Below are positions 1-64,000 of a stretch of DNA of 64,000 nt, in pieces. Position numbers and translations under genes: made by a program. Positions within the stretch are counted from its first letter, which is position 1; each line of letters begins with the position of its first letter. The notes under the pieces were generated by a model. It was not told the DNA's origin, did not search any database, and saw only the letters and a program-made list of their open reading frames with translations. Where the stretch lies: contig RQJH01000001.1 in NCBI GenBank assembly GCA_014156375.1, positions 62,001 to 126,000 on the forward strand, in the 5' to 3' direction. This stretch comes from Enterobacteriaceae bacterium 89 (GTDB lineage Bacteria > Pseudomonadota > Gammaproteobacteria > Enterobacterales > Enterobacteriaceae).

Positions 1-793
1 GCGCGCAAATCAAGGCCGCTGGCTGGTTCGCATTGAAGATATCGATCCTCCACGTGAAGTTCCCGGTGCTGCAACTACCATTTTGCATCAGCTGGAACAT
101 TACGGCCTGCACTGGGACGGCGACGTTTTGTGGCAGTCTCAGCGCCACGATGCCTATCGTGAACGGCTGGCGTGGCTGAAAGCCGAAGGGCTGTGCTACT
201 ACTGCACCTGCACCCGCGCGCGGATTCAGAGCGTTGGCGGTATCTACGACGGTCACTGTCGCGATTTACACCACAGTGCCGACAACGCAGCCCTGCGCCT
301 GCATCAAACCCATCCCGTGCTTCAGTTCGAGGATCGTCTGCGCGGCACCGTCGTGACCGATGAGAAACTGGCGCGGGAAGATTTTATTATTCACCGTCGT
401 GATGGATTATTTGCCTATAATCTTGCCGTCGTGGTCGACGACCACTTCCAGGGCGTGACGGAAATTGTCCGCGGCGCGGATTTGATTGAACCGACAGTGC
501 GACAGATTTCGCTGTACCAGCATTTTGGCTGGCCGGTGCCGGATTACATTCACCTGCCGCTGGCGCTCAATGCTCAGGGCAATAAGCTGTCGAAACAAAA
601 TCATGCTCCGGCATTGTCGCAGGGCGATCCGCGACCAATAATTATCAGGGCATTACAGTTTCTTAATCAGAATGTCGATAATGAATGGCAGGATTTGTCC
701 CTTGATCAACTGCTGCATAACGCCGTGGCTAACTGGACCCTTTCGGCAGTACCGGAAATCCAGCATTCTCAAATGGACCACTCTGAGCTATGA
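1..793 (+). CDS. gluQ: Glutamyl-Q tRNA(Asp) synthetase, 5' end cut off by the window
   Basis: This is a truncated glutamyl-tRNA synthetase paralogue that attaches glutamate to the queuosine base in the anticodon of tRNA(Asp). The open frame runs in from the window edge (frame of base 2), reading [14 protein letters not shown], so the start and the HIGH-like segment lie upstream. Visible features are a zinc-site region rich in Cys (CYYCTCT, then a later YDGHC), and KLSKQN, the KMSKS-like loop. As in the family, there is no anticodon-binding domain after that loop. The closest match from memory is E. coli GluQ (YadB). It sits upstream of pcnB on the same strand, with a 57-base gap. Confidence 0.95.
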
Positions 794-850
794 TTAGCCG
801 CTATTTTTTGTCCTCACTTATGACGACTGACACGAAAACCGAGGTGTAAC

Positions 851-2248
851 ATTTTTACCCGAGTCGCTAATTTTTGCCGTAAGGTGCTAACCCGTGAAGA
901 ATCCGGGGCTGAAACCGTCGACGCAAAACCAGAAATGACGGTCATCCCGCGTGAGCAGCACGCTATTTCCCGCAAAGATATCAGTGAAAATGCCCTCAAG
1001 GTGCTCTACCGTCTGAATAAAGCGGGCTACGAGGCTTACCTCGTGGGCGGCGGCGTGCGCGATCTGCTGCTTGGCAAAAAGCCAAAAGATTTTGACGTGA
1101 CCACCAGCGCTACGCCGGAACAGGTACGCAAACTGTTCCGCAACTGCCGCCTGGTTGGCCGCCGTTTCCGTCTGGCCCACGTAATGTTTGGCCCGGAAAT
1201 TATTGAAGTCGCCACTTTCCGTGGTCACCACGACGGTTCGCCGGACGACCGCGCGACATCCCAGCGTGGGCAAAACGGCATGCTGCTGCGCGATAATATC
1301 TTCGGCTCTATCGAAGAAGATGCCCAGCGCCGTGACTTCACCATCAACAGCCTTTACTACAGCGTGGCCGATTTCACCGTGCGTGATTACGTCGGCGGGA
1401 TGCGCGATCTGGAAGACGGTGTTATTCGCCTGATTGGCAACCCCGAAACCCGCTATCGCGAAGATCCGGTACGTATGCTGCGCGCGGTGCGTTTCGCCGC
1501 CAAGCTGAACATGAGCATCAGCCCAGATACCGCCGAGCCGATCCCACGTCTGGCTACGCTGATCAACGACGTGCCGCCGGCGCGCCTGTTTGAAGAGTCT
1601 CTGAAGCTGTTGCAGGCGGGCTATGGGTTTGAAACCTATAAGCTGCTGCGTGAATACAGCCTGTTCCAGCCGCTGTTCCCGACCATCACCCGCTACTTCA
1701 CCGAAAAAGGTGACAGCCCGATGGAGCGTATTCTCAGCCAGGTGCTGCGGAATACCGACAATCGCCTGCATAACGATATGCGTGTGAACCCGGCCTTCCT
1801 GTTCGCCGCTATGTTCTGGTATCCGCTGCTGGAAACCGCCCAGCGCATTGCGCAGGAAAGCGGCCTGGCCTATTACGATGCCTTCGCGCTGGCAATGAAC
1901 GACGTGCTGGACGAAGCCTGCCGCTCGCTCGCTATTCCCAAGCGAATTACTTCGCTGGTGCGTGATATCTGGCAGCTACAGCTGCGCATGTCCCGCCGTC
2001 AGGGTAAACGCGCGTGGAAAATGATGGAACATCCAAAATTCCGCGCGGCTTACGATCTGCTCGCGCTGCGTGCCGAAGCAGAAAGCAACCACGAATTGCA
2101 GCGTCTGGTGCAGTGGTGGGGTGAATTCCAGGTGGCTGCACCGCCTGCGCAAAAAGACATGCTCACAGGGTTGGACGAAGAGCCTGCCGCACGCCGTCGT
2201 CACCGCCGTCCGCGTAAACGCGCACCTCGTGCAGGTGGCGCCGCGTGA
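851..2248 (+). CDS. pcnB: Poly(A) polymerase I, probable AUU start codon
   Basis: This enzyme adds 3' poly(A) tails that mark RNAs for decay, and it controls ColE1-type plasmid copy number through RNA I. The nucleotidyltransferase core is clear: [10 protein letters not shown] followed by the catalytic pair in KPKDFDVTT, then RRDFTINSL and [16 protein letters not shown]. The C-terminus is a basic tail rich in Arg ([13 protein letters not shown]), typical of PcnB and used for RNA binding. The first conventional start in frame is GTG at 884, but the reading frame is open back to an ATT at 851 that begins [13 protein letters not shown], the N-terminus of E. coli PcnB, which is known to start at AUU. 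GAGGTG lies 5 bases before it. That gives 465 residues. The stop overlaps the folK start by 4 bases. Confidence 0.93.
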
Positions 2249-2724
2249 CACGCGTTTTTATCGCCGTAGGCAGCAATCTGGCTTCACCGCTCGATCAGGT
2301 GAATGCGGCGATTGCTGCTCTGGGCGAGATCCCGCAAACCCGCATCGTGGCGGTGTCATCGTTTTACCGCACACCGCCGCTGGGCCCGCAGGATCAGCCG
2401 GACTATCTGAATGCCGCGGTTGAGCTGGAAACAGCGCTCGCACCTGAAACCCTGCTGGATAACACACAGCGCATTGAATTGCAGCAAGGTCGGGTGCGCA
2501 AAGCCGAGCGCTGGGGTCCACGCACGCTCGATCTCGATATTATGCTGTTTGGCGATGCCGTCATTCACAGCGAACGCCTGACCGTTCCGCACTACGATAT
2601 GCACAACCGCGGCTTTATGCTGTGGCCGCTGGCGGAAATTGCGCCAGATTTAACCTTCCCCAACGGCGTTTCACTGACCGCTCTGCTGCAAAACCTCAAC
2701 TGCGCACAACCTGCACACTGGTAA
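2245..2724 (+). CDS. folK: 6-hydroxymethyl-7,8-dihydropterin pyrophosphokinase
   Basis: This cytoplasmic enzyme transfers pyrophosphate from ATP to 6-hydroxymethyl-dihydropterin, the step before dihydropteroate synthase in folate synthesis. The protein has 159 residues, the usual length. It starts at a GTG that overlaps the pcnB stop (GTGA), implying translational coupling. Family signatures seen are VGSNLASP at the N-terminus, [20 protein letters not shown], and the metal and ATP motif [13 protein letters not shown], whose DLD residues bind Mg2+. In E. coli a fimbrial operon (yadN to yadC) separates folK from panB; here panB begins 76 bases downstream. Confidence 0.97.
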
Positions 2725-2800
2725 ACGGGAAATCGATTGCCCGTCCCCCCCTGCCTGATACAATGCCGCCAAGATTCGGCTTTCGTTATCAGGAAACGCT

Positions 2801-3592
2801 ATGAAACCTACCACCATCTCCCTGCTGCAGAAATGCAAACAGGAAAAGAAACGCTTCGCCACCATCACCGCCTATGACTTTAGCTTCGCGAAACTGTTCG
2901 CCGATGCCGGGATCAACGTCATGCTGGTCGGTGATTCTTTAGGTATGACGGTTCAGGGGCACGACTCCACGCTGCCAGTGACGGTAGAAGATATTGCCTA
3001 TCATACCCGCGCCGTTCGCCGCGGTGCGCCAAACTGCCTGCTGCTCGCAGACCTGCCGTTTATGGCCTATGCCACGCCGGAGCAGACCTTCGAAAACTCA
3101 GCCGTGCTGATGCGCGCCGGTGCCAACATGGTCAAGCTTGAGGGCGGTGCCTGGCTTGCACCGACGGTGAAAATGCTGGCTGAACGCGCGGTGCCGGTAT
3201 GTGGTCACCTTGGCCTGACGCCGCAGTCGGTCAACGTGTTTGGTGGCTATAAGGTTCAGGGGCGCGGCGATGCGGCGCAGACGCTGTTTGATGATGCGAA
3301 AGCGCTGGAAGCCGCTGGTATCCAGCTGCTGGTGCTAGAATGCGTACCGGTTGAGCTGGCAAAACGCATTACCGAAGCGCTGACCATTCCGGTTATCGGC
3401 ATCGGTGCGGGTAACGTTACCGACGGGCAGATCCTGGTGATGCACGACGCTTTTGGCATTACCGGCGGACATATCCCTAAATTTGCTAAAAATTTCCTCA
3501 CAGGATCGGGCGACATGCGCGCCGCGGTGCGGCAGTATATTGCCGAGGTCGAGTCCGGAGTTTATCCGGGCGAAGAACACAGTTTCCATTAA
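2801..3592 (+). CDS. panB: 3-methyl-2-oxobutanoate hydroxymethyltransferase
   Basis: This enzyme makes ketopantoate from alpha-ketoisovalerate and 5,10-methylene-tetrahydrofolate, the first committed step to pantothenate. It has 263 residues, the family length. Seen are [15 protein letters not shown] at the N-terminus, [13 protein letters not shown] (the metal and substrate loop), KLEGG, and [11 protein letters not shown], all characteristic of the PanB TIM barrel. The start ATG follows a weak purine-rich stretch (CAGGAAACGCT). The panC start codon is 10 bases downstream, so panB and panC form one transcription unit. Confidence 0.98.
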
Positions 3593-3602
3593 GGAGTTTG
3601 TT

Positions 3603-4457
3603 GTGTTGATTATCGAAACCCTGCCGCTGCTGCGCCAGCATATCCGCCGCCTTCGTCAGGAAGGGAAACGCATCGCGCTAGTGCCAACTATGGGCAACCT
3701 GCACGACGGTCACATGAAGCTCGTTGACGAAGCGAAAGCCGCTGCCGACGTGGTGGTGGTCAGCATCTTCGTCAACCCGATGCAGTTCGACCGTCCTGAC
3801 GATCTGGCCCGCTACCCGCGCACCTTGCAGGAAGACAGCGAAAAGCTGAATAAACGTAAAGTGGATTTCGTGTTTGCTCCGGCACCGGCGGACGTTTACC
3901 CGCAGGGAACCGACACTCAGACGTTTGTCGACGTCCCTGGGATTTCCACCATGCTGGAAGGCGCGAGCCGTCCAGGGCATTTCCGCGGCGTCTCTACCAT
4001 TGTCAGCAAGCTGTTTAACCTGGTCCAGCCGGACGTGGCCTGCTTTGGCGAGAAGGATTACCAGCAGCTGGCGCTGATCCGCAAAATGGTCGCCGACATG
4101 GGCTACGACATCGACATCATCGGCGTGCCAACGGTACGTGCCAAAGACGGTCTGGCGCTGAGCTCCCGTAACGGTTATCTGACCAGCGATCAGCGTAAAA
4201 TCGCCCCGGGCCTGAGCAAAGTGATGAAGGCCATCGGTGAAAAACTACTGGCCGGTGAGCGCGATCTGGCTGAAATGATTGCGATTGCCGAACAGGAGCT
4301 GAACGACAAAGGCTTCCGCGCCGACGACATTCAGATCCGTGATGCCGACACCCTGCTGGAGCTTTCTGACACCAGCAAACGCGCGGTGATCCTGATGGCG
4401 GCATGGCTCGGCCAGGCACGTCTGATCGACAATAAAACGGTCGAATTAACTCAGTAG
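3603..4457 (+). CDS. panC: Pantothenate synthetase (pantoate--beta-alanine ligase)
   Basis: This ligase joins pantoate and beta-alanine using ATP through a pantoyl-adenylate. The GTG at 3603 is preferred because AAGGAG lies 7 bases before it and the resulting protein begins [10 protein letters not shown], as in E. coli; upstream codons in the same frame belong to the panB coding region. The 284-residue protein has the nucleotidylyltransferase HxGH motif (NLHDGHMKL), [20 protein letters not shown] and the KMSKS-like loop ALSSRNGYL. It is followed by a repeat element and then panD. E. coli has the transposase-like gene yadD in this gap; it is absent here. Confidence 0.97.
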
Positions 4458-4509
4458 ACAGGGGTTAAAAAACGGGCAATACTGCCCGCAATTAATCCGG
4501 TGAATATAT

Positions 4510-4610
4510 CCCCTCACCCCGGCCCTCTCCCCCAGGGGGAGAGGGGGAAAAGCAGACCAGCGCCGGGCAATCCCCTCTCCTCTTTGGGGAGAGGGTTAGG
4601 GTGAGGGGCA
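4510..4610. repeat. CTCACCC/CCCTCTCC palindromic intergenic repeat, copy 1
   Basis: This element fills the panC-panD gap. It opens with CCCCTCACCCC and closes with the complement GGGTGAGGGG. Each half contains its own hairpin (CCCTCTCCCCCAGGGGGAGAGG, written as arms CCTCTCCCCC / GGGGGAGAGG, and CCCTCTCC...GGGGAGAGGG). Related copies are at about 12611 and 15270. It is a dispersed non-coding element, not a single terminator. I do not know a firm family name for it. Confidence 0.8.
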
Positions 4611-4633
4611 ACACAGCAACAAGGGTAAAAGTT

Positions 4634-5014
4634 ATGATTCGCACTATGCTGCAGGGCAAACTCCACCGCGTGAAAGTGACTCAGGCGGACCTGCACTATG
4701 AAGGCTCCTGCGCCATCGACCAGGATTTTCTCGATGCGTCAGGCATTCTGGAAAACGAAGCCATTGATATCTGGAACGTGAGCAACGGCAAGCGTTTCTC
4801 CACCTACGCGATTGCCGCAGAGCGCGGTTCCAAAATCATCTCCGTTAACGGTGCGGCAGCGCACAACGCGGCCGTGGGTGATATTGTGATCATCGCAAGC
4901 TTCGTCACCATGTCTGACGAAGAAGCCCGCACCTGGCGTCCGAAAGTCGCTTACTTCGAAGGCGACAATGAAATGAAGCGCACCGCCAAAGCCATTCCGG
5001 TTCAGGTGGCTTAA
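4634..5014 (+). CDS. panD: Aspartate 1-decarboxylase proenzyme
   Basis: This pyruvoyl enzyme converts aspartate to beta-alanine for PanC. The 126-residue protein is made as a proenzyme and cleaved between Gly24 and Ser25 (YEGSC), Ser25 becoming the pyruvoyl group. ATG at 4634 gives the normal N-terminus [14 protein letters not shown]. An in-frame start at 4601 would begin inside the repeat and is rejected. The SD-like AAGGG lies about 8 bases upstream. It is close to panBC but separated from them by a 101-base palindromic repeat, so it may be transcribed on its own. Confidence 0.97.
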
Positions 5015-5017
5015 GTC

Positions 5018-6265
5018 TTACCCCTGCGGCTGATTGCTGATCAGCCGCGACATCGTCTCCAGCGAATCCGTTCTTAAGATGTACAGGCGCTTCAGTAAGA
5101 ACGGATTATCCCCCGGCTTCACCTTCCCTTTCACCGTCGTCACTGCCATATGAAAACCGGCGTCATTCGCGGCCTGTAGCGCTATGGTGTTATAGCCACC
5201 AAACGGGTAGGAAAGATAGAGCACGTGTGGGTTGAACTGGCCCAGCGCACGACGCGAATGCTCAAAATCGAACAAAATATTGTGGTAGCTGCGGCTCAGC
5301 AGGATCGGATGATAGTGTGCGTCCACTCGATGCAGGAAATGGGTATGCGACTGAACGTCAAACACGTCCTGGATCTCTTTCAGTTCAGAAATACTCATAA
5401 ACTGCAGCGATTTCGGATCCCATTTCTGCGGATGACGTTTAATTCGCGAAGAGATAATAAACGCCGTCGCTTTGAAATTGTATTGCCGCAGGATCGGCCA
5501 GGCGTAGCGGTTGACCGACTTCAGCCCGTCGTCAAAAGTAATCACCACCGAGCGCGCTGGCAGGTTCATCTTATTGCGCAGGTAAGCTTCCAGCTGATAC
5601 ATCGTCAGGGTGGTATAGCCCTGATCGCGCAGCCACGTCATCTGGTTGCTGAACGCACGCACCGAGGTGGTCGTCGAGGTGTGACGGAATCGGGTATTTT
5701 CTTCATCACGCAGAATATGGTGATAGGTGAGGATCGGAATACCGTTATCTTCCTGTGCGTCCAGGCTGCTGACCCACGCCAGGCGGTTGCCAATTCGGAT
5801 CTGATACCAAGTCTGATGCAGGCCATCTTTGAGCTTGCCGATAATCGGATAGCGCAGGTTATCTGCCAGCACGCCAAACTGCGCGCTGCCGACATTCGGC
5901 GCGTTATACACCGGGGTGTCGCGCCAGGTGATGAGATTTTGATTGCTGAGCGGCTTATTCAGATCGCCAAGATTGTCCTCGACGCGCTGCTTGCCCTGGA
6001 CCTCTTCCAGATGGCCCTTATCGATAAATCCGGTACCAAAACCAAAGCTGAATTCGTAGTAATCGGCGGCGGTTGGCACCACCGCCAGAATTTGTCCACC
6101 GCGCACGTTGCCGACGGTCACCACGTCATTGCCCACCTGCGCCCAGATAATGGCGTCTTCGGTGACCTGCATGTAGCGGGCAGGCTGCCCGTGCTGACTC
6201 AGCAGGCTGGCGCTGGCGCTGCCAGACAGAAGCAACAACAAAGAGAAAATGACTCGAATCAGCAT
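5018..6265 (-). CDS. yadE: Exported polysaccharide deacetylase (YadE-like)
   Basis: This is a predicted exported carbohydrate esterase of the NodB/CE4 type. The N-terminus is a signal peptide (hydrophobic [11 protein letters not shown], then SASA before SLLSQ). A region of about 120 residues with SH3-like character follows, then the deacetylase domain: ILTYHHI, the catalytic and metal motif VVITFDDG, and the metal-binding SHTHFLH. The substrate is unknown; surface glycans or peptidoglycan are typical for the family. I chose the internal ATG at 6265 (415 residues) because it places the signal peptide at the N-terminus and fits the family length; the ATG at 6301 would add 12 residues. The gene converges on panD with 3 bases between stops. 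Confidence 0.85.
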
Positions 6266-6329
6266 GCGCTCACAACCGCTACGATGGGTGGTTTTAATCA
6301 TGTAACAAAAACCCCATCAATACCAACGA

Positions 6330-6770
6330 TTAATTGGCGTACAGGTCGTGAAGCAGAACAAACGGGGGATTTTTTTGTTGCTGATGCCAGAGACTGCTGA
6401 CCTCCGGGCCACCCTGCGTCACGATGGCATTGCGGAAGGCTTCGCTGCTGAGGGTTTGCCGCTGCTGAATCATCTGCTCCAGCAATAAATAGTCGATACC
6501 GGAAATGACTTCACAGTGTTGATGTTTATGGCTCAGCAGCGCTGCAGTACGGTACGGGGGAGCCCCGGTGATGTCCGTCAGAAAAATTACGCCGTCGCCG
6601 CTGTCGGTCTGATACAGCGCGTCGCACATCATCCGGCTCAGCATATTGGTGCTGAGTCCACGCCAAAAGCTTACCGCCCGGCATTGCGCCAGCGGCCCGA
6701 ATTTTTTTTCCAGTTTTTCCAACAGATCCTGCGCACGATCGTCGTGGCAGGCGATCACCCAACCCAACAT
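6330..6770 (-). CDS. yadI: Orphan mannose-family PTS EIIA domain protein
   Basis: This single-domain protein of 146 residues has the EIIA(Man) fold. The phosphorylatable His is His9 in IACHDD, and the conserved downstream segment GVIFLTDITGAPPYRTAALLS is present. No EIIB, EIIC or EIID partner lies nearby, so the transport target, if any, is unknown. It may act as a regulatory phosphocarrier. It lies between the yadE deacetylase and the yadGH exporter, all on the minus strand, with a 59-base gap before yadE's longer start codon. Confidence 0.88.
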   Translation of the reverse strand: MLGWVIACHDDRAQDLLEKLEKKFGPLAQCRAVSFWRGLSTNMLSRMMCDALYQTDSGDGVIFLTDITGAPPYRTAALLSHKHQHCEVISGIDYLLLEQMIQQRQTLSSEAFRNAIVTQGGPEVSSLWHQQQKNPPFVLLHDLYAN

Positions 6771-6873
6771 AGCCCAGCTCCTTAGCAGGCAAGTAGTTTA
6801 GCGGAGTGAAAGTTGAGGCGAGGTGAGATCGATCAAGTTTGCCTCTCCCCGGAGCGGAGAGAGGCAAAAAGCA

Positions 6874-7644
6874 TTAGCTACGCAGCCCAAGCCCGCGCTG
6901 GATTAGCGTATAGCACAGCAGGTAGAACGCCAGAATGAACACTACCAGTACGCCGACGGTGGTGAACAGCGGCACGTCGGTGATACCGAGGAAGCCAAAG
7001 CGGAAGCCGCTGATCATGTACACAATCGGGTTCAGATGCGACAGCGCCTGCCAGAACGGTGGCAGCAGCGTCAGGGAGTAGAACACCCCACCCAGATAGG
7101 TCAGCGGCGTCAGCACAAAGGTCGGGATCAGGCTGATATCGTCAAACGTTTTGGCGAACACGGCGTTCAGCAGGCCAGCCAGCGAGAACAGGATCGCCGT
7201 CAGCAGCAGCGTCAACCCAACGAACAGCCAGGAGTGCACCTGGAACGGCACGAAGAACAGGGAGATAGCCGTGACCAGGATCCCGACGCACAGCCCGCGA
7301 GCGACACCGCCACCCACGTAACCGGCAATCACCACGTGCGTTGGCACAGGTGCCACCAGCAGCTCTTCAATATTGCGCTGGAACTTGGCGCTAAAGAATG
7401 ACGAAGCCACGTTGGCATAGGCGTTGGTGATCACCGCCATCATGATCAGACCCGGCACGATGAACTGCATGTAGCTGAAGCCGTGCATGTCGCCGATGCG
7501 TGAACCAATCAGGTTGCCAAAGATAATGAAATAGAGGGTCATGGTGATGACCGGCGGAACCAGCGTCTGGATCCAGATCCGCATAAAGCGGTTGATCTCT
7601 TTGGCCCAGATACTTTTCAGCGCCACCCAATACAGCTGCATCAT
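6874..7644 (-). CDS. yadH: ABC-2 type transporter permease
   Basis: This 256-residue inner-membrane protein has about six hydrophobic segments and the ABC-2 family layout. It includes the loop containing VPFQVHSW and the conserved PLTYLGGVFYSLTLLPPFWQ stretch near the C-terminal third. It forms the channel for the ATPase encoded just upstream (yadG), which overlaps it by 4 bases (ATGA). Exporters of this type move drugs, lipids or polysaccharides; the cargo of YadGH is not known. A GC-rich hairpin with arms TTTGCCTCTC and GAGAGGCAAA lies just after the stop, at 6838-6866. Confidence 0.93.
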   Translation of the reverse strand: MMQLYWVALKSIWAKEINRFMRIWIQTLVPPVITMTLYFIIFGNLIGSRIGDMHGFSYMQFIVPGLIMMAVITNAYANVASSFFSAKFQRNIEELLVAPVPTHVVIAGYVGGGVARGLCVGILVTAISLFFVPFQVHSWLFVGLTLLLTAILFSLAGLLNAVFAKTFDDISLIPTFVLTPLTYLGGVFYSLTLLPPFWQALSHLNPIVYMISGFRFGFLGITDVPLFTTVGVLVVFILAFYLLCYTLIQRGLGLRS

Positions 7645-8567
7645 GCCTGCTCTCCTGACTTTGTATTTACCAGCGTGACGAACAGCTCTTCCAGGCGGTT
7701 GGCTTTGTTACGCATACTTAAAACCTGAATTCCCTGCTCGCTCAGCTGCGAGAACACGCTGTTGACGCCCTGCTCACGCAGCACTTCCACTTCCAGCGTC
7801 GAGGTATCTACCAGGCGATACTGATAGCCGTCGAGATGCGGCAGCGGGCTTTTCGGCGCGAGGTCGAGAATGAAGGTTTCTGACTTCAGCTTCGACAGCA
7901 GGTTTTTCATCGAGGTGTTTTCTACCAGCTCACCGTGCTGAATAATGCCGATGTTGCGGCACAGCATTTCGGCTTCTTCCAGATAGTGGGTGGTCAGAAT
8001 GATGGTGGTGCCTTTATCGTTGAGATCTTTCAGGAAGCCCCACATCGAGCGGCGCAGTTCAATATCCACGCCCGCCGTTGGTTCATCCAGAATCAGCAAT
8101 TTTGGCTCGTGCATCAGCGCGCGGGCAATCATCAGGCGGCGCTTCATCCCACCGGATAACATGCGCGCACGCTCGTTGCGTTTTTCCCACAGGTCGAGCT
8201 GTTTGAGGTATTTTTCGCTGCGAGCTACGGCCTCTTTGCGCTCAACGCCGTAATATCCCGCCTGGTTCACCACAATCTGCTGCACGGTTTCAAACGGGTT
8301 GAAGTTGAACTCCTGCGGAACCAGGCCCAGCTGGCGCTTGGCATTCACCACGTCCTTGTCGAGATCGTAGCCGAAGACGTCTACCGTTCCGGAGGATTTG
8401 TTCACCAGCGAGCTGATAATGCCGATGGTGGTGGATTTCCCCGCCCCGTTCGGCCCAAGCAGCGCATAGAAATCCCCTGCCTCGACCTTCAGGTCGATAC
8501 CACGCAGCGCCTGAACGCCACCGGGGTAGGTTTTTTTCAGCTGTTTCAATTCAAGTGCAATGGTCAT
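7641..8567 (-). CDS. yadG: ABC transporter ATP-binding protein
   Basis: This 308-residue ATPase powers the YadH permease. Walker A is GPNGAGKST, the signature is LSGGMKRR, Walker B is [12 protein letters not shown], and the switch His is in [11 protein letters not shown]. The long C-terminal extension after the nucleotide-binding domain is usual for the ABC-2 exporter group (DRA/CcmA-like). The gene is divergent from can, with a 106-base gap between start codons that must hold both promoters. Confidence 0.94.
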
Positions 8568-8673
8568 TCAATTTCTCTTTTTAAAATCTTGCAATCGTTG
8601 TTTGGTTTTAAAGAAAGCCCGGTTGACCTATATTAGCGCAACGAATTTCCCAGGTTACAGGTCACTAACCTCC

Positions 8674-9336
8674 ATGAACGACATAGATACACTCATCAGC
8701 AACAATGCACTATGGTCAAAAATGCTGGTAGAAGAGGATCCCGGTTTTTTTCAAAAACTGTCCCAGGCACAGAAGCCACGGTTTTTATGGATTGGTTGCT
8801 CCGACAGCCGTGTACCGGCTGAACGCCTGACGGGTCTGGAACCGGGTGAACTGTTCGTTCACCGTAACGTGGCTAACCTGGTGGTTCACACCGACCTGAA
8901 CTGTCTGTCCGTGGTTCAGTATGCGGTAGATGTGCTGGAAGTCGAACATATTATTATTTGCGGCCACTACGGCTGCGGCGGCGTGCAGGCGGCGGTTGAA
9001 AATCCAGAGCTGGGGCTTATCAACAACTGGCTGCTACATATCCGCGACATCTGGTTCAAACACAGTTCCCTGCTTGGCGAGATGCCCCAGGAACGTCGTA
9101 TGGATACCCTGTGCGAGCTGAACGTCATGGAGCAGGTTTATAACCTTGGGCACTCCACCATTATGCAGTCAGCATGGAAACGTGGGCAAAAGGTGACCAT
9201 TCACGGCTGGGCCTACGGCATTCACGATGGCTTGCTGCGCGATCTCGATGTGACCGCCACCAACCGCGAAAGCTTAGAGCAGGGTTACCGCAAGGGTATT
9301 TCCAACCTGCACACCCGACATATCAATCACAAGTAA
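8674..9336 (+). CDS. can: Beta-class carbonic anhydrase
   Basis: This cytoplasmic zinc enzyme interconverts CO2 and bicarbonate and supplies bicarbonate for carboxylation reactions in air. The 220-residue protein has all zinc ligands and the active-site dyad: Cys42, Asp44 and Arg46 in IGCSDSR, and His98 and Cys101 in [12 protein letters not shown] at 8674 gives the normal N-terminus [14 protein letters not shown]. An upstream in-frame ATG at 8560 lies inside the divergent yadG start region and is rejected. A TATATT at 8629-8634 is a possible -10 hexamer. Confidence 0.97.
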
Positions 9337-9349
9337 GTGCGCATAAAAA

Positions 9350-9426
9350 TGCCGGGTGGCGGCGACGCCTTACCCGGCCTACAACTTCATAATCCGTAGG
9401 TCCGGTAAGCGCAGCGCCACCGGGCA
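9350..9426. repeat. REP/BIME-like palindromic pair, copy 1
   Basis: Two inverted REP-like units (TGCCGGGTGGCGGCG... and ...GCAGCGCCACCGGGCA) face each other around the core GTAGGTCCGGTAAGCG. It lies between the converging ends of can and hpt. Similar pairs are at about 23424 and 39283. Such elements stabilise mRNA 3' ends and bind gyrase or IHF in enterobacteria; the role here is inferred. Confidence 0.85.
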
Positions 9427-9437
9427 ACAGATAGCGT

Positions 9438-9974
9438 TTATTCGTCCAGCAGCACCACTTTGCCCACGTAAGGCAGATGGCGATAGCGCTGAGCGTAGTC
9501 AATGCCGTAGCCCACTACGAATTCATCCGGGATAGAGAAACCAACAAACTCAACCGGCACTTCGACTTCACGGCGGGTTGGTTTATCGAGCAGCGTACAG
9601 ATAGCCAGAGATTTTGGCTCACGCAGGCTCAGGATTTCGCGCACTTTAGACAGCGTGTTGCCGGAGTCGATGATGTCTTCAACAATCAGCACGTCTTTAC
9701 CGCGAATATCTTCGTCCAGATCTTTGAGGATTTTCACGTCACGGGTGGTGGACATACCGCTGCCGTAGCTGGAAGCCGTCATAAAATCGACTTCGTGGGA
9801 GACGTGCACTTCACGGCACAGGTCTGCCATAAACATGAATGAACCACGCAGCAGACCCACCAGCACCATTTCGCTGCCGCTGTTCTGATAATGTTCGGTA
9901 ATCTGGCGACCCAGTTCGGCGATACGCGCTTTGATCTCCGCTTCCGGGATCATCACTTCAACAGTATGTTTCAT
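9438..9974 (-). CDS. hpt: Hypoxanthine phosphoribosyltransferase
   Basis: This purine salvage enzyme makes IMP from hypoxanthine and PRPP. The 178-residue product carries the PRPP-binding motif [14 protein letters not shown] and the flexible-loop segment SSYGSGMST. It ends [12 protein letters not shown] at 9974 gives [11 protein letters not shown], the usual start; an ATG four codons upstream (9986) is possible, but neither has a strong ribosome site. The gene is divergent from gcd across 205 bases. Confidence 0.96.
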
Positions 9975-10103
9975 TTCACTAACCATCTGATTTCAGAGAT
10001 ACATCTCTCAATACCCAGGGCATGACCACGGGCATTGATCGGCAAGCCATGCAGTATACCAGTAAAACGATTTCTCCGCTGAATGAGATAAGAAAGCAAG
10101 TTT

Positions 10104-10119
10104 TGTGATTCCGATCACA
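10104..10119. promoter_or_regulatory. CRP-type site in the hpt-gcd gap
   Basis: TGTGATTCCGATCACA is a perfect match to the CRP core TGTGA-N6-TCACA. A perfect -10 hexamer TATAAT for gcd is at 10132-10137, so the CRP site lies over the -35 region, centred near -32 relative to the expected start. That position predicts repression by cAMP-CRP, which agrees with the reported negative effect of cAMP on E. coli gcd. Regulation here is inferred from sequence. Confidence 0.75.
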
Positions 10120-10131
10120 CTTGTTAAATCC

Positions 10132-10137
10132 TATAAT
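10132..10137 (+). promoter_or_regulatory. Probable -10 hexamer of the gcd promoter
   Basis: TATAAT lies 42 bases before the gcd start codon. No good -35 hexamer is present 17 bases upstream, where the CRP-type palindrome sits. Confidence 0.55.
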
Positions 10138-10179
10138 TAATTGCTACTAAAAAATTAATGATTTAGAGGTGTGCTTTCT

Positions 10180-12570
10180 ATGGCGGAAACAAAACCACAA
10201 CAGACCGGGCTTCTGGTGAAGCTGACGGCGCTGTTTGCAGCCTTCTGTGGGCTGTATCTGTTAATCGGCGGGGTCTGGCTCGTCTCACTGGGCGGCTCCT
10301 GGTACTACCCTGTTGCCGGGCTGGTGATGCTGGCCGTAACCGGCATGCTGTGGCGCGGTAAACGTGCTGCTCTGTGGCTATACGCGCTGGTGCTGCTGGC
10401 AACGATGATTTGGGGCGTGTGGGAAGTCGGCTTCGACTTCTGGGCGCTGACCCCGCGCAGCGACATCCTGGTGTTCTTTGGCATATGGTTGATCCTGCCG
10501 TTTGTCTGGCGTCGGCTGATTGTACCTTCCGCCGGTGCGGTAGGTGCGCTGGTGGTGGTCCTGCTGATCACCGCAGGTATTCTCACCTGGGCGGGCTTCC
10601 ACGATCCGCAGGAAATTAACGGCACGCTGAGCGCGGACGCGACTCAGGCCGAACCGATTTCTCAGGTTGCCGATCAGGACTGGCCTGCCTATGGACGTAA
10701 TCAGGAAGGGCAGCGCTGGTCGCCGCTCAAACAGATTAACGCTGATAACGTTCATCAGCTGAAAGAAGCCTGGGTGTTCCAGACCGGCGATCTCAAGCAG
10801 CCGAACGATCCGGGTGAAATCACCAACGAAGTGACGCCGATTAAAGTCGGCGACATGCTGTATCTCTGCTCGGCCCACCAGCGTCTGTTCGCTCTGGACG
10901 CGGCCAGCGGTAAAGAGAAATGGCACTTCGACCCGCAGCTCAACACCAATACCTTCTTCCAGCACGTAACCTGTCGTGGCGTTTCTTATCACGAAGCAAA
11001 AGCCGATAGCGCGCCTGCTGACGTGGTCGCTGACTGCCCACGCCGTATCCTGCTGCCGGTGAATGACGGTCGTCTGTTTGCGCTGAATGCCGAAACCGGC
11101 AAGCTGTGTGAAACCTTTGGCAACAAAGGCGTGCTGAATCTGCAAACCAATCAGCCAGTCACCACTCCGGGCATGTACGAGCCGACTTCACCGCCGATTG
11201 TGACGGATAAAGTCATCGTCATTGCCGGTTCCGTAACGGATAACTTCTCAACCCGTGAAGCGTCTGGCGTGATCCGTGGCTTTGACGTTAACACTGGTAA
11301 GCTGCTGTGGGCCTTCGATCCGGGCGCGAAAGATCCAAATGCTATTCCGGACGACGAGCATAAATTCACCCTGAACTCGCCGAACTCCTGGGCCCCGGCG
11401 GCCTATGACGCGAAGCTGGATCTGGTGTATCTGCCGATGGGCGTGACCACTCCTGATATCTGGGGCGGCTACCGTACGCCGGAGCAGGAGCGCTACGCCA
11501 GTGCCATTGTGGCGCTGAACGCGACCACCGGTAAGCTTGAGTGGAGCTATCAGACCGTTCACCACGATCTGTGGGATATGGACCAGCCGTCGCAGCCGAC
11601 GCTGGCTGATATCACCGTCAAAGGCCAAACCGTGCCGGTTATCTACGCTCCGGCAAAAACGGGCAACATCTTTGTGCTCGACCGTCGTAACGGTCAGTTA
11701 GTGGTTCCGGCTCCGGAACAGCCAGTGCCGCAGGGCGCAGCGAAAGGCGACCACGTCAGCCCGACTCAGCCGTTCTCTGAACTCACCTTCCGTCCGAAGA
11801 AAGATCTGAGCGGTGCGGATATGTGGGGCGCGACGATGTTCGACCAGCTGGTTTGCCGCGTGATGTTCCACAAACTGCGCTACGAAGGGATCTTCACCCC
11901 GCCGTCTGAGCAGGGCACGCTGGTGTTCCCGGGCAACCTGGGGATGTTCGAATGGGGCGGGATTTCTGTCGATCCAAACCGTCAGGTAGCGATTGCTAAC
12001 CCTATCGCCCTGCCGTTCGTTTCCCGTCTGATCCCACGCGGTCCAGGCAACCCAATTGAACCACCGAAAGATGCGAAAGGTTCAGGCACTGAAACCGGTA
12101 TTCAGCCACAGTACGGCGTACCGTATGGCGTAACGCTGAACCCGTTCCTGTCTCCGTTTGGCCTGCCGTGTAAACAGCCGGGCTGGGGTTATATCTCCGC
12201 ACTGGACCTGAAAACCAACCAGATCGCATGGAAAAAACGTATCGGCACACCGCAGGACAGCCTGCCGTTCCCGATGCCGTTTAAACTGCCGTTCAATCTG
12301 GGGATGCCAATGCTGGGTGGCCCGATCTCTACCGCGGGTAACGTGCTGTTTGTTGCTGCAACCGCCGATAACTATCTGCGCGCGTACAACATGACCAACG
12401 GCGACAAACTGTGGGAAGGCCGTCTGCCGGCCGGTGGCCAGGCAACGCCGATGACCTATGAGGTCAATGGCAAGCAGTACGTGGTCATTTCCGCAGGTGG
12501 TCACGGGTCGTTTGGTACGAAGATGGGCGACTACATTGTGGCCTATGCTTTGCCGGATGATGTGAAGTAA
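10180..12570 (+). CDS. gcd: Membrane-bound PQQ-dependent glucose dehydrogenase
   Basis: This enzyme oxidises glucose to gluconolactone in the periplasm and passes electrons to ubiquinone. The product has 796 residues. The N-terminal 150 residues contain about five membrane segments; the rest is the PQQ beta-propeller, with repeated tryptophan-docking motifs (GKLLWAFDPGAKDPNA, GKLEWSYQTVHHDLWDMD, GDKLWEGRLPAGGQATPMTY). ATG at 10180 is chosen because GAGGTG lies 9 bases before it and the length matches E. coli; a GTG at 10171 would almost touch that site. PQQ synthesis genes are not in the window, so activity depends on genes elsewhere or on external PQQ. It is followed by a strong terminator. 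Confidence 0.96.
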   Translation: MAETKPQQTGLLVKLTALFAAFCGLYLLIGGVWLVSLGGSWYYPVAGLVMLAVTGMLWRGKRAALWLYALVLLATMIWGVWEVGFDFWALTPRSDILVFFGIWLILPFVWRRLIVPSAGAVGALVVVLLITAGILTWAGFHDPQEINGTLSADATQAEPISQVADQDWPAYGRNQEGQRWSPLKQINADNVHQLKEAWVFQTGDLKQPNDPGEITNEVTPIKVGDMLYLCSAHQRLFALDAASGKEKWHFDPQLNTNTFFQHVTCRGVSYHEAKADSAPADVVADCPRRILLPVNDGRLFALNAETGKLCETFGNKGVLNLQTNQPVTTPGMYEPTSPPIVTDKVIVIAGSVTDNFSTREASGVIRGFDVNTGKLLWAFDPGAKDPNAIPDDEHKFTLNSPNSWAPAAYDAKLDLVYLPMGVTTPDIWGGYRTPEQERYASAIVALNATTGKLEWSYQTVHHDLWDMDQPSQPTLADITVKGQTVPVIYAPAKTGNIFVLDRRNGQLVVPAPEQPVPQGAAKGDHVSPTQPFSELTFRPKKDLSGADMWGATMFDQLVCRVMFHKLRYEGIFTPPSEQGTLVFPGNLGMFEWGGISVDPNRQVAIANPIALPFVSRLIPRGPGNPIEPPKDAKGSGTETGIQPQYGVPYGVTLNPFLSPFGLPCKQPGWGYISALDLKTNQIAWKKRIGTPQDSLPFPMPFKLPFNLGMPMLGGPISTAGNVLFVAATADNYLRAYNMTNGDKLWEGRLPAGGQATPMTYEVNGKQYVVISAGGHGSFGTKMGDYIVAYALPDDVK

Positions 12571-12578
12571 AAAGCAAA

Positions 12579-12604
12579 ACGGCAACCTCGGTTGCCGTTT
12601 TTTG
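12579..12604 (+). terminator. Rho-independent terminator of gcd
   Basis: The stem CGGCAACC / GGTTGCCG with a two-base loop is followed by TTTTTT. It begins 9 bases after the gcd stop. Confidence 0.9.
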
Positions 12605-12610
12605 TGTTTG

Positions 12611-12711
12611 CTCCCCTCTCCACGTGGTAGAGGGGCCGGGGGTGAGGCCATCAGGCCGCATCGTTGTCTTTTCCCCCTCACCCTAACCCTCTCCCTCAAG
12701 GGAGAGGGAAC
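12611..12711. repeat. CTCACCC/CCCTCTCC palindromic intergenic repeat, copy 2
   Basis: It is made of the same two hairpin units as the element at 4510, but arranged in the opposite order (CCCCTCTCC...GGGGGTGAGG, then CCCTCACCCTAACCCTCTCCC...GGGAGAGGG in shorter arms). It lies between the convergent genes gcd and cueO. It looks like a pair of mobile or dispersed palindromes, not a simple terminator. Confidence 0.78.
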
Positions 12712-12729
12712 TGGAATGCGCCAGGATTG

Positions 12730-14295
12730 CTAAACCGTAAACCCTAACATCATCCCTGTGTCTTCGTGCTCCAGCAGATGGCAGTGCGCCATGTACATGT
12801 GCTCCTTTGGAGCCTCATGGTCAAACTTCACCAACACCTCACTCACGCCGCCTTCAACGCGAACCGTATCTTTCCAGCCAGCTCTGTGCACCGCAGGCGG
12901 TTTGCCATTTTCTGACAGAATGCGGAACTGAGTCCCGTGAATATGGAACGGGTGCAGCATCATGTCTCCCACGCCGGAAATCGTCCAGCGTTCGAACTGT
13001 CCACGGCCTGCGGCAAAGCTCGATGTCATATCAAAGGCTTTACCGTTGATCATGTTGGCGTTGTGGAAATCAAAGCCTTTGCCGCCGTGATTCATATGGC
13101 CCATGTTGCCATGATCCATCTTGCCCATACCGCCGTGGCCCATCATCTGGCCGTGATCCATTCCGCCCATCGCCTGCTTGCCGTATTTCTTCATCAGCGC
13201 CTGCATGCCCATCATGTCGAGCATCGGATCCATCGACAGCTGGAACTTACGCTGGGTGAGTCCTTCCAGCGAAGGCAATGCAGGAAGGGTGGCAAGCTGG
13301 TCTGGCAGCTCACCGGAGGCGGGAATTTGCAGTGGCTGGACGCGCATGACCGGGTAAGCTTTATCAAACGGCGCCACCGCCATCCCCATCTGGTTCACCG
13401 GCAGCATCACCAGATCGAAAGCCTTGCCGTCGCTGGTATCCACCAGCACTTCGAAACGTTCGCCCATCAGCATCGGCAGCTCCGACACTTTCACGGGCTG
13501 AGCAAGCAGGCCACCGTCGCTGGCAATCACATACAGCGGGCGATTATCGCTGGTCGCCAAATTCAGCGAACGCGCGTTACAGCCGTTGAGCAGACGCAGG
13601 CGCAGCCAGCCTTTCGGTGGAGCATGCTGCGGGTAAATCGCCCCGTTGGTCAGCAATGTGTCCCCAAACCAGCCGACTGCTGCCGTCATTATATCCAGCT
13701 GATAATCCACTTCCCCGGCGGCGGTAAAACGCTTGTCCTGAATGATTACCGGAACATCATCGATGCCCCACTGCTTCGGCAACAGCAGCTTATTGATCTG
13801 CGGATCTTCAATCAGCACCAGTCCCGCCAGCCCCATCGCCACCTGATGGCCCGTTTTGCCATGCTGATGCGGATGGAACCAGCAGGTTGCTGCCTGCTGC
13901 GTCGGCGTGAAGGTCACGGAGCGTGAACCACCGGGTTTAATCACGCCCTGCGGACCGCCGTCTACCTCGCCGGGAATTTCCAGCCCGTGCCAGTGAACGG
14001 TGGTCTCTTCTGTTAATTGATTGTTAATATCGATGGTTACAGGCTTGCCCTGCTGCACGCGCAAAGCCGGACCCAGAAGATTGCCGTTATAGCCCCAGGT
14101 GGTGGCGGTTTTTGCCCCAAAACGGGTGGTGCCACTTTGCACCGTCAGCGCGATGCGATTGCTGGCATCGGCGGTTAAGAGATTCGGGATCGGTAAGGCC
14201 GGGCGATCGGCCGCCAGCACGCTCCGGCTCCAGAGCGGCAGGGCGCTGGCCACCCCGACGGCGGTGGCTAATTTGATAAATTCACGGCGTTGCAT
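12730..14295 (-). CDS. cueO: Multicopper oxidase CueO, Tat-exported
   Basis: This periplasmic copper oxidase turns Cu(I) into less toxic Cu(II). It starts with a twin-arginine signal ([10 protein letters not shown] ... SRSVLA before ADRPALP). Copper ligands are visible as [20 protein letters not shown] and [13 protein letters not shown]. Before the last domain there is a Met/His/Gly-rich insert (repeats such as [18 protein letters not shown]), the flexible substrate-copper region. ATG at 14295 has GGGAG 7 bases upstream; the GTG at 14301 would touch that site. The product has 521 residues. A CueR-type dyad lies upstream. Confidence 0.96.
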
Positions 14296-14343
14296 CTTCA
14301 CTCCCTTTTCGACGACTGGTGAATAAATGAGCTTAAACCCTGC

Positions 14344-14360
14344 CCTTACCGGAAGGTCAA
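14344..14360 (-). promoter_or_regulatory. Probable CueR-regulated promoter of cueO
   Basis: On the minus strand the sequence reads TTGACCTTCCGGTAAGG: a -35 hexamer TTGACC overlapping the dyad CCTTcCGGtAAGG, as expected for MerR-family activators acting on long spacers. A TAAGCT about 19 bases beyond the -35 could be the -10. CueR control of cueO is established in E. coli; here it is inferred. Confidence 0.6.
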
Positions 14361-14440
14361 GTATAATCCCATTAATAAAGCCCTGCGCAGGCCTGAGAAG
14401 TGTGCTAACGTTGAATTTCGTGGATGGAATGGTAACTAAA

Positions 14441-14788
14441 ATGAAGACGTTTTTCAGAACTGTGGTGCTCGGATCTTTGCTGGCGATTTCCAGTAGCAGC
14501 TACGCATTAAACGAGTCCGAGGCCGAAGATATGGCCGATCTGACGGCGGTATTTGTATTTCTGAAAAACGACTGTGGCTATCAAAATTTACCCAACCAGC
14601 AGATTCGCCGTGCTTTGGTCTTTTTTGCCCAGCAAAATCAGTGGGATCTCAGCAACTACGACACGTTTAACATGAAAGCGCTGGGTGAAGACAGCTATCG
14701 TGATTTGAGCGGCATTCGCATTCCTACATCCAAAAAATGCAAAGCGCTGGCCCGCGACTCGTTAAGCCTGCTGGCCTACGTTAAGTAA
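14441..14788 (+). CDS. yacC: Small exported protein YacC
   Basis: This is a 115-residue periplasmic protein of unknown function. It has a signal peptide ([22 protein letters not shown] before LNESEAEDM). The mature part has two Cys (in KNDCGYQN and SKKCKAL) that could form a disulphide. It relates to the PulS/OutS pilotin superfamily by overall size and pattern, but the role is unproven. In E. coli yacC is followed on the same strand by speE and speD; here the stop is followed directly by a terminator and convergent yacL. Confidence 0.93.
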
Positions 14789-14793
14789 ACGAA

Positions 14794-14811
14794 GGGAGCA
14801 AGCGTGCTCCC
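14794..14811. terminator. Hairpin between convergent yacC and yacL
   Basis: GGGAGCA-AGCG-TGCTCCC forms a 7-bp stem in the 28-base gap, followed on the plus strand by a pyrimidine-rich CTCTGTTATTTC. It probably ends transcription from yacC. Confidence 0.6.
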
Positions 14812-14816
14812 CTCTG

Positions 14817-15179
14817 TTATTTCTGCTGCATAAAGGCGCGATAAGCCGCCACTACCTGAAGAAAATCCTCCACGCCGCACATCGACAGGCTCTCTTCGTC
14901 GTAATAGCTCATGCCCTCTTCCATTTCGTCACCGGAAAATTCCAGCTGATTGGCACGCACCATCACTTCTTCACCGTCCATCCATACCGTGTATTCGTGG
15001 CCGGCGCGCTGCCAGGAATTCTCAGTCCCTTTCACCGTTTGCGCCGCCTGCTCCACTTCATCCAGCAACGACAGGTTCTCCTTCACCTCTTCGTTAAACC
15101 AGTGCCCTACGGCTTCGTGGCCCATCGACATTCGCACTTTCACCACACCGGTGATATCGCGCAAGAATTCGTAATCCAT
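14817..15179 (-). CDS. yacL: YacL family protein (UPF0231)
   Basis: This is a small acidic cytoplasmic protein of 120 residues with no known activity. The sequence [27 protein letters not shown] at its start (quoted in part: [10 protein letters not shown]) and [18 protein letters not shown] at its end are near-identical to E. coli YacL. The ATG at 15179 is used because the longer frame to 15278 gives an N-terminal extension unlike the family. It lies downstream of acnB on the same strand, separated by a palindromic repeat. Confidence 0.93.
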
Positions 15180-15269
15180 GGTGTTTTCCTCTGCAAAACC
15201 ATTAGTGTAATTATCGCAGCAGAGAGGAAGAAAAAAAGCGGAAGCTGTGGGGGAATGGGAAATAAAAAA

Positions 15270-15355
15270 TCCCCTCACCCTAACCCTCCCCCAAAGGGGA
15301 GAGGGAACAGGACACCCCTCGCCCCTCTGGGGAGAGGGGCTGGGGGTGAGGGGAT
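15270..15355. repeat. CTCACCC/CCCTCTCC palindromic intergenic repeat, copy 3
   Basis: It opens with CCCCTCACCCTAACCCT and closes with GGGGGTGAGGGG, each side with an internal CCCC(T)CTCC / GGGGAGAGG hairpin. It abuts the stop codon of acnB (tandem with yacL). Its organisation is the same as the copy at 4510. Confidence 0.78.
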
Positions 15356-15359
15356 TCAG

Positions 15360-17957
15360 TTATACAGCAGTCTGGAAAATCACCCCGTCAGCCTTCTCGG
15401 TGTACTGAGAGAGCTGGTCGAAGTTCAGATAGCGATAGGTATCTGCCGCAGTCTTATCCACCTGCGCCACGTACGTCTGGTACTCGTCCGGCGTCGGCAG
15501 TTTGCCAATCAGCGCCGCAACCGCCGCCAGTTCCGCAGAGGCCAGGTACACGTTAGCACCGGTACCCAGACGGTTCGGGAAGTTACGGGTAGAAGTGGAA
15601 ACCACCGTTGCACCATCTGCCACACGCGCCTGGTTACCCATGCACAGGGAACAGCCTGGAATTTCGATACGCGCACCGCTCTTACCGAAGACGCTGTAGT
15701 AGCCCTCTTCCGTCAGCTGTGCCGCATCCATACGGGTTGGCGGAGCCACCCACAGACGGGTCGGCAGCTGGCCCTTATGCGTATCCAGCAGTTTACCTGC
15801 CGCACGGAAGTGGCCGATGTTGGTCATGCAGGAACCGATGAACACTTCGTCGATCTTGTCGCCCTGTACGTCGGACAGCAGACGCGCGTCGTCCGGATCG
15901 TTCGGTGCACACAGAATTGGCTCTTTGATATCCGCCAGATCGATGTCGATCACCGCCGCGTATTCCGCGTCAGCATCGGCTTCCATCAGCTGCGGATCCG
16001 CCAGCCATTTTTCCATGCCCTGGATACGACGCTCCAGCGTACGACGGTCGCCGTAGCCTTCTACAATCATCCACTTCAGCAGCACGATGTTGGAGTTCAG
16101 ATACTCTTCGATTGGCGCCTGGTTCAGCTTGATAGTACAGCCCGCTGCGGAACGCTCGGCGGAGGCATCGGTCAGCTCAAACGCCTGCTCAACTTTCAGA
16201 TCTGGCAGACCTTCGATTTCCAGGATGCGGCCAGAGAAGATGTTCTTCTTCCCTTTCTTCTCAACGGTCAGCAGGCCCTGTTTGATGGCGTACAGCGGGA
16301 TCGCATGCACCAGATCGCGCAGGGTGATGCCCGGCTGCATTTTACCTTTGAAGCGCACCAGCACGGATTCAGGCATATCGAGCGGCATCACGCCGGTCGC
16401 GGCAGCAAACGCCACCAGGCCAGAGCCCGCCGGGAAGGAAATGCCGATTGGGAAACGGGTATGGGAGTCACCGCCGGTGCCTACGGTATCCGGCAGCAGC
16501 ATGCGGTTCAGCCAGGAGTGGATGACGCCATCGCCCGGACGCAGCGACACGCCGCCACGGTTCATGATGAAGTCCGGCAGAGTGTGGTGCGTGGTGACGT
16601 CAACCGGCTTCGGATACGCTGCGGTGTGGCAGAAGGACTGCATCACCAGGTCAGCGGAGAAGCCCAGGCACGCCAGGTCTTTCAGCTCATCACGGGTCAT
16701 TGGACCGGTGGTGTCCTGAGAGCCCACGGAAGTCATTTTCGGTTCGCAGTACGCGCCTGGACGAATACCGGCAACGCCACAGGCGCGGCCAACCATTTTC
16801 TGAGCCAGGGAGTAGCCACGGCTGCTCTCAGCCACGTCTTTCGCGTGACGGAACACTTCGCTGTGCGGCAGACCCATCGCTTCACGCGCTTTGGTGGTCA
16901 GGCCACGGCCGATGATCAGCGGAATACGGCCACCGGCGCGCACTTCGTCAACCAGCACGTCGGTTTTCAGCTCGAAGCTTGCCAGCAGTTCGTTGGTTTC
17001 GTGGTTGCGCACTTCGCCTTTGAACGGGTAAACGTCAATCACGTCACCCATGTTCAGGTTGTTCACATCAACTTCAATCGGCAGCGCGCCCGCATCTTCC
17101 ATGGTGTTGAAGAAGATTGGTGCAATTTTGCCGCCAAGGCACAGACCGCCGCCGCGCTTGTTCGGCACGTTCGGGATGTCGTCGCCCATGAACCACAGCA
17201 CGGAGTTGGTTGCGGATTTACGGGAAGATCCGGTACCCACAACGTCGCCCACGTAGGCCAGAGGGAAACCTTTTTTCTGCAGCGCTTCAATCTGCTTGAT
17301 CGGGCCGACTACGCCTGGCTGATCCGGCTCAATGCCTTCACGGGCGTTTTTCAGCATTGCCAGCGCGTGCAGTGGAATATCAGGACGTGACCACGCATCC
17401 GGAGCCGGAGAGAGGTCATCGGTGTTGGTTTCGCCGGTCACTTTGAACACGGTGACGGTGATTTTTTCCGCCAGCGCCGGACGGCTCAGGAACCACTCGG
17501 CATCGGCCCAGGACTGCATCACCTGCTTCGCCCAGGCGTTGCCAGCTTTAGCTTTTTCTTCCACATCGTAGAAGTTATCGAACATCAGCAGGGTGTGAGA
17601 CAGCGCTTTGGCGGCAATCGGGGCCAGCTTGTCGTTTTCCAGTGCCTCAACCAGCGGATGGATATTGTAGCCGCCCTGCATGGTGCCCAGCAGTTCGATG
17701 GCTTTTTCAGGGGTCACCAGGGGGGAGGTTGCTTCGCCTTTGGCGACAGCAGCAAGGAATCCGGCTTTCACGTAGGCGGCTTCATCAACGCCCGGTGGTA
17801 CACGGTTAATCAGCAGATCTAACAGGAATTCTTCTTCGCCAGCAGGCGGTGCTTTCAGCAGCTCAACCAGTGCGGCCATTTGGGTTGCATCTAATGGTTT
17901 TGCAACAATCCCTTCGGCGGCACGCTCAGCTACGTGCTCACGATATTCTTTTAGCAC
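15360..17957 (-). CDS. acnB: Aconitate hydratase B / 2-methylisocitrate dehydratase
   Basis: This is the main TCA-cycle aconitase, a [4Fe-4S] enzyme that isomerises citrate and isocitrate; the apo-form also binds mRNAs in E. coli. The product has 865 residues. AcnB order is seen: N-terminal HEAT-like domain, then the swivel domain (domain 4), then the catalytic core. Cluster ligands are the Cys in GSCMTNIGH and the pair in [10 protein letters not shown]. The GTG at 17957 is chosen because GAGGAG is 7 bases upstream and the length equals the E. coli protein; the longer frame to 17984 would add nine residues across that site. Confidence 0.97.
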
Positions 17958-18315
17958 GACGGTTCTCCTCGCTCTCATTGTCATATGCGGCCGGCGTTCT
18001 CTTCACGCTCCTGTGAGACAGCAGTTTGTAGGGTAAAAGCCCGATACCGCGTCGGGCAGCATAGCAGGATTTACAGGGGGTGTTAATCTGTTTACAAAAA
18101 AGCAACATTAAATCTTTAGCTGAATCGTTAAGGTCAGAACAATTGAGTCTGAATACGTATTTTTAAACATAAAACTTCCCCGCCGAGCCCGCTCTGGCTG
18201 CACGATCACCACTAAAGTCAAAAACGAAAAATAAGTCTCCCTATACTGCCTGCACTGCTGCCATTTTCGGCAATACTCTCTGAAACGGGCCAAATTATTG
18301 TGCCAGGAGAACAAA
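17958..18315. other. Intergenic region between acnB and yacH (358 bases)
   Basis: This gap separates the divergent genes acnB and yacH and must hold both promoters. It is AT-richer than its flanks around 18090-18180. I see no gene, no strong terminator and no operator that I can name. Confidence 0.5.
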
Positions 18316-19983
18316 ATGACGTTGCCTTTTAAGCCTCATGTTATTGCGCTGGTCTGCTGTACCGGGCTACTCGCTGCTTCGGGCACGCTCTATGTTAAGA
18401 GCCGCGCTGCGGATGCTCCGCCCACGCCTGCTCCTGTCGCTCAACCGGTCGTTCCAGTTCCAGCTCCGGTGGCCGCAGCGCCAGTCAGCGCTCAGCCCGC
18501 CACTCAAACTTTTACCGCAGCGCAAATCGACCAGTTAACCGCACCGGTGGCGCTCTATCCTGACAACCTGCTTTCCCAGGTGCTGATGGCATCGACTTAT
18601 CCCACTAATGTTATGCAGGCCGTGCAATGGTCGCAGGATAACCCGAGCATGAAGGGGGATGACGCGGTGAAAGCCGTGGCGAATCAGCCGTGGGACCCGA
18701 GCGTGAAATCACTGGTGGCGTTCCCGGCCTTGCTGTCGCTGATGGGGGAAAACCCGCAGTGGGTACAGGATTTGGGTAACGCCTTCCTCGCCCAACCGCA
18801 GGATGTGATGGATTCCGTGCAGAAATTACGTAACGTGGCGCAGCAAACGGGAGCGCTGAAATCCTCTCCTCAGCAGAAAGTGACCACCACCCCGGTGAAA
18901 GCAGCCCCGGCTCCGGTGCAGTCGTCTTCTACCACCACGACCACCACAACTACGACACCAGCGCCGACCACCCAGGTGATTAAGATTGAATCGGCCGATC
19001 CGAACGTGGTGTACGTGCCAACCTATAATCCGAATACCGTTTACGGCACCTGGCCAAGCACCGCTTATCCGCCGGTGTACCTGCCACCAACGCCGGGCCA
19101 GCAGTTCACTAACAGCTTTGTGAATGGCCTCGGCTACAGCCTCGGCGTGGCGACGACCTATGCCCTGTTCAGCAGCATTGACTGGGATAACGATGATTAC
19201 CATCATCATCATGATGATGACTATTACCACGACGGCGGCTGGCACGGCGGTGGCAATAACACCATCAACATTAATACCAATAACTACAACCACATCACCG
19301 GGCAGAACATCAGCGGCAACACCCAGTGGCAGCACAATCCAGCGTTCAGAAATAACGTGCCTTATCCGAACAACAACGTGGCTCAGCATTTTCATCAGAC
19401 CAACGTACCGGGCGGGTTAAGCGCTACTCAGCACGCGCCGGCAGATTTAAACAGCCAGCGCCAGGCCGCACTGAATCAGTTCCAGCACAGCACCCATAAT
19501 GGTGCAGCGCCGGGTCTGATTGCCGGAGGAGCCGCAGCGGGTGGCATTGCCGCCGCAGGCTCACGCGATGCGCAGCGCCAGGCGGCTTCCAGCCAGCTGC
19601 ATCAGATAAATCAGCGTAACAATTTCCGTGGTTACGATGGCACGGCAGCGAAGCAGAAACTGCAACATCCAACGGCGCAACAGCAGCAGCGCCGCGAAAA
19701 TGCGAAAGCGCATGTGCAGAATCCAACGGCCCAGCAACAGCAGCGTCGTGAACAGATCCAGCAGCACCATGCATCGGTCACACCACAGCAGCATCAGCAA
19801 CGCCAGCAGCAGGCGCAAAACTTCCGCGCCAATGCGCTGAGTGGTAACGACAGCCGTTCACCGTCCTGGGAAGCCCAGCGTCAGCGCGGGGCGCAAAGCC
19901 GCAATCTGTCCGGTATCAGTAGCTCGCAGCGGGCTTCGATCCAACAGCATGCTTCTCAACATCGTGAACTGCGCCATCGCTAA
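18316..19983 (+). CDS. yacH: DUF3300 exported protein (YacH-like)
   Basis: This 555-residue envelope protein is of unknown function. It has an N-terminal hydrophobic signal or anchor (HVIALVCCTGLLAASGTLYV) and a Pro/Ala/Val-rich linker. The DUF3300 domain spans about residues 60-290 (TAPVALYPDNLLSQVLMAST, then a YVPTYNPNTVYGTWP segment). After it come a Thr-rich spacer, a His/Asp cluster (DDYHHHHDDDYYHDGGWHGG) that could bind metal, and a Gln/His/Arg-rich tail with a repeated PTAQQQQRRE unit. ATG at 18316 has AGGAG 7 bases upstream. It lies 9 bases before a DUF2950 gene, so the two are probably co-expressed. Confidence 0.9.
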   Translation: MTLPFKPHVIALVCCTGLLAASGTLYVKSRAADAPPTPAPVAQPVVPVPAPVAAAPVSAQPATQTFTAAQIDQLTAPVALYPDNLLSQVLMASTYPTNVMQAVQWSQDNPSMKGDDAVKAVANQPWDPSVKSLVAFPALLSLMGENPQWVQDLGNAFLAQPQDVMDSVQKLRNVAQQTGALKSSPQQKVTTTPVKAAPAPVQSSSTTTTTTTTTPAPTTQVIKIESADPNVVYVPTYNPNTVYGTWPSTAYPPVYLPPTPGQQFTNSFVNGLGYSLGVATTYALFSSIDWDNDDYHHHHDDDYYHDGGWHGGGNNTININTNNYNHITGQNISGNTQWQHNPAFRNNVPYPNNNVAQHFHQTNVPGGLSATQHAPADLNSQRQAALNQFQHSTHNGAAPGLIAGGAAAGGIAAAGSRDAQRQAASSQLHQINQRNNFRGYDGTAAKQKLQHPTAQQQQRRENAKAHVQNPTAQQQQRREQIQQHHASVTPQQHQQRQQQAQNFRANALSGNDSRSPSWEAQRQRGAQSRNLSGISSSQRASIQQHASQHRELRHR

Positions 19984-19992
19984 GGAGCCATC

Positions 19993-20787
19993 GTGAAAAA
20001 ACAGATTATTATCGGCATGCTGGCTTGCTTCACCCTGCCCGCGTTTGCGCAGCAGCAGTTTGCCTCGCCGGAAAAAGCAGCCAGCGCGCTGGCCGATGCC
20101 ATGGGCAGCCAGGATGAGCAAGCGTTAAGCCAGGTGTTGGGCGACGACTGGCGTCAGTATTTACCGGCAGAAGGTGCCGATCCGGAAGCCGTGGCCCGCT
20201 TCCTGCGAGACTGGAAAGTCAGCCACCACATTATCGAACAAGGCAATGCCGCCCATCTGAACGTTGGCGCGGAAAACTGGCAGCTGCCGATCCCGATGAT
20301 CAAAACGGGCGCTGGCTGGCATTTTGATATGGCCCAGGGCGCGGATGAAATTCAGGTGCGGGAAATTGGCCGCAATGAACTTTCCACCATTCAGGCGATG
20401 CACGCCTACGTTGACGCCCAACAGGATTATTTCCAGCGTTTTCAGCACTATGCGAAGAAGCTGATCAGCAGCGAAGGGCAGAAAGATGGGCTTTACTGGC
20501 CGACAGTATCTGGCGAAGACCCAAGTCCTCTCGGCCCGGCCTACAGCCCGCAGGTTCCCGGCATGGGCTATCACGGCTACCATTTCCGCATTCTCCCGGA
20601 CGCCAGCAAACAAGGCTTTGCTTTGATTGCCTGGCCGGTGCAGTACGGCCAGACCGGGATCATGAGTTTTACCGTCGACCAGAACGACCAGGTCTGGCAG
20701 GCCAACCTTGGGGAAAATTCTGTCGATAAAGCCAATGCCGTCAAACGCTTCGCGCCGGAAAAACCCTGGCAGGAAGTGACTCAGTAA
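19993..20787 (+). CDS. DUF2950 exported protein
   Basis: This 264-residue exported protein is of unknown function. The start is GTG with AAGGAG 7 bases before it. The signal peptide is MKKQIIIGMLACFTLPAFA, cut before QQQFASPE. The mature domain (QFASPEKAASALADAMGSQD, DGLYWPTVSGEDPSPLGPAY, GYHGYHFRIL, FALIAWPVQYGQTGIMSF) matches the DUF2950 family as I remember it. It follows the DUF3300 gene by 9 bases. E. coli K-12 has yacH but, to my knowledge, no DUF2950 partner beside it. Confidence 0.85.
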   Translation: MKKQIIIGMLACFTLPAFAQQQFASPEKAASALADAMGSQDEQALSQVLGDDWRQYLPAEGADPEAVARFLRDWKVSHHIIEQGNAAHLNVGAENWQLPIPMIKTGAGWHFDMAQGADEIQVREIGRNELSTIQAMHAYVDAQQDYFQRFQHYAKKLISSEGQKDGLYWPTVSGEDPSPLGPAYSPQVPGMGYHGYHFRILPDASKQGFALIAWPVQYGQTGIMSFTVDQNDQVWQANLGENSVDKANAVKRFAPEKPWQEVTQ

Positions 20788-20896
20788 TGGCTTATCAGGG
20801 GAGGCCGCCCGGCGCTCCCCTTCCTCGCTGAAATGTGATCTTCACCACGTTTCCACGCTCCTCCGAGGAGTCACCGACCTCAGTGTGATACTAATG

Positions 20897-20913
20897 CCCG
20901 CGATGAAAGCGGG
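20897..20913 (+). promoter_or_regulatory. Hairpin over the ribosome site of the sensor kinase gene
   Basis: CCCGC-GATGAAA-GCGGG forms a short GC stem. The GGGAT that could serve as ribosome site overlaps its right arm, 9 bases before the kinase ATG. It could damp translation; this is inference. Confidence 0.4.
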
Positions 20914-20922
20914 ATACTTTGG

Positions 20923-22239
20923 ATGCAGATAACAACACCACGCGCCTGGCTGATTCGGGGCATACTTCTTTGGCTTTTTGCCTGGCTGATTTGCAGCGCG
21001 TTGCTGTATGCAGAACAGATCCGCCGCCAGTACTGGGAATCGGACCGGGCCTTTACGGCGTTGTTCAGCACCCTCAGCATGGCCCTGACGCAAAATGAGT
21101 CCGTGATCCCCATTCTTAACGGTGATGAAGATCCCGCGCTGCTACAACAGAAATTCCCGCAGATCCAGGCGCTGGAGAAAACGCACGACGTCCCGCTTGA
21201 TGCGCCGCGCGTGCAGCCTCTCAGCGAAACCAGCTACTGGCTGTACAATCCCTACCGGCAGATCAGAGTCAAAATTAATCTGGCACAGCTGCTGAAGTCC
21301 GATACCCATTTCACTGGCATCCAACTGGGCCTGATTAAACCCCATGATTTAAGCCACTGCCGCTGGCTGTGGACCCGACAGTTCCCTCAGCATTTTCAGC
21401 CTTTTACCCTCCAGGCTGGGGCCGATCCGCGCTGGCTCAGCGTCGCCCTGCTCCCGCACCTTTTCATCGCGCTGGCGTGGGGATTTATTATCAGCATGGT
21501 AATGCTGCTGCTGTGGGTCAGAAGTCAGCAACGCACAGACAGGCAGCGTGCAGATTATTACCAGCACGCCAGGCTGAACACGCTGGGTGAACTAACGGCC
21601 GGCGTCGTTCACGAGATTAATCAGCCGCTGACGGCAACGCAGATGTGGCTCCAGGGCGGGCTGCGTCAGTTGGATCAGCACAACGTCGACGGAGCCCAGC
21701 ATGCCATTCGCTCCGCGCTGACCCAGACTCAGCGCATCAGCGAACTACTGACCCGCTTTCGCGCTCATCTGAGCGAAGAGCCGGTCACCATGACCATGGT
21801 GGATCTGGCCCACAGCTGGCAGCGAGTCGGCAATCTGCTGGAGCATGAGCCGGGTTCTAAGCAGATTCGTATTACCCATGATTTCTCGACCCGCCGCGTT
21901 CTGACCGATCGCCTGTGGCTGGAGCAGGTGCTGCATAATCTGTTGAACAACGCCATTCAGGCGCAGACGAACGTACAACACGGCTGGGTGCATATCAAAA
22001 GTGAGGCTGCGGGCGATAAAGTGAAAGTGACCCTTACCGACGGTGGCCCGGGTTTTAGCAGTGAAGCGTTGAAGCTCGGTCTGATGCCGCTGTTTACCGA
22101 GCGGCAGGGCGGCCTTGGTCTGGGACTGACACTAACAGAATCGCTGATGACCCGCATGGACGGCAGCATTGAGCTGGCAAACAGCGCACAAGGTGGCGCG
22201 GAAATCCGCCTGTGGTTCAGCCAGGAGAAGCGAGCATAA
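20923..22239 (+). CDS. Two-component sensor histidine kinase with periplasmic domain
   Basis: This is an inner-membrane kinase of 438 residues. One membrane segment is at about 11-30 and a second at about 176-199, enclosing a periplasmic sensor region of about 145 residues that I cannot assign to a known family. The H-box is at His230 (AGVVHEINQPLTA), the N-box at NLLNNAIQA (about 339-347), then DGGPGFS and GGLGLGLT for ATP binding. The HEINQPL form of the H-box is typical of the FixL/DctB-like HisKA group. Its stop overlaps the response regulator start by one base, so the two are a cognate pair. An exported HbpS-like gene follows. The signal is unknown. Confidence 0.9.
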   Translation: MQITTPRAWLIRGILLWLFAWLICSALLYAEQIRRQYWESDRAFTALFSTLSMALTQNESVIPILNGDEDPALLQQKFPQIQALEKTHDVPLDAPRVQPLSETSYWLYNPYRQIRVKINLAQLLKSDTHFTGIQLGLIKPHDLSHCRWLWTRQFPQHFQPFTLQAGADPRWLSVALLPHLFIALAWGFIISMVMLLLWVRSQQRTDRQRADYYQHARLNTLGELTAGVVHEINQPLTATQMWLQGGLRQLDQHNVDGAQHAIRSALTQTQRISELLTRFRAHLSEEPVTMTMVDLAHSWQRVGNLLEHEPGSKQIRITHDFSTRRVLTDRLWLEQVLHNLLNNAIQAQTNVQHGWVHIKSEAAGDKVKVTLTDGGPGFSSEALKLGLMPLFTERQGGLGLGLTLTESLMTRMDGSIELANSAQGGAEIRLWFSQEKRA

Positions 22240-22850
22240 TGGAAAAAATTATCTACATCGTCGACGATGACGCCTCGATCCGCGAGTCGCTGACGTTTCT
22301 GTTTTCCACCCTCAGCTGGCAGATACAAAGCTTCGAGTCTCTCGATGCGTTCACCCTCGCCTGCCCGCCGGAGATGAAGCTGACCGGCTGTCTGCTGCTG
22401 GATATGCGGATGCCCGGCCAAAGCGGATTAAGCTGGCTCGAACGCCACAGCGCATCGCACCCACTGCTGCCGGTGGTGATGATGACCGGGCATGGCTCCA
22501 TCGATGCCTGCCGCCGGGCCTTCCATCACGGCGTGTTTGAATTTTTCACCAAGCCGCTGGATGCCGATCTGCTGATTGAAACCCTGCACTCTGCTTTTGC
22601 CCAAAGCGAAGCTCGTCACCAGATCTGGCAGGAACACGTTCAGGCAAAAACGCTCTTTGCGCAGCTCACCGCGCGAGAGTCGGAAGTCCTGGAACAGCTG
22701 ATGACAGGGGCGAGTAACAAAGAAGTGGCCGCGCAGCTCGACCTGTCGACCCGCACGGTAGAAGCACATCGGGCAGCCATCTTCAGCAAGCTTGGCGTCA
22801 GCAGCCTGGTGCAAGCCATCCGCGAACACGACAAGCTGCACTACGTATAA
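22239..22850 (+). CDS. Response regulator, FixJ/NarL type
   Basis: This 203-residue DNA-binding regulator pairs with the upstream kinase. Receiver domain (about 1-120): acidic pocket DDD at 9-11, phospho-acceptor Asp55 in LLLDMRMPG, Thr83 in MMTGHG and Lys105 in FTKPLDAD. The LuxR-type helix-turn-helix is at about 140-200 (LTARESEVLEQLMTGASNKE, then STRTVEAHRAAIFSKLGVSS). ATG at 22239 is used because CAGGAGAAG lies upstream and the receiver begins at once; the earlier ATG at 22212 overlaps the kinase. Target genes are unknown; the downstream HbpS-like gene and the upstream DUF pair are natural candidates. Confidence 0.92.
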   Translation: MEKIIYIVDDDASIRESLTFLFSTLSWQIQSFESLDAFTLACPPEMKLTGCLLLDMRMPGQSGLSWLERHSASHPLLPVVMMTGHGSIDACRRAFHHGVFEFFTKPLDADLLIETLHSAFAQSEARHQIWQEHVQAKTLFAQLTARESEVLEQLMTGASNKEVAAQLDLSTRTVEAHRAAIFSKLGVSSLVQAIREHDKLHYV

Positions 22851-22938
22851 ATACCAGGATAACTGCGTATTCCCCCGAATTTCGCTTCCTTTGTGCCGTT
22901 GGTAGCATCGGTTTATCGACGACAAAAGGAAGCAAGCC

Positions 22939-23418
22939 ATGAACAAACTGTTCCTCTCCGCCGCATTAACCACGACCCTGCTCGCCACCGCCGCTCAGGC
23001 TGAAGCGCTGAATCAGAAATCTCTCTCACTGAGCCAGGCCAACGCTCTGGCGCAGGAAGCCGTCAAAGCCTGTTTAGCTAAAAACTATCAGGTCAGCGTA
23101 ACCGTGGTCGATCGCGCCGGTGTGGTCAAAGCGGTGCAGCGTAGCGACAACGCAGGTCCACACACCGTAAAAGCCAGCGAAATGAAAGCCTTTACCGCAC
23201 TCACCATGAAGAATGCCAGCGGCAAAGTGATGGAAGCCGCCCAGGCGAATCCAGGCGCGCAGAATTTAAAAGACATTCCGGGCCTGCTGCTGCTGGCTGG
23301 CGGTTTGCCAGTCAAAGACGGCAATGACGTGATTGGGGCGATTGGCATTGGCGGTGCGCCGGGGGGAAATCTGGATGAAGCCTGCGCTCAGGCGGCTCTG
23401 GATAATGTGAAGCTGTAA
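22939..23418 (+). CDS. Exported HbpS/GlcG-family (DUF336) protein
   Basis: This 159-residue protein has a clear signal peptide (MNKLFLSAALTTTLLATAAQA, cut before EALNQ). The HbpS/GlcG fold is recognised by LSLSQANALAQEAVKACLAK, VTVVDRAGVVKAVQRSDNAG, KAFTALTM and the C-terminal VIGAIGIGGAPGGNLDEACA. In Streptomyces HbpS binds haem outside the cell and controls a sensor kinase, SenS. Here the gene lies 88 bases after a kinase/regulator pair, so a similar sensor accessory role is plausible but unproven. The start ATG has AAGGA upstream. A REP-like pair follows the stop. Confidence 0.88.
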   Translation: MNKLFLSAALTTTLLATAAQAEALNQKSLSLSQANALAQEAVKACLAKNYQVSVTVVDRAGVVKAVQRSDNAGPHTVKASEMKAFTALTMKNASGKVMEAAQANPGAQNLKDIPGLLLLAGGLPVKDGNDVIGAIGIGGAPGGNLDEACAQAALDNVKL

Positions 23419-23423
23419 AACAA

Positions 23424-23509
23424 TGCCCGGCGGCGCTTCGCTTGCGCGGACCTACGACACCAAGTGATTGTGATGATTGTAGGTCCGGCAAGCGAAGCGC
23501 CGCCGGGCA
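23424..23509. repeat. REP/BIME-like palindromic pair, copy 2
   Basis: TGCCCGGCGGCGCTTCGCTTG and its complement CAAGCGAAGCGCCGCCGGGCA (shown here as 20-base arms or fewer: GCCCGGCGGCGCTTCGCTTG) face each other across a spacer containing TGTAGGTCCGG. It lies between two converging genes and shares its core with copies at 9350 and 39283. Confidence 0.85.
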
Positions 23510-23526
23510 GTCTTAATCTTAAAAAC

Positions 23527-23811
23527 TTAGCCCTGATGCGGCATCAAACCAGGCTGTGCAACCACGGCTGGCTGAGTGCTGGAAAGAGCCTGCTCGTCGG
23601 CTTTAATGCTGCCGGAGTTAGCGGCCCAAACACCTTCCTGGGTTTTGGTGATCGCCTGATGCTGGGCATTCATGTTTTGCCCCATCGGCGCGATGTGAGT
23701 GGTTTCGGTGCCACCGGTGTTATCAGCCCACGGGATCACCGGATCGTCTGCCAGCGCCAGACCTGAAAACAGAGTGGTCGCCAGCACTGCTGTAGTCAAA
23801 AATGTTTTCAT
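23527..23811 (-). CDS. Small exported protein of unknown function
   Basis: The 94-residue product has a signal peptide (MKTFLTTAVLATTLFSGLALA, cut before DDPVIPW). The mature part of about 73 residues is polar and without Cys (TTHIAPMGQNMNAQHQAITK). I do not recognise it. ATG at 23811 has AGGTG 5 bases upstream; an ATG at 23826 is a weaker alternative. A palindrome CGCTAAGAGTTTAGCG at 23841-23856 lies just upstream and could be an operator. It converges with the HbpS-like gene and lies downstream of lpd on the same strand, behind the lpd terminator. Confidence 0.7.
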   Translation of the reverse strand: MKTFLTTAVLATTLFSGLALADDPVIPWADNTGGTETTHIAPMGQNMNAQHQAITKTQEGVWAANSGSIKADEQALSSTQPAVVAQPGLMPHQG

Positions 23812-23956
23812 GGTACACCTCATCAATCATATAGTTATTACGCTAAGAGTTTAGCGCGTGACTATTTGACTTTCATCGACAAGATGTAGCGCTTTATGTC
23901 GCCAGAAATACTTTTAAATAAATGAGTTACCGTTACGTTTAGTCTTCAGCAGGCAT

Positions 23957-23985
23957 AAAAAAAGCGGCTTTTCAGCCGCTTTTTA
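23957..23985 (-). terminator. Rho-independent terminator of lpd
   Basis: AAAGCGGC / GCCGCTTT stem with loop TTTTCA and A/T runs on both sides (minus-strand U-run). It lies 28 bases after the lpd stop. Confidence 0.88.
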
Positions 23986-24012
23986 CATCACGAAAACTTA
24001 GCGTAAAGAAAC

Positions 24013-25437
24013 TTATTTCTTCTTCGCTTTCGCGTTTGGCAGGTCGGTGATGCTACCTTCAAACACTTCTGCCGCCAGGCCCACGGACTCGTGCAGAGTT
24101 GGGTGAGCGTGGATGGTCAGCGCGATGTCTTCTGCATCACAGCCCATTTCGATAGCCAGGCCGATTTCACCCAGCAGCTCGCCGCCGTTGGTGCCGACAA
24201 TCGCCCCACCGATCACACGGTGAGATTCTTTGTCGAAGATAAGCTTGGTCATACCGTCTGCGCAGTCGGAAGCGATAGCACGGCCAGAAGCAGCCCACGG
24301 GAAGGTGGCGGTTTCGTAGCTGATGCCTTTCTCTTTCGCTTCTTTCTCGGTCAGACCGACCCAGGCCACTTCTGGCTCAGTGTAAGCGATAGATGGGATC
24401 ACTTTCGGATCGAAGTAGTGCTTCATGCCGGCGATAACTTCAGCGGCAACGTGACCTTCGTGAACACCTTTGTGCGCAAGCATAGGCTGACCGACGATGT
24501 CGCCGATAGCAAAGATGTGCGGCACGTTAGTGCGCAGCTGCTTGTCAACGCGGATGAAGCCACGGTCGTCCACTTCCACGCCGGCTTTGCCCGCGTCGAG
24601 GTTTTTACCGTTCGGCACACGGCCAATCGCCACCAGCACGGCATCGTAGCGCTGTGCTTCAGCAGGCGCTTTTTTGCCTTCCATGGAAACGTAAATACCG
24701 TCTTCTTTCGCTTCAACGGCAGTCACTTTGGTTTCAAGCATCAGGTTGAATTTCTTGCTGATGCGCTTGGTGAAGACTTTAACCACGTCTTTATCGGCAG
24801 CCGGGATAACCTGGTCGAACATCTCAACCACGTCAATATCTGAACCCAGCGCGTGATACACGGTGCCCATTTCCAGACCGATGATCCCGCCGCCCATAAC
24901 CAGCAGACGTTTAGGAACGCTTTTCAGCTCCAGCGCATCGGTGGAATCCCACACGCGCGGATCTTCATGCGGAATGAACGGCAGTTCGATCGGTCGGGAA
25001 CCCGCCGCGATGATTGCGTTGTCGAAGTTGATCACGGTTTTGCCGTTCTCGCCTTCCACTTCCAGGGTGTTCGCCCCGGTGAATTTACCCAGACCGTTGA
25101 CCACTTTCACCTTACGGCCTTTGGCCATACCAGCCAGACCGCCGGTCAGCTGAGTGATCACTTTCTCTTTCCAGGTACGAATCTTGTCGATATCGGTTTT
25201 CGGCTCGCCGAAGACGATACCGTGTTCCGCCAGCGCTTTGGCTTCTTCGATAACTTTGGCTACGTGCAGCAGCGCTTTAGAAGGGATACAGCCGACGTTC
25301 AGACAAACACCGCCGAGGGTGCTGTAACGTTCTACGATGACGGTTTCCAGACCTAAATCCGCGGCGCGGAATGCTGCGGAATAACCTGCCGGGCCTGCCC
25401 CAAGTACTACGACCTGAGTTTTGATTTCTGTGCTCAT
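24013..25437 (-). CDS. lpd: Dihydrolipoyl dehydrogenase (E3)
   Basis: This FAD enzyme reoxidises lipoamide in pyruvate and 2-oxoglutarate dehydrogenases and in the glycine cleavage system. The 474-residue product has the N-terminal FAD motif VVVLGAGPAGYSAA, the redox disulphide in GGVCLNVGCIPSKAL, the NAD motif VMGGGIIGLEMG, and the active-site His in HAHPTLHES. ATG at 25437 is used because AGAGG is about 6 bases upstream. It is the last gene of pdhR-aceE-aceF-lpd and also has its own promoter region, with a palindrome at 25496-25515. It ends with an exposed Lys tail (NAKAKKK). Confidence 0.98.
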   Translation of the reverse strand: MSTEIKTQVVVLGAGPAGYSAAFRAADLGLETVIVERYSTLGGVCLNVGCIPSKALLHVAKVIEEAKALAEHGIVFGEPKTDIDKIRTWKEKVITQLTGGLAGMAKGRKVKVVNGLGKFTGANTLEVEGENGKTVINFDNAIIAAGSRPIELPFIPHEDPRVWDSTDALELKSVPKRLLVMGGGIIGLEMGTVYHALGSDIDVVEMFDQVIPAADKDVVKVFTKRISKKFNLMLETKVTAVEAKEDGIYVSMEGKKAPAEAQRYDAVLVAIGRVPNGKNLDAGKAGVEVDDRGFIRVDKQLRTNVPHIFAIGDIVGQPMLAHKGVHEGHVAAEVIAGMKHYFDPKVIPSIAYTEPEVAWVGLTEKEAKEKGISYETATFPWAASGRAIASDCADGMTKLIFDKESHRVIGGAIVGTNGGELLGEIGLAIEMGCDAEDIALTIHAHPTLHESVGLAAEVFEGSITDLPNAKAKKK

Positions 25438-25495
25438 CATGACCTCTTAATTTATACCCGTCGTCCACCGGGTCGTTCTATCCGTCCGCATTTTA

Positions 25496-25515
25496 CAAAA
25501 TTGTTAACAATTTTG
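25496..25515 (-). promoter_or_regulatory. Perfect 20-bp palindrome in the lpd promoter
   Basis: CAAAATTGTTAACAATTTTG is a perfect palindrome directly before a -10-like TAAAAT (minus strand, complement of 25490-25495). The GTTAAC core resembles ArcA-type sites, and ArcA represses lpd in E. coli. Identity of the binding protein is inferred. Confidence 0.6.
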
Positions 25516-25581
25516 AAACAACAAACGGCTCACGATTTGACTTTGATCCAATAACCCCACAAACCACCCTGAGATTACCAG

Positions 25582-25609
25582 AAAAAAGCCGGCCGATTGG
25601 CCGGCTTTT
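25582..25609 (-). terminator. Terminator after aceF
   Basis: AAAAGCCGGCC-GATT-GGCCGGCTTTT is a strong symmetric hairpin immediately after the aceF stop. It separates aceEF from lpd, so part of lpd transcription must read through or start at its own promoter. Confidence 0.88.
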
Positions 25610-25612
25610 CGA

Positions 25613-27502
25613 TTACATCACCAGGCGGCGAATGTCGCTCAGCATGTTGTTGATGATGGTGATGAAACGCGCACCATCAGCACCGTCGATCACGCGGTGG
25701 TCGAAGGAGAGAGACATCGGCATCATCAGACGCGGAGTGAACTCTTTACCGTTCCACACTGGCTCCATCGCAGACTTGGAAACACCGAGGATAGCCACTT
25801 CCGGCGCGTTAACGATCGGCGCGAAGTGAGTTGTCCCGATACCGCCCAGGCTGGAGATAGTGAAGCAGCCGCCCTGCATTTCGCCAGCGGTCAGCTTGCC
25901 ATCACGCGCTTTCTTGGAGATAGCCATCAGCTCGCGGGAAAGCTCAGTAATGCTCTTCTTGTTCACGTCTTTGAAGACCGGAACCACCAGACCATTCGGC
26001 GTATCAACCGCCACGCCGATGTTGATGTATTTCTTCAGCGTCAGCTTCTGACCGTCTTCGGACAGGGAGCTGTTGAAACGTGGCATCTGCTCCAGTGCAG
26101 CAGCAACAGCCTTCATGATGAAGACCACTGGGGTGAATTTCACGTCCAGTTTGCGCTTAGCAGCTTCGTCGTTCTGAGCTTTACGGAACGCTTCCAGATC
26201 GGTGATATCGGTTTTGTCGAAGTGCGTAACGTGCGGGATCATCACCCAGTTACGGCTCAGGTTCGCACCAGAGATTTTCTGGATACGGCCCATTTCGACT
26301 TCTTCGATTTCACCGAACTTGCTGAAGTCCACTTTCGGCCATGGCAGCATGCCTGGCAGACCGCCGCCAGTGGCAGCAGCTGGTGCCGCTTCAGCGCGTT
26401 TAACGGCTTCTTTCACGTAAGCCTGAACGTCTTCGCGCAGGATACGACCTTTACGGCCGGTGCCTTTCACTTTCGCCAGGTTCACACCGAATTCGCGCGC
26501 CAGGCGACGAATCAGCGGAGTAGCGTGAACGTAAGCATCGTTCTCAGCGAACTCAGATTTACCTTCCGCTTTAGCAGCAGGTGCTGCCGCAGGTGCCGGA
26601 GCGGCAGCCTGAGCAGGAGCAGCGGCGGCAGGTGCAGCAGCCGGAGCCGCAGCAGGCGCAGCGCCTTCCACTTCAAACACCATAATCAGGGAACCGGTAG
26701 ACACTTTGTCACCAGTTTTGATTTTGATTTCTTTCACGATACCGGCGAATGGCGCAGGCACCTCCATGGAAGCTTTGTCGCCTTCTACGGTGATCAGTGA
26801 CTGTTCAGCGGCAACTTTATCGCCCACTTTCACCATCACTTCGGTCACTTCAACTTCGTCACCGCCGATGTCTGGTACGTTCACGTCTTTCGCGCCAGTG
26901 GCTGCTGGAGCCGCGGCGGCAGCCGGAGCGGCGGCCTGAGCTGGAGCAGCAGCAGGTGCAGCACCCGCCACTTCGAAGACCATGATCAGCGAGCCAGTGG
27001 ACACTTTGTCACCGGTGTTGATTTTGATCTCTTTAACGGTACCTGCGAACGGAGCCGGAACTTCCATAGAGGCTTTGTCGCCTTCTACGGTGATCAGAGA
27101 CTGTTCAGCCGCGATGGTGTCGCCCACTTTAACCATGATCTCAGTGACTTCAACTTCGTCACCGCCGATGTCTGGTACGTGAACTTCTTTCGCTGCCGCT
27201 GCTGGTGCAGCTGCCGGAGCGGCTTCTATTTTCTCTTCTGCCTTGGCAGGTGCAGCGGCTGCTGCACCTTCGGCGGAATCGAAAATCATGATCAGTTTGC
27301 CAGTCTCGGTTTTGTCGCCGACAGAGACTTTGATCTCTTTAACAACGCCAGCCTGTGGAGACGGGACTTCCATAGAGGCTTTGTCGCCTTCTACGGTGAT
27401 CAGCGACTGTTCAGCTTCAACTTTGTCGCCCACTTTGACCAGGATCTCGGTGATTTCAACTTCATCAGCCCCGATGTCCGGTACGTTGATTTCGATAGCC
27501 AT
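25613..27502 (-). CDS. aceF: Dihydrolipoyl acetyltransferase (E2) of pyruvate dehydrogenase
   Basis: This is the core of the pyruvate dehydrogenase complex and transfers the acetyl group from lipoyl to CoA. The 629-residue product has three lipoyl domains in tandem (lipoyl-lysine motif GDKASMEVP at about 40, 143 and 246), joined by Ala/Pro-rich linkers. Then come the E1/E3-binding domain ([20 protein letters not shown]) and the catalytic domain with the active-site motif SFDHRVIDG near the C-terminus. It starts 14 bases after aceE. The three lipoyl modules are highly similar in DNA sequence. Confidence 0.98.
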
Positions 27503-27516
27503 TGTTTCTTTACCTC

Positions 27517-30180
27517 TTACGCCAGACGCGGGTTAACTTTTTCTGCATCGATATTGAATTTCACGATGGCATCAGCCACCACTTTCTTATCGATTTCGCC
27601 ACGTTTAGCCAGTTCGCCCAGCGCTGCAACCACCACGTAGGAAGCATCAACTTCGAAGTGGTGACGCAGGTTTTCACGGCTGTCGGAACGACCGAAGCCA
27701 TCGGTACCCAGTACGCGGTAATCGTCAGCCGGTACGTAAGTACGAACCTGCTCAGCGAACAGTTTCATGTAGTCAGTGGAAGCGACCGCAGGAGCGTCGT
27801 TCATCACCTGAGCGATGTACGGAACGCGCGGAGTTTCCATTGGGTGCAGCATGTTCCAGCGTTCGCAATCCTGGCCATCACGCGCCAGTTCGGTGAAGGA
27901 GGTGACGGAGTACACGTCAGAGCCCACGCCGTAGTCGTTCGCCAGGATCTGCGCTGCTTCACGAACGTGACGCAGGATAGAACCGGAGCCCAGCAGCTGA
28001 ACTTTACCTTTGCTACCCGCAACGGTTTCGAGTTTGTAGATACCTTTACGGATACCTTCCTCGGCACCTTCCGGCATTGCCGGCATGTGGTAGTTTTCGT
28101 TCAGGGTGGTGATGTAGTAGAACACGTTCTCTTGTTTCTCACCGTACATGCGAACCAGACCGTCGTGCATGATGACGGCAACTTCGTACGCGTAAGATGG
28201 ATCGTAAGAGACGCAGTTCGGGATAGTCAGAGACTGAATGTGGCTGTGACCATCTTCGTGCTGCAGACCTTCGCCGTTCAGGGTAGTACGACCGGAGGTA
28301 CCGCCGACCAGGAAGCCGCGTGCCTGTTGGTCGCCTGCCTGCCAGCACAGATCGCCGATACGCTGGAAGCCGAACATGGAGTAGTAGATATAGAACGGGA
28401 TCATCGGCAAGTTGTTGGTGCTGTAAGAAGTCGCAGCAGCCAGCCAGGACGCGCCTGCCCCCAGTTCGTTGATACCTTCCTGCAGGATCTGACCTTTCTC
28501 GTCTTCTTTGTAGTACGCCACCTGCTCACGGTCCTGCGGGGTGTACTGCTGGCCGTTGGAGCTGTAGATACCGATCTGACGGAACAGACCTTCCATACCG
28601 AAGGTACGCGCTTCGTCAGCCAGAATTGGAACCAGACGGTCTTTGATAGACGGGTTCTTCAGCATCACGTTCAGGGCACGTACGAAGGCGATGGTGGTAG
28701 AGATCTCTTTGTTCTGCTCTTCGAGCAGCTGAGAGAAATCAGTCAGCGCAGGCATTTCCAGTTTCTCGGTGAAGTTCACCTGGCGGCTTGGCAGGTAGCC
28801 ATGCAGCTTCTGACGCTGTGCGTGCAGGTAGGTGTGCTCTTCAGAGCCTTCAGCGAAGGTCACGTATGGCAGTTTTTCGATGTCAGCATCGGAAACTGGT
28901 ACGTTGAAGCGGTCACGGACGTAGCGTACGCCGTCCATGTTCATTTTCTTCACCTGGTGAGCGATGTTTTTACCTTCAGCGGTATCGCCCATGCCGTAAC
29001 CTTTGATGGTGTGGGCCAGGATAACGGTCGCTTTACCTTTGGTGTCCTGCGCGTTTTTCAGTGCCGCGTAGACTTTCTTCGGATCGTGACCACCACGGTT
29101 CAGAGCCCAGATCTGCTCGTCAGTCCAGTCAGCGACCAGAGCGGCAGTTTCAGGGTATTTACCGAAGAAGTGCTCACGTACGTAAGCGCCGTCTTTGGAT
29201 TTGAAGGTCTGGTAGTCGCCATCAACGGTTTCGTTCATCAGCTGGATCAGCTTACCGCTGGTGTCTTTACGCAGCAGCTCATCCCAACGACCGCCCCACA
29301 TCACTTTCACAACGTTCCAGCCAGCGCCCGCGAAGATGCCTTCCAGTTCGTTAACGATTTTGCCGTTACCGGTGACCGGGCCATCCAGACGCTGCAGGTT
29401 ACAGTTGATGATGAAGCACAGGTTGTCCAGCTTGTCGCGGGTAGCGATAGTGATCGCACCTTTGGATTCTGGTTCGTCCATCTCGCCGTCGCCCAGGAAG
29501 GCGTAAACGGTCTGCTGAGAGGTGTCTTTCAGGCCACGGTGTTCCAGATATTTCAGGAATTTAGCCTGGTAGATAGCACCGATTGGGCCCAGACCCATAG
29601 AAACGGTCGGGAACTGCCAGAATTCAGGCATCAGTTTCGGGTGCGGGTAAGAGGACAGACCTTTACCGTGAACTTCCTGACGGAAGTTGTTCATCTGCTC
29701 TTCGGTCAGACGACCTTCAAGGAAGGCACGTGCGTAAACGCCCGGAGAGATGTGGCCCTGGAAGTAAACCAGATCGCCGCCGTCTTTCTCGTTGCGCGCA
29801 CGGAAGAAGTGGTTAAAGCACACTTCGTAAACGGTCGCAGAAGACTGGAAGGAGGACATGTGGCCACCGAGTTCCAGATCTTTCTTGGACGCGCGCAGAA
29901 CGGTCATGATCGCGTTCCAACGGATAGCAGAACGAATGCGACGTTCCAGATCCAGATTGCCCGGGTATTCCGGCTCATCTTCAACGGCAATGGTGTTGAC
30001 GTAGTTGTTAGCCCCTGCACCTGCAGCTACTTTCACGCCGCCTTTGCGGGCCTCTGAAAGCATCTGTTCAATCAGATACTGAGCGCGCTCAACACCTTCT
30101 TCACGGATGACCGATTCGATCGCCTGTTGCCAGTCGCGAGTTTCGATCGGATCCACGTCATTTTGGAGACGTTCTGACAT
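27517..30180 (-). CDS. aceE: Pyruvate dehydrogenase E1 component
   Basis: This thiamine diphosphate enzyme decarboxylates pyruvate and reductively acetylates the lipoyl groups of AceF. The product has 887 residues (homodimeric E1 type). The TPP motif is seen as [12 protein letters not shown] ... [16 protein letters not shown], with [18 protein letters not shown] upstream and [10 protein letters not shown] in the middle. ATG at 30180 gives [17 protein letters not shown]; the longer frame to 30252 is an untranslated extension. It lies 139 bases after pdhR, first of the structural genes. Confidence 0.98.
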
Positions 30181-30319
30181 GGGGGTATTCCTTATCTGTC
30201 TAATCGTTGATTTGTCTGGAACCTGTCCCATTGTGTTTTCGTCGGAAAGCACAATAAGACAGGTTCTGCGTTTAGTTGCCGCGCTCTAAATACTGGCGCT
30301 TAAAAAAAACCTTGTGGTG

Positions 30320-31084
30320 CTAGTCCTTTCGTTGCTGTAGGCGGCGCAGAGAGCGGTCTCGACGACTTTGCTCACGGCTGCGGTCCAGCAAGATTTCCTC
30401 AATGAAGGCCAGGTGACGATGCGACGCTTCGCGCGCCTGCTCCGGCTCCTTAGCCATTATCGCCTCGAAAACTCGGGTGCGATGGTTGCTGACCAGTGGG
30501 AGCATTTCCCGGCTGGCATACAACAATTCAAAGTTCTGTCGAACGTTCTGGGCAAGCATAGGCTCCATGCAGCGTAGCAAGTGTAGCAACACCACATTAT
30601 GAGCCGCTTCGGTGACGGCAATTTGATACTGGACGACGGCGCTGGATTCGGCATCGAGATCGCCAGACTGCTGAGCGACTTCAATAGCACGATGCAGTTC
30701 GCGGATGCGCGTACGGTCTTCTTCAGTGCTGCGTAAAGCAGCGTAGTACGCGGCAATCCCTTCCAGTGCGTGACGGGTTTCCAGCAGGTCAAACTGGGAT
30801 TCAGGGTGATCGGAGAGCAACTCTACCAGCGGATCGCTGAAGCTCTGCCACAGGCTACTCTGGACAAAGGTACCGCCGCCCTGGCGACGAAGCAGAAGGC
30901 CCTTCGCTTCGAGACGTTGAATCGCCTCGCGCAGTGAGGGACGGGAAACGTCGAACTGTTTGGCCAGTTCGCGTTCAGGTGGCAGTTTTTCACCGGGGCG
31001 CAGTGTCCCCTCAAGGATCAAAAACTCCAGCTGCTGCTCAATCACATCGGATAATTTTGGTTGGCGGATTTTGCTGTAGGCCAT
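30320..31084 (-). CDS. pdhR: Pyruvate-responsive GntR-family repressor PdhR
   Basis: This regulator represses pdhR-aceEF-lpd and respiratory genes until pyruvate binds. The 254-residue product has a winged helix-turn-helix at about 10-75 ([20 protein letters not shown], then [14 protein letters not shown]) and an FCD sensor domain ([24 protein letters not shown]) with metal-site His residues. ATG at 31084 gives [12 protein letters not shown] near-perfect PdhR box lies 33 bases upstream, so it represses itself. It is divergent from aroP. Confidence 0.97.
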
Positions 31085-31116
31085 GGTTCCCTGTCTCAAG
31101 CCACTTACCCGGAGTC

Positions 31117-31133
31117 AATTGGTCTTACCAATT
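31117..31133 (-). promoter_or_regulatory. PdhR operator
   Basis: AATTGGTCTTACCAATT matches the PdhR consensus ATTGGTnnnACCAAT exactly in both half-sites. It lies upstream of pdhR, in the place where autorepression is known in E. coli. Confidence 0.88.
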
Positions 31134-31627
31134 CATAGTTCGTGACGCTAAAGTAACAAAGTATTCACCTTCTGTCCATACAGGTTTTGATTGAAATCAG
31201 TAAACCCGGCACATTTTAACAACCTTACAGAAATAACGTTTCAGAAATGTAACTTTGCACAAATGACCTCTTTACCACCAAAGTGGCAGTTTTAACGTCG
31301 ATGAAACGAAAAATGTTCAGTCTGAACCGATTCAACAAGGGAAAAAGTGCATGAACATTCAATAAGATCGCCATTCGGGTGGCAAAAACGCGGGAATTTC
31401 GGGCGGATGATTCATTTACATTTGGTTTCTTTTTATGCAACTCGTCTTCACCCCTGCACAAAGCAGGTGCATTCGCTGGCACTTACCACTATTCTTCAGG
31501 CAGCGGAAGACTGACACGCAACTTTCACATACCCGCACTGTAAAAAATAATGTACAGGAAACGGAAGTTCATAATGACACGCGCTTAACCAAAGCGTAGA
31601 AAAAACAATCACTCACGAGGTTTCATA
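31134..31627. other. Intergenic region between pdhR and aroP (494 bases)
   Basis: The gap holds the divergent promoters. The only sites I can name are the PdhR box at its left edge and the TyrR-type box at 31539-31556. A minus-strand open frame of 85 codons at 31225-31482 has no signal, family feature or ribosome site that I trust, and I treat it as non-coding. Confidence 0.5.
31539..31556 (+). promoter_or_regulatory. TyrR box before aroP
   Basis: TGTAAA-N6-TGTACA differs by one base from the TyrR consensus TGTAAA-N6-TTTACA. A weaker candidate TGACAC-N6-TTCACA is at 31512-31529. TyrR represses aroP in E. coli, where two adjacent boxes are used. Confidence 0.7.
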
Positions 31628-32995
31628 ATGGAAGGTCAACAGCACGGCGAACAGCTGAAGCGCGGCCTTAAAAACCGCCACATCCAGCTTATTGCGCTGG
31701 GTGGAGCTATCGGAACGGGTCTGTTTCTGGGCAGCGCCTCCGTCATTCAATCCGCAGGGCCAAGTATCATTCTGGGCTATGCCATCGCAGGTTTCGTGGC
31801 CTTTCTGATCATGCGTCAGTTGGGTGAAATGGTGGTCGAAGAGCCGGTTGCCGGCTCCTTCAGCCACTTTGCTTACAAATACTGGGGTAACTTTGCCGGT
31901 TTCGCCTCCGGCTGGAACTACTGGGTGCTGTACGTGCTGGTAGCGATGGCCGAGCTGACCGCAGTCGGCAAGTACATTCAGTTCTGGTATCCGGAAATCC
32001 CTACCTGGGCTTCCGCTGCCGTGTTCTTCATCGCCATCAACGCCATTAACCTGACCAACGTAAAAGTGTTCGGTGAGATGGAGTTCTGGTTTGCGATCAT
32101 CAAAGTCGTCGCGGTTGTGGCGATGATCCTGTTCGGCGCGTGGCTGCTGTTCAGCGGCAGCGGCGGCCCGCAGGCTACCGTGCGCAACCTGTGGGACCAG
32201 GGTGGCTTTATGCCACACGGCTGGCAGGGGCTGGTGATGATGATGGCGATCATCATGTTCTCCTTCGGCGGCCTTGAGCTGGTCGGCATCACAGCAGCAG
32301 AAGCGGACGATCCGCAGACAAGCATCCCGAAAGCCACTAACCAGGTTATCTACCGTATCCTGATTTTCTATGTGGGCTCACTGGCGGTGCTGCTTTCCCT
32401 GTTGCCATGGACCCGCGTGACCGCTGACACCAGTCCGTTCGTCCTGATCTTCCATGAGCTGGGCGACACGCTGGTCGCGAATGCGCTGAACGTCGTCGTA
32501 CTGACCGCTGCGCTGTCCGTGTACAACAGCTGCGTTTACTGCAACAGCCGTATGCTGTTCGGTCTGGCTCAGCAGGGTAACGCGCCGAAAGCGCTGACCA
32601 AAGTCGATAAACGTGGCGTGCCGGTCAATACCATTCTGGTTTCCGCTGTCTTCACCGCGCTGTGCGTGCTGATTAACTACCTGGCGCCGGAATCTGCTTT
32701 CGGCCTGCTGATGGCGCTGGTGGTTTCCGCACTGGTCATCAACTGGGCGATGATCAGTATTTCGCACATGATGTTCCGTCGTGCCAAACAGCAGCAGGGC
32801 GTCACCACTCGCTTCCCTGCCCTGTTCTACCCGCTGGGTAACTGGATTTGTCTGCTCACCGTGGCCGCCGTTCTGGTGATCATGCTGATGACCCCAGGGA
32901 TGGCGATTTCCGTCTACCTGATCCCGGTCTGGCTGGTGATCCTCGGTATCGGATACATGGTTAAACAGAAAGGCGCTAAAGCCGTCCGCGCTTAA
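31628..32995 (+). CDS. aroP: Aromatic amino acid permease AroP
   Basis: This general importer of Phe, Tyr and Trp belongs to the amino acid-polyamine-cation family and is driven by protons. The 455-residue product has 12 predicted membrane segments. Signatures are the N-terminal LKRGLKNRHIQLIALGGAIG and GTGLFLGSASVIQSAGP, then EMVVEEPVAGSFSHFAYKYW and the TM8 region NSCVYCNSRMLFGLAQQGNAP. The Shine-Dalgarno ACGAGG lies 7-12 bases upstream. It is followed by a terminator, then the accessory sugar locus. Confidence 0.96.
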   Translation: MEGQQHGEQLKRGLKNRHIQLIALGGAIGTGLFLGSASVIQSAGPSIILGYAIAGFVAFLIMRQLGEMVVEEPVAGSFSHFAYKYWGNFAGFASGWNYWVLYVLVAMAELTAVGKYIQFWYPEIPTWASAAVFFIAINAINLTNVKVFGEMEFWFAIIKVVAVVAMILFGAWLLFSGSGGPQATVRNLWDQGGFMPHGWQGLVMMMAIIMFSFGGLELVGITAAEADDPQTSIPKATNQVIYRILIFYVGSLAVLLSLLPWTRVTADTSPFVLIFHELGDTLVANALNVVVLTAALSVYNSCVYCNSRMLFGLAQQGNAPKALTKVDKRGVPVNTILVSAVFTALCVLINYLAPESAFGLLMALVVSALVINWAMISISHMMFRRAKQQQGVTTRFPALFYPLGNWICLLTVAAVLVIMLMTPGMAISVYLIPVWLVILGIGYMVKQKGAKAVRA

Positions 32996-33006
32996 CGCTC
33001 TCACGC

Positions 33007-33032
33007 CTCTGTACCCCGCCGTGGGTACAGAG
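33007..33032 (+). terminator. Terminator of aroP
   Basis: CTCTGTACCC-CGCCGT-GGGTACAGAG stem, followed by CGTTTCTCC. It starts 12 bases after the aroP stop. Confidence 0.75.
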
Positions 33033-33101
33033 CGTTTCTCCCCTGCCAAAAGTGATGTACCATTCCCCGGTTGCCGTCGACCAAAAGGACCTGCGTGAAC
33101 G

Positions 33102-34142
33102 ATGAAAAAAACGCTGACGATCAAAGACATTGCCGAACTGGCCAACGTCTCCATCGCGACCGTTTCACGGGTGCTGAACAACAACAGCTGGGTGTCAGAC
33201 AAAACCAGAGAAAAGGTGCAGAAGGTGATCGACGAGTATCACTTCAGCCCCAACCTGATGGCGCGCAGCATGATTTCCCGCAAGAGCATGACGCTCGCGG
33301 TGGTGGTGTCCGATATCACCAGCCCCTACTTCGCCACCCTGGTGGAGCAAATCGAAAAAGCGTGCCAGCAGGCAGGCTACAAAATCGTGTTGTTCGATAC
33401 CCAGTCGGCCAACAAACGCACCGACTCAAGCCAGGTGATCGCCGAAGACCAGATTTTCAGCACCATCATCGACAGCCAGCTCGACGGAGTGATTATCCTT
33501 GGCGGTAACATCGACTATCTGCACATTCCGGAAAGCTATCTGGAAGGATTACAGAAGCTTATCGCAACACTACCGGTGATTGTGGTCGGCCGCAAACTCG
33601 CCCAATATGACTACACCTGCGTGCAGCGCGATCAGGTAGAGTGCGTGAAAATTATCACCCGCTATCTGCTGGAAAAAGGTCATCGCGATATCGCGTTTAT
33701 CGGCGGTTCGCCGGGCGTGTATATGACCGGGCAGCGCGTTGGAGCCTTCCGTGAAACGCTGCAACAGGCGGGTGTGGACGGTGCGAGCGCGCAGATCGTC
33801 GAAACTAACTTCTACACCCGCCATGGTTTTGAAGCGGTGACAAAACTGCTCAAATCAGGGCGTACTTTGCCGCAGGCGCTGCTGGCGATTAACGATCGTG
33901 TCGCCATCGGTGCCATCCGCGCACTAAAAGATAACGGTCTGAACGTTCCGGAAGATATCGCCGTCGCCAGCTGCGAGTGCTTTCCGGACAGCGAATTTTA
34001 TATTCCGCGACTAACCACCGTCGATCATAAAAATAACGTTTTAGGTCAGCACGTTATCCGCCAGATGATGACCCTGTTGCAGGACATGCTGCCCGACGCT
34101 CCTGAGATTTCCCCTCTGCTGATCTCCGGCGAATCTGCCTGA
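33102..34142 (+). CDS. LacI-family transcriptional regulator of the sugar locus
   Basis: This is a 346-residue repressor. The LacI helix-turn-helix and hinge are at about 6-60 (TIKDIAELANVSIATVSRVL, then NLMARSMISRKS). The rest is a periplasmic-binding-type effector domain (VVVSDITSPYFATLVEQIE, DGVIILGG, GHRDIAFIGG, ALLAINDRVAIGAIRALKD). The nearest ribosome site (AAGGA) is about 14 bases from the ATG, so expression may be low. The gene precedes a SIS-EIIBC-GPH-GH43 set on the same strand, and a perfect 16-bp palindrome lies between it and that set. The inducer is unknown; a sugar phosphate or arabinoside is likely. Confidence 0.9.
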   Translation: MKKTLTIKDIAELANVSIATVSRVLNNNSWVSDKTREKVQKVIDEYHFSPNLMARSMISRKSMTLAVVVSDITSPYFATLVEQIEKACQQAGYKIVLFDTQSANKRTDSSQVIAEDQIFSTIIDSQLDGVIILGGNIDYLHIPESYLEGLQKLIATLPVIVVGRKLAQYDYTCVQRDQVECVKIITRYLLEKGHRDIAFIGGSPGVYMTGQRVGAFRETLQQAGVDGASAQIVETNFYTRHGFEAVTKLLKSGRTLPQALLAINDRVAIGAIRALKDNGLNVPEDIAVASCECFPDSEFYIPRLTTVDHKNNVLGQHVIRQMMTLLQDMLPDAPEISPLLISGESA

Positions 34143-34214
34143 TCCCCGCGCGGGGTTTCCACCCCGCTGCCCGCTAAATATTCAGATCCTCATCACAGAT
34201 CCTCATACGTAAAA

Positions 34215-34244
34215 TTGACCATCAGATTTCCCTCATCATATTTT
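34215..34244 (+). promoter_or_regulatory. Probable promoter of the SIS-EIIBC genes
   Basis: TTGACC at 34215-34220 and TATTTT at 34239-34244, 18 bases apart, form a plausible sigma-70 promoter. The LacI-type palindrome begins 2 bases after the -10. Confidence 0.5.
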
Positions 34245-34245
34245 A

Positions 34246-34261
34246 CTGAAAACGTTTTCAG
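34246..34261. promoter_or_regulatory. Probable operator for the LacI-type repressor
   Basis: CTGAAAACGTTTTCAG is a perfect 16-bp palindrome with the central CG step typical of LacI-family operators. It is followed by a further half-site-like GTTTTCAG at 34261-34268. It sits between a probable -10 hexamer and the SIS gene start, where binding would block transcription. Confidence 0.75.
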
Positions 34262-34284
34262 GTTTTCAGTACAGAGAGGGCACG

Positions 34285-35355
34285 ATGAAACCGACGATGA
34301 TGACTTACATCCACGAAGAGCACGCAACGCTTGCGCAGATCCTGGATAACTACCCTGCCGCGATCCCGGCGATTGTCGATAACAGCGAGTGGTTGCTGCT
34401 GGCGACGGGCTCCAGCGTTAACGCGGCGGTCAGTGCGAAATATTACGTCGAGAGCCTGTCGGACGTTCGCGTCAGCATCGCCGAGCCATTCCACTACGAG
34501 CATTTTGAGAAGCACAATCCGGCTATCCGCACCGTTATTGCCGTTTCACAAAGCGGCGAAAGCACCTCCACCCTGCACGCGCTCGCCACGCTGAAAAAAC
34601 AGCACCCGGTGAAAACCTACGGCGTGACCAGTAAACCCCAGAGCGAGCTGGCGAAAACCGCCGATGCTTTTGTGCTGCTGGATATCGGCGAGGAACGCGT
34701 TGGCTACGTGACCAAAGGCTACGTCGCCACCATTCTGACGCTGATGCTGATGGGCCTGCGTCATGCCCGCGAAGTGAACGCGATTGACGAAGCGCGCGAA
34801 CAGCAGGAGCTGGCGATGCTACGCAACGCTATCAATGCTATCCCGGCAATTATCGACACCACGGAATCCTTCTTCAGCCGCTGGGAACAGGATCTGCTCT
34901 CCTCACCGCGCTTTACCAGCATCGGCTACGGCCCGGCGGTCGGCGTCTGCATGGAGATGGCAACCAAGTTTACCGAAACGGTGCGCGTGCCGTCGCAGGG
35001 CATTGAGATGGAAGTCTTCATGCACGGCCCCTATTTCGAGATCAACCCGGAGCATCGCCTGTTCTTCCTGGACGTGCCGAGCGTGGCCCGCGAGCGCCTG
35101 CTGCTGCTGCGCCAGTACGAACAGCGCCACACCCAGTACGTCTACACCGTCACGCCAGGCAGCAGCGACGATCCGCACACCCTGGCGCTGAACGTCGATG
35201 TGCCGGAAACCGTCGTTCCGCTGCTGATGATTGTTCCGTTCCAGATCCTCGCGCATCACATCGCTGAAGGGAAAGGCAACAACCTGCCGCAGCGCATCTT
35301 CACCGACTTCGGCGTGGCGGTAAAAAGTAAAACCAAACCGGGCGATTACGCCTGA
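34285..35355 (+). CDS. Double-SIS sugar-phosphate isomerase/deglycase-like protein
   Basis: This cytoplasmic protein of 356 residues has two SIS domains (about 25-165 and 200-345), like the isomerase half of GlmS and like AgaS and FrlB, but no glutaminase domain. Phosphosugar-binding motifs are LLATGSSVNAAVSAK and IAVSQSGESTST in the first domain. In the second, SIGYGPAVGVCMEMATKFTE is followed by IEMEVFMHGP, the stretch that carries catalytic residues in the GlmS/FrlB group. It probably deaminates, isomerises or deglycates a 6-phospho amino sugar or Amadori-type compound delivered by the PTS permease encoded next. The exact substrate is unknown. The ATG has GAGAGGG upstream. Confidence 0.82.
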   Translation: MKPTMMTYIHEEHATLAQILDNYPAAIPAIVDNSEWLLLATGSSVNAAVSAKYYVESLSDVRVSIAEPFHYEHFEKHNPAIRTVIAVSQSGESTSTLHALATLKKQHPVKTYGVTSKPQSELAKTADAFVLLDIGEERVGYVTKGYVATILTLMLMGLRHAREVNAIDEAREQQELAMLRNAINAIPAIIDTTESFFSRWEQDLLSSPRFTSIGYGPAVGVCMEMATKFTETVRVPSQGIEMEVFMHGPYFEINPEHRLFFLDVPSVARERLLLLRQYEQRHTQYVYTVTPGSSDDPHTLALNVDVPETVVPLLMIVPFQILAHHIAEGKGNNLPQRIFTDFGVAVKSKTKPGDYA

Positions 35356-35394
35356 TCCCTGCCAGTACCCTACTGACTCAAAAGGTGCCTCACT

Positions 35395-36762
35395 ATGGCG
35401 ACTCAATTCATCCAGATTGCAGAACAGATCCTCGCCTCCGTCGGCGGCAGAGAGAATGTGGTTCACGCCACCCACTGCGCGACCCGTCTGCGTCTCAACC
35501 TGAAAGACGACGCGAAGATTAATGAAGAGCAGCTCTATAAGCTGCCGGAGGTGGTGAAACTGGTGAATAACGGCAGCCAGTTTCAGATTGTGATTGGTCC
35601 GAAAGTTGAGAAGGTGTTCCTCGCCCTGAACGATCTGCTGCCTGGCGCAAACCATGCAGCAGAGCAGCCAGTGCAGAAAAGTTCGCTGTTCAACCGTCTG
35701 TTGGCAACGCTGTCGGCGATTTTCACCCCCTACATCGGCGTTCTGGCAGGTGTCGGGGTCGTTAAGGGTCTGGTAGTTTTACTGCAAACCATGGATCTTA
35801 TTTCCACTAAGTCCTGGCTGTTTGTGGTGCTGAATGCACTCTCCAGCGGTGTGTTCGTAATGCTGCCGCTGTTTATTGCCGTCACCGCGGCCGATAAGTT
35901 CAAAACCAGCCGCTTCACCGCGCTGGCGCTAACCGCGGCGATGATTTTCCCGTTAACCGATGCCGCCACGCCAAACAGCATCGAGATATTCCATCTCACC
36001 TTCCCGCTGAAGATTTACGGCGGCGCGGTGATCCCGGCGATTTTAGCGGTGTGGTTCCTGAGCTACGTCGAACGCTGGTTCAAGAAAGTCATTCCTGAAG
36101 TGGCGGCGCTGGTATTCGTCCCTTGTCTGTCCCTGCTGGTGTGCGGCTTTGTGGTGTTCACCCTGATTGGTCCGATTGCCGACTACGTGGGCATCGGCAT
36201 CGCCAATGCCTACACCTGGATGTATAACCTGAGCCCAGTGCTTTCTGGTGCTTTACTCGCCGGGATCGGCCAGCTGTTTGTGGTGTTCGGCGTGCACTGG
36301 GGCATCATCCCGATTGTGCTGATCAACATGCAGGTCAACGGTTACGATACGGTGATGGCGATGTTTATGTCGGCGGTGATGGGTCAGTTCGGCGCGGCGT
36401 TTGGGGCTATCTTTATTGCCCGCAATATCAAGGACAAGCAGCTGGCGATCTCAGCTTCGATTTCAGCGTTCTTCGGCATCACCGAACCGGCGCTGTACGG
36501 CGTGAACCTGAAGTACCGGATGCTGTTTATCTTCGGCTGCATCGGCGCGGCGCTCGGCGGAGCCATCACCGGCTTCCTGCGGGTGAAAACCTACAGCTTC
36601 CTGCCAGTGCTGAACGTCTTTGAACTCGGGCTGTTCAGCGGGCCAGATTCGAAAGCCATCTATGAGGTGTTCGCCATTATCGTCGCCTTCAGCGTACCGA
36701 TGATCCTCACCATCATTTACGGCAAAACCCGTCAGCTGGTTCCGGTAACCGATCTGCGTTAA
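35395..36762 (+). CDS. PTS EIIBC permease, glucose/sucrose superfamily
   Basis: This inner-membrane protein imports and phosphorylates a sugar. The EIIB domain (about 1-85) has its phospho-Cys at 28 in HCATRLRL. The EIIC domain (about 105-440) has roughly ten membrane segments and the family motif GITEPALYGVNLKYR. The length of 455 residues and the B-C order match the beta-glucoside, sucrose, trehalose and N-acetylmuramate permeases of enterobacteria that lack EIIA and use EIIA(Glc) (Crr). No EIIA is fused or nearby. It follows the SIS gene by 39 bases, so the two act as a pair. The substrate is not known. Confidence 0.88.
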   Translation: MATQFIQIAEQILASVGGRENVVHATHCATRLRLNLKDDAKINEEQLYKLPEVVKLVNNGSQFQIVIGPKVEKVFLALNDLLPGANHAAEQPVQKSSLFNRLLATLSAIFTPYIGVLAGVGVVKGLVVLLQTMDLISTKSWLFVVLNALSSGVFVMLPLFIAVTAADKFKTSRFTALALTAAMIFPLTDAATPNSIEIFHLTFPLKIYGGAVIPAILAVWFLSYVERWFKKVIPEVAALVFVPCLSLLVCGFVVFTLIGPIADYVGIGIANAYTWMYNLSPVLSGALLAGIGQLFVVFGVHWGIIPIVLINMQVNGYDTVMAMFMSAVMGQFGAAFGAIFIARNIKDKQLAISASISAFFGITEPALYGVNLKYRMLFIFGCIGAALGGAITGFLRVKTYSFLPVLNVFELGLFSGPDSKAIYEVFAIIVAFSVPMILTIIYGKTRQLVPVTDLR

Positions 36763-36769
36763 TTATCCA

Positions 36770-36805
36770 CATGCTGTAGCGGCTGAAAACCGCTACAGCA
36801 GCATG
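36770..36805 (+). promoter_or_regulatory. Hairpin between the EIIBC and GPH genes
   Basis: GCTGTAGCGG / CCGCTACAGC is a 10-bp stem, extended by CATGCT / AGCATG with one mismatch, and has no U-run. Its loop is CTGAAAA; with the first C of the right arm this reads CTGAAAAC, one half of the locus palindrome at 34246. It may attenuate or separate expression of the two halves of the locus. Confidence 0.5.
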
Positions 36806-36926
36806 TTATCTGCTTCACACTTTCCCGCCCACAGCCAATTTATCCATATCGACGCCGCAATCCTGCAACGCATTATTTCCTTCGCACGCGAATAATCTCT
36901 TCATAGCTCACTGCGGAGAAGTGTTG

Positions 36927-38330
36927 ATGAACAACAACAAGTTATCGGTCAGAGAAAAAATCGGCTACGGCATGGGAGACGCGGGATGCAACATCATCTT
37001 TGGCGCCATCATGCTGTTTGTTAACTACTTTTATACGGATATTTTTGGTCTGGCCCCGGCGTTAGTCGGCGTGCTGCTGCTTTCCATCCGCGTGATTGAC
37101 GCGGTAACCGACCCGATCATGGGCGCGATGGCAGACCGCACGCGCAGTAAATACGGCCGGTTTCGCCCGTGGCTGCTGTGGATCGCTTTCCCCTACGCGC
37201 TGTTCAGCGTGCTGATGTTCACCACGCCTGAATGGAGCTACAGCAGCAAAGTTATCTATGCCTTCGTCACTTATTTCCTGCTGTCGATCACCTATACGGC
37301 GATCAACATTCCTTACTGCTCGCTGGGCAGCGTGATCACCAACGATCCGAAAGAGCGCGTGGCCTGCCAGTCTTATCGCTTCGTGATGGTGGGGATCGCC
37401 ACGCTGCTGCTTTCGCTCACGCTGCTGCCGATGGCCGACTGGTTTGGCGGCGACAACAAAGCGAAAGGTTATCAGATGGCGATGACCGTGCTGGCGTTTA
37501 TTGGCATGTGCATGTTTTTGTTCTGCTTTGCCACCGTGCGTGAACGCGTACGCCCGGCGGTACAAACTAACGACGAGCTGAAGCGCGACCTGAAAGACGT
37601 GTGGAAAAACGACCAGTGGGTGCGCATTCTGCTGCTGACGCTGTGTAACGTCTGCCCCGGCTTTATCCGCATGGCGGCCACTATGTATTACGTCACCTGG
37701 GTAATGCAGCAGAGCACTCATTTCGCCACCCTGTTTATCAGCCTTGGCGTGGTCGGGATGATGATCGGCAGCATGCTGGCAAAAGTGCTGACCGACCGCT
37801 GGTGCAAACTGCAGGTGTTCTTCTGGACCAACATCGTGCTGGCGATTTTCTCCTGCGCGTTTTACTTCTTCGATCCGAAAGCCACGATGACGATCATGGT
37901 GCTCTATTTCCTGCTCAACATCCTGCATCAGATCCCTTCCCCGCTGCACTGGTCGCTGATGGCGGACGTCGACGACTACGGCGAATGGAAAACCGGCAAG
38001 CGCATCACCGGGATCAGCTTCTCCGGCAACCTGTTCTTCCTCAAAGTCGGACTGGCAGTCGCAGGCGCGATGGTCGGATTTTTACTCTCCTGGTACGGCT
38101 ATGATGCAGGCGCTAAGGCGCAAAGCGCGAACGCGATTAACGGCATCGTGCTGCTGTTCAGCGTGATCCCCGGCGTGGGATATCTGATCACCGCAGGCGT
38201 TGTTCGCTTGCTGAAGGTGGACCGCGAGCTAATGAAGCAGATCCAGAGCGATCTGGAAAAACGCCGCCAGAACTACCGCGAACTGAATGACTATCAGGAA
38301 CAGGCTGAACTGATAAGGAAACCACAATGA
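36927..38330 (+). CDS. GPH-family sugar:cation symporter
   Basis: This 467-residue membrane transporter of the major facilitator superfamily belongs to the glycoside-pentoside-hexuronide group (MelB, XynP, YicJ type). It has 12 predicted membrane segments. Signatures are LSVREKIGYGMGDAGCNI at the N-terminus, RVIDAVTDPIMGAMADRT (the family motif), KYGRFRPWLL and GEWKTGKRITGISFSG. ATG at 36927 has GGAG 8 bases upstream; the GTG at 36921 is too close to it. It overlaps the GH43 gene by 4 bases, which points to import of an arabinoside or xyloside for cleavage inside the cell. Confidence 0.9.
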   Translation: MNNNKLSVREKIGYGMGDAGCNIIFGAIMLFVNYFYTDIFGLAPALVGVLLLSIRVIDAVTDPIMGAMADRTRSKYGRFRPWLLWIAFPYALFSVLMFTTPEWSYSSKVIYAFVTYFLLSITYTAINIPYCSLGSVITNDPKERVACQSYRFVMVGIATLLLSLTLLPMADWFGGDNKAKGYQMAMTVLAFIGMCMFLFCFATVRERVRPAVQTNDELKRDLKDVWKNDQWVRILLLTLCNVCPGFIRMAATMYYVTWVMQQSTHFATLFISLGVVGMMIGSMLAKVLTDRWCKLQVFFWTNIVLAIFSCAFYFFDPKATMTIMVLYFLLNILHQIPSPLHWSLMADVDDYGEWKTGKRITGISFSGNLFFLKVGLAVAGAMVGFLLSWYGYDAGAKAQSANAINGIVLLFSVIPGVGYLITAGVVRLLKVDRELMKQIQSDLEKRRQNYRELNDYQEQAELIRKPQ

Positions 38331-39277
38331 CATCCTTCCCAAACCCCTTTATTGAGCAGCGCGCGGATCCGTTTATTCTGCGCCACGGAGGCAATTATTA
38401 CTTTATTGCGTCAGTGCCGGAATATGACCGGCTGGAGATCCGCCGGGCGGATACGCTTGATGGATTGCGTACAGCCGCACCCGTTGTGGTGTGGCGGAAA
38501 CCAGAAAGTGGGCCAATGAGCCAGCTCATCTGGGCACCGGAGCTGCATCATATCGACGGTACGTGGGTGATTTATTTTGCCGCCACCCACACTCACGATC
38601 TGGATGAGTTGGGCATGTTTCAGCACCGGATGTTCGCGCTGGCTTGCGCCGATGCCGATCCGCTGACGGGGAAATGGCAGGAGAAGGGCCAGATTAAAAC
38701 TCAGTTCGATACTTTTGCGCTGGATGCCACCACCTTCCATCATCAGGGTAAGCAGTGGTATCTGTGGGCACAGAAAGCGCCAGATATTGCCGGAAACTCA
38801 AACCTGTATCTGGCCGAACTGGAAAATCCCTGGACGATAAAGGGGGAGCCGCTGATGCTCAGCAAACCGGAGTTCGACTGGGAGTGTCGCGGCTTTCTGG
38901 TGAATGAAGGCCCGGCGGTGATTGTGCACGGCAACCGACTGTTCGTGAGCTATTCCGCCAGCGCCACCGATGAAAATTACTGCATGGGCTTGCTGTGGAT
39001 TGACGTTGATGCGGACCCGATGCAGTCCAGCAACTGGCAGAAATCACCACAGACGGTTTTCACCACCAGCTACGAGAATCGCCAGTACGGGCCGGGCCAT
39101 AACAGCTTTACCAAAACGCCTGAAGGAGAAGATGTGTTGGTTTATCACGCACGCAATTACACGGAGATAGAAGGCGATCCGCTGTACGATCCGAACCGTC
39201 ATACAAGATTGAAAGTTATTCGTTGGAATGAAAACGGGATGCCTGATTTTGGCATCCCGCTTGCGGATACATTTTAA
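38327..39277 (+). CDS. Glycoside hydrolase family 43 enzyme, cytoplasmic
   Basis: This is a 316-residue five-bladed beta-propeller glycosidase. The catalytic pattern of GH43 is visible: general base Asp14 in QRADPFILRH, the pKa-tuning Asp133 in FALDATTFHH, and general acid Glu194 in LVNEGPAV. Supporting motifs are LIWAPELHHIDGTWVIYFAA and GPGHNSFTKT. It has no signal peptide, so it must act on imported oligosaccharides. The best guess is alpha-L-arabinofuranosidase, but beta-xylosidase is possible. The start ATGA overlaps the symporter stop. A REP-like pair follows. Confidence 0.87.
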   Translation: MTSFPNPFIEQRADPFILRHGGNYYFIASVPEYDRLEIRRADTLDGLRTAAPVVVWRKPESGPMSQLIWAPELHHIDGTWVIYFAATHTHDLDELGMFQHRMFALACADADPLTGKWQEKGQIKTQFDTFALDATTFHHQGKQWYLWAQKAPDIAGNSNLYLAELENPWTIKGEPLMLSKPEFDWECRGFLVNEGPAVIVHGNRLFVSYSASATDENYCMGLLWIDVDADPMQSSNWQKSPQTVFTTSYENRQYGPGHNSFTKTPEGEDVLVYHARNYTEIEGDPLYDPNRHTRLKVIRWNENGMPDFGIPLADTF

Positions 39278-39282
39278 TAAAT

Positions 39283-39356
39283 TGCCCGGCGGCACTGACG
39301 CTTGCACGGGCCTACAAGGAAACTGTAGGTCCGGTAAGCGTCAGCGCCACCGGGCA
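39283..39356. repeat. REP/BIME-like palindromic pair, copy 3
   Basis: TGCCCGGCGGCACTGACGCTTG and the facing CGTCAGCGCCACCGGGCA (arms written with at most 20 bases: GCCCGGCGGCACTGACGC) enclose GTAGGTCCGGTAAGCG. It lies between converging GH43 and ampE and resembles copies at 9350 and 23424. Confidence 0.85.
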
Positions 39357-39363
39357 ATCTACA

Positions 39364-40218
39364 TCAAACCAGAGTGCCGTAAATGGTCAACAAGGCCATA
39401 ATCACCACCACCACGTAAGAAGCTTTCTTCGCCATTGAAACGGCGGCTTTCGGAGTTTCGACTTTATCGACGTGCGGCTCACGCGCAAGCGAGAACTGCG
39501 CCAGCTGAGTCAGCACCTGGTACTGGGAGGTGTGTCGGTCGCCAAGCGAGGCAAACCAGGCAGGCAGCGCCTTTTCACCGTGACCAATCAGCGCATAGAC
39601 CACGCCCACCAGTCGCACCGGGATCCAGTCCAACACGTGCAGAATCGCATCCACGCCAGACTGCTGCCGCTGACGCGGATCCTGGTAGCGTGCCAGCCAG
39701 CTTTGCCAGGCGCGCAAGAACGCGTAGCCCATCAAAGTTACCGGACCAAACGGCCCGCCCACCACGAACCAGAACAGCGGTGCCAGGTAAAAGCGGTAGT
39801 TAATCCACAGCAGCGCATTTTGCAGCTCGCGCAGAAATTCACGTTCATCACACTCCGGCGGCACGCCGTGGATCAGCGTCAGCTCGGCGGCCATGGCATC
39901 GCGGGCGTGAGCATCATTTCTCGATGCGGCTTTTAGGTAAGCATGATAGTGCAGCCGCACTTTCCCTGCCCCAATGCACAGCAGGCCAAGCAGGATCCAC
40001 ATCAGCAGCAGCGGCACATTGAACAGAATGCCGTGCAGCACCTGTTCCAGCACATAAACTACCGCCATGGCAATAATCGCCATCAGCAGAGTCATCACCA
40101 TGGAAAAGCTTTTCACCCGGCGAAACAGCACTTCCAGTCGGTGATCGAGTTGCCAGTGCTCGCCAAGCTTAAACAGGCGCTCGGCAATCAACACCAGTAA
40201 CGTAGTAAACAACGTCAT
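39364..40218 (-). CDS. ampE: AmpE, inner-membrane protein of the beta-lactamase induction locus
   Basis: This 284-residue polytopic membrane protein is encoded with AmpD and implicated in signalling of murein turnover, although its biochemical role is unsettled. Hydrophobic stretches are at about residues 40-85 (two segments), 145-170 and the C-terminal 20 residues. Near-invariant family sequence includes [15 protein letters not shown] and [15 protein letters not shown], and a KAVSMAKK-like [12 protein letters not shown] near the end. It overlaps the ampD stop by 4 bases. It is inferred to be co-transcribed with ampD. Confidence 0.95.
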
Positions 40219-40778
40219 GTCATCTCCTTATCTGACGGATGGCTCACCAGAGCACGAAAACGTGGCCAGTCAAAGGCCGGACCAGGATCGGTTTTGCGTA
40301 CCGGGGCGATATCGCTGTGGCCCGTCATATGGCTGGCCATTGCCGGATAAACCGCGATCAACAGCCGGGTCAGTGCCGCAAGCTGCTGATATTGTTCATC
40401 GGTATAGGCCAGAGTATCGGTGCCTTCAAGCTCGATGCCAATTGAAAAATCGTTACATCTTTCACGCCCCTGGTAGCTGGAAACGCCGGCATGCCAGGCA
40501 CGTTTATCAAAGGGTACGTACTGAACAATTTCGCCGTCACGGCGGATCAGGCAATGGGCGGAAACCCGCAGATGAGCAATTTCGGCAAAAAAGGGATGAG
40601 CATCAGGATCGATTGTTCCGCTGAATAATGCGTCGATCCAGGGGCCGCCAAACTCTCCGGGCGGCAAGCTGATATTGTGCACCACCAGCAGCGTGGGGGC
40701 TTCATCATCCGGACGACAATCATGATGCGGCGACGGGACGCGTCGGGCATTATCCAGCCACCCACCGGTTAACTGCAT
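40215..40778 (-). CDS. ampD: 1,6-anhydro-N-acetylmuramoyl-L-alanine amidase
   Basis: This cytoplasmic zinc amidase recycles anhydro-muropeptides and so keeps the AmpR/AmpC beta-lactamase system off; loss of function derepresses ampC where that gene exists. The 187-residue protein has the zinc ligands His34 in VVHNIS, and His and Asp in [16 protein letters not shown] (His154, Asp164), with the catalytic Glu in GIELEG. No ampC or ampR gene is in this window. The gene is divergent from nadC across 86 bases. Confidence 0.96.
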
Positions 40779-40840
40779 GCAGGCACTCCTTATATATGGT
40801 GCAGAAATCCGGTTCAGAGTAGCATGTTTATAACTTATGA

Positions 40841-41758
<918 letters not shown>

Positions 41759-41767
41759 CAACGGGTG

Positions 41768-41794
41768 GCGAAGGGGGTTTACGATCCCCTTCGC
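41768..41794 (+). terminator. Hairpin after nadC
   Basis: GCGAAGGGG / CCCCTTCGC stem with a 9-base loop, starting 9 bases after the nadC stop, followed by AATATTCTG. Confidence 0.65.
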
Positions 41795-41920
41795 AATATT
41801 CTGCAACCGTCTGTCCACTCAGTGAAATAGTTCAGAATCACCCTTCCTGATTTTACTTTCGCTATTCGCCCTACGTTTCGCCAACTGTCAGAGTTCTCCC
41901 GCAACCCTAAGGAGACTCAG

Positions 41921-42358
41921 ATGAAAAAAGAACATGGATTTACCCTGATTGAGCTGATGATCGTCATTGGCATCATTGCCATCCTGAGCGCCATCGGCAT
42001 TCCCGCCTATCAGAATTACCTGCGCAAAGCCGCGCTCACCGACATGCTGCAAACATTCATGCCCTACCGCACGGCGATTGAACTGTGTGCGCTCGACCAT
42101 GGCGGCATCAGCAGCTGCGATGGCGGCAGCAATGGCGTTCCCTCTCCCACCACCAGCCGTTATGTCTCTGGCATGGAGGTCGCGCAGGGCACGGTCACGC
42201 TGACGGGCCAGGAAAGCCTCAACGGTCTCAGCATTACGCTTGTTCCTCAATGGGATAACACCAACGGCATAACCGGCTGGCAGCGCACCTGCAACATTGC
42301 CAGCGATAGCGCTTTGAAGCAGGCATGTGAAGACGTGTTTCGTTTTAACGCCGCCTGA
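41921..42358 (+). CDS. ppdD: Type IV major prepilin PpdD
   Basis: This is the pilin subunit of the type IV pilus. It has the prepilin signal: a short basic leader MKKEHG cut before Phe7, then the hydrophobic helix FTLIELMIVIGIIAILSAIG with Glu at +5 of the mature protein. Two Cys pairs are visible (ELCALDHGG with SSCDGG, and RTCNIAS with QACEDV). The 145-residue protein is followed 6 to 9 bases later by hofB, the assembly ATPase. Start GGAGACTCAG lies before the ATG. Confidence 0.96.
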   Translation: MKKEHGFTLIELMIVIGIIAILSAIGIPAYQNYLRKAALTDMLQTFMPYRTAIELCALDHGGISSCDGGSNGVPSPTTSRYVSGMEVAQGTVTLTGQESLNGLSITLVPQWDNTNGITGWQRTCNIASDSALKQACEDVFRFNAA

Positions 42359-42367
42359 GGACTCATG

Positions 42368-43753
42368 ATGAACGATGCACAGCTCACCACCTTATGTCAG
42401 CGTTATGGGGCCATTCTGCTGAATAACGAGGCACAAAAAATCACCGTTGCAGTAGCTGAAACGCCTTCTGAAGAGTTAATGGATGCTATTCGTTTTGCGA
42501 CCCAAAAACGCATTGATATTGAATGCTGGGAGCCCTCGCAGATGGAGCAACACCGGCAGAGAGCGCGAGAGTCGCACCTACCTGCTGCGCAGAACGACAG
42601 CGCTAATGTGGTTGAATTGCTGAATCAAACCTTTCAGCAGGCGCTACAGCAGCGGGCTTCAGATATTCACTTTGAGCCTGATGCCGACGCTCTGCGAGTC
42701 CGGCTGCGGGTCGACGGGGTGCTCTGCTCTCTTCCTGAGTTCTCACCGGCACTCAGCTCGCCGCTGGTTGCCAGACTTAAAGTGCTGGGCAGTCTGGATA
42801 TCGCCGAGCGGCGTTTACCTCAGGACGGGCAGTTTACGGTGGAGATCGACGGAAATGCGGTGTCGTTCAGGATCGCCACCCTGCCCTGTCGCGAGGGCGA
42901 AAAAGTGGTGCTACGGCTGCTGCATCAGGTCAAACAGACGCTGGATGTCCAGACGCTGGGTATGACAGAGGATCAGCTTCAGGCCTTTTGTCGCGCTTTG
43001 AACCAGCCCCAGGGGCTGATTCTGGTCACCGGCCCCACAGGCAGCGGCAAAACAGTGACGCTTTACAGCGCTCTTCAGGCGCGCAATCAACCCGAAGTGA
43101 ATATCTGTAGCGTAGAGGATCCGGTGGAGATCCCCCTGTCGGGCATTAATCAGACACAAATCAACGGCCGGGCCGGGCTGTCGTTTCAGAGCGTATTACG
43201 TGCGCTGCTGCGCCAGGATCCAGATATCCTGATGGTCGGTGAAATTCGCGATGCTGAAACGGCAGAAATTGCCATCAAGGCGGCGCAAACCGGGCATCTG
43301 GTGCTGTCCACGCTGCACACTAACTCCACCACCGAAACGCTGGTCAGGCTACAGCAAATGGGCGTTGCCCGCTGGATGGTTGCCTCTGCTTTACAAGTGG
43401 TGGTGGCGCAACGCTTGGTACGAAAACTATGTCCTCACTGCCGCAGCCAGGAGGGATTTTCTACACTATTCCCCGAATCAATATGCTCTGTCCCTCTTCC
43501 CTACTGGATAACTCCCGGCTGTCCTCGTTGTTACCATGGCTATTATGGCCGCACGGCGATTTTCGAAGTCCTGACCATCACCCCGACGCTGAAGCAGGCC
43601 ATTATCAGTGGCGCCAATCCCCAGGAGCTGGAACAACTCGCACGCCAGACCGGGATGATGACGCTCTTTGAATACGGCTGCGAAGCGGTAAGGCGTGGCG
43701 AAACCAGCGCGGAAGAGCTGCTGCGGGTAGTAGGACTGGCAAATGGACCGTAA
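42368..43753 (+). CDS. hofB: Type IV pilus assembly ATPase HofB (PilB/GspE family)
   Basis: This cytoplasmic secretion-type ATPase drives pilin polymerisation. The 461-residue product has QRASDIHFEP and the PilB-type nucleotide fold: Walker A GPTGSGKT at about 222-229, Asp box CSVEDPVE, Walker B PDILMVGEIRD, His box QTGHLVLSTLHTN. A tetracysteine zinc site follows (CPHC, then CPRC). The ATG at 42368 is preferred over the adjacent ATG at 42365 because GAGG is better spaced. It is shorter than PilB and lacks a long N-terminal domain. It overlaps hofC by 11 bases. Confidence 0.94.
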   Translation: MNDAQLTTLCQRYGAILLNNEAQKITVAVAETPSEELMDAIRFATQKRIDIECWEPSQMEQHRQRARESHLPAAQNDSANVVELLNQTFQQALQQRASDIHFEPDADALRVRLRVDGVLCSLPEFSPALSSPLVARLKVLGSLDIAERRLPQDGQFTVEIDGNAVSFRIATLPCREGEKVVLRLLHQVKQTLDVQTLGMTEDQLQAFCRALNQPQGLILVTGPTGSGKTVTLYSALQARNQPEVNICSVEDPVEIPLSGINQTQINGRAGLSFQSVLRALLRQDPDILMVGEIRDAETAEIAIKAAQTGHLVLSTLHTNSTTETLVRLQQMGVARWMVASALQVVVAQRLVRKLCPHCRSQEGFSTLFPESICSVPLPYWITPGCPRCYHGYYGRTAIFEVLTITPTLKQAIISGANPQELEQLARQTGMMTLFEYGCEAVRRGETSAEELLRVVGLANGP

Positions 43754-44945
43754 AAAACTCTGGCACTGGCGCGGGTTTACGCCTCAGGGTGAAGCCGTTG
43801 AGGGCAATTTGTGGGCTAACGATAAGATGAGCGCCATGCAGCGGGTGCTGCTGGATGGCATTTATCCGCTCCGGCTCAAGAGCTGCCCGGTGAAAAGGTC
43901 GCACTGGTGCTCGCAGTACAGTAGCGAAATCGTTCAGCAGCTTGCCACTCTCCTTCAGGCAGGGCTGACGCTTTCAGAGGCGCTGTTGCTGCTGGCAAAG
44001 CAGCACCCCAGCCCGCAATGGCAGGCTCTGTTGCAGGAGATTGCCCACCAGTTGGCGCAGGGGCAATCCCTCTCGACGTCGTTACAGCAATGGCCCGAAG
44101 CCTTCACCCCGCTGTATTACGCGCTAATTCATACCGGGGAAATGACGGGAAAGCTGGATGACTGCTGCGTCCATCTTGCCCGTCAGCAGCAGGCGCAGCG
44201 GGTACTTAATCAGAAGGTGAAAAAAGCGCTGCGCTATCCGCTGATCATTCTGCTGCTTGCCGTACTGGTAGTGGTGGGGATGAGCGCTTTTGTTTTGCCC
44301 GAATTTGCCGCTATCTACCGGACCTTTAACACGCCGCTGCCCGTACTGACTCAGGCGGTCATGGCACTGTCCGGAGCCGTTAAACAAGGAATGCCGCTTA
44401 TTGTGGGCGTCTCTCTGCTACCGTGGCTGCTACGCCCACTTTTGCGGCGAAGCCTGCGCTGGCAAACGCTTCGTCCTCAGCTGCTTCTGAAAGTGCCGCT
44501 TGTATCTTCGCTGATCCGTGGACAGATGCTCAGTCAGATTTATACGGTTCTGGCGCTGACGCAGAACGCCGGTCTCCCATTTTTACAGGGTCTTGAGAGC
44601 GTAGAGCAGACATTGAGCTGCCCCTGGTGGCGCAGCATCATCCATCAAATGGGGGAAGCTATCTCACGGGGAAGCGCCATCTGGCAGTCGATGGACAAAA
44701 GCCTGGTTTTTACCCCGTTGTGTAAACAGCTGGTCAGAACCGGGGAGGCGTCAGGATCGCTGGATGCAATGCTGGAGAATCTGGCGAATTATCACAGTCA
44801 GCAAACCCAACAGCAGGCGGATAATCTGGCTACCCTGCTGGAGCCGTTAATGCTGCTGGTGACGGGGATCATTATTGGCACGCTGGTTGTCGCGATGTAT
44901 CTGCCCATTTTTCATCTGGGCGATGCCATCAGCAGCGTGGGATGA
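43743..44945 (+). CDS. hofC: Type IV pilus inner-membrane platform protein HofC (PilC/GspF family)
   Basis: This 400-residue polytopic protein has two GspF domains and three main membrane segments (LRYPLIILLLAVLVVVGMSA, then one at about 215-240, then one at the C-terminus LLVTGIIIGTLVVAMYLPIF). Signatures are LATLLQAGLTLSEALLLLAKQ, PLYYALIHTGEMTGKLD and LVRTGEASGSLDAML. It completes ppdD-hofB-hofC. Retraction ATPase, secretin and prepilin peptidase genes are not in this window. A 10-bp hairpin follows. Confidence 0.94.
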   Translation: MDRKKLWHWRGFTPQGEAVEGNLWANDKMSAMQRVLLDGIYPLRLKSCPVKRSHWCSQYSSEIVQQLATLLQAGLTLSEALLLLAKQHPSPQWQALLQEIAHQLAQGQSLSTSLQQWPEAFTPLYYALIHTGEMTGKLDDCCVHLARQQQAQRVLNQKVKKALRYPLIILLLAVLVVVGMSAFVLPEFAAIYRTFNTPLPVLTQAVMALSGAVKQGMPLIVGVSLLPWLLRPLLRRSLRWQTLRPQLLLKVPLVSSLIRGQMLSQIYTVLALTQNAGLPFLQGLESVEQTLSCPWWRSIIHQMGEAISRGSAIWQSMDKSLVFTPLCKQLVRTGEASGSLDAMLENLANYHSQQTQQQADNLATLLEPLMLLVTGIIIGTLVVAMYLPIFHLGDAISSVG

Positions 44946-44946
44946 A

Positions 44947-44971
44947 CGCTGGCGCAGGGATTGCGCCAGCG
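44947..44971. terminator. Hairpin between convergent hofC and guaC
   Basis: CGCTGGCGCA / TGCGCCAGCG is a perfect 10-bp stem with a 5-base loop. No U-run follows on either strand, so it may be a terminator or an mRNA-end stabiliser. Confidence 0.6.
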
Positions 44972-44980
44972 AATTCGACA

Positions 44981-46024
44981 TTACAGGCTGTTGAACACGC
45001 GGTTCTCTTGTTCCTGCACGCGAATAAAGGTTGTGCGCTTGGTCAGCTCTTTCAGACGGGATGCCCCCACATAGGTACAGGCTGAACGCAGGCCGCCAAG
45101 AATATCACGGGCGGTGTTTTCTACCGGGCCGCGCAGGGTCAGCTTAACGGTTTTGCCTTCTGCCGCACGGTACTGTGCAACACCACCGACGTGACGGTTC
45201 ATTGCAGATTCGGAGCTCATGCCGTAGAACAGCATGAATTTCTCACCGTTTTCTTCAACGACGGTGCCACCGCTCTCTTCGTGACCTGCCAGCATACCGC
45301 CGAGCATAACGAAATCTGCGCCGCCGCCGAAAGCTTTCGCCACGTCGCCAGGCATGGTGCAGCCGCCGTCGCTGACGATCTGACCGCCCAGACCGTGCGC
45401 AGCATCAGCACATTCAATCACAGCAGAAAGCTGAGGGTAGCCAACGCCGGTTTTCACGCGAGTGGTACAAACGGAGCCTGGGCCAATGCCCACTTTAACG
45501 ATGTCGGCACCGGCAAGGATCAGCTCTTCACACATTTCGCCGGTCACCACGTTGCCTGCACAGATAGTTTTGTCTGCCCATGCTTCACGCGCTTTGGTCA
45601 CGAACTGCACGAAGTGCTCGGAGTAACCATTCGCCACATCAATACAAACAAAAGTCAGCGCCGGGTTATGAGCCAGGATCTGCTTAGTCTTTTCGAAGTC
45701 CGCATCAGACGTGCCGGTAGAAACCATCACATGCTTGAGTACGTCGGCAGAAACGCTGTCAGCGAACGCTTTCCACTCTTCTACGCTGTAGTGTTTGTGA
45801 ACGGCAGTGAGAATACCGAAAGCAGCCAGCGCTTTCGCCATCGCAAAAGTCCCCACGGTATCCATGTTTGCAGCGATGATAGGCACGCCAGACCATTTCT
45901 GACCAGAGTGTTTGAAGGTGTATTCGCGTTCCAGTTCAACATCGGAACGGCTTTTGAGGGTAGAGCGTTTAGGGCGGATAAGAACGTCTTTAAAACCTAA
46001 CTTCAAATCTTCTTCGATACGCAT
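44981..46024 (-). CDS. guaC: GMP reductase
   Basis: This enzyme converts GMP to IMP with NADPH, reclaiming guanine nucleotides. The 347-residue TIM barrel of the IMPDH/GMPR family has the catalytic Cys in [12 protein letters not shown], the phosphate loop [20 protein letters not shown], and [13 protein letters not shown] near the C-terminus. There is no CBS domain. It is convergent with hofC and divergent from coaE (228 bases). Confidence 0.97.
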
Positions 46025-46252
46025 GTAGGGATTCCTGGGGTTCGAGGCAAAAAAGGACTAAGCACAACTCCAGTGACGTTATCATACGCACTAATCATCC
46101 CTGCGCAAGACTGCGATTTTTACTTTTTTTACGCTACAATCGTTCAAATTTACCTGGTGAACGGTGTTTTTCGCCCAGGTCGCAAAGGTTATCGGTTGAT
46201 TCAAATTCAACCAATTGATTTATCAGAGTTATTATTCACAGGACTACGTGGT

Positions 46253-46873
46253 ATGAAGTATACAGTAGCGTTAACAGGTGGCATCGGCAGCGGCAAAAGC
46301 ACTGTCGCTAATGCGTTCGCCCACCTTGGAATTGACGTTATTGATGCTGATATCATCGCCCGTCAGGTTGTCGAGCCGGGAACTCCCGCGCTGGAAAAAA
46401 TCGTTGATCGCTTCGGACCAGAGATGCGCCTTGCTGACGGGACTTTGAATCGTCGCCTACTACGGGAACGGATCTTCACGAGCGAAACCGAAAAAACCTG
46501 GCTTAATGGCCTGCTTCACCCTTTAATCCAGCAGGAAACACAGCACCAGATGCAGCAGGCTGACTCGCCTTATGTGCTGTGGGTCGTCCCCCTGCTGGTG
46601 GAAAATAAGCTCTGGCACAAGGCTGACAGAGTGCTGGTGGTCGATGTGTTACCACAGACGCAGCTACTGCGAACCATCCAGCGAGACAATGTGTCGGATG
46701 CACATGCCAGACAGATCCTTGCCGCTCAGGCGACGCGTGAAGCGCGCCTTGCCGTAGCGGATGACATCATTGATAACAACGGCGCACCAGATGCTATCGC
46801 ATTGGATGTAGCCCGCCTGCATGCCAGCTATCTTGTGCTGGCCCGGCAGGCCGATTTACAGGAAAAATTGTAA
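46253..46873 (+). CDS. coaE: Dephospho-CoA kinase
   Basis: This kinase phosphorylates the 3' hydroxyl of dephospho-CoA, the last step of CoA synthesis, and so completes the route begun by panBCD here. The 206-residue product has the P-loop in [10 protein letters not shown], then [20 protein letters not shown] and the lid segment [21 protein letters not shown] (quoted: [12 protein letters not shown]). The longer frame starting at 46073 is not the gene; ATG at 46253 matches E. coli. zapD overlaps it by one base. Confidence 0.97.
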
Positions 46874-47616
46874 TGCACACCCACGTCCTTTTTGAGCATC
46901 CCCTGAATGAGAAAATGCGTACCTGGCTGCGCATCGAGTTCCTGGTCCAGCAGTTGAACTGCAACCTGCCGGTCAGCGACCATGCCAGCGCTCTGCATTT
47001 TTTCCGCAATATCGGGGATTTACTGGATGTGTTTGAGCGTGGCGAAGTCCGCACCGAATTATTGAAAGAGCTGGAACGCCAGCAGCGTAAACTGAAGCAG
47101 TGGGATGAAGTGCCTGGCGTGGATAAAACCCGCATCGAATCCCTGCGCCAGCAGCTGAAAAACAGCGGCGCTATCCTGATGTCCGCACCACGCGTAGGAC
47201 AGGTGTTACGTGAAGACAGGCTGATTGGCCTGGTCCGCCAGCGTTTGAGCATTCCCGGCGGCTGCTGCAGCTTCGATCTGCCTACGCTGCATATGTGGCT
47301 GCATGCCCCGCAGTCTCAGCGCGACGCGCAGGTGAACTACTGGCTGGAGAGCCTGGAGCCGATGAATCAGGCTCTGAATCTGATCCTCGATCTGGTTCGC
47401 AACTCTGCACAGTTCCGTAAACAAACCAGTCTCAACGGCTTTTTCCAGGACAATGGCGAAGATGCCGATCTGCTGCGCCTGCAGCTGGAGTTAAACGAGC
47501 AGCTTTACCCGCAGATCTCCGGCCACAAAAGTCGCTTTGCTATCCGTTTTATGCCGCTCGACAGCGAAAATGGGCAGGTACCGGAGCGTCTGGATTTCGA
47601 ACTGGCCTGCTGTTAA
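46873..47616 (+). CDS. zapD: FtsZ-crosslinking cell-division protein ZapD
   Basis: This cytoplasmic protein of 247 residues bundles FtsZ filaments through the conserved FtsZ C-terminal peptide. It is all-alpha at the N-terminus ([20 protein letters not shown]), with [15 protein letters not shown] and a C-terminal half ending DFELACC. There is no catalytic motif. The start overlaps the coaE stop and yacG follows 11 bases later, so coaE-zapD-yacG is one operon. Confidence 0.96.
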
Positions 47617-47627
47617 GGAACTGAGCA

Positions 47628-47822
47628 ATGAGCGATATCACTACCGTCAATTGCCCAACCTGTGGCAAAAGCATCATTTGGGGCGAGCAGAGTCCGTTTC
47701 GTCCCTTCTGCTCTAAGCGCTGCCAGCTTATCGATCTTGGCGAGTGGGCTGCCGAAGAGAAAAGGATCCCCAGCTCAGGGGATCTTTCAGAAAGCGATGA
47801 CTGGAGCGAAGAGCAGCATTAA
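47628..47822 (+). CDS. yacG: DNA gyrase inhibitor YacG
   Basis: This 64-residue zinc-finger protein binds GyrB and blocks gyrase from DNA in E. coli. Zinc ligands are Cys9 and Cys12 in CPTC and Cys28 and Cys32 in CSKRC. The C-terminal tail is acidic ([14 protein letters not shown]). Its stop overlaps the convergent mutT stop by 4 bases. Confidence 0.95.
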
Positions 47823-48211
47823 GCCTCGGCGATCAGCTTCGCAATAACCGGTTCGTTGGCAGGAGGAAATTCTGCTGCCAACAGATCTTTCTGCGCCACC
47901 CAGCGCCCAGGCTGCCCTTCTTTGCCCCACGGCTCGCCCTGCCAGCTGTCTACCAGCCAGAACCACAGCGTGATATGCCGGTCAGGAAACTGATATTCCA
48001 GTTTATCAAACAGATAAGCCGATTCCGGCAGGATCCCAACTTCTTCGAACAGCTCACGCGCAAGCGCCATTTCCGGCGATTCACCCTCTTCGATTTTGCC
48101 GCCAGGGAATTCCCACATGTTTGCCATGTGAGCATCGGCCGCGCGTTGGGTAATAAAGATTTCACCGGCCGCGTTACGCAGAATACCGGTGGAGATTTGC
48201 AGGGTTTTCAT
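47819..48211 (-). CDS. mutT: 8-oxo-dGTP diphosphatase MutT
   Basis: This Nudix hydrolase removes oxidised guanine nucleotides and prevents A:T to C:G changes. The Nudix box is complete: [24 protein letters not shown] (split here as GGKIEEGE and RELFEEVG). The 130-residue length fits. ATG at 48211 has GGAG 8 bases upstream; the GTG nine bases earlier is not needed. It follows secA after a short terminator hairpin. Confidence 0.95.
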
Positions 48212-48226
48212 TGTTTTCACTCCATA

Positions 48227-48250
48227 AAAAAGGCGCTGTCACCAGCGCCC
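48227..48250 (-). terminator. Hairpin between secA and mutT
   Basis: On the minus strand GGGCGCTG-GTGA-CAGCGCC is followed by TTTTTTAT, directly before the mutT ribosome site. It limits or shapes readthrough from secA to mutT. Confidence 0.8.
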
Positions 48251-48282
48251 TTAAGTTTAACTGACTGCTGTTTTAGCAGACC

Positions 48283-50985
48283 TTAGCTGATACGGCCATG
48301 GCACTGCTTATATTTCTTACCGGAACCGCACGGGCACGGATCGTTGCGGCCCACTTTGCGGTCACCAGTCTGAGCCGCCAGAGATTCTGCAGCGGCGGTG
48401 TCGTCGTCCGCATGGCTGAGCTGCTGCATCTGCGCCAGACGTTCAGCTTCCTGACGACGCTGCTCTTCCATCGCCTCCACTTCTTCCGGCATGCGCACCT
48501 GCACTTTGCACAGAGTGCTGATCACTTCGTACTTCAGTGACTCCAGCATCGCCGCGAACATGGAGAAGGATTCACGTTTGTATTCCTGCTTCGGATCTTT
48601 CTGCGCATAGCCACGCAGGTGAATCCCCTGACGCAGGTAGTCCATCGCCGCCAGGTGCTCTTTCCACAGGGAATCGAGAGTTTGCAGCATCACGCCTTTT
48701 TCGAAGTGGCGCATCATTTCGGTGCCCACGACTTCTTCTTTACGCTGATACACTTCTACGCCGCTTTGCAGAATACGCTCACGCAGAGTTTCTTCATGCA
48801 GCTCAGGCTCTTTATCCAACCACTCAGCGATCGGCAAGTCGAGGTCGAAGTCGTTTTTCAGACGTTCCTGCAGACCCGGAATATCCCACATCTCTTCCAA
48901 AGACTGAGGTGGAATGTGCGCGTCGATGGTAGCCTTGAACACGTCTTCACGGATGCTGGCAATGGTTTCGCTCACGTCGGACACGTCCAGCAGTTCGTTA
49001 CGCTGGGTGTAGATCGCGCGACGCTGATCGTTAGCCACGTCATCATATTCCAGCAGCTGCTTACGAATATCGAAGTTGCGGCTTTCCACTTTACGCTGTG
49101 CGTTGGCAATCGCTTTGGTCACCCATGGGTGTTCAATGGCTTCGCCTGGCTTCATCCCCAGTTTACGCATCATGCCGGACACGCGGTCGGAGGCGAAGAT
49201 ACGCATCAGGGCATCTTCCATTGACAGGTAGAAGCGGGAAGAACCGGCATCACCCTGACGACCGGAACGGCCGCGCAGCTGGTTATCGATACGACGGGAT
49301 TCGTGGCGCTCGGTACCAACGATGTGCAGACCACCTGCCGCCAGTACCGCATCGTGGCGCACCTGCCAGTCAGCTTTGATTTTCGCAATTTGCTCTTCGG
49401 TTGGCTCTTCAAGTTGAGCAACCTCAGCCTGCCAGCTACCGCCGAGCATGATGTCAGTACCACGACCCGCCATGTTAGTAGCGATGGTCACGGTAGACGG
49501 ATAACCCGCCTGAGCAACGATATCTGCTTCACTGGCGTGGAACTTGGCGTTCAGAACGTTGTGTTTGATTCCGGCTTTGGTCAGCTCGTTGGAAACCACT
49601 TCAGATTTCTCGATGGAGATGGTCCCCACCAGCACCGGCTGGCCTTTAGCGGTACGCTCTTTGATATCTTCAATGATCGCCTGAATTTTTTCCGCTTCGG
49701 TCATGTAGACCAGATCCGGCATATCTTTACGGATCATCGGACGGTTGGTCGGCACCACCACGGTATCCAGCTTATAGATGGAGCTGAATTCGAAGGCTTC
49801 GGTATCTGCAGTACCGGTCATACCGGCCAGTTTCTCGTACAGACGGAAGTAGTTCTGGAAGGTGATCGAAGCCAGAGTCTGGTTTTCGTTCTGAATTTCT
49901 ACGCCTTCTTTGGCTTCCACCGCCTGGTGCAGACCGTCGGACCAGCGACGACCCTGCATGGTACGACCGGTGTGTTCGTCGACGATGATGACTTCGCCAT
50001 CTTTAACGATGTAGTCAACGTCGCGGGCAAACAGCGCGTGGGCGCGCAGCGCGGCGGTCACGTGGTGCATCAGCATGATATTAGCTGGAGAGTAAAGGGA
50101 CTCGCCCTCTTCCATGATGCCTTCTTTGACCAGCAGCTCTTCAATCAGCACCAGACCGCGTTCGGTCAGGTTGACCTGACGAGCTTTCTCATCCACGGAG
50201 AAGTGGCCTTCGCCCTGGAAGGTGTCGGAGTCTTCTTTTTCCTGACGGATCAGGTGTGGAATGATTTTGTTAACCTGCTTATACATCTCGGAGCTGTCTT
50301 CAGCCGGACCGGAGATGATCAGCGGAGTACGGGCTTCATCGATGAGGATGGAGTCCACTTCATCGACCAGCGCGTAGTGCAGCTTACGCTGAACGCGTTC
50401 TTCAGGGCTGAACGCCATGTTGTCGCGCAGGTAGTCAAAGCCGTATTCGTTGTTAGTGCCGTAAGTGATGTCGGCATTGTACGCTTCGCGTTTTGCCGGA
50501 GCAGGCAGGCCAGACATGTTGATACCGACGGACATACCGAGGAATTCGAACAGCGGGCGGTTGTTTTCGGCATCACGCTGGGCCAGGTAGTCGTTGACGG
50601 TTACAACGTGAACGCCTTTGCCGCTCAGTGCGTTAAGGTAAGCTGGCAGCGTTGCGGTCAGGGTTTTACCTTCACCGGTACGCATTTCCGCGATGCAGCG
50701 GTCGTTCAGGACCATACCGCCGAGCAGCTGGACGTCGAAGTGACGCATACCGAAGACACGTTTACTGGCTTCACGGACCACGGCGAAAGCTTCAGGGATC
50801 AGGCTTTCAACGGTAGCGCCTTTTTCCAGGCGAGCGCGGAATTCACCGGTCTTCGCTTTCAGCTCGTCGTCGGAGAGTTTTTCCATCTCCGGTTCCATGG
50901 CATTGATCTGAGCAACGGTTTTACGCATACGACGCAGCGTACGGTCATTACGGCTGCCAAAAACTTTGGTTAATAATTTAAGCAT
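48283..50985 (-). CDS. secA: Preprotein translocase ATPase SecA
   Basis: This motor drives proteins through SecYEG. The 900-residue product has Walker [10 protein letters not shown], the DEAD-type [16 protein letters not shown], the second motor half ([34 protein letters not shown]), the helical scaffold, and a C-terminal zinc and SecB-binding tail with [14 protein letters not shown]. It lies 61 bases after secM, whose stalled translation is known to expose the secA ribosome site. Confidence 0.98.
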
Positions 50986-51046
50986 AATTCAAATCTCAAT
51001 CGCCCCGCTATGCGGAGTCTTAGCATTAGTAAAAGGTTGTTTTTAT

Positions 51047-51550
51047 TCAGCTAAGAGATTGAGGCCCGGCGCGAATGCCGTGCACCTGGCTGACCCAGGT
51101 ATTGATGGAGAATGTCTGTGGAGAGGTGGGTTCGATGCGGTATGCCGCCGTGCGCACGCTGGCGGGCGGCTGGCTTTCGCGCATCAGCAGCGCATTCAGC
51201 GTATCCAGCAATGCCAGATGGTGAACTTCGAGCGGAGCAACCGCTTCGGCCACCGGCAGTGCCTGTGGCGCCATCGCAAAGGAGAGATGACGAATAACCG
51301 TGCGGATTGCATGCTGATGCCAGTAGTCAACGTTAAACGCCGGACGGCGGTTGCCTTCCAGCATCGCCAGCTGCGTGAAGTTAACTTTTGACGCAGCGGC
51401 ATGGCTGCTACTGGTTTTAGCTGGAGTGACGGACTCGGTATTGTTGGCAATTGCGGGCAAGCCGAATCCCGCCGCAACCATCCCCAACAGGAGATGCGGC
51501 CAGAAATATCGTCTGCCAAACTGTCGCCAACGCGTCAGTATTCCGCTCAC
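51047..51550 (-). CDS. secM: SecM secretion monitor with translation-arrest sequence
   Basis: This exported peptide stalls its own ribosome near its C-terminus and so raises translation of secA when secretion is slow. The 167-residue product starts at GTG. It has an unusually long signal peptide ([21 protein letters not shown]) and then an unconserved middle. The arrest segment [17 protein letters not shown] keeps Phe, Trp, Gly, Ile, Arg, Ala, Gly and the critical Pro of the F-x4-WI-x4-GIRAGP pattern, but has Val where E. coli has Ile after Trp. It lies directly upstream of secA. Little else is conserved, as usual. Confidence 0.94.
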
Positions 51551-51813
51551 TACCTTGCCACCCTGAGTTATTACTCGTCAGTCAAAATTTTTTAGCGCTG
51601 AGATAGTATCACTAATGACGTGTATCAGCAGCATGAATGACAGAGATCTGTCTGGAAAAGTGTTCAGGAAACCAGCAATCACGCAAGTTTGCCGCAGTCA
51701 GCAATACCCGTGACCTGAAAAGAAGAATTGGAGGGAAGAAAAATAAAAAAACGACTGGCTTCCTGGACGGAGAGAGTACCAGGTTACCAGTCGAATTTAG
51801 AGTGGGTTCAGGC
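51551..51813. other. Gap between secM and lpxC (263 bases)
   Basis: It contains the lpxC terminator at 51744-51793 and the expected secM promoter region. No gene is seen in the small open frames here. Confidence 0.5.
51744..51793 (-). terminator. Rho-independent terminator of lpxC
   Basis: On the minus strand CGACTGGTAACCTGG ... CCAGGAAGCCAGTCG is followed by TTTTTTTATTT. It ends the lpxC transcript before secM. Confidence 0.88.
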
Positions 51814-52752
<939 letters not shown>

Positions 52753-52831
52753 CTATCCAACCGAAGTGTACTATACATTCGGCAGGCCAGTTTAGCACAA
52801 AGAGCGCAGATACCCAACTTCCAGCTAATTC

Positions 52832-53983
52832 TTAATCAGCCTGCTTACGCAGGAAGGCTGGAATATCGAGATAATCTGGTTCTTTCTGAGTCTGAGCCGT
52901 ATTGTCGTTAACTACTTTCGCTGCTGGTTTCTGTTCCTGAGTCAGCGGCGCCATACCGTGCTGCTGATAGCGATCCATCACAGGTTGCTGCTGCTGTTTG
53001 TTAGTCACCAGGGTAATTTCCGGACGTTTGTCCATACCGATACCGGTAGCAACAACGGTTACACGCAGTTCGTCGTTCATCTCTGGATCCAGAGAGGTAC
53101 CGATAACCACGGTCGCGTTGTCGGAAGCAAACGCACGAATGGTGTTACCCACGGTTTCGAACTCGTCCAGACGCAGATCGAAGCCAGCGGTGATGTTAAC
53201 CAGCACGCCGCGAGCGCCGGACAGGTCGATGTCTTCCAGCAGTGGAGAAGAGATGGCCATTTCAGCCGCTTCTTCCGCACGGTCTTCACCGCTTGCCAGA
53301 CCAGAACCCATCATCGCATAGCCCATTTCGGACATTACGGTACGCACGTCAGCAAAGTCGACGTTCATCAGGCCCGGACGGGTGATCAGCTCGGCGATAC
53401 CCTGAACCGCGCCTTTCAGCACGTCGTTCGCCGCGCCAAACGCGTCCAGCAGAGAAATCCCACGACCCAGCACTTTCAGCAGCTTGTCGTTAGGGATGGT
53501 GATCAGAGAGTCCACGTGTTTGGACAGCTCGGCGATACCCTGCTCCGCGAATGCCATACGCTTCTTGCCTTCAAAGTTGAAAGGCTTGGTCACGACGGCC
53601 ACGGTCAGAATACCCAAATCTTTTGCAACTTCGGCTACGACTGGCGCTGCACCGGTACCGGTACCGCCACCCATGCCTGCTGCGATAAACACCATGTCCG
53701 CACCTTCCAGTGCAGCACGCAGCGCTTCACGGTCTTCGTCTGCCGCATTACGACCGACTTCCGGGTTTGCACCCGCACCCAGACCTTTGGTAATGCCATT
53801 ACCGATCTGGATAGTCTGACCCACAGCTGTTTTACGCAGCGCCTGAGCGTCGGTATTTACAGCGAAGAAATCAACACCCTCAATGCGTTCGCGCACCATG
53901 TGCTCGACGGCGTTGCCACCGCCACCACCGACGCCGATGACTTTAATCACCGCGTCGTTGGTCAGTTCCATAGGTTCAAACAT
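52832..53983 (-). CDS. ftsZ: Cell-division GTPase FtsZ
   Basis: This tubulin homologue forms the Z ring. The 383-residue product has the tubulin signature GGGTGTG in [19 protein letters not shown], the N-terminal [12 protein letters not shown], and the T7 loop NVDFADV whose Asp completes the GTPase site. The C-terminal peptide [14 protein letters not shown], recognised by FtsA, ZipA and ZapD, is intact after a Gln-rich linker. It follows ftsA by 62 bases. Confidence 0.98.
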
Positions 53984-54045
53984 AGTTTCTCTCCGTTTTG
54001 TGCCTGTCGCCTGGGAGCGCCAATTTTCGGCGCTCTCTTAAAAAA

Positions 54046-55302
54046 TTAAAACTCTTTTCGCAGCCAGGTATTAATTCGCTTAATCCATGAACTCACTGCG
54101 ACGCGTTTTTCCACTTCTGCTTCACCACTTAAATGGGACTCTTTTCCGTAGTGCAGCAGGCCCACAGCCGTTGAATAGTAAGGCTCCTGGGCATAATCCG
54201 TCAGTCCGGTGATGTTCAGCGGCGCACCGATGCGCACCTGCGTATGGAACACGCGCTGCGCGCAGGCCGCCAGGCCTTCGATTTGCGCCGCGCCACCGGT
54301 CAGAACAATCCCCGCCGCCAGATGGTGTTTGACACCCTGTTGGCGCAGCTGTTCCTGCAACTGTAAAATCTCTTCGTTCACCAGATTAAGCAGCTCGGTG
54401 TAACGCGGCTCGATAACCTCAGCCAGCGTCTGACGCTGCAGGCTGCGCGGCGGACGACCACCGACGCTTGGCACTTCCACGCTCTCGTCTTTACCAACGA
54501 TAGAGCCCAGTGCACAACCATGGCGAACTTTAATCGCTTCGGCATCGCTCGGCGGCGTACCGAAGGCGTAGGCGATATCGCTGGTCACCACATTCCCTGC
54601 ATAAGGAATGACTTTGGTATGCCGCAGCGCGCCGCCAGTATAAACTGCGATGTCCATGGTACCACCACCGACATCAACCACACAGACACCCAGTTCACGT
54701 TCATCTTCCGTCAATACGGAATAACTGGAAGCCAGTCCGGCAAAAATAAGCTGGTCAACCTTCAGACCACAACGTTCGACGGCTTTCACAATGTTTTTTG
54801 CCATATCGTTGTGACATGTGATCAAGTGCACTTTTGCCTGCATGCGTACGCCAGAAAGACCGACCGGATTTTTAATCCCTTCCTGGTAGTCGATAGCGTA
54901 TTCCTGCGGGATCACGTGCAGAACACGGTGCTCATCACGCACGCGCACCGACTTAGCGGTATGCACGACGTTTTCAACATCTTCCTGCGTCACTTCTTCT
55001 TCAGAAATGGGCACCATGCCGATTTCATTCTGACAGCTAATATGTTTGCCTGAAAGCGCCAGATATACAGAAGAAATCTGGCAATCTGCCATCAGTTCGG
55101 CCTGATCGATGGCGCGCTGTACGCATTTCACCACAGATTCCAGGTCGTTAACGCCGCCTTTATCCATACCCCGCGAAGGGCAACTGCCCACGCCAATGAT
55201 ATTGACCATTCCGTCGGGCAGAACTTCCCCTACCAAAGCGGCTACCTTCGCGGTACCAATTTCCAGTCCTACTACCAGTTTTCTGTCCGTCGCTTTGATC
55301 AT
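54046..55302 (-). CDS. ftsA: Cell-division protein FtsA
   Basis: This actin-like ATPase tethers FtsZ to the membrane. The 418-residue product has the phosphate-1 motif [16 protein letters not shown] and the phosphate-2 [14 protein letters not shown], then an adenosine motif [13 protein letters not shown]. The C-terminal amphipathic helix [13 protein letters not shown] is present. It overlaps the ftsQ stop by 4 bases. Confidence 0.98.
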
Positions 55303-56132
55303 TGTTGCTCTGCCTGTGCCTGATTTTGTTGTTGATGAGTATCCTCTACGGGCGCGGGCTGCCAGCCCACCGCCGCGCCTGAGTCATAACGCAAATCAAC
55401 GTAGCTAATCCGTTTGCCATCGGTTTGCGCCTGCTGCTGAAGAACCGGATAAAGTTCTAAAAAGCGCTCAAGCCGTTTCATCGTGTCACCGCGCCCCAGG
55501 TTCAGTTTGATGTCATTACTCAACGTCAACTGCCAGGAGCGGCGGGCGGTCATTGCCGCTGCTTTCAACGTAAACTTCCCTTTCGCCAGAACCTGTCCCA
55601 TATCGCGATAGCTTTGCAGGACTTCTGTTTCGCTGCCTTCCGGCCCCGATAACAGAGGAAGATTCTGTTTGCTGGTGCGATCCGCCGGGACGCTAAACGC
55701 GTTGCCGTCGGCATCCACCATATGCTGATCATTCCAGCGTGCAATCGGCACATATTCAACCAGATGAATCTTCAATTCGTCCGGCCACTGCTTACGAACG
55801 CTCGCCTGTTTAATCCACGGCAAACGTTCAATCTGGCTTTGAATGATATTCACGTCCTGGGTCATAAAGGTGCCCGGTGAACCGAGAGCCAGAATAGCCT
55901 GGCGAATATCATCATTGCGCGTGTAGTGTCGTTCCCCGGTCACCACCAGTTTGGATATCGGCAGACGCTGCGCATCTTCCATCCAGCCCAGCACCATCCA
56001 GCCGCTCATCAACACGGTCAATAATACCGCGCCCAGGAACACAATCCCTGCAAGACGCGTTCCATTACTTCTGCGCGAAGAAGCTAACTCCTCTTCTTCA
56101 CTGTTCCGTGTGTTCAGTGCTGCCTGCGACAT
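55299..56132 (-). CDS. ftsQ: Cell-division protein FtsQ
   Basis: This bitopic inner-membrane protein is a scaffold for FtsB and FtsL. The 277-residue product has a cytoplasmic basic N-terminus, one membrane segment ([20 protein letters not shown]), the POTRA domain ([20 protein letters not shown]) and a beta domain ([20 protein letters not shown]). The C-terminal tail is Gln-rich. It starts 1 base after the ddlB stop. Confidence 0.97.
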
Positions 56133-56133
56133 A

Positions 56134-57054
56134 TCAACCCGCCAGGTCCAGAATACGTACTACTAACTGCGAGAAGCTCATGCCCGCCTGACGCGCCGCC
56201 ATCGGCACCAGGCTGTGGCTGGTCATACCCGGAGAGGTATTAGCTTCCAGCAAATACAACTGACCGTCGCTGTCCTGCATCACATCGATGCGCCCCCAGC
56301 CGGCACAGCCTAAAACTTTCCAGGCTTTAAGCACCAGGGACTGCATTTCCAGTTCACGGGACTGATCTTCACAACCAGGGCAGAAATACTGCGTCTCGTC
56401 AGAGAGATACTTCGCCTCATAATCATAGAAGACTCCGGCAGGTTGGATGCGAACCGACGGTAAAATTTCTTCTCCGAGTACGGCGACGGTAAATTCCGGT
56501 CCGCTCAGCCATTTTTCAATCAGAACTTCTTCATCATGCTGAAAAGCCAGCGCTAAGGCAGCATCCAGTGCACCACTTTCGGTCACTTTGGACATCCCTA
56601 CGCTTGAACCTTCACGACTTGGCTTCACAATCAGTGGTAAACCCAGCGCAGAAATGCGCTGCTGTTGCTCCTGCGTCAGGCCATTGGTGAACTCAGCACG
56701 AGTCAGCGCCACCCATGGAGCAACGGGTAATCCTGCGCCCTGCCAGAGCAGTTTGCTGCGCAGTTTATCCATTGAAATGGCCGATGCCATCACGCCGCTG
56801 CCGGTGTATGGCAGGTCGATAAGTTCCAGTAATCCCTGCAACGTGCCATCTTCACCACCGCGGCCGTGAAGCGCAATAAACACTTTCTTAAAGCCCTGAT
56901 TTTTTAACTGCGTAATGTCGGTATCGCGCGGGTCAACGCCCTGGGCGTCAATACCTGCTTCACGCAGACCGGCCACAACGGCCGCACCAGAATTCAGCGA
57001 GACTTCACGCTCAGCAGAAGTGCCGCCGAGGAGGACAGCGATTCTATCAGCCAT
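56134..57054 (-). CDS. ddlB: D-alanine--D-alanine ligase B
   Basis: This ATP-grasp enzyme makes the D-Ala-D-Ala dipeptide for the murein peptide. The 306-residue product has [52 protein letters not shown] and the metal motif [19 protein letters not shown] (quoted: [10 protein letters not shown]). It overlaps murC by 8 bases. Confidence 0.98.
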
Positions 57055-58522
57055 GACGCTCTTCCTCCTGGCTTTGCGGCTTGAGTTTGATTTCAGCTAA
57101 GTTACGCGCGATTTTGCCGATATTTCCCGCACCCTGGATCAGGATCAGGTCATTACCGGTCAGCACCGGCGCCAGCATCTCTGCCACTTTCGCCGGGTCG
57201 GACACCAGAATCGGGTCGACTTTGCCGCGACCGCGAATGGTACGACACAGCGAACGGCTGTCGGCACCAGGAATAGCAGCTTCACCTGCCGCATAAACTT
57301 CCAGCATCAGCAGCGAATCCACGCCCGTCAGTACGTTTGCGAAATCGTCATACAGATCGCGGGTACGCGTGAAACGGTGCGGCTGGAAGACCATCACCAG
57401 GTTTTTATCCGGCCAGCCCGCGCGTGCCGCTTTGATCGTCGCGTCAACTTCTGTCGGATGGTGACCGTAGTCATCCACCAGCATCGCGCTGCCGTCTTTA
57501 CCGTTCACTTCGGCCAACGGGAATTCACCGAGGAAATCGAAGCGACGCCCCGTTCCCTGGAAGCTTTCCAGCGCGCGCAGAATCGCTTCGTCTTCAATGC
57601 CTTCTTCAGTGGCGACCGCAACGGCGGCTGCCGCGTTCAGGGCGTTATGACGACCAGGCGCGTTCAGGGTGACGTTCAACGGAGCTTTATCCTGACGGAT
57701 CAGGGTGAAATGCCCCTGCGCACCAATCTGTTTGTACTCTTCGACGCGAACATCGGCGTCGTCGCTGAAACCATAAGTGGTGATTTGACGGCCAACGCGC
57801 GGCAGCAGCTCGCGAATCACCGGATCGTCAACACACATCACTGCACGACCATAAAACGGCAAATTGTGCAGGAAATTAATAAAGGTCTGTTTTAAATTTT
57901 CGAAGTCGCCCTGGTAAGTGTCCATGTGGTCGGCTTCGATGTTGGTGACGATCGCCACCATCGGCTGCAAATGCAGGAAGGAAGCATCGCTCTCATCCGC
58001 CTCAGCAATCAGGTAACGACTGTGGCCCAGACGCGCATGCACGCCAGCGGCTTTCACCAGACCGCCGTTAACGAAGGTTGGATCCAGGCCTGCTTCGGCA
58101 TAAATGCTGGAAACCATCGCCGTGGTCGTGGTTTTACCGTGCGTCCCGGCAATCGCAATACCATGACGGAAACGCATCAGCTCAGCCAGCATCTCTGCGC
58201 GGCGAATAACTGGAATACGCGCTTCATGCGCCGCAACGATTTCCGGGTTGTCCGCAGAAATTGCGCTTGAGACCACCACTACGCTTGCATCACGCACGTT
58301 TTCCGGGCGATGGTTGAAATAAATCGTGGCACCCAGCGCCGTCAGCTGCTGAGTCACCGGGTTCGGCGCAAGGTCCGAACCGCTAATCTGATACCCTTCA
58401 TTCGCCAACACTTCGGCAATACCGCCCATGCCAGCACCACCGATGCCGACAAAGTGGATGTGCCGGACGCGACGCATCTCGGGCACAATGGAACGCAGTT
58501 TCGCCAGTTGTTGTGTATTCAT
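57047..58522 (-). CDS. murC: UDP-N-acetylmuramate--L-alanine ligase
   Basis: This ligase adds the first amino acid to UDP-MurNAc. The 491-residue product has the dinucleotide-like start [20 protein letters not shown], the ATP loop [12 protein letters not shown], the Mur motifs EADESDASF and HxxxN ([11 protein letters not shown]), and the C-terminal [11 protein letters not shown]. It starts 57 bases after murG. Confidence 0.98.
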
Positions 58523-58579
58523 TCTCTAAACGCCATCGACTACTTCAAAATTCGTGCAGCGCAAAAGGCGCTGCGATGA

Positions 58580-59647
58580 TCAAGCCTGAGCTGCCAGGCT
58601 CACCTCTTTTGCTACTCGCTCGGTAGCATCCGGAATGGCGGCGGCACGAGCGCGCTCAGCCATATCCAGCAGTGTTTTTCGATTCCAGCCTGCCAGCGTG
58701 CTGGCAACGGCCTCCGCGGTAAACTGCGGCTGCTCAAAAATCTTCGCCGCGCCTGCTTTCTCCAGCGGCAGCGCATTCCAGTACTGCTGTCGGTCTTTGT
58801 GCTGGAACGGCACAAAAATCGCAGGCAGCCCGGCGGCAGCGATTTCGCTCACCGTCAGCGCGCCTGAACGACAGACCACGACATCGGCCCAGGCGTAAGC
58901 CGCGGCCATATCGTCAATAAATTCGGTGACTTTGTGCTGCGGCTGACCGGCTTCGGCGTACGCCTGCTCCACGGTCTGCTGTGCACCTTTACCGCTCTGG
59001 TGCCAGATGGTGACCTGCTGGCCGAGCTTTGCCGCCACCTGCGGCATGGTCTGGTTCAGCACGCGAGCGCCCTGAGAGCCGCCCACCACCAGCACGCGAA
59101 TTTCACCTTCACGCCCGGTCAGGCGCTGATCTGGCAACGGCAGCGCCAGCACGTCGACGCGTACCGGATTGCCCACCACTTCCGCATTCGGGAAAGCGCC
59201 CGGGAAAGCCTGCATCACGGTTTTGGCAATTTTCGCCAGCCATTTGTTGGTCAGCCCGGCAATGCCGTTTTGCTCGTGCAGCACAACCGGAATGCCCAGC
59301 GACCAGGCCGCCAGACCACCAGGGCCAGAGACGTAACCGCCCATTCCCAGCACCACATCCGGCTTAAAGCGCTTCATGATCGCCCGAGCCTGACGCCAGG
59401 CCGTGAAGATACGTATCGGCGCAAACAGCATCGCCTTGAGGCCTTTTCCACGAAGACCAGAAATCTGGATAAAATCGATGTCGATTCCGTGTTTTGGCAC
59501 TAAATCGGCTTCCATACGATCGGCGGTTCCGAGCCAGCGAACCTGCCAGCCCTGATCCATCAAATGGTGAGCCACGGCAAGCCCCGGGAACACGTGTCCG
59601 CCGGTACCGCCCGCCATCACCATTAACCGCTTCGCCTGACTACTCAT
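58580..59647 (-). CDS. murG: Undecaprenyl-PP-MurNAc-pentapeptide GlcNAc transferase MurG
   Basis: This peripheral membrane enzyme makes lipid II from lipid I. The 355-residue product has the N-terminal G-loop [55 protein letters not shown] and the UDP-GlcNAc site [20 protein letters not shown]. It overlaps the ftsW stop by 4 bases. Confidence 0.98.
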
Positions 59648-60897
59648 CGAACACCCCGTGTAAACGCCTGAGCTTTTTCCAGACGCGTTTCATAATCAAT
59701 TCGTAACAGCAGCATGATCGCCGTCGACATAATCAGCAGACTGGAACCACCGTAGCTGATGAGCGGTAGCGTCAGACCTTTGGTTGGCAGCATACCCGCC
59801 GCGGCCCCCACGTTGACCAGCGCCTGGAAGCTGAACCAGACCCCAATCGAACAGGCAAGAAATCCAGAGAAGCGCTGGTTAATCTCCAGCGCCTTGCGAC
59901 CAATGGACATGGCGCGGAAAGCGACGAAGAATACCATTAAAAGCGCCAACACCACACCGACATAGCCTAATTCCTCACCGATGATGGCGAAGATGAAGTC
60001 CGTGTGCGCTTCCGGCAGATACTCCAGCTTCTGCACCGAGTTTCCGAGGCCCTGCCCCCACATTTCACCGCGACCAAAGGCCATCAGAGATTGCGTCAGC
60101 TGATAGCCGCTGCCAAACGGATCTTCCCACGGGTTCCAGAAAGAGGTCACACGGCGAATACGGTAAGGTTCGGCCAGGATCAGCAGGACCACCGCCGAGA
60201 TACCCATGCCGATGATAGCGATGAACTGCCACAGCTTGGCTCCGGCCAGGAACAGCATCGCCAGCGTAGTGACAAACAGCACAACCACTGTCCCGAGGTC
60301 CGGCTGAGCCAGCAGAAGGATCGCCAGTACGAAAATCACGCCCATCGGCTTTAAGAAGCCGCGCAGGTTATTTCGCACCTCATCGCCTTTACGCACCAGG
60401 TAGTTGGCGATGTAACAGAACAGCGACAGCTTGGTCAGCTCCGCCGGCTGAATACGCAGCGGCCCGAAGGCAATCCAGCGGGATGCGCCGTTTACCGAGC
60501 TGCCAACCACCAGCACAATCAACAACATCACAATCGAGGCAATCAGCATGGTGGTACTGTGGCGCTGCCAGAAATCCATCGGCAGACGCAGCGTCACCAG
60601 ACCAAGACAGAACGCCAGGATGATGTACAGGCCATCACGCTTGGCGAACAGGAACGGATCGTTTGCCAACCGCTGACCCACCGGCATCGAAGCCGAGGTC
60701 ACCATAATAAAGCCGATAGCTGCCAGGCCCAGCGTCAGCCACAGCAGCGTACGGTCGTACATCACCAGACTGTCGTTATCTTTCTGGCGCGAGCCCATCA
60801 CCCAGCCTTTCAGCGCTGCAAACAGCCACACCAGGATCGCCGATCCCGGCAGGCGTGGCAGACGAGGGAGCCTCAGGCGAGGGAGAGATAAACGCAT
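59644..60897 (-). CDS. ftsW: Septal peptidoglycan polymerase FtsW (SEDS family)
   Basis: This 417-residue membrane protein of the SEDS family has about ten membrane segments. Seen are [31 protein letters not shown], and [15 protein letters not shown] near the C-terminus. It works with FtsI in septal murein polymerisation. It overlaps murD by one base. Confidence 0.97.
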
Positions 60898-62213
60898 CAG
60901 CCTAACTCCTTCGCCAGACGCGTAAACACATCGCCGCGCTGTTCAAAATTCTTAAACTGATCGAGGCTCGCACAGGCCGGAGAGAGCAGCACCATATCGC
61001 CCTTTTTCAACTGCGGCGCAATCTGACGCATCGCTGCTTCCATCGTTTCGGTACGAGTCGCTACTTCAGGACGCAGGCTTGCCAGCTCATCGCCGTCACG
61101 ACCAAAGCACCACAGGCGCACGTTGTCACCCGTCAGATATTGCTTCAGCGGAGTGAAATCTGCCGCTTTGCCGTCGCCGCCCAGCAGCAGATGCAGAGTG
61201 CCATCAACGTGCAGGCCATTCAGCGCCGCTTCAGTGCTGCCGACGTTGGTGGCTTTAGAGTCGTTGATCCAGCGCACGCCGTTATGCTCCAGCGCCAGCT
61301 GGAAGCGATGCGCCAGGCCGGTGAAGGTGGTCAGCGCTTTCAGGCTACTGGCGCGCGGTAAACCTGCTGCATCGGCCAGCGCCAGTGCCGCCAGTGCATT
61401 ACTGTAGTTGTGCTGACCGGTGAGTTTCATCTCACGCACGTTGAGGACTTTTTCGCCCTTCACACGCAGCCAGGTTTCCCCCTGCTGGCGGTTCAGGTGA
61501 TAGTCGCCCATGTTGATGCCGAAACTGACGCAGCGCTCATCGGCACCGCGCACGGGCATGGTCAGCGCATCGTCCGCGTTCACCACGCAGGTTTTGGCAT
61601 TTTCATAGACGCGCAGTTTTGCCGCACGATACTGCTGCAAACCAAACGGATAGCGATCCATATGATCTTCAGTCACGTTAAGGATCGTCGCCGCCACGGC
61701 CTGCAGACTGGAGGTGGTTTCCAGCTGGAAGCTGGAGAGCTCAAGCACGTACAGCTCACGGGAAACGTCGAGCAGCATCAGCGCAGGCAGGCCAATGTTG
61801 CCACCCACACCCACGTTAACGCCTGCGGCTTTCGCCATTTCACCAACCAGAGTGGTGACGGTGCTTTTACCGTTGGAGCCGGTGATGGCAATAATCGGTG
61901 CCTGCGCTTCGCGGCAGAACAGCTCGATATCACCAACGATTTCTACGCCCGCATCGGCAGCCGCGCTCAGCGAAGGATGGGCCAGCGCAATACCAGGGCT
62001 GGCAACGATCAAATCCGCCGCCAGCAGCCAGTCATCATTCAGACCGCCGACATAGCGCTCCACTTCTTCCGGCAGCTTATCGAGACCCGGCGGCGTGGCA
62101 CGAGTATCCATCACGCGCGGCGTGACGCCCTGCGCGAGGAAAAAATCGACGCAGGACAGCCCGGTCATTCCCAGACCGATGATGACAACATTTTTACCCT
62201 GGTAATCTGCCAT
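60897..62213 (-). CDS. murD: UDP-N-acetylmuramoylalanine--D-glutamate ligase
   Basis: This ligase adds D-Glu to UDP-MurNAc-L-Ala. The 438-residue product has [20 protein letters not shown], the ATP loop [20 protein letters not shown] (quoted: GSNGKSTVT), [26 protein letters not shown] and [19 protein letters not shown]. Two ATGs are adjacent; 62213 matches the usual N-terminus, 62216 overlaps the mraY stop by one base. Confidence 0.97.
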
Positions 62214-62215
62214 CA

Positions 62216-63298
62216 TTAACGTACCTTCAGGGTTGCCAGGCCAATCAGCACCAGCATCAGCGAGATAATCCAGAAGCGCACGATCACGCGCGGCTCCGGC
62301 CAGCCTTTCAGTTCATAGTGGTGATGGATAGGCGCCATACGGAAGATGCGCTGACCGCGCAGCTTGAAGGAACCGACCTGCAAAATAACGGACAGGGTCT
62401 CAACCACAAACACGCCGCCCATGATCACCAGCAGGAATTCCTGACGCAGCAGCACGGCGATAATACCGAGCGCGCCCCCCAGCGCCAGAGAGCCCACATC
62501 GCCCATGAAGACCTGAGCCGGATAGGTGTTAAACCACAGGAAGCCGAGGCCCGCGCCAACAATCGCCGTACAGACGATCACCAGCTCACCGGCGTGGCGC
62601 AGATAAGGAATGTGCAGGTAGTTGGCGAAGTTCATGTTACCGGTCGCCCATGCCACCAGCGCAAAGCCTGCGGCGACAAACACGGTTGGCATAATCGCCA
62701 GGCCATCAAGGCCATCCGTCAGGTTGACGGCGTTGCCGGTACCGACGATCACGAAGTAAGCCAGCAGAATGTAGAAAATGCCAAGCTGCGGCATGATGTC
62801 TTTAAAGAACGGCACCACCAGCTCAGTGGCTGGTGTGTCTTTCCCGGCCATATACAGCGCGAAGGCCACGCCCAGCGCAATCACCGACATCCAGAAGTAT
62901 TTCCAGCGGGCAATCAGGCCTTTGGTGTCTTTGCGTACCACTTTGCGGTAGTCATCGACAAAGCCGATGATGCCGTAGCCAATCAGCACAGTGAGAACGC
63001 ACCAAACGTACGGGTTCCACGGATAAGCCCACAGCAGCACAGACACGACAATCGCGGTCAGGATCATGATCCCGCCCATCGTTGGCGTACCGCGTTTGCT
63101 GAAGTGTGATTCCGGACCGTCGTTACGTACGACCTGACCAAAAGAGAGTTTTTGCAGACGGGCAATCATGCGCGGGCCCATCCACAGGGAGATGAACAGC
63201 GCAGTCAGCAGGCTGACGATGGCGCGAAACGTCAGATAGGAAAAGACGTTAAAGCCGGAGTAATATTTGACCAAATGCTCGGCCAGCCAAACTAACAT
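62216..63298 (-). CDS. mraY: Phospho-N-acetylmuramoyl-pentapeptide transferase MraY
   Basis: This ten-segment membrane enzyme makes lipid I on undecaprenyl phosphate. The 360-residue product has the signature [15 protein letters not shown], the catalytic Asp motif [22 protein letters not shown], and the His-rich loop [12 protein letters not shown]. It overlaps murF by 7 bases. Confidence 0.98.
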
Positions 63299-64000
63299 GT
63301 CCCGTTCTCCTGTAAAGCGCCAACCACCTCTTCCATGGCTGCGCTACGTGAACCTTTCACCAAAATAGTGATAATTTGATGCTCTTTGACGAGCGCTTTC
63401 AGACGAGCAATAGCCGCAGGTTTATCTGCGTAATGCTCACCAACACCGCTGGCGTCGCTAATTGTTTTACTCAGTTTGCCCACGCTCAGAACCAGATCGA
63501 TACCTGCTGCTTTCGCCGCTTCGCCGACCTGGCGATGACAGGCCACGCTTTCATCACCGAGTTCTGCCATATCGCCCACCACAAACACGCGGTAGCCCGG
63601 CATTTCAGAAAGCACCTGCGCGGCTGCCGTCATAGAACCGACGTTAGCGTTGTAGGAATCATCCAGCAGCAGCTGATTTTCGCTGAGCTGAATGGGGAAC
63701 AGGCGACCCGGCACGGCTTTCAGCGTTGCCAGGCCAGCTTTGACCGCTTCGAGCGTTGCGCCGACGGCCATGGTCAACGCGGTGGCAGCCAGCGCGTTAG
63801 CGATGTTGTGACGACCCGGCAGCGGCAGGAGAACGTCAACGTTGCCGACCGGCGTCTGCAGCGTGAATTCCGTACCGTGGCTGGTGACATGCACGTTATT
63901 GGCGGTGAAATCGCTGTTCGCGGCGTTTGGTGAGAAGCGCCAGACTTTGCGATCGCCAATCACGCTCTGCCAGTTCAGCCAGTCATTGTTATCGGCGTTC
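63292..64000 (-). CDS. murF: UDP-MurNAc-tripeptide--D-Ala-D-Ala ligase, N-terminal part cut off by the window
   Basis: This ligase adds the D-Ala-D-Ala made by DdlB to complete the murein pentapeptide. Only the C-terminal 235 or so residues of about 452 are present; the frame is open to the last base (reading [20 protein letters not shown]). Visible Mur motifs are [14 protein letters not shown] and [13 protein letters not shown], then [11 protein letters not shown] and [13 protein letters not shown]. The start, the P-loop and the UDP-sugar domain lie beyond the window. Confidence 0.96.

Follow-up and report, generated by a model that had tools for sequence, protein, structure and literature searches.

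The sensor kinase, response regulator and hbpS genes at 20923-23418 probably constitute, on the strength of sequence comparison, a self-contained, mobile signalling cassette with hbpS as its main dedicated output. They lie within the window, the 64,000-nucleotide stretch of contig RQJH01000001.1 of Enterobacteriaceae bacterium 89 analysed here, in the order kinase, regulator, hbpS, all on the + strand and between acnB and lpd (both named by eye), with a DUF3300-DUF2950 pair preceding them. The kinase stop and the regulator start share one base (TAATG), and 88 bases separate the regulator from hbpS. A sequence-only reading of the same DNA had described this layout of a kinase, a regulator overlapping it by one base and, 88 bases on, an exported HbpS, and the coordinates, Pfam matches and motifs confirm it. 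The features, with the evidence for each, are as follows.

20923-22239, + strand: sensor histidine kinase, 438 aa, HisKA type, His230 (sequence and Pfam)
21001-21432, + strand: periplasmic sensor region of the kinase, about residues 27-170, predicted Cache-like fold, uncatalogued family (model)
22239-22850, + strand: FixJ-type response regulator, 203 aa, receiver and GerE domains (Pfam, NCBIfam)
22842-22858, + strand: predicted operator half A, core GTATAAATAC at 22845-22854, overlapping the regulator's last codons and stop (phylogenetic footprint)
22867-22880, + strand: predicted operator half B, GTATTCCCCCGAAT, 22 bp after half A (footprint, pattern matches)
22884-22933, + strand: inverted repeat GCTTCCTTT / AAAGGAAGC (covariation in 6 close sequences)
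22903-22908, + strand: -10-like element TAGCAT, 22 bp after operator half B (TANNNT conservation)
22939-23418, + strand: hbpS, exported HbpS/GlcG-fold protein, 159 aa (Pfam, sequence)
22939-23001, + strand: HbpS signal peptide, residues 1-21, AQA site, no twin arginine (sequence)
23071-23073, + strand: Cys45 codon of hbpS, invariant (92/92 distinct proteins)
23383-23385, + strand: Cys149 codon of hbpS, invariant (92/92 distinct proteins)

The kinase and the conservation of the trio

The kinase passes the Pfam cut-offs for HisKA (PF00512) and HATPase_c and carries His230 in its H-box, an N box at 338 and G boxes at 373 and 397. Its hydrophobic segments begin at residues 8 and 171 with about 145 residues between them, so that the periplasmic region of that length and the phosphoacceptor His230 described earlier both stand when segments and H-box are read from the sequence. 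The earlier opinion that the kinase is unlike SenS, which is of the HisKA_3 type, is also upheld: HisKA is over its Pfam cut-off, and HisKA_3 is not listed among the kinase's Pfam matches.

The sensor region matched nothing in Pfam or NCBIfam, in agreement with the earlier view that it belongs to no known family. A search of 54 members of the sensor family against Pfam gave two stray weak hits and none for the window's own sensor, and a known sensor family was rejected because Pfam gave none. A PDB sequence search with the sensor returned weak, unrelated chains only, and the matches of a fold search with the full-length kinase were filled by kinase cores. When the sensor was modelled alone (pLDDT 93.6), VIA-align placed it closest to sensor domains of receptors, Mlp24, KinD, PctB and CqsR among them, at Z values of 7.0-9.1, which are close to the chance-match level. 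All of the top 23 rows were sensor structures or models from chemoreceptors or kinases, most of which I take to be Cache domains; Foldseek with the same model gave nothing at E<=0.001. The modelled Cache-like fold identifies no ligand. Tyr105 and Gln159 of the sensor are invariant across 53 distinct rows.

A pattern scan of genome contigs with HbpS, which favours close relatives, yielded 168 relatives, of which the best 80 were taken (best-segment identity 47-87%). Among these best 80 of 168, a related kinase lies just upstream on the same strand in 76 loci and a related regulator in 78. The exceptions are L057, where hbpS is unlinked, L063, which has no kinase, L088, where the kinase is absent and the regulator shortened, and L110, which lacks both. 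Because 76 of 80 loci keep all three genes, the arrangement is not a product of chance. Going by record titles, Enterobacterales, Burkholderiales, Pseudomonas, Rhizobium and Xanthobacter are among the sources of these loci, and trio loci span alpha-, beta- and gammaproteobacteria. The acnB-lpd surroundings are found in only four of the best 80 (L033, L034, L040 and L047), with other neighbours elsewhere.

Outside the window's own genome, 33 of 245 genomes of the family carry a relative of the kinase at E<=1e-30. Across all 246, with cut-offs of E<=1e-30 for the kinase (34 genomes) and >200 bits for HbpS (34 genomes), 32 have both, two have the kinase only (G119 and G148), two HbpS only (G109 and G216) and 210 neither (Fisher's test 2e-35, uncorrected for shared descent). 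A class-wide sample of 229 genomes included 90 with some HbpS-like match; three matches exceeded 200 bits, and all three were accompanied by kinase and regulator. Among the 27 lower-scoring HbpS-like loci that were fetched, none had this kinase-regulator pair within ~1.5 kb. The idea of a conserved neighbourhood thus holds for the close HbpS clade (76/80 loci), where hbpS is not usually found without kinase and regulator, but not for distant exported relatives, which usually lack the pair.

Among 72,556 plasmid records, 10 carry the kinase at E<=1e-40; on one of them, a conjugative IncF plasmid of Salmonella enterica subsp. houtenae, the kinase is followed in a row by the regulator, hbpS and a gene for an outer-membrane beta-barrel protein. 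The sequence-only reading had E. coli K-12 lacking all three genes at this place, and a collection of 5,426 E. coli genomes gave no megablast match to the trio and no blastn match to hbpS. In the host genome the window's hbpS was the sole PF03928 gene found.

Operator, promoter and regulon

The best NCBIfam profile of the regulator is FixJ (NF006900), at 160.2 bits and under the equivalog cut-off of 255; by this score the regulator is FixJ-like, not FixJ. When many loci were aligned over the regulator-hbpS gap, two GTA-n4-TAC-like sites with a 22 bp period emerged, in the window at 22845-22858, where the site overlaps the regulator stop codon, and at 22867-22880; they make up a predicted tandem FixJ-like operator at 22842-22880, in the gap between the two genes. 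Exactly 22 bp past the second site, TANNNT is present in 71 of 83 distinct sequences, many of which are close relatives, against a mean of 0.7 at 29 other offsets. Scanning for consensus promoters did not pick out that of hbpS. With TAGCAT as the -10 element, the start of transcription would fall near 22915, which would put the centres of the two sites near -43 and -65. At fixK, FixJ has two protected regions, -69/-44 and -57/-31, and selected FixJ motifs include GTAGTTTCCC, as given in parts of PMC4999443. On this precedent, activation of hbpS from the predicted tandem sites is likely. In read-through RNA the inverted repeat GCTTCCTTT / AAAGGAAGC could hide the ribosome-binding site of hbpS.

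An operator profile trained on 60 of the 83 distinct sequences was scanned over 1.26 Mb of loci and found exactly one site in 65 of the 80 named loci (best 80 of 168) and never two; the presence of the operator at profiled loci is by construction, these being the training set, but the absence of second sites is not. The reversed-profile control over the same 1.26 Mb gave 0 sites. No site was found in 15 of the 80 loci, chiefly those of alphaproteobacteria and Variovorax. A stricter operator pattern, allowing <=3 mismatches, had one match in the 4.72 Mb host genome.

These single sites bear on the suggestion that the kinase controls neighbouring transport or metabolic genes and that hbpS is a passenger. 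In loci of Enterobacter, Lelliottia, Yokenella, Trabulsiella and Pantoea the trio has genes of an amino-acid-type ABC transporter close by, and in Cedecea and Enterobacter sp. Ag1 a DASS-type transporter and a fumarase, as scans of cluster representatives showed. However, the trio remains constant while its surroundings change between genera, and the profile hits one site per locus, so that I consider a passenger role highly improbable.

A looser operator pattern applied to the 34 kinase-bearing genomes gave 46 matches, 29 of them at hbpS (in 29 of the 34 genomes), two before the outer-membrane gene and 15 elsewhere; those elsewhere all have 2-3 mismatches and are not above chance, the reversed looser pattern giving 41 matches in the same 34 genomes. 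Seventeen matches have 0-1 mismatch, 16 at hbpS and one before the outer-membrane gene. The looser pattern had no match in G020, G031 and G190, and the sole match in G119 lies elsewhere than at hbpS. This search took the tandem form of the operator, and single sites elsewhere would escape it.

Several genomes amount to natural experiments. In G068 no hbpS follows the kinase-regulator pair; hbpS lies on another contig, with an operator ~60 bases upstream of it. G060 has a second operator copy before an outer-membrane gene on another contig. G119 and G148, two of the 34 kinase-bearing genomes, keep kinase and regulator with no trio-type hbpS left, and there the operator region runs into the outer-membrane gene. 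In G109 and G216 the regulator is kept beside hbpS, and the kinase is absent there. A relative of the outer-membrane gene follows hbpS within ~310 bp in 8 of the 80 named loci (best 80 of 168) and also in further family genomes; a search of the host genome for it, run without a positive control, gave no match. Because of the operator placements in G068, G060, G119 and G148, the evidence points to a small regulon of hbpS and, in some lineages, one outer-membrane gene, with hbpS apparently the regulator's main output.

HbpS and its possible ligand

The identity of HbpS as an exported HbpS/GlcG-fold protein, proposed from the sequence, is supported by a PF03928 score of 109.8 bits (cut-off 25) and by a signal peptide with an AQA site at residues 19-21; the export signal has no twin arginine, the mark of Tat export. 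I gathered 117 HbpS proteins of the trio clade, of which 92 are distinct, and in all 92 Cys45, His75, Lys83, Asp146 and Cys149 are invariant. The Streptomyces protein carries Ala and Tyr where Cys45 and Cys149 stand. Cys45 is also present in 29 of 29 more distant exported HbpS-like loci (class sample, window's own excluded) and Cys149 in 27 of the 27 where the alignment reached that position. The pair was rejected as a hallmark of the trio because exported relatives without this kinase share it; the two cysteines may form a structural disulphide or act as a redox switch. Long frames hinted at HbpS fusions, and two of them looked by eye like read-through before the signal peptide.

The sequence-only reading had suggested that the trio could be a haem or redox-sensing set. 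Sensing of haem or iron by HbpS, as in Streptomyces, would be consistent with the shared Pfam family, with Streptomyces HbpS providing the nearest solved structures, and with a Lys in the window at the equivalent of Lys108. That position is Lys, however, in just 16 of the 92 distinct trio-type proteins. The haem residue Thr113 and the iron motif E78xxE81 published for Streptomyces HbpS (in the portion of PMC3754957 drawn on here) are absent: the equivalent of Thr113 is Phe in 86 of the 92 and Leu in the other 6 (Leu116 in the window), and the motif occurs in 0 of the 92, the window having Lys78 and Glu81. Moreover, EfgA of the same family senses formaldehyde, by the account in sections of PMC8153426. 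Haem sensing as the default was thus rejected, because the published haem and iron residues are absent, and haem or iron sensing is in my judgement improbable. The redox half of the claim gains from the neighbours of another HbpS type.

Nine HbpS genes of the family scoring 130-151 bits represent this other exported type, and their loci were fetched. An HprRS-type pair is divergent from hbpS in five of the nine (L187, L188, L194, L195 and L197); the two HprR-type regulators scanned, with 397 and 403 bits against the NCBIfam HprR cut-off of 353, have an OmpR-type DNA-binding domain (Trans_reg_C). A relative of hiuH adjoins hbpS in six of the nine, two of which were scanned and fall in the Transthyretin family, and an HprR-box-like repeat precedes hbpS in 9/9. 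With G407 added to the nine loci, 104.5 kb contains 13 such repeats, compared with 6 in 1.26 Mb taken from other loci; the pattern behind these counts was loosened after sites had been seen. Among 16 wider regions without the trio, drawn from the class sample, G407 has a CopRS-type pair divergent from hbpS, and in G372 hbpS is followed by a HisKA_3 kinase and by a receiver protein; distant kinases might be missed in such regions.

In E. coli, hypochlorite induces hiuH-msrPQ via HprSR and copper does so via CusSR, as stated in passages of PMC9302797, and the HprRS-linked HbpS type thus looks like an envelope redox-stress output. For the window's trio these HprRS and hiuH neighbours favour an envelope redox role by analogy, since no HprR-box-like repeat lies in the window and no HprR in the host genome exceeds the cut-off.

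Direction of signalling and known systems

In the mechanism that I propose, the kinase would sense a periplasmic ligand or stress, perhaps an oxidant, through its small Cache-like domain and would then phosphorylate the FixJ-type regulator, dimers of which, at about -65 and -43, would recruit RNA polymerase as FixJ does at fixK. Cys-paired HbpS would accumulate in the periplasm and bind or neutralise the inducing compound or damage; in some lineages the outer-membrane beta-barrel gene would belong to the same regulon. HbpS may also feed back on the kinase, but retention of the kinase does not require this.

The earlier proposal was that HbpS controls the kinase. Its premise that the three genes form one set survives, but the clearest evidence runs from the regulator to hbpS, and the direction may be the reverse of that proposed. 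On the output side are the predicted operator and promoter, the pairs without hbpS and the HprRS parallel; on the input side are the precedent from actinobacteria and the partial correlation between HbpS and the sensor. In 49 distinct kinases, HbpS distances follow those of the sensor with a partial r of 0.28 against -0.04 for the catalytic part; by other distances the values are 0.19-0.21 against 0.07-0.15. For the regulator's DNA-binding domain the correlation is 0.23, or 0.32-0.42 by other distances, and shared ancestry is still contained in all of these values. That HbpS distances follow the sensor fits an input role too.

Both roles would be combined in a closed loop, in which HbpS is output and also accessory sensor, tuning the kinase as HbpS does with SenS: it would bind a non-haem small molecule or report redox state by Cys45 and Cys149, and touch the Cache-like sensor. 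The precedent has the same logic, in that SenR activates hbpS (PMC3754957, in part); the HbpS-sensor correlation goes beyond the catalytic domain and the regulator; and Cys45, Cys149 and His75 are invariant in 92/92. Even so, G119 and G148 keep kinase and regulator without trio-type hbpS, the regulator's DNA-binding domain also correlates with HbpS although no contact explains this, the sensor is poorly conserved (mean identity among relatives 0.28) whereas HbpS is well conserved (0.62), and the Cys pair is found in exported HbpS-like proteins without this kinase. I therefore regard the closed loop as unlikely, if worth serious consideration, and prefer HbpS as chiefly the output.

Among known systems, HbpS-SenS-SenR of Streptomyces is similar in that an exported PF03928 protein is encoded beside a kinase and a response regulator. 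There the regulator activates hbpS (PMC3754957, in the part used), and in the window a conserved predicted operator and -10 element precede hbpS. The window differs in its HisKA kinase with two membrane segments and a Cache-like sensor, in the order kinase-regulator-hbpS, in having no twin-arginine signal, in lacking the published haem and iron residues, and in a Cys pair that the Streptomyces protein does not have. HprRS with hiuH-msrPQ in E. coli likewise places a periplasmic stress output under a two-component system, but the HprR-type regulators scanned have an OmpR-type DNA-binding domain and another DNA box, whereas the window's regulator is FixJ-type. FixL-FixJ and the fixK promoter share a FixJ-like regulator, GTA-type sites and two bound regions (PMC4999443, in part); the window's regulator falls under the FixJ cut-off, its kinase has a periplasmic sensor and its apparent target is hbpS. 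EfgA, GlcG and the PduO C-domain have the HbpS/DUF336 family in common with the window's HbpS, but EfgA is cytoplasmic and PduO resides in a microcompartment (PMC8153426, from sections of it), whereas the window's HbpS is exported. The MSMEG_0243/0244/0246 operon of Mycobacterium smegmatis also joins an exported haem-binding protein to a two-component system, but MSMEG_0243 belongs to Pfam PF16525, not PF03928 (both points from extracts of PMC7516205).

A 2016 paper described the clustering of hbpS-like genes with senS and senR as confined to actinobacteria (PMC4991794, in the part considered), and the accessible portions of the open-licence literature yielded no account of a proteobacterial HbpS-kinase-regulator set. 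Judged by its genes, the window's trio extends the actinobacterial HbpS-SenS-SenR arrangement to another phylum with a different kinase. A broader reading, to which I would give a little less than an even chance, is that exported HbpS-fold proteins have been recruited repeatedly by unrelated two-component systems, that the cassette is a mobile closed loop and that the hairpin gates hbpS translation. The recruiting systems would be SenS-SenR in Actinobacteria, HprRS- or CopRS-type pairs with hiuH in Gammaproteobacteria, a HisKA_3 kinase in another genome and the FixJ-type cassette of the window. If this were true, a near single-target regulator would make HbpS, which would scavenge an oxidant or report back via its invariant cysteines, and in close relatives the ribosome-site hairpin would limit hbpS translation to its regulated promoter.

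HbpS-like proteins are common, yet few have a known role. With a kinase-regulator pair that would control mainly hbpS from a compact putative promoter, the question of what induces HbpS becomes a reporter screen, and the HprRS-hiuH neighbours of the other HbpS type name hypochlorite and copper as the first candidate compounds.

Surroundings of the trio and the hbpS leader

Three features adjoin the kinase-regulator-hbpS trio or lie within it:

18316-20787, DUF3300-DUF2950 gene pair, immediately upstream of the trio
22884-22933, inverted repeat with the hbpS ribosome-binding site inside its right arm
23527-23811, - strand, gene for a small exported protein of 94 aa, adjoining the trio

Passages of PMC4653623 describe the DUF3300-DUF2950 pair in nodule bacteria as universally co-localised, induced and bearing signal peptides. 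The gene for the 94-aa protein is retained next to the trio in close relatives, and its product matched nothing in Pfam. Across six close sequences, 81% of cells in the inverted repeat are paired (46-57% if slid), and its single-strand fold gives z = -2.1. Its left arm lies upstream of the inferred start of the regulated hbpS transcript, and thus any masking of the ribosome-binding site would be limited to read-through RNA.

Loci with other partners

Both L185 and L063, the latter from the genome that also holds L186, retain hbpS and the regulator with no adjacent kinase. The predicted FixJ-like operator persists in L063/L186 with a weak score; at L185 no operator scored above background.

At five loci (L188, 5392-8462; L187, L194, L195 and L197), I found a different exported HbpS type with a divergent HprRS-type two-component system. 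All five carry an HprR-box-like repeat, and all except L187, where hiuH was not seen, encode hiuH with this hbpS.

Additional genes after hbpS

An ankyrin-repeat gene lies directly 3' of hbpS at three loci, all outside the host's family:

L066, 7293-8054, confirmed by Pfam
L076, 5027-5902, confirmed by Pfam
L166, 6242-6964, assigned by eye

In Salmonella enterica subsp. houtenae, a conjugative IncF plasmid carries a four-gene cassette, ordered kinase-regulator-hbpS-outer-membrane protein (L189, 7983-11199).
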